From: Xestospongia muta
Lineage: Eukaryota; Porifera; Demospongiae; Haplosclerida; Petrosiidae
DNA: 64,000 nt
Assembly (NCBI GenBank): GCA_963693285.1
Contig: OY848920.1
Span: 3,237,135-3,301,134 of the forward strand
Direction: 5' to 3'
The position numbers were made by a program, and so were the translations under genes. Under the pieces are notes generated by a model, which saw only the letters and a program-made list of their open reading frames with translations, was not told the DNA's origin and searched no databases. Shown here in pieces: positions 1 through 64,000 of this stretch. Within the stretch, counting starts at the first letter, position 1. Each line of letters begins with the position of its first letter.

Positions 1-175
1 AATATATAATAACACTTTGTGGTAGTCTGATAATGTAATGATTTGGTTATTAAATTGTAAGGATGTCTTTCACACAATTTAAAGGAAGATGAGAAATAAT
101 GTCTACTTTTGACTTTAAATATAATTATAATTATAAATTAATAATATATGTATTGTTACAGTAAATCAAGCTTAC

Positions 176-2221
176 CATTCATGGTAAACCAAGGTTGCTG
201 ACGAGTTCTATCAATAACTTTAGAAGTATAGTTTTCACAGCATACAAGCGTTTTCTTGTCTTTTTTCAATTGACAAAAATGTTCTGTAGTTTCATTGGAG
301 CATAAGGTACAATAGAAATACTCTTCAAGATATTCTACATTGGACATATATTGAAAAGTACGAGTCACCTCACAAATTCCTTCATGGACAACTTCACGTA
401 TAGTAGTACATCTTTTGTAAGGATCTGAATAATATACTGCAATCCAATAAATCCCATCAACTAATAGAACATCACAATAATGAGTTTGTAAAGTGATCAT
501 ATTACAACAACGTGGTGTGGAACGTAGAGGACGTTTAAGTTGAAATTTTGGCTGATTTTTACGATGTAAAAGGTTCACAACTAATGCAGGGAATACACCT
601 CGAGGAAGAGGCTTCATATCCCAAGATAGAATTAGAGGGTCAACATCCTTTATAAAAGGAGCTTTCATTGATTCTGTGACATCAACAGTTGGAAGAACAG
701 TTGGGATAAAGTACTTCCCTTGTTCAGGAAGGGAGGCAAAGATAAATAAACTTGTCATCAACTTAAGAAAATCATTTACTGTAAAATCAGAAGAGAATCT
801 TTGTGATAAATGTGAATTGGGTGATGTCAACAACTTTTCATCAAATGTTCCTTGTACTTTTAGTTCTTCATAAACTCCAGGTTCATAGAGATAAATACAC
901 TCTTCCTCTAAGCATTCAACAGTGTCAGCAAAAGAGATACTGATCAAATCAGAGAGTATCTCGAAAATTGGTTGTGGATGTAGGAACACTACATTAGGTA
1001 AGATTTTAGGAAAATACAGAAAGACAGTTAGATCATGGTAGTACATCAAGGCTGCTTTTATATCTTCAGGTCTCATTTGTAAGCTTTTGCCAATTTCCAA
1101 ACATTTAGATTTATTTACGATGCTAGATTTAGATGACTTATGAAGAAGATCCAACTCTAACTGAAAAAAGAACCATCTAATAGGAATTTGAGCCTCTATG
1201 TAATAGTTGCATATTGTATCACGAATCCTAGAAGACATTCTAAGCTCTGTGTCACTTCTAGCAGTAGTGTTGATAGGAAAAATTACTTCATTCCTAGCTG
1301 TACGATGCTTAATTATGACTTTCCCAAATTTCTCCAAAAGTGAACAAAGGCGTGCATTTTTCTCACTTAGAGACTCACTAGTTTCAAGCATTTTATCCAA
1401 GAATGTCCCTAATACTATGCAGTGGGGTTCTTGGACATGTTTAATATGGATGTTTGGTAACTCAGGAGAATTTACTGATGTTAGTGACTGAAGTGAAGCT
1501 TCAAGAAGTTGCATATTGGTAATTTGCTTTGCAACTGGCTCACCAATTCGATTTCCCTTAATGCTGAAGAAGAACTTAGCTTTGTCATCAAGCCTCTCAG
1601 TTAGTTTGTGTGTAAGAATATTGACAGAGTGATATCGTAACAATGCCGGAGCAATGTCTATAAATGCAGCTTGACCACCAGTATCAACACCATATATCCA
1701 ATGAGATCGATAAAGTTCTTCAGACTTCTCTACATGAGGTAAGAGGTCAACAATTTCCTGAGTTATGAAAGGATCATGTCCTGTTGTGGTTGATGATTCA
1801 GAGTCATCACTGTCTGATGTTTCTTCTTGCTGATCTGTTGGGTGATCACCTGATTCCTCTAATGGCTGGTCCACTGGTATGCCTTCTAATGGTCTACGTT
1901 CCTTTACTTCTTCTACATGTAGATCATGATGTCTGATGCCATCTTTAACTCCTTGAGCAATTATTTTTTTTAGAGAGTTATGATCTATTTTTGTCCACAT
2001 AGAATCTTCACCTTTATTCGAAGGTATGATTTCTACTTTTCTTGCTTCATGAGTAGCAACTACTGAAGTACTGTCGTGATGTTCAGGTGATGGTTCATTA
2101 TAAAGTAGTTTAAGAAGGGATGATTTACCAGTTCCAGGTGGACCTGAGACAGAGAACTTGGACCACTTAGCAGTAACATAACCCTCCTTCATAGCTTTGT
2201 CCAGTAATATCATGTTAGCAT
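176..2221 (-). CDS. Gene A: Roc-COR GTPase-like exon (682 codons)
   Basis: One long open exon of a death-domain/ROCO-like gene. It starts at a TATTAG acceptor and ends at a perfect G|GTAAGC donor at 171-175, both phase 1. Seen near the N-terminus is a P-loop, SGPPGTGKSS (GxxxxGKS), as in Roc/Ras-like GTPases. About 150 residues on is WIYGVDTGGQAAFID, whose DTGGQ matches the G3/switch II motif; between them lies an acidic Ser/Asp/Glu-rich insert. LGTFLDKM is a weak G4 candidate. The next part (IPIRWFFFQLEL; YYHDLTVFLYFP; VVFLHPQPIFEILSDL) resembles the COR winged-helix region. The C-terminus has a Cys/His cluster (YCTLCSN..EHFC..CC). In ROCO proteins Roc-COR is a GTP-regulated dimerisation switch; here it is probably coupled to death-domain assembly. 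Length equals the gene C exon exactly. Downstream exons lie left of the window. Confidence 0.85.
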
Positions 2222-3426
2222 CTAATATATAATAGAAACAAAATTTAAAACTAGCTAGAATATAGTCAGTTCCTATTGTCCAGTTTAATAAGTACAAGTA
2301 TCTATGTTATCCGGATAACTGTGGTCCGAATAATCAAGGGTCTACTATACATAACCCTTTGTGTACATGTACAATAGATAATAAAGTAAAGGAAAGGGAT
2401 AAGACTTGTGGGTGTGGTTACAATAGGACATAAATTATATGGCTACTATAAAAATGGACACATGTACAGTTGACTGGAGTCATAATTTCAGTAACAATTA
2501 CAAACAACATGTTTACAGTAGTAAGGTATGTAATGTTTGAACTTTCATTGTTATATATAAAGTTCACAAAAGCTTATACAATAGTGTTCACATTAAGGTG
2601 ACAAGTGTACTTGGTTTATATTAATCACTTTTTATTAAATCAGTGGATGTAATGTTGTGATAATTGTTGTGATAATAAGCTATTTGCTGAAGATATTATC
2701 AGTAATGGTCCTGGTAGAGTTACATACTAAACATTTCTCTAGTGACAATGGTGAGAGTCCATACCAGGAATACTTAATATTAATGGCTATATTTGTGTGA
2801 TAGGCTCCAAAATAAACACTGGTATCTAGCGATACCAGTGTTTAGGGATATATATGTACTGGTCTCATGAATTGACCATTCAAAGATATACTATAGTTAG
2901 TATAAATACTTAACACTAAGGAATGTGTATATCTCTTGAGTTGGGGTCATATCAAGATGTACCAGTGATACTTGGTATTGAGGAACATACATGTACTAAA
3001 CACAGCCAGTATCAAGTTTAAGGATACTCAGTATTGGCATTGGTCCAGTCTTAGGGACTACTTAGTATCCTGGGATATATAGGATTGTTAGTTAACACAA
3101 AGGACAAGATATTGCAGTAATGGACATCACTCCTTTTTGAAACTAAAGATCAGAAGAAGTGAGTGAAAACTGTTTACTTAAAAGCAATTATAAGACTGTC
3201 TGGTATGCCAAGTAAATTAAGCAATATACAACCTCTCACATGAACATTTGTTTCTAATTTACTACTAATAGTCTTATAGGACCTTTGTTATTACTCACAT
3301 TGTTTACTATGATAATATAAAACTATCAGTTAGTCCTGGAAAGAAGCTATAATTATAATACTACAGTAAATGTCCAGTGTAACAGTTAACATAATGTATT
3401 GACATATTATATAGAAATTAAATTAC
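2222..3426 (-). other. Intron of gene A
   Basis: AT-rich, with a 2800-3110 stretch shared with about 6990-7290, 11740-11936 and 36190-36420. No coding signal seen. Confidence 0.5.
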
Positions 3427-3483
3427 CTGAATCAGATATTTCAGTGTCAGGATTACGATTAGATTGAAGACTCGTAATTACTT
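3427..3483 (-). CDS. Gene A: 19-codon linker exon, module copy 1
   Basis: Small phase 1 to phase 1 exon with acceptor CATGTAG and donor G|GTAATT. It reads about EVITSLQSNRNPDTEISDSG. Nearly the same exon occurs at 7598-7654 and, slightly longer, at 36750-36821 upstream of the gene B Roc exon. Conservation of both splice sites and of the frame in three places supports it as real coding sequence. It probably links an N-terminal death domain to the Roc-COR exon. No domain is recognised in it. Confidence 0.6.
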
Positions 3484-4110
3484 CTACATGAACAAACAAA
3501 TTATAGATAATATCAATAATAATGATGTATTAATTAATAATAACCTAATGTTTGGATATACTAACTACAAGTTAATACAGTTATTAGTTATGTTGTTGTC
3601 AAAATTGTATAAATTAATAAATTATAATTAACTGAACTGTCAGTTCTTTCACTCAAACCTAACATTACATATTTTGGACCAAATGTTCTGTATGTATTAC
3701 ATAACTCTGATGTATCAGTAACTTGTACTATGTTATGTCTTAATTAACCAATCAGATTGCTCCATTTCAGGTCAATAAATAACTCCCACATCTCTCATAG
3801 AGGTGTATAAGTTCTTATACAATCTTTTTTGAGGCTATGATTTTCAAGGCTAAAACAATCAATTTGGATGCCTTATTACTGCCTTATGTTTCTATTTTCT
3901 ACAAATCAATGAATTTATTATAACAAATATTGTGAAAAGTTGAAATTATTAATAATAAATAGGTCAGTACCATAGTACAGACTACAGTTTTTTAAAAATG
4001 CAAACTTCATAGAACAATAGATTAATACATTATTATATTAACATCATTGACAAGTGCACATTTATATGTGCCATACTGTTCAGATATACAAACTTAAATT
4101 TTACTATTAC

Positions 4111-4392
4111 CATTTTGTGACTCAATTTCTTGAACAATGTGAAGATGACCCATATCTTTTAGAGCTTCAATAAAATTTGCCCTAGTTGCTTTCCCTCCAT
4201 CTAACCATGTCATTAACATGTCTTTACGAGCAGATCCAGGCAGTTGACGATTTTTCCTTTTGATGTCCATCAATATTGCATGCTTAATACCCAAGTACAC
4301 TCCTAACATTTCCCAATCTTCAATTTCTTTTGCAAACCTTATTAGGGCAGCAAGGTGACATTCATCTGTAGATAATATACAAAATTGTCTTG
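4111..4392 (-). CDS. Gene A: death-domain exon, module copy 1
   Basis: A 94-codon phase 1 to phase 1 exon (acceptor AATGCTAG, donor AATG|GTAATA). The translation has the death-fold pattern LIRFAKEIEDWEMLGVYLGI, then DMLMTWLDGGKATRANFIEALKDM, ending near HIVQEIESQNG. This is the usual order of helix 1-2 'W..LG..LG', helix 5 'LL.W' and helix 6 'L..AL..'. Death domains form homotypic complexes in apoptosis and innate immune signalling. Another copy is at 8282-8563, exactly 4171 bp away; the two differ at several residues (for example KNRQLPGSARKD against NNHHQPGPSRKD). A possible in-frame ATG at 4399 lies in the intron side and is not needed as a start. Confidence 0.7.
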
Positions 4393-4426
4393 CTAGCATT
4401 AATTCTTATTACAATATGTCACTTAC

Positions 4427-4480
4427 TAAGAGGTCCATCTGGTAGATTTGAGCTTACTGGGATAATTACTGATTCAGCCT
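4427..4480 (-). CDS. Gene A: 18-codon exon before death domain, copy 1
   Basis: Short phase 1 to phase 1 exon (acceptor TCTATTAG, donor A|GTAAGT) reading about AESVIIPVSSNLPDGPL. It is duplicated identically at 8598-8651. The frame joins smoothly to the death-domain exon below it. No recognised motif. Confidence 0.5.
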
Positions 4481-4698
4481 CTAATAGAGAAGTGAATTTA
4501 TAGATAGTATTATGTTGTTCATTTGCATAAATATAAATACTATACAGTACTCTGTGCATATTATTTTTTCCCTACCCAAGTAAGCGTTTACAGTTCATTT
4601 GGAATTTGAAAGGGGTAAGCGCTTACACACAATTTTTAAAAAACGGCTTCTAGTAAGGGCCCATTTATGAATAATTAATTAATTATATGAATTTCAGT

Positions 4699-4845
4699 AT
4701 GTATGATGTAGAAGTTGAAGCTGTGGAGGCTCTGAGAACTCATCTGGAATGCAATGTATCTGCTATAGCAAAGAAGTATGGTGTTGACAGAAAGCGTATT
4801 AGAGAATGGGATAAGCAGTTTGATAAGCTTCTTGACTCAAAATAA
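4699..4845 (+). CDS. 48-aa helix-turn-helix ORF, pogo/psq-type DNA-binding fragment (copy 1)
   Basis: Plus-strand ORF inside the gene A intron. It contains AVEALRTHLECNVSAIAKKY followed by GVDRKRIREWDKQFDKLLDS and a stop. The 'AIAKKYGVDRKRIREW' signature is typical of the N-terminal helix-turn-helix of pogo/Tigger-type (CENP-B/psq/BrkDBD) transposases. No DDE domain follows, so this is either a transposon remnant or a small stand-alone DNA-binding peptide. A splice acceptor (ATTTCAG) lies immediately upstream, so it could be a terminal exon. The copy at 8870-9016 differs by one residue. Confidence 0.45.
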   Translation: MYDVEVEAVEALRTHLECNVSAIAKKYGVDRKRIREWDKQFDKLLDSK

Positions 4846-5489
4846 CGATACGGTGTACAGTCAAGGACAAAAAAAGAAGATAGTCCTGTGTTAGACCACT
4901 TATGGTAATGTACATGTTTTCTTTGTACAAGATAATAGCAGAATGTCTGGATTGCTAGTACTTTTGAACATAAGTACAGCATCACTGTGAGTCACTGCAA
5001 ACAACCATATCTGAGGAACACTTGATGAATGCATTAACAATGTTTAAGGAATAATTATGGCAAATGCATTGTGAAGACTAGTCTTGTGAGTAGGTAGTAA
5101 TTTTTTGATAGACAATGATTTGTAAACCCAAAAAAACATCAAAATCTTAGTACAACACATGTCCTTCATTGATGTTAGTAAATGTACATTGTTAATTTTA
5201 ATTTAGGATTGGATACCATTGCCTCAAGATATCTTGCCTTTTTGCATCCATTGCACCAGAATTCATAATAAATTCCTCCAAAATAAAAGTTATCCAGAAA
5301 TGTGTTTCTGTGTTTGGTTGAATTTAATTCTGAATGTCACTAGCAAGAGAATGTGGAGTAACTGAAAAAGGTGATGTGTATGTAACAGGAATCAATGAGG
5401 GCTAAGGTGGTACAAGTGTTAGCAAGTACTAGTGACATAAGACTGTTAAATGCAGTAGACTAAAAGAGATGGTCAGGTGGTGGTAGTAT

Positions 5490-6000
5490 AAATAATTATA
5501 TTGTTATTACCAATCTTTACTATATTTGTAGGTATGTAGCATGAACTACACTGACAGAAAAAACACTCTTGTGCTCCCATGACTATGATATCAGTATTTG
5601 AATTAAAATCTTCACAAGCAATACTGAAAATCCACCAGAACTGTATGTGGGAATGCTTACATTTGTACAATTGCAGACATAGACTCATACACTCAAATAG
5701 ATCAATCCACGTTTGTGCTAACATACATCAGATACACTATTATTGCACTGTTACATGATTACCAGACTTTGATATAGAATACTCACAATCTTTTCATTAT
5801 TAATATAGTCAGTTACCTTCCCATCTACTTGATATGTATCCACTAAATTTAATACACTCTTTGTATTGAACTCAGGAACATCCTGCACTTCTACAACATT
5901 GACATATGATAAAACAAGTGAAGAACAAGAAGGTAAATCAAGATCATCTTTAGCATCAGATGATTTTATGATAAACCTTTGACATTGTTGAAACCAGACA
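5490..6000 (-). pseudogene. FEM-1-like fragment F1 (internally deleted)
   Basis: Minus-strand pieces related to the FEM-1-like locus at 47.7-49.4 kb. One segment reads CMSLCLQLYKCKHSH and another VVEVQDVPEFNTKSVLNLVD with DAKDDLDLPSCSS before it. FEM-1 proteins are ankyrin/TPR substrate receptors for CUL2 ubiquitin ligases. Relative to F2 this copy lacks about 595 bp at about 5635, fusing two distant parts of the gene, so it cannot make a normal protein. Confidence 0.5.
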
Positions 6001-6061
6001 TATATTCAAAATAAGATTAATGTAAAAACATAAAGTTCTTAGAAGAAAAAGTCAACTTTAT

Positions 6062-6244
6062 GCTCAGCTGGTAGGTGCTGTTATACAACTGGTGGCTCTA
6101 GTGTCTATTATCATATTGCTGTCAAGACCAGATGATGATGGCATTGATGTTCAAGATAGCAATGAGGAAAAAGTACCAGAACAGAAGCCTCCATCAGTGA
6201 TTAAGAAAAACAAAGAGAAAGAAGTTAGAAAGAGAAAGAAATGA
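6062..6244 (+). other. Plus-strand ORF with membrane segment and basic tail (copy 1), status uncertain
   Basis: A frame without a clear start contains LVGAVIQLVALVSIIILLS, a plausible transmembrane helix. It continues into an acidic stretch (RPDDDGIDVQDSNEEK) and ends with a very basic tail (KKNKEKEVRKRKK) and TGA. The second copy (10828-11010) keeps the frame, but a third at about 28396-28531 is frameshifted. It overlaps in antisense the start of a FEM-1-like pseudogene. It could be the last exon of an unrecognised gene or a chance frame. Confidence 0.25.
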
Positions 6245-6365
6245 ATTATGAAATGATGTCTAGAATCATTTAAATGATCACACATGACACACCCCTTTCT
6301 TACTCCGGGCTTGTTTGTTGTTTTCCATTGCAATAATGGGAGTGTCTTTCACGTGGTAATTAACA

Positions 6366-6368
<3 letters not shown>

Positions 6369-6412
<44 letters not shown>
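6369..6412. repeat. (TA)n microsatellite
   Basis: Uninterrupted TA dinucleotide run of about 44 bases. The homologous run in the second duplication copy (11135-11170) is shorter, so length has changed since duplication. Confidence 0.95.
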
Positions 6413-6413
<1 letters not shown>

Positions 6414-7597
6414 TTTAATACTGTTACTAGACCCCATCCCAAAATGTAAACCCTAAAATGCTTGAGCATATGATGTATAGCCAGCAGTGAGCCACTCCCA
6501 TTATTCTAGACAACCAGTTTAAATACACACAACACAAACTTGCAATTCAACAGTCTTCAGTATTCATGTTATTATATTGTTAAATACATGGTCATAATAG
6601 AAGCCTTCACTCAAATTGGCTGACTATAAAGTTTAAAGAGTAAACAGTACTTTAGGAGCTAAGTGTATAGTGTCCATGGAATTCTAATGTTCAAGTTTAC
6701 ATACACAAATGATTTAATCTTTGTAAGTATTGTAAAACTAGTCCATAAGCTGGTAATAAGGCAGTATACAAAAGCACATTATTGTGGTTTTGATAGATTA
6801 TGACTCTCATTAATTTGTGGTTTTGATAGATTGACTCTCATTAAACATCATACTAAGGTATACAACATTCATATTCTTGAGATTAGAATTTTGCCTATAT
6901 TTTGATACTATGGTTAAAATCAGTATCCTGCAACCTTATGATGGAAAATTGCTGTCATTATTATTACAGAATTGACCATACTAGGATGTAATAAGTATCC
7001 AGTGATACAGTGTTTAGAGATACATATGTATATGGCTCATTAATTAACTATTCCAGGATGTACTACAGTTAGTATGAATACTTAGCACTAAGAAATACTG
7101 TATATATCTTTTGAGTTGGGGTCATATCAAGGTGTACCAGTGATACTTGGTATCGAGGAACATACATGTACTAAACACAGCCAGTATCAATTTAAGGATA
7201 CTCAGTGTTGACATTGGTTCAGTCTTAGGGACTACTTAGTATCCTGGGATATATAGGATTGTTAGTTAATACAAAGGACAAGTTGTGGTAGTACTGGACA
7301 TCACTCCTTTTTGAAACTTAAAAATCAGAAGAAGTGAGTGAAAACTGTTTGCTTAAAAGTAATTGTAAGACTGTCTGGTATGTCAAGTCAATTAAGTAAT
7401 ATACAACTTCTCATATGATTGTTTCTAATCTAAGACTAATAGTCTTATATGACCTTTGTTATTACTCACATTGTTTACTATGATAATATAAAACTATCAG
7501 TTAGTCCTGGGAAGTAGCTATAATTATAATACTACAGTAAATGTCCACTGTAACAGTTAACATAATGTATTGACAAATTACATAGAAATTAAATTAC

Positions 7598-7654
7598 CTG
7601 AATCAGATATTTCAGTGTCAGGATTATGATTAGATTGAAGACTCGTAATTACAA
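7598..7654 (-). CDS. Gene A: 19-codon linker exon, module copy 2
   Basis: Same phase 1-1 exon as 3427-3483 with changes Glu to Val and Arg to His (VVITSLQSNHNPDTEISDSG). The splice sites are intact. In a long transcript it would sit between the two death-domain exons. Confidence 0.55.
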
Positions 7655-8281
7655 CTACAGGAACAAACAAATTATAGATAATATCAATAATAATGATGAA
7701 TTAATTAATAATGATCTAATGTTTGGATATACTAACTACAAGTTAATACAGTTATTAGTTATGTTGTTGTCAAAATTGTATAAATTAATAAACTATAATT
7801 AACTGAACTGTCATTTCTTTCACTCAAACCTAACATTATATATTTTGGACCACATGTTCTGTATGCATTACATAACTCTAAAGTATCAGTAACTTGTACC
7901 ATGCTATGTCTTAATTAACCAATCAGATTGCTCCATTTCAGGTCAATAAATAACTTCCACATCTCTCATAGAGGTGTATAAGTTCTTATACAATCTTTTT
8001 TGAGGCTATGATTTTCAAGGCTAAAACAATCAATTTAGATGCCTTATTACTGCCTTATGTTTCTATTTTCTACAAATCAATGAATTTATTATAACAAATA
8101 TTATGAAAAGTTGAAATTATTAATAATAAATAGGTCAGTACCGTAGTACAGACTACAGTTTTTTAAAAATGCAAACTTTATAGAACAATAGATTAATACA
8201 TTATTATATTAACATCATTGACAAGTGCACATTTATATGTGCCATACTGTTCAGATATACAAACGTAAATTTTACTATTAC

Positions 8282-8563
8282 CATTTTGTGACTCAATTTC
8301 TTGGGCAATGTGAAGATAACCCATATCTTTTAGAGCTTCAATAAATTTTGCCCTAGTTGCTTTCCCTTCATCTAACCATGTCATTAACATGTCTTTACGA
8401 GAAGGTCCAGGCTGATGATGGTTGTTCCTTTTGATGTCCATCAATATTGCATTCTTAATACCCAAGTACACTCCTAATATTTCCCAATCTTCAATTTCTT
8501 TTGCAAACCTTATTAGGGCAACAAGGTGACATTCATCTGTAGATAATATACAAAATTGTCTTG
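8282..8563 (-). CDS. Gene A: death-domain exon, module copy 2
   Basis: Duplicate of 4111-4392: 94 codons, phase 1-1, intact acceptor and donor. It keeps IEDWEILGVYLGI and DMLMTWLDEGKATRAKFIEALKDM. Because both module copies keep frame and splice sites, a single transcript could carry two of these domains in tandem. An NHHQPGPSRKD stretch resembles a 2A end (PGP) only by chance. Confidence 0.7.
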
Positions 8564-8597
8564 CTAGCATTAATTCTTATTACAATATGTCACTTAC

Positions 8598-8651
8598 TAA
8601 GAGGTCCATCTGGTAGATTTGAGCTTACTGGGATAATTACTGATTCAGCCT
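8598..8651 (-). CDS. Gene A: 18-codon exon before death domain, copy 2
   Basis: Identical in position and sequence to 4427-4480 (offset 4171), with intact AG acceptor and GTAAGT donor, phase 1-1. Confidence 0.5.
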
Positions 8652-8869
8652 CTAATAGAGAAGTGAATTTATAGATAGTATTATGTTGTTCATTTGCATA
8701 AATATAAATACTATACAGTACTCTGTGCATATTATTTTTTCCCTACCCAAGTAAGCGTTTACAGTTCATTTGGAATTTGAAAGGGGTAAGCGCTTACACA
8801 TGATTTTTAAAAAATGGCTTCTAGTAAGGGCCCATTTATGAATAATTGATTAATTATATGAATTTCAGT

Positions 8870-9016
8870 ATGTATGATGTAGAAGTTGAAGCTGTGGAGG
8901 CTCTGAGAACTCATCTGGAACGCAATGTATCTGCTATAGCAAAGAAGTATGGTGTTGACAGAAAGCGTATTAGAGAATGGGATAAGCAGTTTGATAAGCT
9001 TCTTGACTCAAAATAA
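8870..9016 (+). CDS. 48-aa helix-turn-helix ORF, pogo/psq-type (copy 2)
   Basis: Duplicate of 4699-4845. It differs by one Cys to Arg change and keeps KKYGVDRKRIREW and the stop. Retention in both copies may only reflect recency of the duplication. Confidence 0.45.
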   Translation: MYDVEVEAVEALRTHLERNVSAIAKKYGVDRKRIREWDKQFDKLLDSK

Positions 9017-9659
9017 CGATACGGTGTACAGTCAAGGACAAAAAAAGAAGATAGTCCTGTGTTAGACCACTTATGGTAATGTACATGTTTTCTTTGTACA
9101 AGATAATAGCAGAATGTCTGGATTGCTAGTACTTTTGAACATAAGTACAGCATCACTGTGAGTCACTGCAAACAACCATATCTGAGGAACACTTGATGAA
9201 TGCATTAACAATGTTTAAGGAATAATTATGGCAAATGCATTGTGAAGACTAGTCTTGTGAGTAGGTAGTAATTTTTTGATAGACAATGATTTGTAAACCC
9301 AAAAAAACATCAAAATCTTAGTACAACACATGTCCTTCATTGATGTTAGTAAATGTACATTGTTAATTTTAATTTAGGATTGGATACCATTGCCTCAAGA
9401 TATCTTGCCTTTTTGCATCCATTGCACCAGAATTCATAATAAATTCCTCCAAAATAAAAGTTATCCAGAAATGTGTTTCTGTGTTTGGTTGAATTTAATT
9501 CTGAATGTCACTAGCAAGAGAATGTGGAGTAACTGAAAAAGGTGATGTGTATGTAACAGGAATCAATGAGGGCTAAGGTGGTACAAGTGTTAGCAAGTAC
9601 TAGTGACATAAGACTGTTAAATGCAGTAGACTAAAAGAGATGGTCAGGTGGTGGTAGTA

Positions 9660-10770
9660 TAAATAATTATATTGTTATTACCAATCTTTACTATATTTGT
9701 AGGTGTGTAGCATGAACTACACTGACAGAAAAAACACTCTTGTGCTCCCATGACTATGATATCAGTATTTGAATTAAAATCTTCACAAGCAATACTGAAA
9801 ATCCTATTCAGATATTTTTTATGTAACTACAAATTCAGATTCCAATCTACATTCTTTATTAATGACTAAAATAAGTACACATAATAAACAGAAATATTAA
9901 AGCACATAACAGTACATTATGTATAATACAAAAACAAATTTTTGGAGTAAAGCTAAGTAGCTATATACATAGGCGTGTCTATCTAGTGAACGTTTTTTTT
10001 TCTCATTGTCTTCTACTTCATTTTTAATAATGTCTATGTAGCATCATAGATGTACTATAGGACTGTAAATCTTTTGTACAGTAAGAACATGAATCATATG
10101 ACAACCTTTCTAACTTTCATTGTTTACAAGTTGACACGCTCCACATTCTACCAGAAAAATGAAAAATTGATGATAAACCTCTTGTTTATTTTTTGATACA
10201 TATCTAACATGAGACACAGCAAATGTACTATAGCTATTTTGAGAATTCAATGGCCAGCCAGTCTTTTCCAATATTCTTAGGACATTCAGTCACCAGCTCA
10301 TTTCCTAATCTTTAGATTTTAAAGTCTGTGTCCAACTGTCATTATATAGAGAGACTGCATACATACTACATAGTTTACATAGTTGTCATATGATACTGCA
10401 CCAGAACTGTATGTGGGAATGCTTACATTTGTACAATTGCAGACATAGACTCATACACTCAAATAGATCAATCCACGTTTGTGCTAACATACATCAGATA
10501 CACTATTATTGCACTGTTACATGATTACCAGACTTTGATATAGAATACTCACAATCTTTTCATTATTAATATAGTCAGTTACCTTCCCATCTACTTGATA
10601 TGTATCCACTAAATTTAATACACTCTTTGTATTGAACTCAGGAACATCCTGCACTTCTACAACATTGACATATGATAAAACAAGTGAAGAACAAGAAGGT
10701 AAATCAAGATCATCTTTAGCATCAGATGATTTTATGATAAACCTTTGACATTGTTGAAACCAGACATATA
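9660..10770 (-). pseudogene. FEM-1-like pseudogene F2
   Basis: Longest copy within the tandem unit. Reading the minus strand gives DLFECMSLCLQLYKCKHSH, then TGWPLNS, then FIFLVECGACQLVNN and GCHMIHV, matching the order in F5 and F6. 'LL.CGA..N' is the C-terminal ankyrin pattern of FEM-1. Several in-frame stops (for example after WCSII and within NNES*KGCHM) show it is broken. Confidence 0.55.
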
Positions 10771-10827
10771 TTCAAAATACGATTAATGTAAAAACATAAA
10801 GTTCTTAGAAGAAAAAGTCAACTTTAT

Positions 10828-11010
10828 GCTCAGCTGGTAGGTGCTGTTATACAACTGGTGGCTCTAGTGTCTATTATCATATTGCTGTCAAGACCAGATG
10901 ATGATGGCATTGATGTTCAAGATAGCAATGAGGAAAAAGTACCAGAACAGAAGCCTCCATCAGTGATTAAGAAAAACAAAGAGAAAGAAGTTAGAAAGAG
11001 AAAGAAATGA
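10828..11010 (+). other. Plus-strand ORF with membrane segment and basic tail (copy 2)
   Basis: Duplicate of 6062-6244, same frame and stop. See that entry for the hydrophobic segment and tail. Status is uncertain. Confidence 0.25.
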
Positions 11011-11131
11011 ATTATGAAATGATGTCTAGAATCATTTAAATGATCACACATGACACACCCCTTTCTTACTCCGGGCTTGTTTGTTGTTTTCCATTGCAAT
11101 AATGGGAGTGTCTTTCACGTGGTAATTAACA

Positions 11132-11134
<3 letters not shown>

Positions 11135-11170
<36 letters not shown>
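11135..11170. repeat. (TA)n microsatellite
   Basis: TA run of about 36 bases, homologous to 6369-6412. Confidence 0.95.
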
Positions 11171-11171
<1 letters not shown>

Positions 11172-11737
11172 TTTAATACTGTTACTAGACCCCATCCCAA
11201 AATGTAAACCCTAAAATGCTTGAGCATATGATGTATAGCCAGCAGTGAGCCACTCCCATTATTCTAGACAACCAGTTTAAATACACACAACACAAACTTG
11301 CAATTCAACAGTCTTCAGTATTCATGTTATTATATTGTTAAATACATGGTCATAATAGAAGCCTTCACTCAAATTGGCTGACTATAAAGTTTAAAGAGTA
11401 AACAGTACTTTAGGAGCTAAGTGTATAGTGTCCATGGAATTCTAATGTTCAAGTTTACATACACAAATGATTTAATCTTTGTAAGTATTGTAAAACTAGT
11501 CCATAAGCTGGTAATAAGGCAGTATACAAAAGCACATTATTGTGGTTTTGATAGATTATGACTCTCATTAATTTGTGGTTTTGATAGATTGACTCTCATT
11601 AAACATCATACTAAGGTATACAACATTCATATTCTTGAGATTAGAATTTTGCCTATATTTTGATACTATGGTTAAAATCAGTATCCTGCAACCTTATGAT
11701 GGGAAATTGCTGTCATTATTATTACAGAATTGACCAT

Positions 11738-11936
11738 ACTAGGATGTAATAAGTATCCAGTGATACAGTGTTTAGAGATACATATGTATATGGCTCATTA
11801 ATTAACTATTCCAGGATGTACTACAGTTAGTATGAATACTTAGTACTGAGGAATGTGTATATATATCTCTTGAGTTGGGGTCATATCAAGATGTACCAGT
11901 GATACACTTGGTATTGAGGAACATACATGTACTAAA
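11738..11936. repeat. Partial third tandem copy
   Basis: The first about 200 bp of the duplicated unit starts again (GGATGTAATAAGTATCCAG...) and breaks off after ACATGTACTAAA. This marks the right edge of the tandem array. Confidence 0.75.
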
Positions 11937-12012
11937 ATTTATAAAAATGAATTGTAAGCTGATAAACTATTCATGATTTATGGTAAATGTTATTAACAAT
12001 TGTTAAGACTAA

Positions 12013-12533
12013 TACCGTATAGTGGTTTTTTTTCAGGGGGGGGGGGATAAATTTTCGTGGATATCAAAAATTTTGTTGGTTCGTGGTAAAAATTTCGTGG
12101 TCGAGCTATCTAGTCTAAACCACACCCAATTATGCACGTGGTGTACAAATGCCGTACTTCAAAATTCAAGCCATGATATGAGGCTACCACAGTACAAACT
12201 TAAGGGATCTGGGATGCTAAATTTGGGTAACAACTTGAGTGCCAGAGAGAAACGAGTTAGCAGCTATAATCGAAGTTGATGGTACAGATTGTGTTAAAGG
12301 GTCATGAGGATCGTGCAGGTTGTTCTTTTCCCTCTTGAAGTATGAAATAAGGCCATACTGAATTTAAGACTCGCTGATCAACAACGTGATAACGTCCATG
12401 CAGTCACGTGTACACATGAATGGGCGTGGCACATTGCATCTATTTAACTTTTGTGGGTAAATATTTTGTGGTTTGTTTCTCAACCACGAAAACCATGAAA
12501 ATTTTATCCCCCGAAAAAAACTGCTATACGTTA
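12013..12533. mobile_element. MITE-like element with TIRs, M1
   Basis: The left end TACCGTATAGTGG plus a T-run, G-run and ATAAATTTTCGTGG is matched in inverted form at the right end (CCATGAAAATTTTATCCCCC...CTATACGTTA). A related element is at 38713-39151. No transposase is visible, so it would be non-autonomous. A G10 run sits near the left end. Confidence 0.7.
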
Positions 12534-12556
12534 GAAGAAATTCTGTTATCACTCAC

Positions 12557-12623
12557 GTTGTTCTGCTTCATTATGGCTGGTATTATCTCTTATAGTCTGT
12601 TCAGTACTCTGAACTCCACTGAT
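12557..12623 (-). CDS. Possible N-terminal exon of gene A
   Basis: A 67-nt candidate with a strong pyrimidine tract and acceptor (CTTTTTCTATAG) and a GTGAGT donor. It reads ISGVQSTEQTIRDNTSHNEA and then EQ. Its phase 0 start and phase 1 end match the small gene C exon at 56273-56330. The frame joins the phase 1 exon at 8598-8651. No motif supports it. Confidence 0.3.
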
Positions 12624-13032
12624 CTATAGAAAAAGATTAATATTACACAGATCTATTCAAACATATCATTATATAGATGAAAGGGCTTAATTTGTGGGAT
12701 TAGCCCAAGAAAAGGATGTCACATATTATTTATTGCAGACTTTTATAAACACACACCTCTCTTTTTTGTATGTTTCCAAAGCCGTTAAATTAAGGCATAA
12801 ATTATTGTAAGGAAAATAGCAAAGTAGTCTGACAATCAGTTTGTTTTTCTGATCATAGTTCTATTAGGAATAGCTATCTCAATAATGCTCAAAGATAATG
12901 TCACAATTTACAATCAAAATGCTTCATTGGCAGCATAACATTAAAATAACATAAACTTATCCATCATTATACTACTAGCTTGCTTATATCAATGGATATC
13001 ACTTTCTTAATTATTTACCATCAATTACATAA

Positions 13033-13078
13033 TTAACCTCGCTGTGCGTGGGCGCAAAGCGAGGGTACTGTAGTCTGT

Positions 13079-13114
<36 letters not shown>

Positions 13115-13953
13115 GTGTGTGTGTGTGTCTGCACTGCCTGTTACCTTTGAACTACTATAACTTGGCAAGCGAAGCCTTAGCAGCTACCAAAGTTTACCAA
13201 TGAATAGAAAAACATGTGGACTTTACAACAGTAGTATCAAGAACATCGTCAAGGAAAACAAAAGCTTAAAACTCGCAAAAGAATTTTCAGGCTGCACAGT
13301 CAAAGTGCTGTTTCTCGAAAAGTAAAAAACTTAATGTGGAGATTTTTTAGTATGCTGTAGAGAATCTTAGATGAATACGGATCAGCAAAACAGAAGGCCG
13401 TTGGTTGAAGCAATCGTTAGAAAAGTTCTGAAAAGTGTTTTGTGGACTTGGAGCAAAGTAACGCATTCAGCAAACGTCTCAAAGCACTGGAAAAACTGCT
13501 ACTAATAGAAAATATATTGATTTATATTTGTACTACAGGACGTTTCAAAAGAACACTTCATTTTCAAGTTACAATAATTTTTGTATATGAAGTATTGAAA
13601 CTTTTTAAAGCGTCATGTAAAGGCTCAGAGAAACGTTCATCACGAACCTAGCACTTAATCTTGCTTGGCAATTGAATGATACTATTACTTACTCATTATC
13701 AGCTTCACAGACATGTCAATCAGAGTGCAAGGTACCCAGTAAACGACAAAGCTTTTTTCCCTTTGATTGAAGAGAAATGCTGAGTCATCAAACAACAGTT
13801 TGTAATGTGCATCACGTGACCATCAATAATTTGAATATTAATAAATGTTTTGTAATGCTACCTAGTAACATCATAGTTAGGCCTAAGCTGGCATAGCATT
13901 TACAAATAACTTAGAAACTGCAGCGAGGTTCGGCACTTTAGTGCCTTTCATTA
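13033..13953. mobile_element. Hairpin-ended repeat R1
   Basis: Starts (T)TAACCTCGCTGTGCGTGGG, where CCTCGCT pairs with AGCGAGG just downstream. It ends CAGCGAGGTTC, then the palindrome GGCACTTTAGTGCC, then TTTCATTA. Ends share inverted ACCTCGCTG/CAGCGAGGT and a possible TTA target duplication. It contains a (TG)n run (about 13079-13128) and no complete gene. R2 at 16468-17223 is a shorter relative. Confidence 0.65.
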
Positions 13954-14104
13954 CTAAAAATTAATAATTTTTAAGTTTCATTGTACATGATGAAGGATTG
14001 GTATAACCCTAAAACCAATTATAAAAAAACATATACAAATATAAAAAGACGTGTAGGGAGATAATGCCAATAACAATGTAGGGATGAAATCTAAACAAAA
14101 ACTG

Positions 14105-14106
<2 letters not shown>

Positions 14107-14149
<43 letters not shown>
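14107..14149. repeat. (AT)n microsatellite
   Basis: AT dinucleotide run of about 43 bases. Confidence 0.95.
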
Positions 14150-14153
<4 letters not shown>

Positions 14154-14809
14154 AAAATCATTACCTACATAAAAAAGGTCAGTACTCTTCATTAACTACA
14201 ACTAGATTATTCACTACTGCTATAAGTACATACAGTCTTTCAGTAGCATAATTTAACAGGTTAGGTTTATTCCCTGGATTGACTAAAAGCTGAAAATAGT
14301 GATATTTATTAATCACTTATGATAGAATTTTGTATATATTATGTTTCATTGATTGCTACTTTGTTTCTTTCTTTATCCTATATCATTCAATATGATGTAA
14401 ACCTACTTTAAAATATAAAAGCCTTAGAGTTTGAACAGCTAGTTCTTCTTAACCAACAAAATGTCAAGTCAATACAGATCTCATGACAAAATATTAATTG
14501 TTCTGTTATTGTTGATGTGTCAATAACTCTGTCAACTCATGATTTAAAAATATTGTTTAGAAGTTACATGATATTTTATGGAGGGACTACATTCCTTGGG
14601 CAATATGATTTATAAATTCTATTATTGGTAGTTTAGTACATTATATACATAAACCTCTGCACCAATTATGTCACAGTAAACTGTAGAGCAATTGATCAAC
14701 ATAAGAACTGATGATATAAACAGCACATGGAAGCATTAGCTATACATGGCCCTTAGTATATATAAACAATTGCTAACATATACTATGTAAATAGGTAGTG
14801 TTAACTAAC

Positions 14810-15105
14810 CATTGTCCTCAGATAATCTTTATAATTCTTTGCTACACGATTCTGTCTGATAGCTCTTAATGCAGTTAACAAATTTCTTCTAGTTGCTTCT
14901 CTTGCTTTCTCCATAATCCATAACTGATACATACTGGTACAATCATGACATTCAGCTAGATCCACACCACTCAGTTCTAGTTCCATACCCAACTGATTCC
15001 ACTCTGCTGTTCTAGCATGTGTAGTTACTTCTAGAATTGGAGGTTGTTGATCCAAGAGATAATCTGGTAAAGTAGATACATGTACAGCTCCTTCAACTAC
15101 ATTAC
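14810..15105 (-). CDS. Gene D: C-terminal death-domain exon
   Basis: A 296-nt exon, phase 1 acceptor (CGTATTAG) and phase 0 donor (ATG|GTTAGT). It begins NVVEGAVHVSTLPDYLLDQQ and continues HARTAEWNQLGMELELSGVD. It ends TRRNLLTALRAIRQNRVAKN before DYLRTM. The W.QLG.EL.L ... MYQLW ... A.RR.LL.ALR pattern is a death domain. The same type of exon closes genes B, C and E, so it is normally the C-terminal module. If the donor is not used, translation would stop two codons later (VS*). The true last exon was not identified. Confidence 0.75.
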
Positions 15106-16141
15106 CTAATACGATGTTAAAGAAATAAACATGTTAATATTGATCTAACAATATGTAACTTATTCAAAATAAAGAAGTGTAATCATGTTGATTGTATTGA
15201 CACAATGTGGACAGAATAAAAGAAACAGGTAATAATTGTGGGTTAGTTATCAAATTACCTAATTTCATTATTAAAATCAACAATATCTTATTTATATGGG
15301 AAACTAGAAAGCTATTCAAAAACATTAAACTATTAATTTTAATTAACTAAAAATGTAATGATAACAATTTAATAGAACATTCTGTGTTTAAAAATATTAT
15401 AGTAGTACACATCATTGATTAATATTGTGTTAAATAAAATGGTTTTCAATCTCTAACTGCAAATTCAACCTGATGAAGAAAACAATCCTCAATTAGCACT
15501 TTATTATACAAATATTTTTTAAAACACACAATAATAATGGGTGTACCATCAAATTATAGTCAATTTTTGGTCATATATAAACAAAAATCTCAGAAAATGT
15601 CTCATAAAACTACTTAAAGAAACATATCCCCATCTAACCCAGTATGTCAAAAAGCAATATCATTGGCAATTCTGTGCCTGAAACTTGGTATAAGGTTATA
15701 TATTATGTATTCTGTGAATTTCTGTCATTTCAATATAAAATGGCCTGCAATAAAAAATATTAAGGTCAATAATGAGTCCATTGAGAGGTTTATCAGTGTT
15801 CCTGAATTGTTGATTAATGTTCACTGAATATTTTAGGAACATTTATCAACTTTCTGAGTATCAAGCTGAAATCACATAACTTCCTTATTTGGTCAGAACA
15901 ATATGAGGAACTACATATGAAATTAGGTGTTTCTTTCTCTGTTTATAATGATCCATTCCTAGCTGTTTGCCCTTTGAGATAAAATTATAAACAATACTGT
16001 ACAATATATAAGTTGAACCATCAGCAATGTTTACCTCCTTTAAGTCTTATTTAGCCTATACATTATGTATGCATACAAGGACATTACTGAAAACAATTAC
16101 AGTATCATTTACTTATAGATTTAACATGAAATAGTTATTAC

Positions 16142-16435
16142 CTTCACTAAGATAGTCACGTATCTCGTTAGATTTCCTTAAGTTATTAACAATAGGACTC
16201 TCTATAGCAGTAATGACTGTCTCCCAAGTAAAAGGAGATGATTGAGACTCTTTCCATCTGTTTATGACTGCTGAGAGTTTCTCAATATCACTAATCGGAT
16301 TTTGTTGTATACCTTCCAAATCATTATCTGGCACCCTAAGACATATACCAATCAGACGCCATTTAGCACTTATATCAGCTAATAGATTGAGTAGTTCCAA
16401 TTCACTGGGTGCCTTCTTTAAGACATCAGTAATAT
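16142..16435 (-). CDS. Gene D: N-terminal death-domain exon
   Basis: A 294-nt (98-codon) phase 1-1 exon with acceptor TGTATTTTAG and donor G|GTAATA. It reads DITDVLKKAPSELELLNLL, ISAKWRLIGICLRVPDNDLE, then WKESQSSPFTWETVITAIES and IRDYLSEG. This is a textbook death domain: 'KW..IG..L.' , 'I....' , 'W......TWETVI.AI.SPIV.N......I..YL'. It is the same length as the two N-terminal death-domain exons of gene B (39464-39757, 42942-43235). It directly follows the 2A exon in frame (G|AT gives Asp). Confidence 0.8.
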
Positions 16436-16467
16436 CTAAAATACATATAAAAACAGAATTAATAATT

Positions 16468-16510
16468 ATTAACCTCGCTGTGCATGGGCGCATAGCGAGG
16501 GTACTGTAGT

Positions 16511-16542
<32 letters not shown>

Positions 16543-17223
16543 CTGCAGTGCCTGTTTTTTTTGAACTGCTATAACTTGGCAACCGAAGCATTAGCAGCTA
16601 CCAACATTTAGCAACGAATAGAAAAACATGTGGACTTTACAACAGTAGTATCAAGAACATCGTCAAGGAAAACAGAAGCTTAAAACTCGCAAAAGAATTT
16701 TCAGGCTCCAGAGGTCAAGTGCCGTTTCTCGAAAAGTAAAAAACTTAACGTGGAGATTTTTTAGTATGTTGTAAACAATCTCAGAGGAACGTCTCCAAGC
16801 ACTGAGAAGACTGCTACTAATAGATAATATATCGATTTATATTTGTACTATGGGACGTTTCCAAAGAACGTTTCATCTTCAAGTTACAATAAATTTTATA
16901 TATGAAATATTGATACATTTTAAAGGGTCATGTAAAGACTCAGAGAAACTTTTCATCACGAAATTAGCACTTAATCTTGCTTGGCAATTGAATGATACTA
17001 TCACTTACTCAGTTACTGCTTCACAAACATGGCAAAGCTAGAAATCAAGCAACAATTGATGAGCATATACAGAATGACAAAAATTACCATTTTATAACCA
17101 CACCTTCTGGAATGTTAATAAATTTTCTTGCAATAACAACATCATAGCTGGGCCTAAGCTGGCATAGAATTTATAAATAACTTAGAAACTACAGCGAGGT
17201 TCGGCACTTTAGTGCCTTTCATT
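16468..17223. mobile_element. Hairpin-ended repeat R2
   Basis: Relative of R1, with the same start (AACCTCGCTGTGCATGGGCG) and the same end (CAGCGAGGTTCGGCACTTTAG then TGCCTTTCATTA). It is inserted in the gene D intron between the 2A exon and the first death domain, ending about 33 bp from the acceptor. It lacks an internal stretch of about 115 bp present in R1 and carries a (TG)n run at about 16516-16542. Confidence 0.65.
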
Positions 17224-17916
17224 ACAGACTGTTATAGCAAATTGTATACAAATAACCAAATAATAGGCACTGCTACCATATGCTTGATAAACCAACATGT
17301 AATAGAATGGTAAGACATAAATGTTACTATTTATATTCTTTTCATATTTAGAAAAACTAAGGTTATTAGAATTTCAATTATGACAAAATCATCAACCTAA
17401 CTTTGGCATTCCATTGTTGTTGCAAAGATACTTTGAGTCATACTGATGCCTTTCATGGATCTTAGAGGTTGTGTCCTTTTAATACATTATTGTAGGCAGT
17501 TAACTTGTTGTTTTTTAACCTGTGCTATTATGCTATTATGTAAGCATGATATAATATCAATCCCTACTGTCTTGTTTGTTTCTTTGTATAGAGTGACATG
17601 TATCCATGTTTTAACAAATAAAAGACTCATCAACCAACATCTAATAGGATGGTATGACATAAACATCACCATCTATACACTGTTCACATTGAGAAAGACT
17701 ATAGTTTAGTAGTTCATCATAGTTTGGTGGGCTATTATAGTTTATACAATTGTCAATTGTTATTGACCAGAGTAGTGTTAGATTATTGTTTTGTAAAATT
17801 CTAATTCTAGAATAAATGTTTGATCTGTAATAAGGACAATTAATCTAACTCCATATAAGTGACTAACAGATATGCATAAAAAGGACACAGGCTACTCATT
17901 TAAATATTAAAGTTAC

Positions 17917-18142
17917 CTGTTTTAGGTCCAGGATTGAGTTCAACATCTCCTGATAAGATAAGGAGAAGTGAGAGAAAGACTCCTAAAGAGAAGGTAACAT
18001 CTTTAATCTTCCTGATAATAGTCACTCCATCTATCCTATTACTGCTCTCAGTGTTTGGATTCTCTTTAGAATGAGTACTACATGATATCTGATGACATGG
18101 CCATAATCCAATACTCACTCTCCATTGAGTGACATCAATCAT
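17917..18142 (-). CDS. Gene D: start exon with hydrophobic segment and 2A-like motif
   Basis: Exon of 75 codons plus one base, acceptor TTTTTTCATTATAG, ATG two bases inside it (18140-18142), donor ACAG|GTAACT (phase 1). Residues 50-63 form a hydrophobic run (FSLGVFLSLLLIL) preceded by basic residues (IIRKIK), like a signal peptide or anchor. It is followed at once by SGDVELNPGPKT. GDVELNPGP (residues 65-73) fits the 2A consensus D(V/I)ExNPGP, at which ribosomes skip the Gly-Pro bond. In known N-terminal 2A signals of sea urchin immune-type proteins, uncleaved product is secreted and skipped product stays cytosolic. The same is inferred here: skipping would release a 72-residue leader and a Pro-started double death-domain protein. 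Confidence 0.8.
17924..17950 (-). other. 2A-like ribosome-skipping motif (GDVELNPGP)
   Basis: Codons GGA GAT GTT GAA CTC AAT CCT GGA CCT on the minus strand. Every consensus position of D(V/I)ExNPGP is present, and the upstream hydrophobic Leu/Ile-rich context also matches active 2A peptides. The skip site is between Gly (17927-17929) and Pro (17924-17926). Confidence 0.85.
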
Positions 18143-18553
18143 TACTATAATGAAAAAATAATATCTCAATATATGAGTAGACAAAATCTAATAAAAGCTA
18201 TTTCAAATATTATTATGCAATAAGACTTGACAATATGTATTAGGCACCATACAGTGGGGTGTGTTAGTCTGGGAATGAGGCTAGTTCTTTAAGTATCATA
18301 TGTCACAATGCCAGTATAAACCAGTAGTTTATTTAAAGTATATAATTGTACAAAGTGCCATCCATTTATACATACATAGAAAGGCACATATAAACATATA
18401 AGAACAGTGTGTGTTAATTTGGTAAGAATAATGTCCTCGTTATTGACTCATTTAAAAACCTTAAGACAATAAAAAGGGGGTGTAACCCTAAAGTCTCAGA
18501 TTTAAATTATTAGTTGACAATACGCAAGGAAACTATTTAATAGGTTATTACCT

Positions 18554-18701
18554 TATTGCTTCTCAGGACAACAACACAACAAATATCAACAGAAGCTATC
18601 AATAGCTATAGGCTGGTGCTTTCACAGAGAGGTAAGTACAGTCTTGGTCGTAGCGCGGGCCTGGTCTGAAATACCGGAAATAACTGTAATCCGTAAAATA
18701 G
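18554..18701 (-). promoter_or_regulatory. Putative promoter/5' UTR exon of gene D with ETS-like core
   Basis: ATACCGGAAATA (18671-18682) and the following CCGTAAAAT recur at 45085-45115 upstream of gene B in the same orientation. CCGGAA is the ETS-family core. Downstream on the minus strand a donor AAG|GTAATA (about 18550) could end an untranslated first exon. The paired position relative to two paralogous genes suggests a shared promoter. Confidence 0.4.
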
Positions 18702-18890
18702 AAAATAGTTTACTCGTTTTGACTTGTAACTTGTACTATAATTATGATGACATCACTATGTGTCATAGAGTTAATAATGAATCCTATTAAGGTCAGTAAT
18801 ACAGATCAGCAACACAATGGAATGCGGAAGCAACGTCTTCAATAAAGTGACTATGAATGTTATTAAAAACTTAGAAAAGTTTCTGTAGGA

Positions 18891-19593
18891 ATGGTGACAT
18901 GTGGACAGGATTACAGTCAGCTAAATAACAATCAATGTCCGGCTTGTAATCTTAAGTTGTCTACCAGACAGTCTCTAAAGAGACATTGGAGTCATTGTCA
19001 CAAAAGTATTGACAAAGACAGGCTAGATGAATACTTACTTTGATACTCGAGGGAAGGAACATATGCGTCCTACTTGTTCAAAGAGATTCAGAAGATCAAA
19101 TAATATTGAAAAATCATCAGGAAAATGTTCATGGAGAAACTGGACTAAAGCGAGTGTCACGTTTCTCTTGTCCATTTCCAGATTGTACTGTGAAGTTTCC
19201 TTCGTATTTTTAAAGCAGCTGCTTCAACATTGTGACACATGCCATAATGAGCAATTAGGTTAATTTGTGAAACATAAAGTTTTACTGTAACAACACAGTG
19301 TGTGTTATGTACAATGATATTGTATTCAAGAAATTGAGTTTGCTTCGTGGGATGAATTTCTTCTTTGGAAAACGAGAGAGGAGTCACGTACAAATACATA
19401 TTATATCAAAGTAATATTGTTATGACATACATGGTGTCATTTCATGTTTCACACATAGCTGACAAGTGAACATAAACTACATGTATGTACTAATGAGACT
19501 GATGAGGAAGACAATACGTCTTCCATTCTCCTTAAAGCTATAGAAACGGATAAAACACAAATGATGAAACTGGTATGCCATTATTGCCATAAT

Positions 19594-19641
<48 letters not shown>

Positions 19642-20626
19642 CATATTTATTATTCGTGCCTTCTTTACCTGTAGTTACAAAGTACTATTTCAGTTGTTGT
19701 CGTGATGATTCAACAAAAGAAAAGAAAATATCTCTAGATCCTGAGGTGGCAAGAATAAAACGTGTAACAAGAGAATCAAGAAAAATTAGTGGTATTTGCA
19801 TATCCAGACTATTGCAACCCAACAGGACAATGGAGCTGTGCATGTAAAGTATATCTTTTTGCACAGTAATCATTATCTGTCTTCGAATCAAGCCAAGTTT
19901 CTCCCACTTTCAAAGGATATCAAGAACAGTATTGCTTTTAAACTTGCTCAAGGAATACCAATTGACAGGATTCTTGATGGTAAGATACATATAATTGTAA
20001 CATTATTATCTATTGGTATCATTAAATGTTTTAGACATCAGACAAGACCCAGGTAAATGGAAAAATGCACACAATTTTAGCACTGAAGCCCAAAGTCATC
20101 ACTTTGTAACTCGTCAGGACATTCTTAATCTGACCAGAAAAGTTAACCATCTTTGTAAAATACAACATGAAAATGATGCACAGTCTGTTCATCAGATGGT
20201 GAATGAATTGAAACAAGAGGACTATAATCTAATTCTGTGCTACAAACCACAAGGTACAGTAGACTAAACACTCTCCTAGCTATCTAAATAGTCATTTATC
20301 TTGGCAATTCAAACCAAATTTCAGAGGGATCTCTATCAGCAATATGCTCAGACTATTTGATGTATTGATTCAACTCAATTGTGCTGTTATCAAATTATTA
20401 ATATCTTAATTTATGAAATTCTTATGACTTTATTTTATTATTGTACAAGTGTGCATCCTTGGATGAGAGGAACAAATTCAAGAATAAACTGAAGACTACT
20501 AAAAGAGACGATAATTTAGCAATTTCACAGGTTGACAACACAGTTGATCCTTTACCTTCTCAAAGTAATCCAGTCTCAGTAGAGGTGAATCCATGGTTGC
20601 AGCATGGTACTGGGTTGTCAAATTAG
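18891..20626 (+). pseudogene. Zinc-finger/MULE-type transposon protein remnants
   Basis: From ATG 18891 a 50-residue frame contains NQCPACNLKLSTRQSLKRHW and SHCH, a C2H2 finger (C-x2-C-x12-H-x3-5-H). Near 19170-19250 a second finger is broken by a stop/frameshift (CPFPDCTVKFPSYF, then QLLQHCDTCH). At 19843-20260 pieces read LAQGIPIDRILD, then DIRQDPGKWKNAHNFSTEAQ, HHFVTRQDILNLTRKVNHL and DYNLILCYKPQG. I recall this pattern from proteins encoded by MULE-like transposons. A tail frame ends at 20626. Splice-like joins and frameshifts are both possible. Confidence 0.45.
19598..19640. repeat. (TA)n microsatellite
   Basis: TA run of about 43 bases inside the DNA transposon. Confidence 0.95.
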
Positions 20627-21191
20627 TCTTTGATATTGGCAGCCTTTGACAGGCTGAAAAAAGAACTGGAAATTAACTAAATTTGATAAGAATCATTAAC
20701 TTTTTTTAATAAATTCACAGTCTTTGTCTATATCTTGGTTCAAGTGATTTTAACGTCTTTTTTGAGACTGTCTAGTAGACAACCGAAAATTATTACAAGC
20801 CGGACACTGATAACTGACCCTATGGTAGGTATTCCAGTACACGTACTTAAGCTTTTAATCAAATTCATAGTCGTTTATTATGTTTATTGTGACGTTTGCT
20901 TCCGCATTCCATTGTGTTGCTGAGGTGTAGGTGTATTAACGGATTCGTTAATAATGATAGTGTGAATGAATGGTTTAAATGATGTCACTAGTATGATGAC
21001 ATCACAATGTGTCATGGCATGTATTATGATGTCATCATAGTCAAGAACCACCCGACTCTCTTCTACTATACAAACTATTCTCTTGTCATATTAAGTCAAC
21101 ACTATCATGACTCATCGTATTATAATAATTGTGTCATGAACCTGTAACACTAGAGAAGATGACAGAACCTACAGTATATCATCCTCTCTCT

Positions 21192-21336
21192 TGTAACCGA
21201 GTTGCACGAATTTATCTTGAAATCTAGTATTAATAATAATGACGACAACAATGAATGACAAAAACTAAACAAACTACAGATTATATACACATATATTTAT
21301 AAGGTTTCACGGAAGTCCAAAGGTTAAGTTACCACA
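21192..21336 (-). repeat. 3' LTR of Ty3-type element
   Basis: 145 bp starting TGTAACCGAGTTGCACGAAT and ending GTTACCACA (plus strand). It closely matches 25314-25455, with small differences and a 3-bp indel. LTRs this short are unusual for the family. Confidence 0.9.
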
Positions 21337-21571
21337 CTCTCCCCCACTGAGCTATGAAATAAACGGACCAAATCTTTAGCCTGGCTTACGTAAACGAGTA
21401 GAACGACGTACTACTGGAAGAGAAATACTTGGTAGTGTGTTAACTGTAGTAGTACTAGTTTGAGTAACGAACCATATCATTAGTACTGGTTGTTGGAACA
21501 ATCCAATTATCCAAATTCCATTGTTGATCTGTAATATCTTCACAATATCGTACACGCAACTGATCAATATG

Positions 21572-22526
21572 TCAACGTAAGATAGTGTCTACTGATGTTT
21601 TAACTTCATAGGAGACTGGACCAGTAACTTGAATTACTTCTGCTGGTACCCAGGTAGGAGTTCCATGATAATTACGAGCAAAAACTTTATTACCAACTTT
21701 AAACATACGAAGGGTTTTCTTTGATTCAGTGTTAGAGTGATGTTTACTGGTTACTTTGCGTGATAAACCTGGGTGAATGAGGTCCAATGTAGTCCTTAAT
21801 TTTCTTCCCATGAGTAGTTCTGCTGGAGACATTTCTGTTGCACAATGAGGTGTAATATGATAGCGAGCTAAAAATTGTGTTTAACGATCTTGAATATTAC
21901 CTTCTAATTTCTTTAATGCTGACTTAAATGTTTGAACTGCATGTTCTGCTATTCCATTTGAGCTTGGGTGATATGGTGATGTTCGAATGTGATGGATACC
22001 GCATTGTTTCATGAACAATTGAAATTCATGGCTTGTAAGGCTGTTCCATTATCAGGTACTAGCTGTTCTGGGAGTCTATGAGTATCAAAAATCTGTTGTA
22101 ATTTCTGAATGGTGACTTCTGAGGACAATGAATTATAACAATATGTACTTCGAGCCACTTCGAGTGTACATCTATCAGAATGAAGAAAAAGTTACCTAAA
22201 AATGGTCCAGCATGGTCGATGTGAACACAACTCCATGGTTTTTGTGGAAATTCCCAGAAATGGAGTGGTGATTTTGCTGGGTCTGAACGATTTAATTGAC
22301 AATTATTACAATCTTGAACTGTTCTTTTGATATCTGCATCAATTCCTGGCCACCAAATGTAAGAACAAGCGAGCATCTTCATTTTTGTGATTCCTGGGTG
22401 AGTCTGGTGTAACTGGTTGAGGATAATTTGATGTCCAGCTGCTGGTATAATGACACGCGAACCTAATAAGAGACAACCATCTAGTAAGTACACTGAGTTC
22501 AGAATTCCGATTGTGAAATGGAGCAA
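21572..22526 (-). pseudogene. Retrotransposon integrase region (broken)
   Basis: The upper part carries the integrase HHCC zinc motif: HQTHPG, then WWPGIDADIKRTVQDCNNCQ. Next come the catalytic-core starts HIDHAGPF and FILIDVHSKWLEV. The reading frame is lost between about 21833 and 22100. A further frame at 21572-21832 (MSPAELLMGRKLRTTLDLIH ... VGNKVFARNY) is the integrase C-terminal part. No intact integrase is possible. Confidence 0.8.
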
Positions 22527-22581
22527 GGTCTAGTGTAGGTTCAGTGATGTTCCATGCATTCTGTACTAGTTTTCTAACTCG

Positions 22582-23229
22582 TTATAAGAGTGGGTCTTTA
22601 TCTGTCCATACCTTTATTTGAGATGATGTTACAATAGACTGATCTAAGTGGTTTAGTAGATGACATAGGTCACCTGGCAGGGGAACTTGTGAATTGGTGA
22701 AATTACATTGTAGTGGTAGTCTGCTGAGGGCATCTGCATTCGACATACTAGTTCCTGGTTTATGTTTGATGGTATACTGGTAGGCAGCAAGTGTTAGTGC
22801 CCAGCGTTGGATTCTGGCTGAAGCCATAGCAGGGATTTGCTTAGATTTACTAAATAATTGTTCCAATGGTTTGTGGTCAGAATACAGTGTGAAATGAGTA
22901 CCATATAAATACTGATGAAACCGTTTTACAGAGAAGATAATTGCCAATGCTTCTTTTTCTAACTGTGAGTAGTTACGTTCTGCTGGTGTCAAGGTACGAG
23001 AAGTGAATGCTATTGGTTTTTCTGAATTATCTGACATTCTTTGAGCTAACACTCCTCCTATTCCATAAGGGGATGCATCACAATATAGTAATAAAGTTTT
23101 CCTGCTGCCAAAATGTACTAGCAGAGAAGAAGATTGGAAAAGTTGTTTAACTTTGTTGAAGGCAGTTTGTTGAGACTCTGTCCATGTCCACTTAGTACCT
23201 TTATGTAGTAGTAAATGTAGTGGAGACAA
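22582..23229 (-). pseudogene. Retrotransposon RNase H region
   Basis: An open frame of 215 codons with LLYCDASPYGIGGVLAQ (catalytic Asp), KEALAIIFSVKRFHQYLYG, YSDHKPLEQLF and NADALSRL, all RNase H hallmarks of Ty3/gypsy polyproteins. It overlaps the RT frame by about 29 bp in a different phase, so a frameshift separates RT from RNase H. Confidence 0.85.
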
Positions 23230-24199
23230 GTACTAAATAACTTTGGCAAAACTTGTGATAATAATTTACGAGTCCTACAAAGGCTCTTAACTCTGTTACG
23301 TTTGTAGGAGCAGGTGCTTGTTTGATAGCTTGTACTTTTGATGGTGATGGGTGCAGTCCTTTGTTATCAATAATGTGTCCTAAGTATTTTACTGAGGTCG
23401 TAGCAAAAATACATTTGGAGTGCTTCAATGTAATTCCTGCTGATGAAAGTCGTGACAACACTAGTTCAAGGTTACGTAGATGATCTGCTTCCATTTTGCC
23501 TGAGATTAGAATGTCATCAATATATACACAAACATTAGGAAGATCACACAGAAGACTTTCCATAAGTCGCTGAAAAATACTAGGTGCTGTAGAAATACCA
23601 AATGGCAAATGTTCATATTGGAATAGTCCCTTGTGAGTATTAATAGTGGTGAGCTTCTTTGAATCTGAATGAAGAGGCAACTGTTGATACGCTTGACTGA
23701 GATCTAATTTAGTGAACAATGTTCCACCTTGTAGAACAGCAAATATATCTTCTACGCAAGGTAGTGGGTAAGTATCAGATGTAAGGGCTTGGTTAACAGT
23801 AACTTTATAATCGCCACAGAGATGCAAGTGACCATCTCGTTTCAAAATGGGGACTATGGGAGCAGCCCAATCTGCATGTTGCACTGTGGAGATGATGCCC
23901 AACTTTTGTAAATGCTTGAGTTCTTTTTCAATTTTGTCTTTAAGACGATATGGCACTGGTCTGGCTCTGAAAAATTTCAGTGTGGCTTGAGGATGTACAT
24001 GAAGTTTAGCTGTGGTGCCCTGAAGTAGTCCCAATGTATCTGAGAACAAGGAAGAATATTTATTGAGGAGAGATGATAATGAAGATGAGTTCTGAAGAGC
24101 ATGAATGGAGTTCCAGTCTATTTTGATCTTTTCCAGCCAATTCCTACCAAAGAGGCTTGGACCGTGATCTTTCACAACTATTAACGGATGTGTATGCAC
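23201..24199 (-). pseudogene. Retrotransposon reverse transcriptase region
   Basis: A 332-codon frame. Seen in order: PVPYRLKDKIEKELKHL, GIISTVQHADWAAPIVPI, FTKLDLSQAYQQLPL, LPFGISTAPSIFQRLM, and the active site VYIDDILISG (YIDD). KCIFATTSVKYLGHIID and LRAFVGLVNYYHKF follow. It then runs into a wrong frame (SYLVLVS) before RNase H. Confidence 0.9.
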
Positions 24200-24455
24200 C
24201 TGTGACTGATAACAAAATTGACATTGTAAGTACCCATAATACTGAGACTCTCACCTGTATAAGTAGTAAGTGCAATATCAGTAGGTTGTAAGTTGTCCAT
24301 TGGTGAGCAATAGAACGAAAGGTTTCTTGGCTTATTATTGACAATGAAGCTCCAGTGTCCAGTTCCATAGACACATCAACACTATTTAGATTAACTGTAA
24401 TAACTAAGGGTTTGACTTTCCCAGGTAAAGTAAACAGGGTGTAGGTGTTGTGCAC
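24144..24455 (-). pseudogene. Retrotransposon protease region
   Basis: Contains VDVSMELDTGASLSIISQET, the retropepsin active-site motif DTGAS. The frame overlaps RT in a different phase, again indicating a frameshift. Confidence 0.75.
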
Positions 24456-24549
24456 TTTATTAGAAGGTGGAGGTCGGTCTGAGGTTGAGAGAGGGGATTG
24501 ATCTGAGGTCAGGGAGTGTACAAGTTTTTGTTGTGGCTTGCAGGCACCA

Positions 24550-25260
24550 GCGGGTTGTTTAGAGCACTACGAGAGGGTTGTCTTGAGATTGACCTAATTT
24601 TACTTTTGCAAGCCCTGACAATGCGCCCTATTTTACCGCAAGCTCTGCATTCCGCAGTTTTGAAACTACAAATATTTGCAAGGTGACAACGGTAACAAGT
24701 GTAACGCTTACTCTACAAATGTTGTACCGATGATGAAGAAACTGGAACGAGTTTTTGAAGGTTTGGAGCATCTTTAGCAGCTGCTTCAACGGACTGAGCG
24801 ATTTCGAACGCCTTTGTAAACGTAAGAGTTGACTCTTGAAACAAACGGTTTTGTATGCGAAGGTCATTAACTCCACATACAAGTCGGTCCCTAACCATTT
24901 CATTATAGTTTTCTCCAAATTTACAATGCTCACCTCGACACTTGAGCTCTGCTACGTATGTAGCTACTGATTCACTTTCCTTTCTTGCCCATGTATCGAA
25001 CTTAAAACGTTACATTATGACAGACGGCGCCGGATTGAAGTGCTTACCAAGAGCCTCAACTAGCTCGGAATATGATTTGTCTGCTGGAGTTCCTGGCTGT
25101 AAAAGACTTTTTAGTAACTGGAACGCTGAAGGACCACAGACAGTGAGTAAAATTGCTTTCTTCTTATTTTCGTCTTGGACATCATTAGCACAAAAATAAT
25201 ATTCCAGTCACACTGAGTAGGACGACCACAATTCGTGACTAGAGTTGAAGTATGAAAATT
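24550..25260 (-). pseudogene. Retrotransposon gag region (broken)
   Basis: Pieces in more than one frame. MVRDRLVCGVNDLRIQNRLF with LTFTKAFEIAQSVEAA is typical of Ty3 gag just before the zinc knuckles. Near 24600-24715 two knuckle-like stretches read CYRCHLANIC and CRACGKIGRIVRAC. The first lacks spacing residues and the second has Val where His is expected. The gag frame is interrupted by stops. Confidence 0.6.
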
Positions 25261-25313
25261 TCCCGTGGACTGCTGTCATTTTTACTTGTCAGCTTTACCC
25301 TCGTCGCCAATGT

Positions 25314-25455
25314 TGTAGCCGAGTTGCACGAATTTATTTTGACAACTAGTATTAATAATAATAACGACAACAATGAATGACAAAAACTAAAACTACAGAT
25401 TATATACACATACATTTATAAGGTTTCACGGAAGTCCAAAGGTTAAGTTACCACA
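25314..25455 (-). repeat. 5' LTR of Ty3-type element
   Basis: 142-bp direct copy of the left LTR (TGTAGCCGAGTTGCACGAAT...). In the element's own orientation this is the promoter-bearing LTR. Confidence 0.9.
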
Positions 25456-26612
25456 CTTTTCTATTCTCTCATCAGGAAAAAAGACAACATTCAGACACCA
25501 GAACAAAAATTGCATTTATTTAAATGATTTAAATTTTGTTTTGACAATATTGCCATTATTCATCAGATATTACTGATTTTATGAAGTTGTATAAAGACTT
25601 CTCCTAGTCCCCCACTTGAAAATTTTAGTTTAGTCAATACTTCACAATCACAATTTTAAAAATTATATATTACAATCATTCAAGTATACAATGTAGCATG
25701 TACAAAACATTTCATCTTGTAATTATAATGTCATAAGCAAAGTTCAATTATATATAGTGCAGTTATTCTCACAGATTATCTAGTTAGTTGTGAATGGTCA
25801 TATATCTGGCTAACTTTTTTATATTGTTATTTGTTAGGATACCTAACTTGGCAGGCATCGTGTATATACAAAATGATTGTGCAATGGTGTGTACTCATAA
25901 TCTTATGTCCGTTAGTGGTCTCTTTTGGCAATATTGGTCACTATTGTTCATATATATTTTTAGGTGAATGTGTCATTACAATACCTATATATAGCAATAT
26001 CCTATAATATCTGTAATCACACAGTCCCATATCTTTGTAGAATGATGAAATGAAACTGTTGGATCCCAAGAAAATTCTGTTGGTAAATATGAACAACACT
26101 GCTGTTGTTAACAAATCCTTCCTACATCTATTTGTGTATGTGATGCTATTGTCACATCTTCTGTCATATTGTTTTGTTGTATTGATGCTTTATCACAGAA
26201 GAAATCTCATTCACTTCAAAATAATACATCTAATGTAGTTTCCTCACAAAAATATTATAACAATATATCATGTGTCAACATGTAATATGATCAACACTCA
26301 CTGTTGTTGTTCTGCTATTATGTTGTACAGTGTATATATACATCACTCTATATAATTATTATCATATATGAAATATCTATGTAGCCAGTAGAGAAATAGC
26401 ATATACTAATGAGAATTAATGCAGTTAGGCTCCAATGTTTATTGGAGTTTAGGATTTATAGCGATTAGTATTAATTTCACATTAATGTATGACCTTCACC
26501 GCTGGCTACCTGTACTGGGTATATATCATTTATAGACCATTTTCATTAATTTCATAAATTATATTGTAGTACAATAGTTCCTAGCACATTTTTTGAGTAA
26601 TTTAACAATTCT
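25456..26612. other. No feature seen
   Basis: AT-rich, only short chance frames. The plus-strand 62-codon frame at 26050-26238 has no motif. Confidence 0.4.
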
Positions 26613-26776
26613 CTAATACAGCAAACAGTAATTTTTATTAAACAGTAAAAACAGTAAAATAATAACAATAAATAAGACTAATGCATTGTTGTGTTTTATT
26701 CTAGTGAACTGTTGATCTTTAGCAGCACTAAACTTGGAATAGTTCTCTCCTAGTATCATCATTCCTTTAAATAGAT
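26613..26776 (-). CDS. Candidate terminal exon with C-terminal membrane segment
   Basis: Phase 1 acceptor (TTATTACACAG) followed by 53 codons and TAG. It reads LFKGMMILGENYSKFSAAKD, then QQFTRIKHNN, then ALVLFIVIILLFLLF, a strong transmembrane helix, and an 8-residue tail. The phase fits a splice from any phase 1 exon of gene B (for example the Roc-COR exon). No transcript supports this, and another gene could own it. Confidence 0.35.
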
Positions 26777-26845
26777 CTGTGTAATAATAAGTATATATAT
26801 ACTAATAATGATAGTTTAATGACAAGAACATAAATCAGCATAATA

Positions 26846-26952
26846 TTACCGACAATACCTTGTCTCAGTTGAGTTGATTGTTCCTTTGCTAGTTGCAACT
26901 TTTTGTAGCTCAAGGTCTTTAGTTTCACTATGTAGCATCATTCCTGCTGCTC
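26846..26952 (-). CDS. Candidate alternative terminal exon
   Basis: Phase 1 acceptor (GTTATTAG) and 34 codons to TAA: AAGMMLHSETKDLELQKVAT, then SKGTINSTETRYCR. Its start resembles that of 26613-26776 (GMM followed by an acidic/polar stretch) and has the same phase. This suggests two alternative ends from an exon duplication. It has no membrane segment. Confidence 0.3.
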
Positions 26953-27924
26953 CTAATAACATACAAAAATAAAAGGATAAAAGATAATGTAGATACTGGT
27001 ACAACAAGGTTAGGAAATATGATCAGTCTTGACTATTTACACAACTCATGAAATGTACAACAGCAATAAACTATAATATAATTCTCTAATAAAGAAAATC
27101 CACTTTATGTGCACTAAAATTGGAAGTATTCCATATTTATCAACAATGATACTATGTTGATTACATGATGAATAACATGATATCTTATAAGCAGAATAAT
27201 CTATTCTCTTTCTTTGACATGACATTCTTAAAAATAGTTCCTGTTGCTATGGTGACATTATATGCATATTGTGGTTGCAAGAAAATTAATGTAAAGTTTT
27301 CATATTTGGTACACTCTTGACCTGGTTCAACTATTAATTTATGCTTACTATTAATTATAAAATATTATTATTTAGTAATTGTAACAGTAATCATTAAAAT
27401 TAGCTACATTGTCACCTAATGAAATTATTGAAAATTAATTAACAAAACAAGTCAACTAGTTTGGTTACACTATCTACATATCATATTACTTTCTTCATCA
27501 TCAATCTATTATAAGTGTTTTATTAACAGTAAATCACAATGTACTATTGATACTACTGATACTAATAAAGTACTAGTTCTTTTAAGATACATGCAGTTTA
27601 GAAAGGTATTGTAATCTATTTATCTACTTCATCTATCATGTTTCTATTGTACTATTTAGTATATGTATATTTTCATAGACATTTATTAACTCATTTGTCC
27701 ATCTATTTGTCCATTTATCTGCTGTTAATCCATTCATCTATTCAATTATTATTATGAAGTACTCAATGTTACATTATGTGGTATTACCTGTTCAATTAGT
27801 GATCAATACATACTTAAGTTATGATAAACTGGACTTTTAAGGATCAATTTAAATATATAAGAACCTACATGTACTAACAGTATAATTATATATTTACATG
27901 TTCATGAAATAATTAGTAAGACTA

Positions 27925-28400
27925 GAAGAGATGGTCAGGTGGTAGTAGTATAGCTATCTGTATTGTTATTACCAATCTTTACTATATTTGTAGGTGTGTA
28001 GCATGAACTACATTGACAGAAAAAACACTCTTGTGCTCCATGACTATGATATCAGTATTTGAATTAAAATCTTCACAAGCAATACTGAAAATCCTATTCA
28101 GATACTTTTTATGTAACTACAAATTCAGATTCCAATCTACACTCTTTATTAATGACTAAAATAAGTACACATAATAAACAGAAGGATTAAAGCACATAAC
28201 AGTGCATTATGTATAATACAAAAAATAATTTTTGGAGTAAAGCTACGTAGCTATATACCCATAGGTGTAGGTATCTAGTGAAGGGTTTTTTCTCATTGTC
28301 CTTTACTTAGTTTTCAATAATGTCTAGCATCATAGATGTACTATAGGACTGTAAATCTTTTGTACAGCAAGAACATGAATCATATGACAACCTATTATCA
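27925..28400 (-). pseudogene. FEM-1-like pseudogene fragment F3
   Basis: A diverged copy of the tandem-unit sequence at about 9650-10100. It reads IACEDFNSNTDIIVM on the minus strand. Near 28395 it jumps directly to sequence equivalent to about 10870, an internal loss of roughly 770 bp. Homology to the unit continues to about 28790, including a short (TA)n run. Confidence 0.5.
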
Positions 28401-28799
28401 TATTGCTGTCAAGACCAGATGTAAATGATGGCATTGATGTTCAAAATAGCGATGAGAAAAAGTACCAGAACAGAAGCCTCTATCAGTGATTAAGAAAAAC
28501 AAAGAGATAGAAGTTAGGAAGAGAAAGAAATGAGGTACAAAATGATGGTTTAAATGATCACACGTGACACACCCCTTTCTTATTCAAGGTTTGTTTGTAG
28601 CCACACATGACATGCCCTTCTTACTCCAGGCTTCCTTGTTGTTTTCCATTGCAATAATGGGAGTATCTTTCACGTGGTAATTGACTATGTATATATATAT
28701 ATACTTTTATACTGTTACTAGACCCCATCCCATAACCTAGACCCTAAAATGCTTGACCATATGATGCACAGCCACCAGTGAGCCACTCCTATTATTGCA

Positions 28800-29949
28800 A
28801 TATTTAAATTGGACACAAAGGGCACGCCATAGTTTCTAGCGACTAAGAGTATTAAATGGATGTGGTTTATACACCTGCTTTACATGGATCCAAATATATT
28901 TGTATGCATAAAAAGTTCATATTTTAGGTAATGAAGGAGGGTTGAGACAAGTGAGACCCCTAATAATTTTAAACTAATGTTTACGTTGGCCCTCCTCCAT
29001 TTATGTTTAAGTAAGTTATTTAGATTATGACAATTATTAGAACTAACATTATTTGGTTGATCTTGTTTCCTAAAACAATTACCTATATTTTTATTAAAAT
29101 AAAAGTAAACCTACTTTATGCACACAACTCTTGATATCTCAAATCATTTTTTTCCTATTCCACAGAGTATGTAGGAGTTGTTTTATAGTACATTCATTGC
29201 TTTACAATACTTTTATTCCTACAAAGTAGTTTTTTAATGTTTGTTAATGTTGATCTACTTCTGTCTTTTAAGTAGGTACTTAATTAATTAAAGTAATGAC
29301 ATAATGATTATACAATATATTTTATTTATCTTGTAGATTACTAAAAAGCAAATGAATTTTACTTCTCCTATATTGAACATTGCAGAACCATCAATTAAAT
29401 GCATTAAGACCATTAAAATCTCTTATGAATTCATACAAACTATATACTTCCTTCATTTTGTTAATAACACAATGTTTATAATTATATATGTAATTTTATG
29501 TAGTTTTATACTTGAATATTTGATGTTTAATTTCACTAACAATCTATCACCTGTTGTCTATCTAACATATGTATTGATGACTGACTAAAAATACATTACA
29601 TGACTAGCTAGGAATACTATAAGATTGACTAAGTAGAAAGTTAAGGCCATACTTTATGTGGTGCAGTGCTACACACTTGAAGTACTTACTGAACATACAT
29701 GAAAAGATATGAATACCTTTTGATTATCAACTCTTCTAATTGGTCTTGGTTTGTGTTAAATTAATATCATTAAAAGTAAAAATGAAGTATTATGGAATTC
29801 TTTATCTTCATCAAGAGCTTGTTCACTCTCATTTTAAATGGTTGTCACTTTAAATTGCAAGAACAATTAAACAGTATATTTCTTTAAAATAAATTTCAAT
29901 ACTAAAAAAAATTCTTATAGTATTAACATTATTTAATCATATTTTCCAT
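28800..29949. other. No feature seen
   Basis: Very AT-rich. The 78-codon plus frame at 29352 is hydrophobic, low complexity, and not supported. Confidence 0.4.
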
Positions 29950-31320
29950 CTAATTATAAAGAATGTCTTGACTTAAGTCACTAACGCTAACCACTGAGTC
30001 AATTTCTTGTTGTAACCATTCTTGAACATAAACTGGATCATGGAGGTATATGAATTTCTGAATACAAGGGAGCACATTAGAAGATTGATAGACAACTGAC
30101 TCTTTAACTATAACACTTGCTGAAAGGCAACAGAGTGAAGTGGTATTGTTCTCATTGTCTTCTAGATGGTGTCCAAAAAAGTCTACAGCATCATAATGTG
30201 CACCATATGAAAGTAAAATCTCTCATACAGGAAGAACATGGTCAAATTGTTGAATCATACGACAACCTTTCTCACTTACATCATTTACAAGTTCACATGC
30301 TCCCCATTCTAACTGAAGAATGAGAAATTGCTGAAAACGTTTTTGTTCATTTTGTAATGTATATGGAGACATAACAATTGTACTGTAGCTATTTAACAAC
30401 TTCAGAGCCAGCCTGTCTTCCCGATGTATCTAGGACACTTAGGCACCAACTCTCTTCCTAATTTTACAATATTAAAATCTGTTTTTTCATCACTAGACTG
30501 TGCACTACAGTGTTTATATAGTAGTCAAATGATGCCGCACCAGAGCTGTGTGAATCCTTAGATTTGTGCAATTGTAGACATAGACTCACCCACTCTATTA
30601 GATCACTCTATAAAGTGATCAATGTACTAGTGCTGACATGCATGGTTGAGGCTTTGTTGAGACAATGTACAAATTTTCGCATGTCATAAAAACACATATT
30701 CACAGCTTTTTGAAGAAGATTCAATGCAGTTGTCACAGGTAAATTGGCCATCTGTAAGCTGTGAAGAAACATCTTGGAACCTCTAGACCATAGGAGAAGA
30801 CATTTAACAAAGTTTTCACGATCACTCTCCTTGCAAAACACTTCACCATAATGAAACAAATACTGTATTAGTGTACTATTACCATATCCAAGACATCGTT
30901 CCATGATTACCAGAGTTTTAATTGATAGAGAGTTCTCTCAATCCTTTCATTATTAATGTAGTCAGCTAGCTTCCCTAGTTGATCTATATCCTCTTCACTA
31001 ATTGCTATATGCTAAAACAGGTGAAAAACAAGAAGGTAAATCAAGATCATCTTTGGCATCTAGTGCTTTTTTGAAAACATTTGGCATTTTTGAAAACCAA
31101 ATGTATTTCCAAGATAAGATTCATGAAAAAAACAAGAAGCTCTTAGAAGATAAAAATCAACTTTATGCTCAGGTAGGCAGTCAGAATGTAACATTATTAG
31201 GTCAATATTATAAACCTAAAGAAATCTGACATTTTATAATCACATAGATAAAAAGCACAAGGGACAGAGCTGCTACCTGACATCATTGGAGATACACCCA
31301 GTGATAGTAGATAGTCTATC
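29950..31320 (-). pseudogene. FEM-1-like gene F4, probably degenerate
   Basis: Read on the minus strand: DAKDDLDLPSCFSPVLAYSN, EEDIDQLGKLADYINNERIE, then MERCLGYGNSTLIQYLFHYG with KCLLLWSRGSKMFLHSLQM. These match the FEM-1 TPR region (ER.LG.....Y...Y......F..C..LW..AL). The C-terminus reads SLCCLSASVIVKESVVYQSS and ends at TAG 29950-29952, like the FEM-1 'L.CLAA..I' end. Single-base frameshifts (near 31075 and 30930) and loss of the N-terminal ankyrin exon, of which only a remnant at about 31262-31320 remains, suggest a pseudogene. Confidence 0.55.
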
Positions 31321-31439
31321 TAGATAGTCAGCTAAAATGTATACAACACAAATTTACAATTGAATTGTCTTCAGAATTTAGTAGATAAATTGTGATCATA
31401 AGTACTAGTAGCTATAAGCTAATCCAAATTAATACATAC

Positions 31440-31660
31440 TTGTCAATTCAGTATAATAATAATCCAGCTATATAGATCTACACTCCTCAATTCTAACTAT
31501 ACGTGTCTCCAATAGAGACCACTTTGTAGTTCTATTATAAGTAATAATTACTGGATTTGGTTCAAGAGCAAACAATACAGATCAAAATCGTATACTTCCG
31601 TATTCTGTTACGCCCACTTAATAGTTATTACTCAATACAACAAAATTGAACAAACAATAG
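31440..31660. repeat. Conserved segment S1 upstream of F4
   Basis: Sequence from ATCCAAATTAATACATACTT through GTTACGCCCACTTAATAGTT. It recurs at 50570-50800 and, more diverged, at 62450-62680, each time just upstream (on the minus strand) of a FEM-1-like locus. It begins with a death-domain-exon remnant and may include the promoter. Confidence 0.5.
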
Positions 31661-32341
31661 CAAATATATTGAAAAAAGTATACATGTACAATTAGTTAAC
31701 AACTGGTTTTAACAATAAGTCTGTTATTAACAGAGCATTTACGAGGATCTCTCTTCTAGGATATTGAGGTATGTATCTGTGGAATTAATAGATAACAATT
31801 ATATACAGTAACTACAGAATATATCTAACTACCAATATAACACCTATACATATTATTTAGTCTAACAAGAACTATTGTACATATATTTGAATTGCCTTTT
31901 CCAAAAAGACAATCATTAAATGAAAAAATATTGTCCACAAATCCAGGTATTGTCAATTGTTCAATAGAACAAACTTTACATGAACATATCCACATACCAT
32001 GTACATACTAGTATTAAGGTAACTAGTATACTTACTATACTATACTTGTTGATACATAATAACATCACTTATATAGATTTAGCACTCTCACTTACAAAAT
32101 GAGGAATAAACGTTTGTGGTCACAAGTTGTTTACATAGTTAATAATGTTCTAAAGCCAATTTTATATAAACCATATGAAATCAAGAGCCAGTATACTAAC
32201 ATTATATCTAAAAACAACCAAGTTATGATTAGTGTCAAAGTTTAATATAGATCAATGTCAGTTAATAATATTGGGCTATTCTTAACTAAAGGGTCTACTC
32301 TATATACCTGTATATATTGATATATGGACAATGTAACTTAC

Positions 32342-32637
32342 CATTGTCTTCAGATAATCTTTGTATTTACTAGCTACATCATTTAGTCCAATAGTTGTTA
32401 AAGCATCTAATAAACTTCTCCTTGTTGCATTTTGAGCCTTTTCCTCAAGCCACAACTGATACATACTAGTATATTTATGACATTTAGCTAGATTGACCCT
32501 GTCCAGTTGTAGTATCACACCTAACTGATTATACTCTGACGTTCTGGCATGTGTAGTTAATTCTACAATTGGAGGTTGTTGATCCAAGAGATGATCTGGT
32601 AAAGTAGATACATGTACAGCTCCTTTAACTACATCAT
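32342..32637 (-). CDS. Gene B: C-terminal death-domain exon
   Basis: A 296-nt exon, phase 1 acceptor (TTTCATATTAG), phase 0 donor ATG|GTAAGT. It reads DVVKGAVHVSTLPDHLLDQQ, HARTSEYNQLGVILQLDRVN, then TSMYQLWLEEKAQNATRRSL and SKYKDYLKTM. It is a paralogue of 14810-15105, 51463-51758 and 63720-63988. The helix 1 Trp found in the others is Tyr here (EYNQLG). The next acceptor (TTTTGTAAG at about 32095) would give an immediate TGA because the short last exon of genes C and E has an 11-base deletion here. Confidence 0.75.
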
Positions 32638-33289
32638 CTAATATGAAATGGAAAAATATATAATTTAGTATTGATATAACAAAATGAACTATTCTTTGTA
32701 AAACAATAAAACAAGTGTAATTATGTTATTGATATAACACATGTATAGATGATAAGATAAAACAAAAGGTACAACTAATAATGTGGGTGTGTCATCAAAT
32801 CAATTGCAAATGTGATGTTCTTAATTACACATTTGATGATATAATTAATAATGCTAAGAGTTTGTAGATTTAAATTAATGATGTTTAGCAGACTCTAAAT
32901 CTATGGCTGGCTCCAAAACTAAGGAAGGTTGTACATGTGTGATTTATAAAGAGAGCTAGATATGAGGTATAGGACCATTTTCTTTTACAAAACACTCAAA
33001 CTCATGTACATGTATATAACATTATATTATACTATGATATCAGTGTTAGGTGGTCTACAGTTTTAGATAACATGTTATGTAGCTGGTTAAATATTTGTAA
33101 ACACAGATATTAATTGATATGTACAGGATTTCATATATTGTCTGATGATACTTATCAGGTGTCAATGTTAATATGGTCAATTTAGAAATTATATGACAAC
33201 AGTTACATAACAAAAACAACAATCTTAATGAACTTTAGATATATATGTACTTTTGATTACTTTACTTTTTTAGTCTAATTAATACTCAC

Positions 33290-35347
33290 CTCTAAACCAT
33301 GGTAGCTGACGTGAGCTATCGGTATGACTTGCTTTACAGCTGTCTTGACAAATGCGCGATAATTTGTTTTTACTTAAACTACAAAAATGTTCTGAAGCTT
33401 TTTTAGGGCAATCAGGTATCGTGCAGTAAAAATATTCATCGACACTTTTCACATTAGCCATATATCGGAATTTACTTATCACTTCATTGATTCCTGTGTG
33501 GATAATATCTTGTAAAGTGAAGCATTCTGCAGAAAAGCCAGAATAATATACTGCAATCCAATAAATACCATCAACTAAAAGAACACTACCAAAATCAGTT
33601 TGTAAAGTGATGACATTACGATAACGTGGAGTAGAACGTAGAGGACGTTTCAGTTGATATCTTGGTGGATCTTTACGATGTAGAAGCTTTACAACTAATG
33701 CAGGGAATACACCTCGAGGAAGAGGTTTCATATCCCAAGACAGAATGAGAGGGTCTACATGTTCCTTAAAAGGAGGCGATATAGACTTGTAGTCAGTGGA
33801 AGAGGTTGTAGCAAAAACTGCGGGAAGGAAGTATTTTCCTTTCTCAGGTAGAGAGGCCATTATAAATAAACTTGTCATTAACTTGAGAAAATCTTGAGGT
33901 GTAAACTCAGGATAGAATCCTTGTGATAAATGTGAATTGGGTGATGTTAACAAGTCTTCTTTAAATGTTCCTTCATCTTTTAGTTCTTCATGAGCAGCAT
34001 AACTATGTATAGGGATACCTTCTTCCTCCAAGTAATCAACAACACCAGGAAAAGAGATACTGATTAAATCAGAGAGTTTATTGAAAAGTGGCTGTGGATG
34101 AAGGAACACTACATTAGGTAATATTTTAGGAAAGTACAGAAAGATGGTCAGATCATGGTAGTAGTTTAGAGCTGCTTTGATGTCACTAGCATTCATTTGT
34201 AAGGTCTTACCAATCTCTAAACAATTAGACAGACTTACAATGTTGGATTTAGAAGACTTTTGGAGCTCAAGTTGAAACAAAAACCATCGAATAGGAATTT
34301 CTGCCTCAATATAATATTGGCAGATTTTCTTCCGAATTCTAGTAGCCATTTTCATCTCATCATCACCTCTGCCAATAGTATTGACTGGAAAAATTATTTC
34401 ATTTCCAGCTCTGCGATGCATAATTGTGATTTGCCGATATTTATCTAAAGCTGACGAGAGAATTTCATTTTTCTTTTGGAGAGACTCATAAGATTGTAGC
34501 ATTTTATCAAAGAATGTCCCTAGTACTATGTAGTAGGGTTCTTGAATGTGTTTGATGTGAATGTTTGGTAATTCAGGAAAATCAACTGACAATACTGAAC
34601 GAAATGATGATTCAAGAAGTTGTAAATTTGTGATCTGTTTATCTACTGGTTCACCAATTAGTTTTCCCTCGACACTGTAGAAGAATTTAGCTTTGTCCTC
34701 GAGCCTCTCAGTTAGTTTGTGTGTAAGAATATTGACAGAGTGATATCGTAACAATGTTGGAGCAATGTCTATAAATGCAGCCTGACCACCAGTATCAACA
34801 CCATATATCCAGTGAGATTGATAAAGGTCTTCAGACTTCTCTACATAGGCTAAGAGGTCAATGATTTCCTGAATTATAGTAGGTTTTGGTAAAGAGTTCT
34901 GATCAACTGTTTGATCATGTCCTGCTGTGGTTGATGATTCAGAATCGTCACTATCTGATGTTTCTTCTTGTTGATCTGTTGGGTGATCAACTGATTCCTC
35001 TAATGACTGGTTTATTGGTTTGTTTTCTGATGAGCCAGGTTTCTCTACTTCATCTGGTGTGAGAGGACGAATGCTATGTTTAACTCCTTGAGTAATTATT
35101 TCTTTAAGAGACTCGTGGTCTACTTTATTCCACATGGAATCATCACCTACAGTGGCAGATATGATCCTTGCTTCTTTTGCTGTAATTACTGGAGTACTGT
35201 TATGGCAATTTGGAGGATCTTCATTATAAAGCAGGTTTAAAAAGGATGACTTGCCAGTTCCAGGTGCACCTGAGACAGAAAACTTGGTCCACTTAGCAGT
35301 GACGTAGCCCTCCTTCATAGCTTTGTCCAGTAACTTTCTGTTAGCAC
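33290..35347 (-). CDS. Gene B: Roc-COR GTPase-like exon (686 codons), intact
   Basis: Fully open, phase 1 acceptor (TATAAATTAG) and perfect donor G|GTGAGT. P-loop SVSGAPGTGKSSFLNLLYNE; acidic insert EETSDSDDSESSTTAGH; G3-like WIYGVDTGGQAAFIDIAP; COR-like IPIRWFLFQLELQKSS, YYHDLTIFLYFPKILPNVVF and LHPQPLFNKLSDLISISF. The last about 100 residues contain LLVDGIYWIAVYY and a Cys/His cluster (YCTIPDCPKKASEHFC ... CQDSC) that could bind zinc. It is the only Roc-COR exon here with both flanking gene parts visible and no stop. It is probably a GTP-controlled scaffold flanked by death domains. Confidence 0.88.
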
Positions 35348-36749
35348 CTAATTTATAATAGAAATAAATTTTAAATTTTGATTTAAGTAAACAATGTTAA
35401 CAAGGATTACATAACACATTATACTGATTAGATTTCTAAATGTGGTAGCTATAAATTATAGATATTTTAAATTTCCAATTCAATACTTTAGTACTAGCTA
35501 GAATATAGTCAGTTCCTATTGTCCAGTTTAACAAGTACAAGTACATAACTCTTTGTGTACATGTATAATAGATAATAGAGTAAAGAAAGAGATAAAACTT
35601 GTGGGTGTGGTTACAATAGGATATAAATTTATATGACTACCATATAAAATGGACACATGTACAGTTGGCTGGAGTCATAATTTCAGTAACAATTTCAGTA
35701 ACAATTACAAATATATAAAGTTCACAAAAGCTTATACAATAGTGTTCACATTAAGGTGACAAGTGTACTTGGTTTATATTAATCACTTTTTATTAAATCA
35801 GTGGGTGTAATGTTGTGATAATTGTTGTGATAAATAAGCCACTAGTATATTGATTAATAATTTATAATAACATAGTAACGTACAGTAATGTATAAGGTCT
35901 TATGGTTAAGAAGAGTTACTGAAACAATTTGGAAACCTTCACATGATATATGGACAAGTAAATATGAGAAGCAAAAAAGTATTTGTTGAAAATATTATCA
36001 GTAATGGTCCTGTTAGAGTTACTCGTACCATAAACTTTTCTCTAGTAACAATAATGAGAATCCGTATCCAGGAATAGTTGGTATTAAAGGATATATATGC
36101 AATGGGCTCAAAAATAAACACCTAGGTAAACCATTTCAGGATGTACTAATACCTAAGGATACTCAATATTAAGTGTTATATAGGTATGCACTGGACTACT
36201 GACACTTACCATCCCAGGATGTACTGAGTATCTAGCGATACCAGTGTATAGAGATATCTGTGTACTCACTTAATGGATTGACCATTCCAGGATGTACTAC
36301 AGTTAGTATAAATACTTAGCACTAAAAAATGTGTTAACATTGGTCCAGTCTTAGGGACTACTTAGTATCCTGGGATATATAGGATTGCTAGTCAATACAA
36401 AGGACAAGATGTTTTAGTGTTGGACATTCTGGTAACCAAGACAACAGTTGAAATGATAAAATACTATTTTAAGTGATATATATAGTTACAAGGTGTTTGT
36501 TTAAAAGCAATTATAGGACTGTCTGGTATGTCAAGTAAATTATATAGTATACAACCTCTCACATGAACATTTCTACCTAATCTAAGACTAATAGTCTTAT
36601 AGGACCTTTGTTATTACTCACATTGTTTACTATGATAATATAAAACTATCAGTTAGTCCTAGGAAGAAGCTATAATTATAATACTACAGTAAATGTCCAG
36701 TGTAACAGTTAACATAATGTATTGACATATTATATAGAAATTAAATTAC
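35348..36749 (-). other. Intron of gene B
   Basis: Shares blocks with the gene A intron (for example 35705-35835 with 2550-2680; 36300-36740 with 2990-3420). This shows that genes A and B derive from one duplicated locus, introns included. Confidence 0.6.
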
Positions 36750-36821
36750 CTGAATCAGATATTTCAGTGTCAGGATTAAGATTAGATCGAGGTGTCTCAA
36801 TTCGAAGTCCCTTAATTACTC
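36750..36821 (-). CDS. Gene B: 24-codon linker exon
   Basis: Phase 1-1 exon (acceptor CATGTAG, donor G|GTAATT) reading about GVIKGLRIETPRSNLNPDTE then ISDSG. It is homologous to the gene A linkers at 3427 and 7598, with a 15-bp addition. It joins in frame to the Roc-COR exon. Confidence 0.6.
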
Positions 36822-38712
36822 CTACATGAACAAACAAATTATAGATAATATCAATAATAATGATGAATTAATTAATAATGACCTAATGTTTGGATATACT
36901 AACTACAAGTTAATACAGTTATTAGTTATGTTGTTGTCAAAATTATATAAATTAATAAACTATAATTAACTGAACTGTCAGTTCTTTCACTCAAACCTAA
37001 CATTACATATTATGGATCACATGTTCTGTATACATTACATAACTCTGATGTATCAGTAACTTATACTATGCTATGCATTAATTAACCAATCAGGTTTCTC
37101 CATTTTTTTCTCAATAAATAACTTCCACACCTCCCATAGAGGTATATAAGTTCTAATACAATCTTTGTTACAACTCTTACATCAATATGATGCAAGCCCA
37201 AATCTAAGTTGCTACAAGGTCTAAACTACTGTAACTCAATATATGCATAAAGCCAACTAGTTACATTTACAACCACATTGTTGTTATATCCATTTTGCTA
37301 TAGTAATTGAATCATGGCTTCAATTGAAGCTATAAGTGGATATTGTTTCAAGTGAACTAACCCAGTTAATTTAGTTGAAATAGTATCTATCTGTCACTCA
37401 TAGTTTCAGTTATTGGACATAAACTATAAAGAGTAATTTTTGACTTCTAGTCAGCTTTATACATATTGAATTGTACCAGTTTTGGCTTTGTTGGGCCTAC
37501 ATCATATTGATAAGATTCTGGTAACCAAGACAACAGTTGAAATGATAAAATGCTATTTTTAGTGATATATATAGTTACAAGGTGTTCCCTCCCTTTACTG
37601 AACTCTAAACTGGACAGATGACAAAAGAAAAGTCACAAGATGTTATTAAAAATTTAGTGTATCTAGTTTTATATATAATATGATAAATTATTAAACAAAT
37701 TAGTGAACAAGACTATAATTTATAACATTATAATTACAAAACTCATCGTAAGATTCTTTAATAGTGATGCTAGTGATATAAACTAGAAAAATTATAATTT
37801 GATTGAATCTACTATATGGTCCTTGTAAAAACTTTAAGAAGTGCTTTCAGTCTAACTTTAACTACAACAGTAACTGTGAGTTAAACAGATAAGGATTACT
37901 ATTATGTTGATGTCACACCATCAACAATTATTTCATACTTTTAGTAATGGCAAAAAAAGTACTTGAATACTTTTTCATGTTAAGGAATGATTATCTGGGG
38001 ATGAGACTAGGAACATTGGTGACACTTAGATTGTTCAATATTAAAGATAGCTGTTTTCTTTATAAAAAAATCTTGTGGTTATGAAGGATTAAGCTATTGC
38101 TCTAACAAAACATTTGACTCTCCAGTTTACAATGGCTTCCTCATAAGATGACAAAAGATTTGATTTGACAAAACAATTCAACTTATTATCTTCTTACTAC
38201 TATTGATATTAGAACTTAGCTAAAGCTAACAAGTAGATTTGACATACATGTATCCAAAGCAGCAGATGCTGAGTATCCAATATAGCAATTGAAATGAAGC
38301 AATCTGCTTGGTCAACATGGTCCAAGTCTGTTATACAAAAATTCAACTCTCTAATTTCTAAATAACTAATTATGTAGATATTTTTTCTGACTTTATCTCT
38401 AATAATTCATCATTAAAATTAATTTCCTTAAGTATTCTAATTCTTACACATCCCTCTATACTTGACAAGTGTGTTCACATGTGATATCATAGAGATGTAC
38501 AAGCTCTACATCTACCTCTAACTTTGCCAAAAACAATTATTGTTAAAGAAACATCAAATTTTACCTCTAAACAAATCTCATTTGATGAGTTTTTAGAAAC
38601 TTTATTGTTATTAATGATGGGTGTGTCTAGAATATTATGGGGACTGCTATGATCATCATAAGTCTAGATTCAGGGACATTTACACAGTGTACAGCTTCTG
38701 TACATAATAGTA

Positions 38713-39151
38713 TACCGTATAGTGCTTTATTTTCGAGGAGCTAAAATTTCGAGGATTACTATAACTGAATTATTTTGGGAAATAAATTTCGAGGTTACTG
38801 CAATTGTTAAACCCTGCCCCTAGCCAGCAAGAGTAGTGCATGTGGGCCTATTGCAATGGCTACTTTTAGTGTTAAAATGATGGTTCCTGGTTACCATGTA
38901 TACCACTCCATTTGGACTCCTATTGTTGGGGAAGAACTGTCATGCAGAAAGGAATACAGAAACACTCAAGATCTCTTCGCTGTGGCTATGCTTCACCAAA
39001 CTACTACTTATCACATGTATGGGGGTGTGGCTAAACCCCATAGCTGACCTTGATTATACCATATAATTCGAGGGCAAAATTTTCGCGTCTAAGACCAAAT
39101 CCGCGAAAACCTCGAAATTTAAGTTCCTTGAAAATAAAGCGCTATATGGTA
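38713..39151. mobile_element. MITE-like element with TIRs, M2
   Basis: Left end TACCGTATAGTGCTTTATTT with TAAAATTTCGAGG. The right end is the inverted match (CCTCGAAATTTAAG...AAATAAAGCGCTATATGGTA). It is related to M1 by its terminal TACCGTATAG. It lies in a gene B intron and has no coding capacity of its own. Confidence 0.75.
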
Positions 39152-39463
39152 GTTATCTATAACATCTTTAACTAAACAGATAAGAATTACTATCAAGTCA
39201 ATATGTTGGTTCCATGTGTGTATATGTTATGAGACATATTGTAAGATAGACACATCCTAAAAACACAATAAAGTTCATTCTAAATACCAGTACTACATAC
39301 TACATGTATGTTGTGATGTATAGAAGTAGTTAATAAAAAACTATATCAAAGTCTTTGACAACAGAATGATAACATTTTGTAATTCAAAATGTTTGTACTA
39401 TACAGTTTATTGACAGTGACAGTATTAATAAAACAACATCATTACTTAATAATAATAACTTAC

Positions 39464-39757
39464 TTATTTGAAGATGTTGACGTATATGATCAGCTATCTT
39501 CTTTTTGTTAATAACAGGACTTTCTGCAGCAGTAATCATTGTTTCCCAAGTATCAGGGGATGATTTTGTATCACTCCAGATGTTCATTACTTTCTCGAGT
39601 TCGGTTTCATCATTGTCCTCACTTTGTTTTATCTCATCCAAAACATTGCGACGTAGTTCTAATGATAATCCAATATCATACCATTTGTCACTGATAGCAA
39701 TTAATGCAATAAATAGTTCATATTTATTAGGAGTCTCCTTTAATATACTGGTAATAC
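39464..39757 (-). CDS. Gene B: second N-terminal death-domain exon
   Basis: 98 codons, phase 1-1, acceptor TTATCTCAG, donor A|GTAAGT. It reads ITSILKETPNKYELFIALIA, ISDKWYDIGLSLELRRNVLD, then WSDTKSSPDTWETMITAAES, ending IADHIRQHLQI. This is the classic death-domain pattern KW.DIGLSL ... W......TWET.I.A..SPV. It is the same length as 42942-43235 and 16142-16435. Confidence 0.8.
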
Positions 39758-41784
39758 CTGAGATAACAACAAAAACAATTATTATAACAAACTGTCATAT
39801 TATAAATTAATTAATGTCTTAAACATTATCATTTTAAATATATGTGGTATTGATTAAGTGTTGACAAATGAAAACTTCAATTATCAATAAATGGACATGG
39901 AATTTAATACAGAAACTTGGAATATAAAATTGGAATTATATTTATACAATCACACTGATCTAACAAATTTACTACTTATAATACAATGATTTGTGGTTGG
40001 GCTTTAAATAGAATATGTGGTAAAAGTTCAAAACTAATACTGGATATTAAGCACTATTACTAACATTATCTTATAATTAACAGACAGTGTAGGAGTAGGT
40101 CCCCAGTATTTCTATATCAATATAGCTTGTTAATTACATGGAATTATTAATTACTATTTAAGTCATTATAATGTGAACATTAAGTGACTCCAATAAATGA
40201 CTGATTTGTAGTAGTTTCTACTTTGATAAGAAAAGTGGATAATTTTGTTAAGGTACATGTATGTGTAAATTTTAAGCTCACTTTAAAAATTATTTTGGAA
40301 GTTTGTCATAATAATATAGAAAGGATATATATTCTTATTACTACATGTATATAGTATTTAAAGTCATTTTTATCATTGTAACTTAAAAAGCAAAGTATAA
40401 TACTAACACTCTTTTTCATAGTAAACAGAGCTAATGTATCATAGTTTGTGTCATTATAATAACAGAAAAGTATCCATGTTTTACTATTTTCTATAGTATA
40501 TAGAGACAATGATATAAACAGTAACTACATCACAGAGAAAAAGTAGAGTTCTAAAACTTAGCCTCATATCCAGACATTCATTCAAGGGAAGGATGGCTTG
40601 TAATCTATCAAGCTAGACCCTCCCACTTTGCACAAGAAAGGTCTAATAAAGGTCACAATTGATTAATTTCAACTAAACAATCAGATTACACTACTCATAT
40701 TCTAGCTAGTGTGGGTGGTAGGAAGTAGAATGTAAATGTTGTTCACTCTCTATTATTGAAGTGAAGAAACCAATTTTATTCTTTTCAAACTAAGACTGTT
40801 TTATGACTCTATAAGAAAGTAACTATAATATTTTAAAGTATGCAAATCTACAAACATAGCATAAATGTATTGTAAGGGAAAATAGTATGCTCCAGGAGAG
40901 GATGTGGCTTCTTCATTTCCACTTATCTTAATTAATAAAAATTCTGATGAGACCTTTACTTTATATTTCTAACACACCAGTTAAGAGGAGGATATAGCTG
41001 GATAGACTAGATGAACTGGTAACTACTACTTGTACATGTATCAATTAATTGGAATCAATGATAAAGTCATTCATGAGCTAATCCTTTAACAATGAAGTAG
41101 TCATAATTAAAGTAAAATAATAAATCAATGATATATATTCATTTCCTTTATATTATAGCTGACTATGGAAAGAGTTGGACTCTGTCTTCTAAAGTAGATA
41201 ACATCAAGTTTGCTATGTAATATACAATAAAATGATAAAATTTTTGATTTCATTGAATCTACTGTATGGTCAATGAAGATGTGTTTTCAGTCTAACTTTA
41301 ACTACAACAGTAACTGTGAGTTAAACAGATAAGGATTACTATCAAGTCAATGTGTTGGTATGGTATGTTCTATGTGTGTACATGTTACACGTTCTGAGAT
41401 CATTTTGTGACTGAAGGCTGGTTCACATAACAACACTAAGCCTTGCATCACATTGTGTCATGTTGTGTAGTGTGTACATATGTCAATTTATGAACACAGT
41501 GTGTGCATGACCTACAAATGTGACGTGTCGTAACACAAGGATAAAATCAAGTTTCAAGCAATGCGTTCATCTGATCAAATTTCAATAACCACATGTTTTG
41601 AGTTTTGACAGACGAGAAACTTATCGAGACTGTTCGTTGTTTCCCTTGCTTGTGGAAAGTATCTAGCAAAAGCTACAAGGTTGCAAGAGCAAGAGAAAAC
41701 ACATGGAAGGAAGTGGCAAGCTAGGTAACTGAATAAACAACAAACAGAAATTATACATAGCTGTTGAGTAAATATAGGATACAC
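39758..41784. other. Intron/unassigned in gene B
   Basis: No convincing exon. A block near 41280-41360 repeats sequence at about 37840-37910. Confidence 0.4.
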
Positions 41785-41809
41785 CTACATTGTTCACTTC
41801 AGTCTCCAT
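41785..41809 (-). CDS. Possible alternative start exon for gene B
   Basis: CAAAATGG context, then METEVNNV and a G|GTGTAT donor in phase 1, which would splice in frame to 39464-39757. If used, gene B would have a second promoter, or would be two adjacent genes each with one N-terminal death domain. Confidence 0.25.
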
Positions 41810-42941
41810 TTTGTACTAGTAATAGAGTTTATAATGATGAGGATGGAGTTTTGTTCACATGTATCCTCTTTTTTATATGAACAGCATTGATGCTACACTA
41901 CACAATGTGACACCAAGAGTGAAAAGTGACCCATATACAAGTGTAGTTTGTTGAACCCATCTTTAGACACATCCAAACACATTACATGTTCATTCCTAAT
42001 ATAAGTACTACATACTATATGTACGTTAAAACTCATTGACACAATACTGTAATTATTCTAAAATTTTGTGCCTCTAATTTCAATAATAACTAATTGTTTG
42101 TAAACTTTCTATAATTTTTCTCTCTAATATTCCTTTGTAAAATTAAAGCTCCATGTATTTATAATCTTGTCATTTACTTCCTTATTTGGCAAGGTATGCA
42201 ATGGAGAAGATGGTGATTTGGACATTAAAGAAAGCAAAGAGGACAGCATTTTACTGTAATGATTATCATTGTTATTCATTTTAATACCATAATAGTAGAT
42301 CAGTTTGGAATATTCTAATGACACATGTTCTACTATTCTTCTATTTATTGTCATCACTACTCTGTATCTATCATGACTATTCATTTCTTCTATTTCTCTG
42401 AAACTTGTCTCCTACCTCAGGACTCCATTCAACTTTGTAAATGTGATAGCCTCTGTACCATATTGGACAAATTGGCTCCTAGAACTTAGTCTGTTGTCTC
42501 TTTATTTTTAATTAGTCTGTCCTTGTTACTGTACATTGTTACTTTGGTACAGTGTATTGACAGTGACATTAGGTGTGGTTTATATTTAATTTAATTCAAT
42601 AAAGCTTACATCTATAAACTGACTTAATTCCATTCAAAAAGGATTGTTAATGACCTTCATTATATAGAAAGGTCAGAACAAGACATGACTACCTACAAAC
42701 TGATCACAATTATTCATAACATGTACAAAACATTCCTGTGTTCAAATTATAACTGATACAATCAACATCAAACCACTTTGAAGTGAATTCAGACTAATTT
42801 GATTTTTCAATCACATTCAACTGATGTACATTGTGTGTGAACAATGTTGATTATAACTGAATTGAATACATTTTACAGTAGTAGTCTGAACACCACTATT
42901 AATAACCTCATTACTTAATAATAATGACTTATTACTCTTAC

Positions 42942-43235
42942 CAGTACTAAGATATTGACGTATTAGATCAGCTGTCTCCTTATCATTAACAATAGGACTC
43001 TCGATGGCACCAATCACTGTTTCCCAGTTAATAGGGGATGATTGACTAGTTAGAAAGTTCTCAATGACTGCAAAGAGTTTAAAATCATTGCCCCTCTGAT
43101 TGTGTTTCAAATGATCCAAAACATTGCGACGTACTTGTAATGATAATCCAATATCATACCATTTGTCACTGATATCATCTAATAGATAGGATAGTTCATG
43201 ATTTGTAGGAGTCTCCTTTAATATACTGGTGATAT
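42942..43235 (-). CDS. Gene B: first N-terminal death-domain exon
   Basis: 98 codons, phase 1-1, acceptor TGTTCTTATCTCAG, donor ACTG|GTAAGA. It reads DITSILKETPTNHELSYLLD, then ISDKWYDIGLSLQVRRNVLD and SQSSPINWETVIGAIESPIV, ending ADLIRQYLSTG. It joins in frame to the MKMAA start exon at 44370-44385. Sequence shared with 39464-39757 indicates an exon duplication. Confidence 0.8.
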
Positions 43236-43669
43236 CTGAGATAAGAACAAAATAATTATTATAATAAACTGTACATTATAAATTAATTAATGTGTTAAAA
43301 ATATCATTATAAATGTATGTGGTATTGATTAAGTGTTGACAAATGAAAACTTCAATTATCAATAAATAGACATGGAATATAATACACAAACTTGGAATAT
43401 AAAATTGTAATTATATTTATACAATTAACTAGGACATCTACATGTACTACTATTCTTCTACTGTTAATAAACAAATACCATACTCTGTCCATGTTGAGAA
43501 CAGCTCTTCGTTAAAAAAGGTGTTTTATGGATTGAATGTAAGGTGAGGTATTTCCTCACCTATTATATGCATTTAGTACTGAAGTACATTTTAATGTTAC
43601 TCATTATTTGGTCACATGGATGTCATGTGAACACACTATGTTTAAAATCATGTTTGTTAAGATGCCAAA

Positions 43670-43820
43670 GCAAAGAGACAGATGTCACAAACAAAGGAGG
43701 TTGTTACAAATGTCTATGACTATTTGGAGAAAACTCAACAGGTGTAAACAGACTCAAGAATCTCATAAACGAACATCTGATGCCACAGGAGTTTCACGTA
43801 ACAGTATCAAGAGGCTATGA
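43670..43820 (+). pseudogene. Transposase N-terminal HTH remnant
   Basis: Plus strand, AKRQMSQTKEVVTNVYDYLE in one frame, then after stops RTSDATGVSRNSIKRL in another. The 'V.NVY.YF......RTA.ATGVS..SI.R' pattern resembles N-terminal DNA-binding regions of DDE transposases I recall from animal genomes. No catalytic domain follows. Confidence 0.35.
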
Positions 43821-44369
43821 AAAGAGAAAGTTCTAGGCATTCTCAGTCTTCCTTCTTTGTAAAAAGGTTTTTTCAGAACCACTGTGGCTTTATAGCTGCC
43901 TTAAATCATAAAAGACAATACCTGATTACCATTTTAATAATAATAATTGTTATAATAGAACATCTGTTCATATGATTATAACTGTAATTTTGAATTGCCA
44001 TGTGACACATGGCTGACTTCTCATGGTGAAAAGTGTTATTCGTTAAATCCTCAAAGGCACATAATTTACAGTATGACAAAGGTATGCCATTGAAAATGTA
44101 TGAAGTTTTATAGTTTGCTACTTTCTCATAGCACTAGAGAGCCATATTTTATATATAAAAGCATGTTTGCAAGCTAAATCCATTGGTGAAAGTCCCATGT
44201 AGATAGCATGTAAAACGTCAAAGTTATTTACATGTCTGGATGGACCAACTCAACTCGGACAGAGTATAAATAAAGTAAACATTGAACACATTAAGGTGAG
44301 GCTAATTATTAACTAGTAATACATGGACAGTTATCTTTGTTACTGTCTATAATTATAATGATCATTTAC

Positions 44370-44385
44370 CTGCTGCCATTTTCAT
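44370..44385 (-). CDS. Gene B: start exon (MKMAA)
   Basis: ATG AAA ATG GCA GCA G followed by donor GTAAATG (phase 1). The exon extends upstream as untranslated sequence to an acceptor at 44495 (ATATCTTTTAG). The next in-frame exon is 42942-43235, giving MKMAA-DITSIL. Unlike gene D there is no hydrophobic segment or 2A motif, so this paralogue is predicted to be cytosolic. Confidence 0.5.
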
Positions 44386-44962
44386 GTAAATATACTCTCT
44401 CAGTACTACTTCACAGTGTAGTCAGGAGTCACCTGACTTGTTAACAAGTGTCAGGCCAGACCTGATGTTTCTTCTAAAGTACCAATTCACAGATCTAAAA
44501 GATATAAAATTTATCATTAACTAATTTTAAAATGTATACATAATAAGAATTTTAAGTACACATAGATATGACCTTATAAATTAGATTGACTTTACATTAG
44601 CCAATATATAACTAAGATGCATTGTCTTTTAATGCAGAAAAACTTAATTGGTTACACCTTTTTCTTGGAATACCTAGTTTGTATCAGCTACAAAGGAATA
44701 TTAATGACTTTTCAATCTTCCAAATTCCATTTTAAACATACATCACATATTGAAGTTAACACATTATCTTAAACTTGATTAGGACTAAGTAATCCCTCTC
44801 ATAACAAGCTTTTGTTTTATACAACAACCTTTTCCTCATAATATGTGTGATGTGGGAGACTAAGTTTATATCTTTCACTTCAATACACAATTCTTAAAAG
44901 GGGCGTGACCCATGCAATACACAACATATACAAGATAAACTATCAATAGATTTATACCTTTT

Positions 44963-45115
44963 TATTACTTCCAAGTACAACTAGCACAACGAATTAACTG
45001 CAACTATTTACGAATTGGAGCTTTTATTGAGTGAGTACAGCTTTCTTCTGGTATTCAACTCGCGGTTATTGGATACACCAATACATACCGGAAATATCTA
45101 TAATTCGTAAAATTG
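44963..45115 (-). promoter_or_regulatory. Putative promoter/first untranslated exon of gene B
   Basis: CATACCGGAAATATCTATAA with TTCGTAAAATTGG at 45085-45115 matches the gene D upstream segment. On the minus strand AAG|GTATAA (about 44960) could be the donor of an untranslated first exon. Confidence 0.35.
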
Positions 45116-45429
45116 GAATAATTGAATATTAGGTGACCTGTCACACCGTAAGTGCACTGTTTTTGTCCTCCCCCAACAAATTATACAACTCCCACATAAT
45201 GTTTTTCACAAGATATCACTTCCTGTTTAGCCAGTGTATATCAAGGAGGTTGTATGATTAGTTGTCATTCTAGAGTGCAGTAGTACATAACGCACATTGT
45301 CTTATTTACTGTAAGTTTTGTTCTGAATCATGACTGACAGGGAGAACATACTTATTAATTATCAAATAACTAATGATCTAGTAACTCAAGCTCAGTTTCT
45401 TGCTGTTAATAGATACAATCATATCTTCT

Positions 45430-46215
45430 TAGTATAATTTCTAAGTTTGTTGAATTCGATGTCATCATTTTGTTTAATCTATTTTTTCCATATTTACATT
45501 GCTGTGATTACTGGTCATCTGAATGTGTCATTTACAATATAATAGTTGGTAAGTGTGATATATTGTAGTATAATTTTTAAGTGTGTTGAGTTTGATACTG
45601 TATTTTGTTTATTTCGCTGTTGACAAGTAATCACAGCAATATAAATGTAGAAATAGAAAATAACAATAGTGTAAACAAAATGACAACAGTGAATTTAACA
45701 AACTTAGAAATTATACTATAATATATTACACTTATTAACTATTATATTGCAAAAAGACACATTTAGATCACAAGTAATCACAGGAATGTAAATGTAGAAA
45801 TAGAAAAAACAATAATATAAACAAAATCTCAACATTAATTCAACAAACTTACAAATTATACTACAATCTATTACACTTACTAACTATTATATTGCAAAAG
45901 ACACATTCAGATGACAAGTAATCACACCAAGGTAAATGTGGAAACAAAAAAAAATTAAGAAAACAAAATGACAACATAAATTTCAATACACTTAGAAATT
46001 ATACTACATAATATCACACTTACTAACTATTATATTGTAAAGGACACACTCAGAAGAAATAGAAAAAAATAGTGTGAACAATATGACAGCATTAAATTCA
46101 ACAAAGTTAGAAATTAGACTGCAATATATCACACTTACCAACTATATATTACATTATAAAAGACATTCAGATGACAAGTAATCAAAACAATGTAAATGTA
46201 GAAATATTATGAACA
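45430..46215. repeat. About 145-bp satellite array with polarity switch
   Basis: At least five diverged copies of a unit containing ACAAGTAATCACA, AATGTAAATGTAGAAA, ACTTAGAAATTATACTAC and TATCACACTTACTAACTATT. Copies from about 45620 rightward are direct. The one and a half copies at about 45430-45615 are inverted, so the array has a head-to-head junction near 45615. Confidence 0.8.
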
Positions 46216-47434
46216 AAATTACTGTTATGATCTTGTTAATTTCAGCACAAATTTTCACCAGTTGATTAGTATATTTTTATAACATATCTGTGTGAAATAT
46301 ATGATGTACTATTGACAGATATTTGACTTTTCAGTAGTTATTGATTGTACAATTAAATAACATCCAGACTGTGTAGTCTCATAGATTAAAATATTGCCAA
46401 AGATTTAAGTTTAGGATATGTAATATCAGTCCAATACAAAGAATGCAAACAAGACAGTAGGGGCAGCAATTAGATCATTCTCACATAATAACACAGGTAC
46501 AGAATCCAACAACATATCACTGCATTATTTAAATTAATTAGTTTGGACAATAAAGTTTTTCAAAAATTATATTCCTAATCTTCAAAATAATCATTACCAG
46601 ACACCCAGCTACTTCTTGATATTGTAACAAACATTTTATTAATACTTTTAATTTGGAAAAGCATTTTGGAAAATATGAGCATATTTTCCATCAAATCAAT
46701 TGTAAAGAAATATTGATGACATACTTATTATATCAAATGGTATCTTTAACTCACTTACTTCTCAATTTCTTCATGAAAAAAAAGGAAACTACCTTTAGAG
46801 CAAATCTACAGAAATAGAGTTCAATTCTGTCTTGTTTAGTCAGGACACATTGTCTCTATCATCAATTCTTTTAGTTTTCTTGTGATTGCAGTGTCCTACT
46901 GATGTTAGTACAAGAAAGAGTGAAAACATCCTTTTCTTTGTTCAGGGTTACAGTTCTGATTAGCTAATTAATGTAAAATTTGAGTCAATTACAAAAATAC
47001 TGCTGAGCATTCCTTTGGTTTTAATTGCAAAGACCAATGCAAACACAACACTAGTCCCACCAATATAATATGAAGTCTTAGAAATAGACCAAAATGTTTT
47101 ATTATAACAACTTATATGTTTACATTAGAACCATATCTTTTAGCATTTACAGTAAATTATTGACTTGATTATGTAATGAAATTAATAACTTCTTTTTCTC
47201 AGAAGTCCACTAAATCAATCAATATAGTGCATTCTTGCATGTTTAATTTTAAATATTAACAGTAACTGTTGTAAATTCTTTTAGAACTTATGATGAAATT
47301 GGCTGATATCAATGTTAACAACACAGAAATAGCTTTTCTCATAATTAAGTGATACAACATTAAAATCATACACTTTGGATCACTATTATTGCAGTATATA
47401 TTTCTCTTATGTGATCAGAAGCAAACAAATCTTT
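46216..47434. other. No feature seen
   Basis: AT-rich intergenic sequence between the satellite array and the plus-strand death-domain fragment. Confidence 0.4.
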
Positions 47435-47557
47435 AAATCATTATGGCAGTTATTTGGTCTTGAGTTACATTTATGTCATCAGATGTTAGATGCTACTGGT
47501 ACCAAAATAGAGGAGATCCAACAAAATGTCATGAAGATTGTCTTAATGCTTACTTAA
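47435..47557 (+). pseudogene. Plus-strand death-domain fragment
   Basis: Reads KSLWQLFGLELHLCHQMLDA, then TGTKIEEIQQNVMKIVLML and stop. The W.L.G.EL.L ... I..IQQN pattern matches helices 1-3 of the cluster's death domains (compare KWRLIGICL ... LEGIQQNP). It is the only plus-strand death-domain trace. It is truncated and ends next to two palindromes. Confidence 0.5.
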
Positions 47558-47588
47558 AAGGAGATGACTAGTACCAGAAAAGAGAGGA

Positions 47589-47618
47589 GCTAACACGACC
47601 ACTTTTGGTCGTGTTAGC
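47589..47618. repeat. Perfect hairpin, 13-bp stem
   Basis: GCTAACACGACCA, loop CTTT, TGGTCGTGTTAGC. It is GC-richer than its surroundings and immediately follows the plus-strand death-domain fragment. Confidence 0.9.
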
Positions 47619-47676
47619 TTCTCACTTTTGGTTTGACTGTCAACAAATCTTCTATTATTAATAATATTAATTGTTT

Positions 47677-47734
47677 ATTATGATGCTGTAGACATTTTTT
47701 TGGAAATTTCCAAAAATGTCTACAGCATCATAAT
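47677..47734. repeat. 58-bp palindrome from inverted duplication
   Basis: Arms of 23 bp (47677-47699 and 47712-47734) are perfect inverted copies containing TGTCTACAGCATCATAAT. The centre GGAAATTTCC is itself palindromic. The right arm is FEM-1-like coding sequence (compare 30175-30200). The palindrome therefore arose by inverted duplication at the end of F5 and removed its C-terminus. Confidence 0.9.
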
Positions 47735-49378
47735 GTGCACCATATGAAAGTAAAATCTCTCATACAGGAAGAACATGGTCAAATTGTTGAATCATATGAC
47801 AACCTTTCTTAGTTACATCATTTACAAGCTCACATGCTCCCAATTCTAGCTGAAGAATGAAAAATTGCTGAAAACGTTTTTGTTTATTTTGTAATCCATA
47901 TGGAGACATAACAATTGTACTGTAGCTATTTAATAAATTCAGAGGCCAGCCTGTCTTCTTAATGTATCTAGGACACTTATTCACCAACTCACTTCCTAAT
48001 TTTTCAATATTAAAGTCTGTCTTCTCGTCATTATATAGTATATAGAGACTGTGTACTATAGTATTTATATAGTGGTCAAATGATGTTGGACCAGAGCTGT
48101 GTGAATGCTTAGATTTGTGCAATTGTAGACATAGACTCACACACTCTATTAGATCAATCTATAAAGTGATCAATGTATTAGTCCTAACATGCATAGTTGA
48201 GGCTTTGTTGAGACAATGTACAAGTTTACGCATGTCATAAAAACACATATTCACAGCTTTTTGAAGAAGATTCAATCCAGTTGTCACAGGTAAATTGGCC
48301 ATCTGTAAGCTGTGAAGAAACATCTTACAACCTCTAGACCATAGGAGAAGACATTTAACAAAGTTTTCATGATCATTCTCCTTGCAAAACACTTCACTAT
48401 AATGAAACAAATACTCTATTAGTGTACTATTACCACATCCAAGACATCGCTCCATGATTACCAGAGTTTGATAGAGAATTTTCTCAATCCTTTTATTATT
48501 AATGTAGTCAGCTAGCTTCCCTACTTAATCTATATCCTCTTCACTAAATGCACACTTTCTATTGAACTCATGGATGTCTTGAATTTCTACAACATTTTAA
48601 AATCACATTAGATACAAAGCACAAGGGATAGATCTGCTACCTGATGTCATTGGCAATACACCCAGAGATAGTAGATCTCTCAATACATCTGTATTTCTTT
48701 CATGAACAGCTCTGTGCATTACTGTGTATTCAAAGTGATCAGGCAAAGTCAGATCAACACCACATTTCAATAAGATCTCTAACATTAATCTTCGATTTTT
48801 GTTTCTGCAGTTTAGTGCATACATCATGATGAACATTAGTACCAGCTTCACAAGTAAGGTAAGAATATCAATATGATCACTTTCATTGGCTGCTATGATA
48901 GGTGTTTTATGACAGCAACCATTTTGTTCAGTGTCAGCTCCTATCTCTAAGAGTTGTGTTACAATATCAACTGGGCCCTTCCTGATTGCAACACGTAAAA
49001 GTGAATTTTTTATAATGGACTTTAAGGTAGTAGGGTAGTATGTCCCTTGTAATAGAGGACTGGACATAGCGATGATAATTGGGATGATAAATAACCAGTT
49101 CAATGTAATTAATTATCAAGGAAGTGATTAATGACTCTTGTTATCCACTGACAACAAGCTTCATGTAATACCAATATCAAAGCACTATCAAAAGTATTAT
49201 AACCAATAAATAGATGATTGTCACTTAAATTACTTTGGAGTTTTTGAAAAAAGTCTTTTTGAGAAACAAGTGAACAGAAATGGTTTGTTTCTTTAGAAGA
49301 AAGCCTCCATTCTGATAGATGATGTGAATGAAACCAAGATATTTGTGTAGACACAAAGTGTGATATAGTAGCCAACAT
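47735..49378 (-). pseudogene. FEM-1-like ankyrin gene F5 with premature stop
   Basis: Minus strand. Ankyrin part (about 48645-49100): NSLLRVAIRKGPVDIVTQLL, EIGADTE, EILLKCGVDLTLPDHFEYTV, MHRAVHERNTDVLRDLLSLG. It ends at a possible donor, TCAG|GTAGCA. Next VVEIQDIHEFNRKCAFSEED with GKLADYINN, then MERCLGCGNSTLIEYLFHYS (FEM-1 TPR region, 48159-48455). Then CMSLCLQLHKSKHSH and ILQLELGACELVND (C-terminal ankyrin, 47760-48140). FEM-1 proteins recruit substrates to CUL2 ligases. An in-frame TAA (48525-48527) replaces CAA of F4, and the C-terminus is cut by the palindrome. Confidence 0.6.
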
Positions 49379-50452
49379 TGTCTCAGTGATGAGCTGAACT
49401 CAGCATATATTGCTATAGTGATTATGATTTAGTCCATTGAAAACATTGTAGCAAACATCAAGAGCTCAACCAAATTCATATCATTTGTCATCAAAATCAA
49501 GTAACTATATGTTCACTGGGAGCTTTCTGAAATACTTGAGAAACGTCTGTAAAATACAAGGGATTACAACAACACCTGTTCAATGTAATACATATATACA
49601 CATGCTAACTTTAGTAGCTACTTTCAAATGTATTGAATAATTAGGCCAGAGAAAATTATCCTGAATCAACAAAATAATACTGTTCACAAAAGTACTCTTA
49701 AATTTTGTGTCACTATAGTTTAGCAACATTGTCTGATGAGCTAAACTCAGCATATATAGTTAGCTATGTAACAGTAAACTGATAATATACATGTGCAATG
49801 TAGTCAGTGACCACTCATTATGAAGGGTTAGACTTGTTCCAGACCACCATAGCTAAAATAGTATTAATGTAATGTTTCTAAGTAAGTGATAAATATGTGG
49901 TTGAAGTAAAGTTATGTCCTTGAATATAATTTAGATAAGACACGTAGCTTTGATAACAGAAGCTAGTCATAGTAATTATTTATTGAATGATATATCATGT
50001 GTACCTCTAATGTCAAGTTTAATAGATTTACTGTATATAGATGAGCCAAACTGTTAGTGCCTTCTACTGTGGTACATTGTAAATGATCAATAATACATTC
50101 AGTTTTTTGTTAGTTGCTTTTCAAAGATACAAGTAGCTATGATACATATGATATATATAATTATATAGAAGTAAATGAGACTATTTTGTGACTTGTATTA
50201 TGTGAATGCCATTACACTCAGTCTAGCCTGTTTTAGGCACATGATCACAATAATTATTGTACTTTTAAATACATGTAAAACTGACTACACTGCACACACA
50301 TTTTATAAAACACTGTTGTTGTGTATTCCGTTAGTTTGAAATAGTTAATTAACTATTAGCACCCAGAACTATTTGAAATTGACTTCCTGTATGTACGAGT
50401 GTCTCTAAATCTGATTAATTTCTTACAATATGAGATAATCCTAAATACTCAC

Positions 50453-50600
50453 CAGTAACGTTCTCAAATAATCGTCATATTTCTTTACAACATTACTCTG
50501 TCTTATAGCTCTTAAAGTATTAATCAAATTTCTTCTAGCTGGTTGTACTTTCATCTTTTTAATTAATCAATCCAAATTGATACATACATGTTAATTGAGT
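50453..50600 (-). pseudogene. Degenerate C-terminal death-domain exon
   Basis: After a short frameshifted start (MYQFG) it reads KVQPARRNLINTLRAIRQSN and VVKKYDDYLRTLL, then a GTGAGT donor. It matches the helix 5-6 end of the C-terminal death domain, but the N-terminal half is missing and an in-frame stop separates the pieces. Confidence 0.6.
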
Positions 50601-50800
50601 ATATCCAGCTATATAGATCTATATTCTTCAATTATAACTGTACACGTGTCCTCATTAGAAACCACTTTGTAGTTCTAGTATACGTAATAATTACTGGATT
50701 TGTAAGGGTTGGTCCAAAAGCAAAAATCATACAGACCAAAGTTGTATATTCCTGTATTCTGTTATGCCCCCTCGAATAGCTATTATTCAATACTATACTT
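50570..50800. repeat. Conserved segment S2 upstream of F5
   Basis: Closely matches 31440-31660 (CCAGCTATATAGATCTA, CCACTTTGTAGTTCTA, TAATAATTACTGGATTTG). It lies about 1.2 kb upstream of F5 on the minus strand. Confidence 0.6.
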
Positions 50801-50854
50801 GTATGTTAAAAACAAACAATAGCAAAATGTATTATAAAAACAACAATCATGAAG

Positions 50855-50920
50855 TTAAAGTAGTGTTGTAGTAGTAAGTATCTCATCAGCTGGCTTTAAC
50901 AATATGTCCTCATTATCTAT
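50855..50920 (-). CDS. Possible alternative last exon of gene C
   Basis: Acceptor ATTAATTCCACAG, then 21 codons (IDNEDILLKPADEILTTTTL, then L) and TAA, in phase 0 as the death-domain donor requires. Homologous sequence at 62715-62820 keeps an open frame only in another phase (YIPQYPGSEILVTSLDILSK...). This makes the call uncertain. Confidence 0.25.
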   Translation of the reverse strand: MDNEDILLKPADEILTTTTLL

Positions 50921-51211
50921 CTGTGGAATTAATAGATAACAATTATATACAGTAACTACAAAATATATCTAACAACCAATATAATAACTATACATATTAT
51001 TTAGTTTAATAAGAACTACTGTACATTTATTTGAATTACCTTTTGCAAAGAAAAAATCATTAAATGAAAAAGCATTGTCCACAAATGATGTTATTGTCAA
51101 TTGCTCAACAAAGCAAACTTTACATGAACATATTCACATACCATGCACATACTTGTATTAAGGTAACTAGTATACTTACTATATTGTACTTGTTGATATA
51201 TATAATATCAC

Positions 51212-51244
51212 TTATATAGATTGAACACTCTCATTATTTCCCAC
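51212..51244 (-). CDS. Gene C: short last exon
   Basis: Acceptor ATTTTTGTAG followed by VGNNESVQSI and TAA, phase 0, matching the phase 0 donor of the death-domain exon. The same 11-codon exon ends gene E (63479-63511, VRNNESVQSI), so it is conserved. Confidence 0.55.
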   Translation of the reverse strand: MGNNESVQSI

Positions 51245-51462
51245 CTACAAAAATAAGGAAATGAGTTTGTAATAGCAATTTGTGATCACAAGTTGTTTAC
51301 ATAGTTAAAACCATTTTCATATAAATTATGGGAATATTACATCTGATAACAAATCAAGTTATGATTAATTTCAAAGTTTAATATAGATCAAAGTTAGTTA
51401 ATAATATTGCTAAGGTTCCACTCTATAGGTACATATATTGATATATGGACAATGTAACTTAC

Positions 51463-51758
51463 TGTTGTTTTTAGATAATCTTCATACTTTATAGCTACAT
51501 TATTCTGTCTAATAGCTCTTAAAGCATCTAATAAATTCCTTCTAGTTGCTTCTCTTGCTTTCTCCATAGTCCATAACTGATACATACTGGTATAGTCATG
51601 ACATCCAGCTAGATTCACACTGTCCAGTCCTAGTTTCACACCTAACTGATTCCATTCCGCTGTTCTAGCATGTGAAATTAATTCTACATGTGTAGGTTGT
51701 TGATCCAAGAGATGATCGGGTAAAGTAGATACATGTACACCTCCTTTAAGTACATTAC
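51463..51758 (-). CDS. Gene C: C-terminal death-domain exon
   Basis: A 296-nt exon, phase 1 acceptor, phase 0 donor ACA|GTAAGT. It reads NVLKGGVHVSTLPDHLLDQQ, HARTAEWNQLGVKLGLDSVN, TSMYQLWTMEKAREATRRNL, LDALRAIRQNNVAIKYEDYL. The death-domain core is intact. By phase it can follow either the Roc-COR exon or the 52740-52883 exon. Confidence 0.75.
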
Positions 51759-52444
51759 CTAATACGAAATGGGAAAATATATAATCTAGTTTTGATCTAA
51801 TAATATAATTTTTGTTTTGTTAAACAAAATAATAAGTGCAATTATGTTATTGGTATTAACACATGTATAAATGACTTCACAGGTCAAAATGTTCAAAAAC
51901 AGCTAATAAATCAAACTACCAAATACAAACACAATATTTATAGTGGGTGGGGTCTATGAACAAGAAAAAAGGGAAAACATTAAAAATATTTATTATAACA
52001 CCAGACAGTCATTAGGAAGTACATGTAACATTTACGAAAAATGTGTATGTATGTCCTTAGACATTGTTTGAGATATTTTAATGTATGGATTTATAAATTT
52101 AATGTCTACTTGATAATACCATTTGTAATTGTTAACATATCAAGATATGATCGCAAAATATTTTTAATGCTCTGCCAGCTTTAGAATGGGATTTGCAAAC
52201 TCGTCCTCCTTAGTGAGGTTAAGGGCTCCTGCTATTTCTTAGTTATGAGTTGACACATGCTATCATTTGCTAAGCAGCCCTAAGGATATGTTAAAGAGCT
52301 TGACAATACTTAAATGTAGTGTTTCAAAAGTTGCATCATTGTTACAATTGAGATTGAAAACAATACATTAAAACCATACATGTTTAAGAATGACTTGGAC
52401 ATAAAAGATTTAGTTGCAATTATGTCTAATATAGTTAAATTCAA

Positions 52445-52518
52445 TTACTGACTTGAAGAAGCAGTATATTTCCTTTTAGATGGTGGCATTTCATCTATCT
52501 GGTTGGGCCGTTTATAAC
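52445..52518 (-). CDS. Gene C: alternative last exon with basic tail
   Basis: Acceptor TTTTGTATAG, then (G)YKRPNQIDEMPPSKRKYTAS, then SSQ and TAA. The split Gly codon (G|GT) matches the donor of 52740-52883. PPSKRK and PLKKRL in the exon before resemble basic nuclear-localisation motifs. Use of this exon would replace the C-terminal death domain. Confidence 0.5.
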
Positions 52519-52739
52519 CTATACAAAAAGAACAACATGACAAACTAAATTCCTAATGGGTCACATGAAACTATTTAATATAAATTATCAATAGTATGAT
52601 TTGTTTTTAAGTTAATGTAAGTTGACTTGAAACAGAGTTTAAACATTGTAAACATGTTATACAGTGGTGAAGTTAATATAATGTCATTTTGTGAAATAAT
52701 ATTTTGTTATATAAGGTCTCCTTCTAGTTGGTTCCTTAC

Positions 52740-52883
52740 CACATATACTTGATGTATTATATAACTCTAAGTCACTGTTAGATGATACATAATGAGGTAA
52801 TCTTTTCTTAAGAGGTATATCTTCATCAGACGTTGATTGATCAGATGGCAATTCATCCAATCTCAGTCTTTTCTGTTTCTTTC
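52740..52883 (-). CDS. Gene C: 48-codon basic/acidic exon
   Basis: Phase 1-1 exon (acceptor ATTGCAG, donor TGTG|GTAAGG) reading GKKQKRLRLDELPSDQSTSD, EDIPLKKRLPHYVSSNSDLE, then LYNTSSICG. Both ends join the Roc-COR exon (VNG|) and 52445-52518 without frame loss. It has two basic clusters and no known domain. No equivalent was seen in gene B. Confidence 0.55.
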
Positions 52884-53212
52884 CTGCAATATATTATTAT
52901 ATAAATATTTATGGTTGGACTTGGTGGTTTTAACATAATACAATGTTTGTACTATACCTAGTATAAGCCTATATAAATAGCTTATAATATCATTCCATTG
53001 AGTCTATTCTTTGTCAACATTTTAAATATCTATAATATCACTTGTTTAATGTTACATTGAACATTGATGATCTAATGCTGCTGTTATCTATTTGTGTGGA
53101 AGTCCTTCACACAAGCAGAATGAAGATGAAAGGAAATATTAACTATAATATATTAAATACAATTAATATTCTATTCAATTATATATGCATCATTACAGCA
53201 AATCACACTCAC

Positions 53213-55258
53213 CATTAACGGAAAACCAAGGTTGCTGACAAGTTTTATCAATAAAATTGGAAGTAAAACTTTCACAGCAAATGAGTGTTTTCTTGTCTTT
53301 CTTTAACTTACAAAAATGTTCTGTACTTTTATTGGAACATAAGGAACAGTAAAAATATTCCTCAAGATTTCCTACATGAGACATATATTGAAAGTTATGT
53401 ATCACCTCTCCAATTCCTGCATGGACAACTTCACGTATAGTACTACATCTTTTGTAAGGATCTGAATAATATACAGCAATCCAACAAATACCATCAACTA
53501 AAAGAACATCACCATAATTAGTTTGTAAAGTGATGATATTACGATAACGTGGAGTAGAGTTTAGAGGACGTTTCAGTTGAAAACCAAGCCGATTTTCAGG
53601 ATGTAGAAGATTGACAACTAATGCAGGGAAGATACCTCGAGGAAATGGCTTCATACCCCACGAGAGAATTAGAGGATCAACATGTTGCTTAAATGCAGAT
53701 GGTATGGAGTGATAATTGGTAGAAGGTGTAGTAGGAAGGACAGTTGGAATAAAGTATCTATCTTCCTTGGGTAGATAGACCATGATGAGTAAACTGGTCA
53801 TTAAATGGAGAAAATTGTCTACTGTAAAATCATTAGACAATCCATTAAATAGGGGTAATGAAAATATATTTTTTGTAAAACATCCTTCATCTTTGAGCTC
53901 CCTATAAACACTTGGTTTGATATTCATGCGGCTACCTTTTATACAGTGAATTTTGAAATAATCAACCGTTTCAGCAAAAGAGATGCTAATCAAATCAGAG
54001 AGTATATCAAATAGTGGTTGTGAATGAAGAAAAACCACATCAGGTAAGATATCAGGAAAGTAAAGGAAGACAGTCAGATTATGGTAGTAAATTAAAGCTG
54101 CTTTAACATCATCACTTTTCATTTCTAAGGTTTTGCCAATATCTTGGCATTTAGATTTACTCACAACAAATATGTTAGATTGACAAAAAGTCTGGTCTAA
54201 TTCTAGCTGAAACAAAAACCATCGGATAGGAATTTCAGCTCTTAGGGAAAATTCACATATTTGAGAACGTATCTCATCAGCAATTTTCTTCTCGTGGTTG
54301 TCTCTGGCAATAGCATTGACAGGAAAGATTAGCGTATTTCCTTTTTCACGATACAGAATTGCTTGATCTTTTAGATTTAAATCTTGTAATTTTGACCAAA
54401 GAATACGATTTTTTATTTCTAATGACTCACCAGAGTAACCAGGCTCCTGGAGTTTATCATAATATGTCCCCAGTACTATACAGTGTGGCTTCTCTTCATC
54501 ATCCCTACTTTCAGAGATTGTTGGATGAATAACTGAAGTTAATGAACGAAATGAAGCTTGAAGAAGCTGTAAATTTGTAATCTGCCTTTCTACTGGCTCA
54601 CCAATTTGATTTCCTTGAATAGTGAAGAAGAACTTTGCTTTATCATTTAATCGTTCATCCAGTTTGTGCGTATAAATATTCACTGAGTTATATCGTAACA
54701 AGGCTGGGGAAATATCTATAAAGGCAGCCTGACCACCAGTATCAATACCATATATCCAATGAGCTTTATAAAGCTCTTTCGATTCCTGTACATGAGGTAA
54801 AAGTTTCATAATTTGCTGAGATACATTAGACTTTTTTGTTCTATCTTCTACTGTAGTTGTTGGTTTAGACCTGTTTGTGTTTGTGTCTTGTAATGGCTGA
54901 TGTGACTAGGTTGTCACTGGTTGGTCAATTGATGATTGTTCACTTCCTAACTCAGAAGATATCTCCATGTTGTTTTTAATATTTCCAGCAACTATTTCCT
55001 TTACTTTGTCAGGCTCCACCTTCATCCATAACAAATTATGATCAACTCCTTTGATGGCAGTCACGACATGTGCTGGACGTGGGACAACTACATTAGTGCT
55101 GTTATGTACATTGTCATTATCACTTGGTTCATCATTATAAAGTAGCCTTAGAAAAGATGATTTACCAGTTCCAGGTGCACCAGATATTGAAAACTTGGAA
55201 ATTTCACCAGTTACAAAACCATTCTTCATAGCTTTGTCTAGTAACACATCATTGTCAT
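53213..55258 (-). pseudogene. Gene C: Roc-COR exon with an in-frame TAG
   Basis: A 682-codon exon, exactly as long as in gene A, with intact acceptor (TTTACTAG) and perfect donor G|GTGAGT. P-loop SISGAPGTGKSSFLRLLYND; G3 WIYGIDTGGQAAFIDISP; COR-like IPIRWFLFQLELDQTF, YYHNLTVFLYFPDILPDVVF; C-terminal Cys/His cluster YCSLCSNKSTEHFC...CC. The frame is continuous on both sides of a single TAG at 54906-54908, in the variable acidic/Ser-rich insert between P-loop and G3. All splice sites and domains are otherwise preserved. The stop is therefore recent, polymorphic, bypassed or a sequence error. Confidence 0.8.
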
Positions 55259-56272
55259 CTAGTAAACAAAAAAAATCCACCTGAATAAATTTCTGATTCA
55301 AACGTCTTGCTTCATGCAGTTCAAAACATATGAACTACTAAACTTGGCAGATTTATTTTAATAAAGTGACAACATTCAAGAAGACTACAGGACTAAGTTC
55401 TTTTTGTTCATAATAACCATAAAAATAATAAATTAGGTAGGATTTTTGTTATTGATATTGTCAACAAAAGCTGTTGTGAAGAGGTCTACTGAACAATAAA
55501 CATAATGGGAACAATTAATTAGGTTGCAATAAAAAAGTATCACATTGATTTGTAAATCTTATAATAAACTATGCAAATAAATACATGTATTTATATATTA
55601 TTGTTGCCTTTATGTTACATACTATATATCTGTTCACATGGAGAATGACCACTAATTTAGTGTTGTAAGTCTGGCTAGGTATGAGCTAAAGCAATATGGT
55701 TTGCATCCTATAAAACACCTAACATGTCTGCAAATTTTATCAAAAACTAGTGCACTAGCTATCTAGGAAGTTTTAAACCAGGAATCTAACAAAAGTGAAA
55801 TGTGTTCTTCACATTTCACCACAACAGTAAAAAATAGGCATCTTTGATGTATTTCATCTGTTTTTTTACTACTATCATGACTGGAATGGAAAACTTAAAC
55901 TCACAACATATTCCTTAGAAATTATTTCTCTTCAATATGATAACACTTCTTTACATTCGACTTAAAGCCAGAGATGTGAGCCTTCATTGTCACAAGTGTA
56001 ATCATAGTTAATAACATTCTTTGTTCTACTATGGATACCATGGTTTAATGTAAATATACTTATTATTCATATTTACTTCAGACTTCTTCATGGGAAATAT
56101 GAAAAATGAACGTGTGTATTTATGATAAAACATGCCTATTAATGGTGTAACGATAATATATATATATACCTTAACATTTTATAATTACCATCAAAATAGA
56201 TTAATTTGGTGTGAGTACCACATATTTATATATATGTTACATATATATTGTGTGAATCAATTTGTTAATTAC

Positions 56273-56330
56273 CTGTTATGTTGTTAGGTAATACACCAGA
56301 GTTGTAAGAGGCAAGCAATGGATCAGAGCA
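56273..56330 (-). CDS. Gene C: upstream exon
   Basis: Phase 0 acceptor (TTCTTTAG), 58 nt, donor ACAG|GTAATT in phase 1. It reads CSDPLLASYNSGVLPNNIT and a split Gly/Asp codon that joins the Roc-COR exon (DNDVLLDKAM). No motif; supported only by splice sites and phase. Confidence 0.4.
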
Positions 56331-57864
56331 CTAAAGAAGTACACACGTGCACAATATAAATAAATACATGTATGTTACATTTCAATAATAAATACATGTA
56401 TGTTACATGTCAATAGCATGCACATGTACAACTGGCAATGCTCGGTCTTTACTTAAATAACTAATAACAATTTATAATAAACTATTAAATTTGGAAGACA
56501 CAGTGAAATATTGAATGAATCTACAAAAATTTGTAGTTAATAGCAGACTGGTAAATTGTGTGAAGTGACTATGTAAAGCTTGAGATAAAGGTTTAAAAGC
56601 AGATATACAAGTTAGCAAAAAGACTTGAGTATTTCAAGCTTGTATCCAGCACTTGAAGTTGAAGTTAATGAAATCATTTGTGGTCATATGTATTGTCAGT
56701 TTTAAAGTATATATATTAATTTTATTTGTTACTTAATGGCTGTTATATACTGAAATAGAATAGAATGAAGTGGATGTACTATATATAGACATATGGCCCT
56801 AAATAATTATCATAATATCTTCTTTTGCTTTTTGTCATTGGTATACCTATATTGATTTTCATTTTTAAATGCTGCACACATGTTTGTATATTTAGTTTAT
56901 ATGTGGTTTTCAACAATCAAAAGTAACCACTGAATAAAATTAAGTCATTGCCCACAGGCTTAATGATCAATGAATGCAATTATCTCTTACTATATATGAA
57001 CACTATGATGACGACACATTATACCAGTTTTACAGCTCTGTTAAGGACTTTTGCAGAGTCAAATTCAGGCTTTCTAACTTCAATTTAGCAACATTTTATT
57101 GAGTATAGTCACTACTTGAATGATTTATGAACTATACAGTTATTTTTAACTTTTTTCAATTTTAAAAAATTACATTATGGCAATAATAAATTTTAACAGT
57201 TAATGGTAGATAAAATATTGTATTAATAACTATTTCCCAAACATTAGTATTAAGAAAGTGGCATCTGTATAGAGGCTAGCTAATGAAGTTATAATCTTTG
57301 TTGATTGACAAGTTAATACTATATGTACTAGCCATATAAAATGAAATCCTGTAATAGTGTGTTTTAGAGTCAAAATGTTGACAACACTATCAAGTATGGT
57401 GAGCCATCTTCTGAAATCATTATCAGATCAAAATTGGTACAATTTTGATGTTAGTTTATTCACAATTTTTTTTCTTTTAATGGTGCTTTCTGGCTAAACT
57501 AGAGGTTTTACAAGCAGGCAAAAATAAGAGTCAGTATTTATAAATCCTATAAAATTGTTATAAGCGATATTTGAGGTCATAATGTGCAATGGCCATTTCT
57601 AAACCATTCTACTTGTTAATCACTACAATAATTGATTATACATGTGTTTTATACTCACATCAATAAAACGTACCTCTCTAATCTGTGTGTTATGTTTAAA
57701 TATTATTTCATAATCATTCTCGCATGTTGTAAATTTTTGTTTTGCACGTTAGATCTGACCATTAGATATATAGTAAACCTATGATGACATAATAATACAC
57801 ATCATAATGTAAGAATTTACTTTAATAAAGTAAGTTATTAATCATTCCATAAATTCCTTCAAAC

Positions 57865-57933
57865 CTTGTTTTTTTCAAGAATAGGATCAACTCTGTCTGC
57901 ATTCTCATTGAAACCAGTACCATTTATTTCACC
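57865..57933 (-). CDS. Gene C: upstream exon (23 codons)
   Basis: Acceptor TTTGTTAG, phase 0 at both ends, reading GEINGTGFNENADRVDPILE then KNK, with a weak donor (AAG|GTTTGA). It joins in frame to 56273-56330. A 9-nt candidate microexon (57674-57682) lies between them. Confidence 0.35.
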
Positions 57934-58547
57934 CTAACAAATAACTTAATCAAACAATATTATTTAATTATCCACTAATAGAATGGTCTTTTAATTCAAC
58001 GGACATTTTACGGTCTCTTCCATTACTGCAGGGTCTGAGGTTATCTTTTGATAATACTTGAACCTTGATTGTCCACCTAAAAGTCGGAATGAATCTTTAG
58101 TAATATAGAGTGCATTGTCATAACAGAACTAGGATAGTTGCTATTAGTAAGCACTATAGGCAGTGAACATCAATTCGGCCTACTAGAAATGTTAATGATT
58201 AGCTATAATGTAAGACTATCCTACATGATTATGGTACAACAATCTTACTTCCTTTGGTTTGGCTTAAGACTAGAAATAGGGATGACTTGTTGAGAACGAA
58301 CGTCAGTAGCTCTGATCGATCTAGTGGAGGTCTTGCAATTCTTTTATCGCCTAAACTCAATTGCATTTTAGTCAATGGAACGTGTTCTACACTGAGTTAC
58401 AGCCTATAATAAGTGATGGGCGGTAAATACTGGATACTCGATACCACGTTTGAATTTTCTGGTATTAAACTTCCATGCCCAATTACGTTGGCGGGTGGGT
58501 GGAAACTGGAAAGTCAACTGGAACGAGAAAAAAAACGGAAACATACG

Positions 58548-58760
58548 GAAGCCTCAGACGGACATTCCAATTCCTATTTCTTATATATTCCACGCACCAC
58601 CTTCCCGTATTAAAAAAAAACTTTTTAACGACCCAGTTGATGAGTTCCGATTTCTTATTCCTAATTTCATTTTGGTTGTATATTGGTATTGGAACCCATC
58701 AACTGCATCTTTAATTGGAAGAAATTAAAAATAGGAATAGGAATGTCCGTTTGCAGCTTC
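58548..58760. repeat. Inverted repeat, about 33-bp arms
   Basis: GAAGCCTCAGACGGACATTC continuing CAATTCCTATTTC at 58548-58580 is inverted at about 58725-58760 (GGAATAGGAATGTCCGTTTG then CAGCTTC). The 145-bp loop has unusually high local GC and homopolymers. It is possibly a small foldback element. Confidence 0.6.
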
Positions 58761-58779
58761 TGTAGAAACAAGAAATCTA

Positions 58780-59702
58780 CATGCAAGAAATCTTGAGCAA
58801 TGCAGAACAATATTTAATGAATATTAATACCAAAATCATTGGGAGGATAAGTCTTATGAGTGGGAAGTAACTTTTTCAGCGACAATGAATGATATTTGTA
58901 AACTAAAGAAAATTATCAATATAAGTACAATAACTATACATCTTCCATGGATGATAATAAATGTTAGACTGTGAATTTTAATTTGGGATTGGATATTATC
59001 ATCTCAAATTATCTTGCCTTTTTACATCCATTGCATCATGAGTTCATGATGTATTCCCTGAAAATATATAAATTTTATCCAGAATTGTATGTCTATGTTT
59101 GGTAATACTTATATCTTGAATGACACTAGTAAGTGAATGTGGAGCTCCTGAAAAGAGGTGATTAGTATGTAGTAGGAATCAAAGGGGGAACCAAGGTGGT
59201 TTACACTGACAGAAAAACACTATTGTCCTACAATGACAATCAAAAACATCACAAATAATACTAAAAAATAGTTTACAGATATAACTTACAAATAACATAC
59301 TCATTACTTATCTGCCTTAAATTTCATTGCTAAATTTCTGATTAAAAGGAAACTTGTTAGAAGATTGATAGATATCTTACTCTTTAGTTATTACTATAAA
59401 TTAAAAGCAACAGAGTGAAAGTTTTTTTTCTCATTGTACTTTACTTAGTTTTCAATAATGTCTATATAGCACCATAGATGTACTATAGGACTGTAAATCT
59501 TCTGTACAACAAGAACATGATTCATATGACAACCTTTCTCACTTTCATTGTTTACAAGTTCACATGCTCCACATTCTACCAGAAATATGAGAAATTGATG
59601 ATAAACCTCTTGTTTAGTTTTTGATACATATCTACACGAGACACAGCAAATGTAATATAGCTCTTTCAATGGCCAGCCAATCTTTTCCAATATACATATC
59701 AA
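58780..59702 (-). pseudogene. FEM-1-like pseudogene F6 and flank
   Basis: 59445-59702 reads EKIGWPLKELYYICCVSCRY, VSKTKQEVYHQFLIFLVECG, ACELVNNESEKGCHM and IYSPIVHLWCYIDIIEN on the minus strand. It is homologous to the C-terminal part of F5 and F2. 58780-59240 is a diverged copy of the plus-strand sequence at about 5090-5560. The TPR and N-terminal ankyrin parts are missing. Confidence 0.5.
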
Positions 59703-62327
59703 TTACTCACAGTTAATTGAATAAACAATTTCTTAATTTCTAACCTATTCATATCAATAGCTATATTTTTGAAACAACAATTTAATTACTATATTAATAA
59801 CAAAGTAAACCTCTAAAGACCACTCCCTTTCCCTAATGAAATTCCTAACAATACTAACAATAGAGTCACATCCTTTTCATAATACATGTGGTCATCACTT
59901 GAAGACATGCCTTCTGCCTCAAACTCCAATATAAAAAGCAACTCAACTGAAGTCTGGTTCAAATACACTGAGAATGTGACCTAAGATATGATGTCATAAC
60001 AATGTCATCTAATTTTAAAGTGCACTAACCTTTCCAACAGACATTATTGATATCTCAGTAGGTTAAGATGTCTCCATTAAAACCTTGTTAATAATGGTAG
60101 CTTTGTTAATACCACTGTAGTAACTAAGAGTTTATTAATAATACATTGTGCTTTTTGTAATCTGAGACCAGTATCTTCAAACTAGTCATTTAGTTGACCC
60201 TATATGGTAATAATAACTAGTACTATAAATCGTAACATTATATATGAAATAGTCTATATATAGTAACACTAGTGGATGAGTCATAGCTTTGTTATATATG
60301 TTGTGCCCAAGCTTCTTGTAATGTGATCATACTAACACAATACAAGATACTAACAAACTCTATGATATAATATATATGATGAGAATGCTAACTATAAATA
60401 CTTATAACACAAGCTCAGATGAAACTTTATGTCACATGATATACAATGGAATAACAGACAATGTCTATATTAGGACACTTGTTCTAGTGCTATATTAACA
60501 CATTAGTGCATATATAACCTCTATATTAAGGACACCTCTGTACTCTGTACTAAAGACAGTGTTCATATGTATATACTTCACTATGTATATACTTCACAGT
60601 TATATTCCTTACATTATAGTGGTCCTATCATCACTCAGTGACTATTTAGAAGTTATTGATGTTCCTTTTCTTGTAAGGAGGACATTCTCAACATTGTTAG
60701 ATTGATCCAACCATGATGGAGTCTGGTTTAATGGTAAGTTCTCTATTATTCTAGAAAGTGTTTGTGTCTATAGTGAACTAACAAAATAATACATTAATTT
60801 TATATAGCATATCATAGTAGCAAATGAGCGACTATATCAGAAAGAATTTCCTTCACACAATCATTACAATTACTGTATATAATTAAAAGTAGGTTTAATG
60901 TACATGTACTTACAATACAAATACCATTTAAGACAAGATCCACATGTATATGTACTTATGGAAATACTCTATTATTAAAATAGAAGAACTCAGAACTAGC
61001 AGATGTCAACTATTGAGAATAGACACTAGCTCTGTAATCATATTGACAGGATCTTAGACCTAAAACTAAAATCTTTACTTCAACCATTTAATGCAGACTC
61101 ACACAAACAAAATCAGTCATACAGTGTCTTAAAAGATATTATTTACCTGGTTTTGTACAGCAGTTCTTTTCCTCTTCAGTATATTATTAAATCTTCACTC
61201 TTTATCAATATGATCTATGTCTAACATTTTAACGGAACTGATAACAGTTTCTCTCCAATATCTTCTGTCCAGAATAATATACTTCACTATTTGTCCAAAG
61301 TTGAAATAATGTTACAAATAATAAAGAGGATGTAACAATTGAATGGCTTCCAAATCAGTACGAGCCTATAATTATAAAGTAGCAACACCTGTATTAGCCA
61401 CACATCTTATTATATCGATAATACATTTGATATTCCAGTGAAAAAGTCTTGAATATTTTGCCCAAAAAGTCTACAAAATCTACTGACTGTTTCTTTGTGT
61501 TATGAGTCATATTTCAAGTTGACTTTAAATCTGATATAACAAATGAGTGGATAGATGCAAAGTTAAATTAGTGAATGAATTAAATAGATGGACGATTAAT
61601 TGAATGGGTTATTGGACAAATTGACCACTCGACAAATAGATAAACAGATGGATGAATTGGTACACAGACAAAAGATAGTATTTAAAACTATCACCACAAG
61701 ACTATATACTTTCTTAGTGTCTGTAGTGTCAATAGTATGTCATGATTTCCTGTAAAAATATCATAACTTTAATAACTTGCAATACAGTACATGGATATTA
61801 TGTACTATAATATATCATATATATACAAATACATTTCTAATATAGACAACATGCTATCATCATTGACATAGTATACCACGGACAACAGCAGATGATATAT
61901 TATCATTAACACAAATATACATCTACATGTGATATATATTATCATTACATGGACATGTACTGACTACAACTAGTACTATACACATACTATCATAGGAACA
62001 CTGATATATAACTTGGCTTATTCTTTTAGTCTGGAACTGTCCCTAAACATGGTGATCTGTGAAAGTAGGCACTTCTCTTAATCTGACATAAAATTTTATT
62101 TTTCTCAGGATTACAATACAGTAGGAAGATGGATAACATTTGGGGAGGGGCATTAGATTGTAGTTGGATTTCAAATAATTACTAACAGTTAGTATCTTCA
62201 ATAAATTAAATGACTGTAGTATACTCAAACTTGATAGGATGTGTGTCCCTCACCTAAAACTTTTTTTGAGGTACTTACCTCCTGCCCCATTGTTCCTACT
62301 CCACTAAGTAACAACACGTCTACTAAC
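59703..62327. other. No confident gene
   Basis: AT-rich. A plus-strand ATG ATG GAG...ATG|GTAAGT at about 60713 could be a tiny start exon, but no partner exon was found. Confidence 0.35.
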
Positions 62328-62462
62328 CAGTAATGTCTTCACATAATGTTCACGTTTCTTTACAATGTTATACTGTTGTATAGATCCAAAAGCATCAAGT
62401 AAATTTCTTCTGGTTGTAGCATTTTCAGCTTTGTCATGCAATCCACAACTGATATACACGTA
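62328..62462 (-). pseudogene. Degenerate C-terminal death-domain exon
   Basis: Reads YQLW in one frame and, after a shift, LHDKAENATTRRNLLDAFGS and IQQYNIVKKREHYVKTLL, followed by a GTTAGT donor. It matches helices 4-6 of the C-terminal death-domain exons, with the first half lost. Confidence 0.6.
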
Positions 62463-62680
62463 TCAAGTCAATACATCCAACTAACTCTATACTGTTTAAT
62501 TAATTGTCTCCAAATCAAACTACTTAGTAGTTCTGACATAGAGAGTTAATTCTTTTAGCCGAGGGTGTTAATATAAGAACTGAGAGAAGCCGCTAAAGAA
62601 CACAATTGCAATTACCGTTTCTGTAACGCCCACTATTTAATTATTATTGCTAAATACAACAAAAGAATTTTAAAGAACAA
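62450..62680. repeat. Conserved segment S3 upstream of F6
   Basis: Diverged relative of S1 and S2 (CCAACT..., ACTTAGTAGTTCT, CCGTTTCTGTAACGCCCACT). Confidence 0.45.
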
Positions 62681-63478
62681 ACACAATTCTACAGATGTAT
62701 AGTGATGTACATAGTTATAGGTAGTTAATTAAAGTAGTGTCATCAGATTCATTTCTTGGTTTAGACAATATGTCAAGAGAAGTTACAAGGATCTCACTTC
62801 CAGGATATTGAGGTATGTATCTGTGGAATTAATAAATAATAATTATGTACAGTAACTACAGAATATATCTAACTACTATATCAAATTTTAACTAATATAT
62901 CAAATTTTCTTATGCTAGTCATGTTACTAATTTTAGACACAAGCTTGAGTAAGAAGACTGACTGTGAGTGAGGGCTTAATAAACAATATTTTTTGTTCAG
63001 GCTTACTTTACTCTAATCTTATATAACTCTTAATAAAAACAAGTAGGTTATTGGTAACAAAAGTCTAAGATGGTACAAGGCTTTTCATACAAGACTATTA
63101 TATAAGCAGCAACAAAGAGACAATATATTTAAGTCCATAGCACAGATATCTCTGATATAAACATAGATGTAAATCTATCAGTTAAAATGACCAGTGTGGG
63201 AGACATTTTAATTAGTTGAATAGGAAGTTCATGTTCCTCTCTCTTTTGTCTTTTCTGTAATTATAGACTTAGTCCTATACATGTAATGGAACTGTCTTGT
63301 CTAAAGGCACAATCTTTCAATGCAAAGCACTGGCCACAAATCATTCAATTATTTTCAATAGTTTAAATGAACTATCATTTACATGTATACATGAACATAT
63401 CCACATACCATGTACATACTTGTATTAAGGTAACTAGTATACTTACTATATTGTACTTGTTGATATACATAACATCAC

Positions 63479-63511
63479 TTATATAGATTGAACACTCTCA
63501 TTATTTCTCAC
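63479..63511 (-). CDS. Gene E: short last exon
   Basis: Acceptor ATATCTGTAG, VRNNESVQSI, TAA, phase 0. Same as the gene C last exon with Gly to Arg. Confidence 0.55.
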   Translation of the reverse strand: MRNNESVQSI

Positions 63512-63719
63512 CTACAGATATGAGGAAATGAGTTTGTAATACCAATTTGTGGTCACAAGATGTTTACATAATCTATACTGTTATGAAACCACAAGTATAT
63601 AAGTAAATAATATACATATCAGTATACTTGTGTATAGGCCAACAACAAAGAACTATTTCTTAGTTAGGAAGTACACTCTATGCACATGTATACAGTGATA
63701 TATGTACAATATAACTTAC

Positions 63720-63988
63720 CATGGTTTCTAAATACTCTCTATATTTCCTGGCTATATCGTTTAATCTAATAGCACTTAAAGCAGCTAATAAACTCCTCCT
63801 TGTTGCTTCTTTTGCTTTCTCCTCAATCCATAATTGATACATACTGGTACAGTCCTGACATCCAGCTAGATCCATACTGTTCAGTTCTAATTTCACACCC
63901 AGCTTATTCCACTTTGCAGTTTCAACATATGTAGTTAATTCTAGAATTGTAGGTTGTTGATCCAAGAGTTGATCTAGTGACATATTAC
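63720..63988 (-). CDS. Gene E: C-terminal death-domain exon
   Basis: Phase 1 acceptor (TTATTTGATAG), phase 0 donor ATG|GTAAGT. It reads NMSLDQLLDQQPTILELTTY, VETAKWNKLGVKLELNSMDL, then CTSMYQLWIEEKAKEATRRS and ARKYREYLETM. It has an intact death-domain core and a 27-bp shorter N-terminal part than its paralogues. The rest of gene E is to the right of the window. Confidence 0.75.
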
Positions 63989-64000
63989 CTATCAAATAAA

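Follow-up and report, generated by a model that had tools for sequence, protein, structure and literature searches.

The 64-kb stretch of sponge DNA analysed here (the window) holds a host gene whose first coding exon encodes an N-terminal leader with a 2A motif at its C-terminus. Our reading, to which we give a probability of roughly 70%, is that ribosome skipping at this motif would separate a membrane-type leader and a death-fold or NLR protein that stays in the cytosol, with the unskipped share remaining membrane-tethered. The parts of the gene are as follows.

17917..18142, minus strand: first coding exon, a 75-aa 2A leader, from translation (ATG at 18142-18140, last base G at 17917, phase 1)
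18095..18142, minus strand: N-box MIDVTQWRVSIGLWPC (family form MIDxxQWRxxIGLWxC), from conserved columns and a dN/dS of 0.22
17954..17998, minus strand: hydrophobic segment VTFSLGVFLSLLLIL, from the 17-residue Kyte-Doolittle window mean (2.2 in the window leader)
17924..17950, minus strand: 2A motif GDVELNPGP, with the skip predicted to fall between Gly (last base 17927) and Pro (17926-17924)
17915..17916, minus strand: splice donor GT, 7 bases past the last NPGP codon
16142..16435, minus strand: exon 2, death domain, phase 1 to 1, from a sub-cut-off Pfam score, an AlphaFold2 model and Foldseek
14801..15105, minus strand: exon 3, death domain and stop, Pfam Death at 29.3 bits (cut-off 22.6)

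On the minus strand, 17917-18142 translates as MIDVTQWRVSIGLWPCHQISCSTHSKENPNTESSNRIDGVTIIRKIKDVTFSLGVFLSLLLILSGDVELNPGPKT, followed by G|GTAACT; the leader starts with MIDVTQWRVSIGLW, ends with FLSLLLILSGDVELNPGPKT and stops at the phase-1 donor. Its frame opens past an upstream stop, the ATG at 18142 being the first, and closes soon after the donor, and L031 gives no match to a PHD-type profile; in a non-LTR retrotransposon ORF1, the 2A would be followed by element-encoded protein within one exon. The preliminary description of this DNA had a hydrophobic leader running directly into GDVELNPGP. Start exon and motif are both borne out, but the hydrophobicity is confined to a terminal run that adjoins SGDVELNPGP, after some 48 mostly polar residues with the conserved start at their head. 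The leader ends in the D[VI]ExNPGP that characterizes 2A and 2A-like recoding sequences, and a single frame carries protein on both sides of it, by predicted splicing in the window gene and by database gene models in Amphimedon queenslandica. Against Pfam, the window leader gave one weak match, to FBP_C, at an E of 0.18 and under the cut-off. The 2A DNA pattern matches once in the window and not at all in 100 shuffles of it, in agreement with the earlier statement that the neighbouring gene B starts without the motif. That only one copy exists is likewise true of the window, but not of the source genome (158 Mb, 28 contigs), where the pattern finds 151 sites and its reversed form none.

The predicted joint from 17917 to 16435 keeps phase 1, and adding 16435-16142 and 15105-14801 yields a protein of 274 aa, so the in-frame splice to two death domains that had been proposed holds up, for exon 3 by Pfam (PF00531) and for exon 2 by predicted fold. 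Exon 2 scores 14.3 against Pfam Death, under the cut-off, and its assignment to the six-helix death fold comes from an AlphaFold2 model (pLDDT 92.8) whose best Foldseek matches are the death domains of RAIDD and FADD (TM 0.74 and 0.68, probability 1.00, with an E of only 0.07-0.11). The sole match of this exon in a PDB sequence search, a cytochrome b5 at an E of 0.063, was taken as chance. A further exon may exist near 14305, with ATG|GTTAGT close to the end of exon 3 as its candidate donor. No exon of the window gene came up as NACHT, and none of the NACHT matches listed for the genome falls in the window. The minus strand of the window has further relatives of exons 2 and 3 at 39387-39794, 42820-43275, 32303-32725, 51397-51819 and 63681-63998, and the pattern search finds no second 2A motif in the window beside them. 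Upstream of the leader gene, the minus strand at 21572-25207 carries open frames in which we see a likeness to the pol genes (RT, RNase H and integrase) of LTR retrotransposons of the Ty3/gypsy type.

The leader is one of many. Of the 151 pattern sites, 143 were viewed, and a protein search with the 75-aa leader gave at least 150 scored homologues among 177 candidates in the same genome, mostly full length. Pooled, the searches of this genome yield 173 sites, or 165 leaders once eight retrotransposon-type open frames are set aside. These eight (L002, L008, L012, L013 and L017 by a PHD-type profile; L090, L093 and L102 by sequence) are ORF1-type frames with a leucine run and GDxExNPGP, and presumably have a PHD-finger-like start right after the leucine-rich 2A, as in non-LTR elements; the leader profile matches them from position 45 or later only, so they lack the N-box. 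Scoring of 164 loci with the leader profile, L011 standing outside for want of a match, gave 134 intact loci, 128 with the motif and 6 lacking it, and 30 broken ones, 11 with the motif and 19 lacking it. The 128 comprise 119 distinct proteins and are counted by [DN][VI]ExNPGP, with the exact D[VI]ExNPGP present in 127; L028 and L029 are one exon that is entered twice in the leader counts (the 164, the 128 and the alignment, dN/dS, hydrophobicity, donor and -3 figures).

What stands behind these leaders was scored as linkage, that is, a same-strand leader no more than 8 kb upstream of DD_A, DD_B and CARD-like exons or 12 kb upstream of NACHT, with the wrong strand as control; DD_A is the death-domain type of the window gene, DD_B is one death-domain exon type, called strong at 116 bits or more. 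A leader lies upstream of 67 of the 68 strong DD_B exons (68 of 115 matches; median distance 55 bp; wrong strand 2), 25 of the 27 strong CARD-like exons (27 of at least 150 scored; wrong strand 0), 50 of 98 NACHT matches (wrong strand 3) and 21 of the top 100 DD_A exons (the best 100 of at least 150 scored; wrong strand 1). For weaker DD_B matches the count is 16 of 47, and for the next 50 DD_A matches it is 6, both with none on the wrong strand. Most DD_A exons checked have no leader, consistent with gene B, and with 1595 first-look candidates in the source genome, the best 150 of them scored, DD_A is probably a very large expansion. Counted from the other side, 47 leaders outside the window precede NACHT matches, and 67 of the 165 have no labelled downstream exon among the matches listed, some of them being decayed. 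As judged from such predicted genes, the leader is common to NLR, ankyrin, CARD-like and death-domain genes: L061 combines it with a CARD-like exon (a label without a Pfam match) and a NACHT exon in a predicted 1223 aa, L062 with a death-type exon (Pfam 13.4 bits, sub-cut-off) and an ankyrin exon, and L063 with three death-type exons, of which one passes the Pfam cut-off at 33 bits and the other two are assigned by their homology to exons 2 and 3.

The exon signals are equally regular. A purine occupies position -3 of the ATG in 126 of the 128 intact leaders, the remaining positions to -30 ranging over 8-68%, and in 117 of the 128 the donor GT follows exactly 7 bases after the NPGP codons. Within 67 non-redundant leaders, less than 90% identical in amino acids, three islands are conserved, namely MIDxxQWRxxIGLWxC, the hydrophobic segment and SGD[VI]ExNPGP; the D, E, N, P, G and P of the 2A are invariant in this set, which was picked for the motif. 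Pairwise dN/dS is 0.22 for the N-box, 0.22 for the hydrophobic segment, 0.97 for the stretch between and 0.10 for the 2A, and among pairs at 75-95% nucleotide identity 0.23, 0.25, 0.69 and 0.08, respectively, the 2A values being biased downward because the leaders were selected as motif carriers. These ratios indicate that selection preserves the N-box, the hydrophobic segment and GD[VI]ExNPGP, and that the stretch between is nearly neutral. Genome-wide, the DNA pattern of the N-box has 118 matches and its reversed form none; 97 of the 100 places checked are directly upstream of a listed 2A leader end and the other three are not, so N-box and 2A travel together. An amphipathic helix was considered for the N-box and rejected, its helical moment being no higher than in shuffles (median rank p 0.92).

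All 128 intact leaders contain at least one 17-residue window with a Kyte-Doolittle mean of 1.6 or more. It is preceded by 35-52 residues (median 47.5), in leaders that measure 62-79 aa to the final Pro (median 73), and the median distance from the best hydrophobic window to the skip site is 7 residues. The net charge on the N-side of the segment is mixed, from -4 to +3, and these flanking charges leave the predicted topology of the leader ambiguous. An AlphaFold2 model of the leader has two helices and is weak (pLDDT 67).

The motif is absent from 19 of the 30 broken copies and from 6 of the 134 intact ones (Fisher p 2e-12), 'broken' and 'motif-less' being partly dependent labels in that one frameshift can give both. 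A single duplicated lineage accounts for nine of the 19 broken motif-less copies, and another for four of the six intact motif-less ones; with each lineage counted once, p is 1e-8. On the whole, the 2A motif decays together with its gene. None of the six intact motif-less copies has a labelled downstream exon, and four of them (contig 1, 14.53-14.58 Mb) are followed by a DD_B exon with a stop, as is their motif-bearing sibling L005. Along the same contig (14.53-14.63 Mb), L064-L068 form a cluster in which NPGP has become NPAT, NPIN or NPIT; four of the five are open, L068 has a stop in its leader, and the DD_B exons downstream of the cluster bear stops. On contig 14 (5.10-5.22 Mb), L156, L158, L160, L162, L165, L167, L170, L172 and L174 have a common in-frame stop and a change of the motif D to G, which looks like the repeated duplication of one dead leader along with its neighbours.

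Beyond this genome, a profile built from 51 leaders was scored against 7989 candidate proteins and matches 2045 of them at E <= 0.01; some of these matches probably come from the source sponge's own species, the P0016 leader being equal to that of L094. Among the 115 new profile matches listed, the motif is present in 111 and the N-box in 112, with both in 108, and four database proteins (P0023-P0025 and P0029) join the leader to ankyrin domains. The UniRef-named leader proteins among the matches listed are all from A. queenslandica (n=17), where they comprise 7 NACHT, 6 CARD, 2 Death and 2 uncharacterised proteins. All 17 start with MID[VIL]SQWRASIGLW, and 16 carry D[VI]ExNPGP, the remaining one reading GGVELNPGP. 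To the final Pro these leaders measure 110-143 aa (16 proteins), and each of the seven that were checked has at least two hydrophobic runs; the leader of the A. queenslandica protein P0026 matches the source genome partially, at 38-57% identity, so we take the source genome to belong to a sponge other than A. queenslandica. Leader and domain are joined within single database gene models of A. queenslandica. The Aqu2 annotation of this species, from which these records may come, drew on RNA-Seq, according to the accessible part of its description (PMC4432959).

How, then, would such a leader work? The ribosome would make it and then fail at the Gly-Pro bond of NPG|P, freeing a membrane-type peptide of about 72 residues, after which translation would usually go on to a separate cytosolic two-death-domain protein with Pro as its first residue. 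Upon a failed skip, this protein would keep the leader and be tethered at the membrane or, as in sea urchin, be sent to the exocytic pathway. Given the general length of the ribosome tunnel, and with the skip site a median of 7 residues past the hydrophobic window, the segment would still be within the ribosome at the moment of skipping; the released leader would then carry it at its extreme C-terminus, in the manner of a tail-anchored peptide. We favour skipping because the motif is whole and appears to be under stronger selection than its surroundings. The sequence, the family, the linkage, the selection and the A. queenslandica gene models that join leader and domains are observed, whereas the skipping activity, the membrane insertion, the product ratio and a role of the N-box in the freed peptide are what we infer. 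One mRNA would probably make a small membrane peptide together with a separate immune-type protein. A more speculative extension, for which we would offer slightly less than even odds, is that the leader is itself a conserved membrane micropeptide, made of the N-box and a tail-anchor-like segment, which the 2A frees alongside many sponge immune receptors and adaptors; it would couple the making of receptors to a shared signal or regulator at the membrane, and the skip ratio would set the free versus the tethered receptor.

Dual targeting as in sea urchin NLRs would make the leader an SRP signal, with the skipped protein staying cytosolic and the unskipped one entering the exocytic pathway, where it may be secreted. 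The hydrophobic run does adjoin the 2A in all 128 intact leaders, and sea urchin provides the precedent of about 80% recoding and of Golgi routing once recoding is ablated, as given in the accessible text of that study (PMC4981915). However, position and charges are atypical for an SRP signal: the run comes after 35-52 residues, and the seven A. queenslandica leaders checked have two or more, which argues against a short N-terminal signal, and nothing like the conserved N-box is described in that text for the 26-aa leader of sea urchin. We find dual targeting doubtful. Secretion of the sea urchin kind is possible but fits the anatomy of the leader less well, and anchoring or release of a membrane peptide would suit it at least as well. 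From the interpretation first put forward, the selected N-terminal 2A-type element on a sponge death-domain gene, comparable to sea urchin NLR leaders, survives, whereas 'secreted when unskipped' is a possibility that suits a late hydrophobic segment and mixed charges less well.

That death-fold proteins simply use the leader as a usual kind of membrane anchor or signal, with an inactive or vestigial 2A, strikes us as quite improbable. It would agree with the open-frame leaders L038 and P0144, both of which read GNVELNPGP, with the predicted status of skipping, and with the transmembrane domains already published for sponge NLRs (PMC12909245, as far as accessible). Yet the low dN/dS of the 2A next to a near-neutral middle, and the loss of the motif mostly in broken copies, speak against it. 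A retrotransposon remnant in place of a host exon, for which the eight ORF1-type frames might be cited, is very hard to maintain when the leader profile reaches those frames from position 45 or later only and the leaders are first exons that lie in clusters close to death-fold or NACHT exons, keep a purine at -3 and a fixed donor, and show selection at the codon level.

To our knowledge, host use of 2A recoding is known from sea urchin NLRs only. In sponges, it looks like a large gene-family feature under selection, shared by NLR, ankyrin, CARD-like and death-domain genes. This points either to an ancient origin of ribosome skipping in animal innate immunity or to its convergent appearance there. 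Transmembrane domains in NLRs are treated in a paper on Dysidea avara, the first report being credited to A. queenslandica (PMC12909245, accessible part), which makes membrane-bound NLRs in sponges nothing new in themselves; our guess is that the published domains include the 2A leader. The accessible part of that paper has no mention of 2A-like sequences, skipping or a signal peptide, and the accessible parts of a 2A review and a picornavirus 2A paper mention neither sponge nor Amphimedon. Among the papers listed, none is on 2A in sponge immune genes by its title or abstract opening, and an earlier mention elsewhere is possible. The sponge leaders offer a ready natural series for testing skip efficiency, membrane targeting and the action of the N-box.

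Set against known systems, the leader shares with the 2A-like sequences of non-LTR retrotransposons, reportedly described by Odon in 2013, a C-terminal motif past a leucine run, of which the source genome holds ORF1-type examples. Those examples lack the N-box, and in the three that were read (L002, L008, L017) the frame extends for 328-386 residues, whereas the sponge leader ends at its donor. Viral 2A sits between polyprotein domains, without an N-terminal membrane-type leader. The D[VI]ExNPGP core itself is that of viral 2A of the foot-and-mouth disease virus type (PMC4981915, accessible text). In Strongylocentrotus purpuratus, according to the same text (Roulston 2016), 14 of 87 NLRs have the N-terminal 26-aa leader (SpNLR2A), 12 of the 14 leaders are predicted signal sequences, and changing the Pro abolishes recoding. 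Like SpNLR2A as described there, the sponge leader is N-terminal, has a hydrophobic tract before D[VI]ExNPGP, lies on NLR-type immune genes and is confined to a fraction of them (14 of 87 NLRs in sea urchin, 50 of 98 NACHT matches in sponge). Unlike it, the sponge leader runs to 62-79 aa, or 110-143 in A. queenslandica, instead of about 26, adds the N-box MIDxxQWRxxIGLW, forms an exon of its own in the source genome, as judged by the conserved donor, and occurs in more than 100 copies that also include ankyrin, CARD-like and pure death-domain genes. By its sequence, the sponge leader family thus resembles the sea urchin NLR leader as its nearest known case, departs from it in length, and adds to it the N-box and further gene classes.
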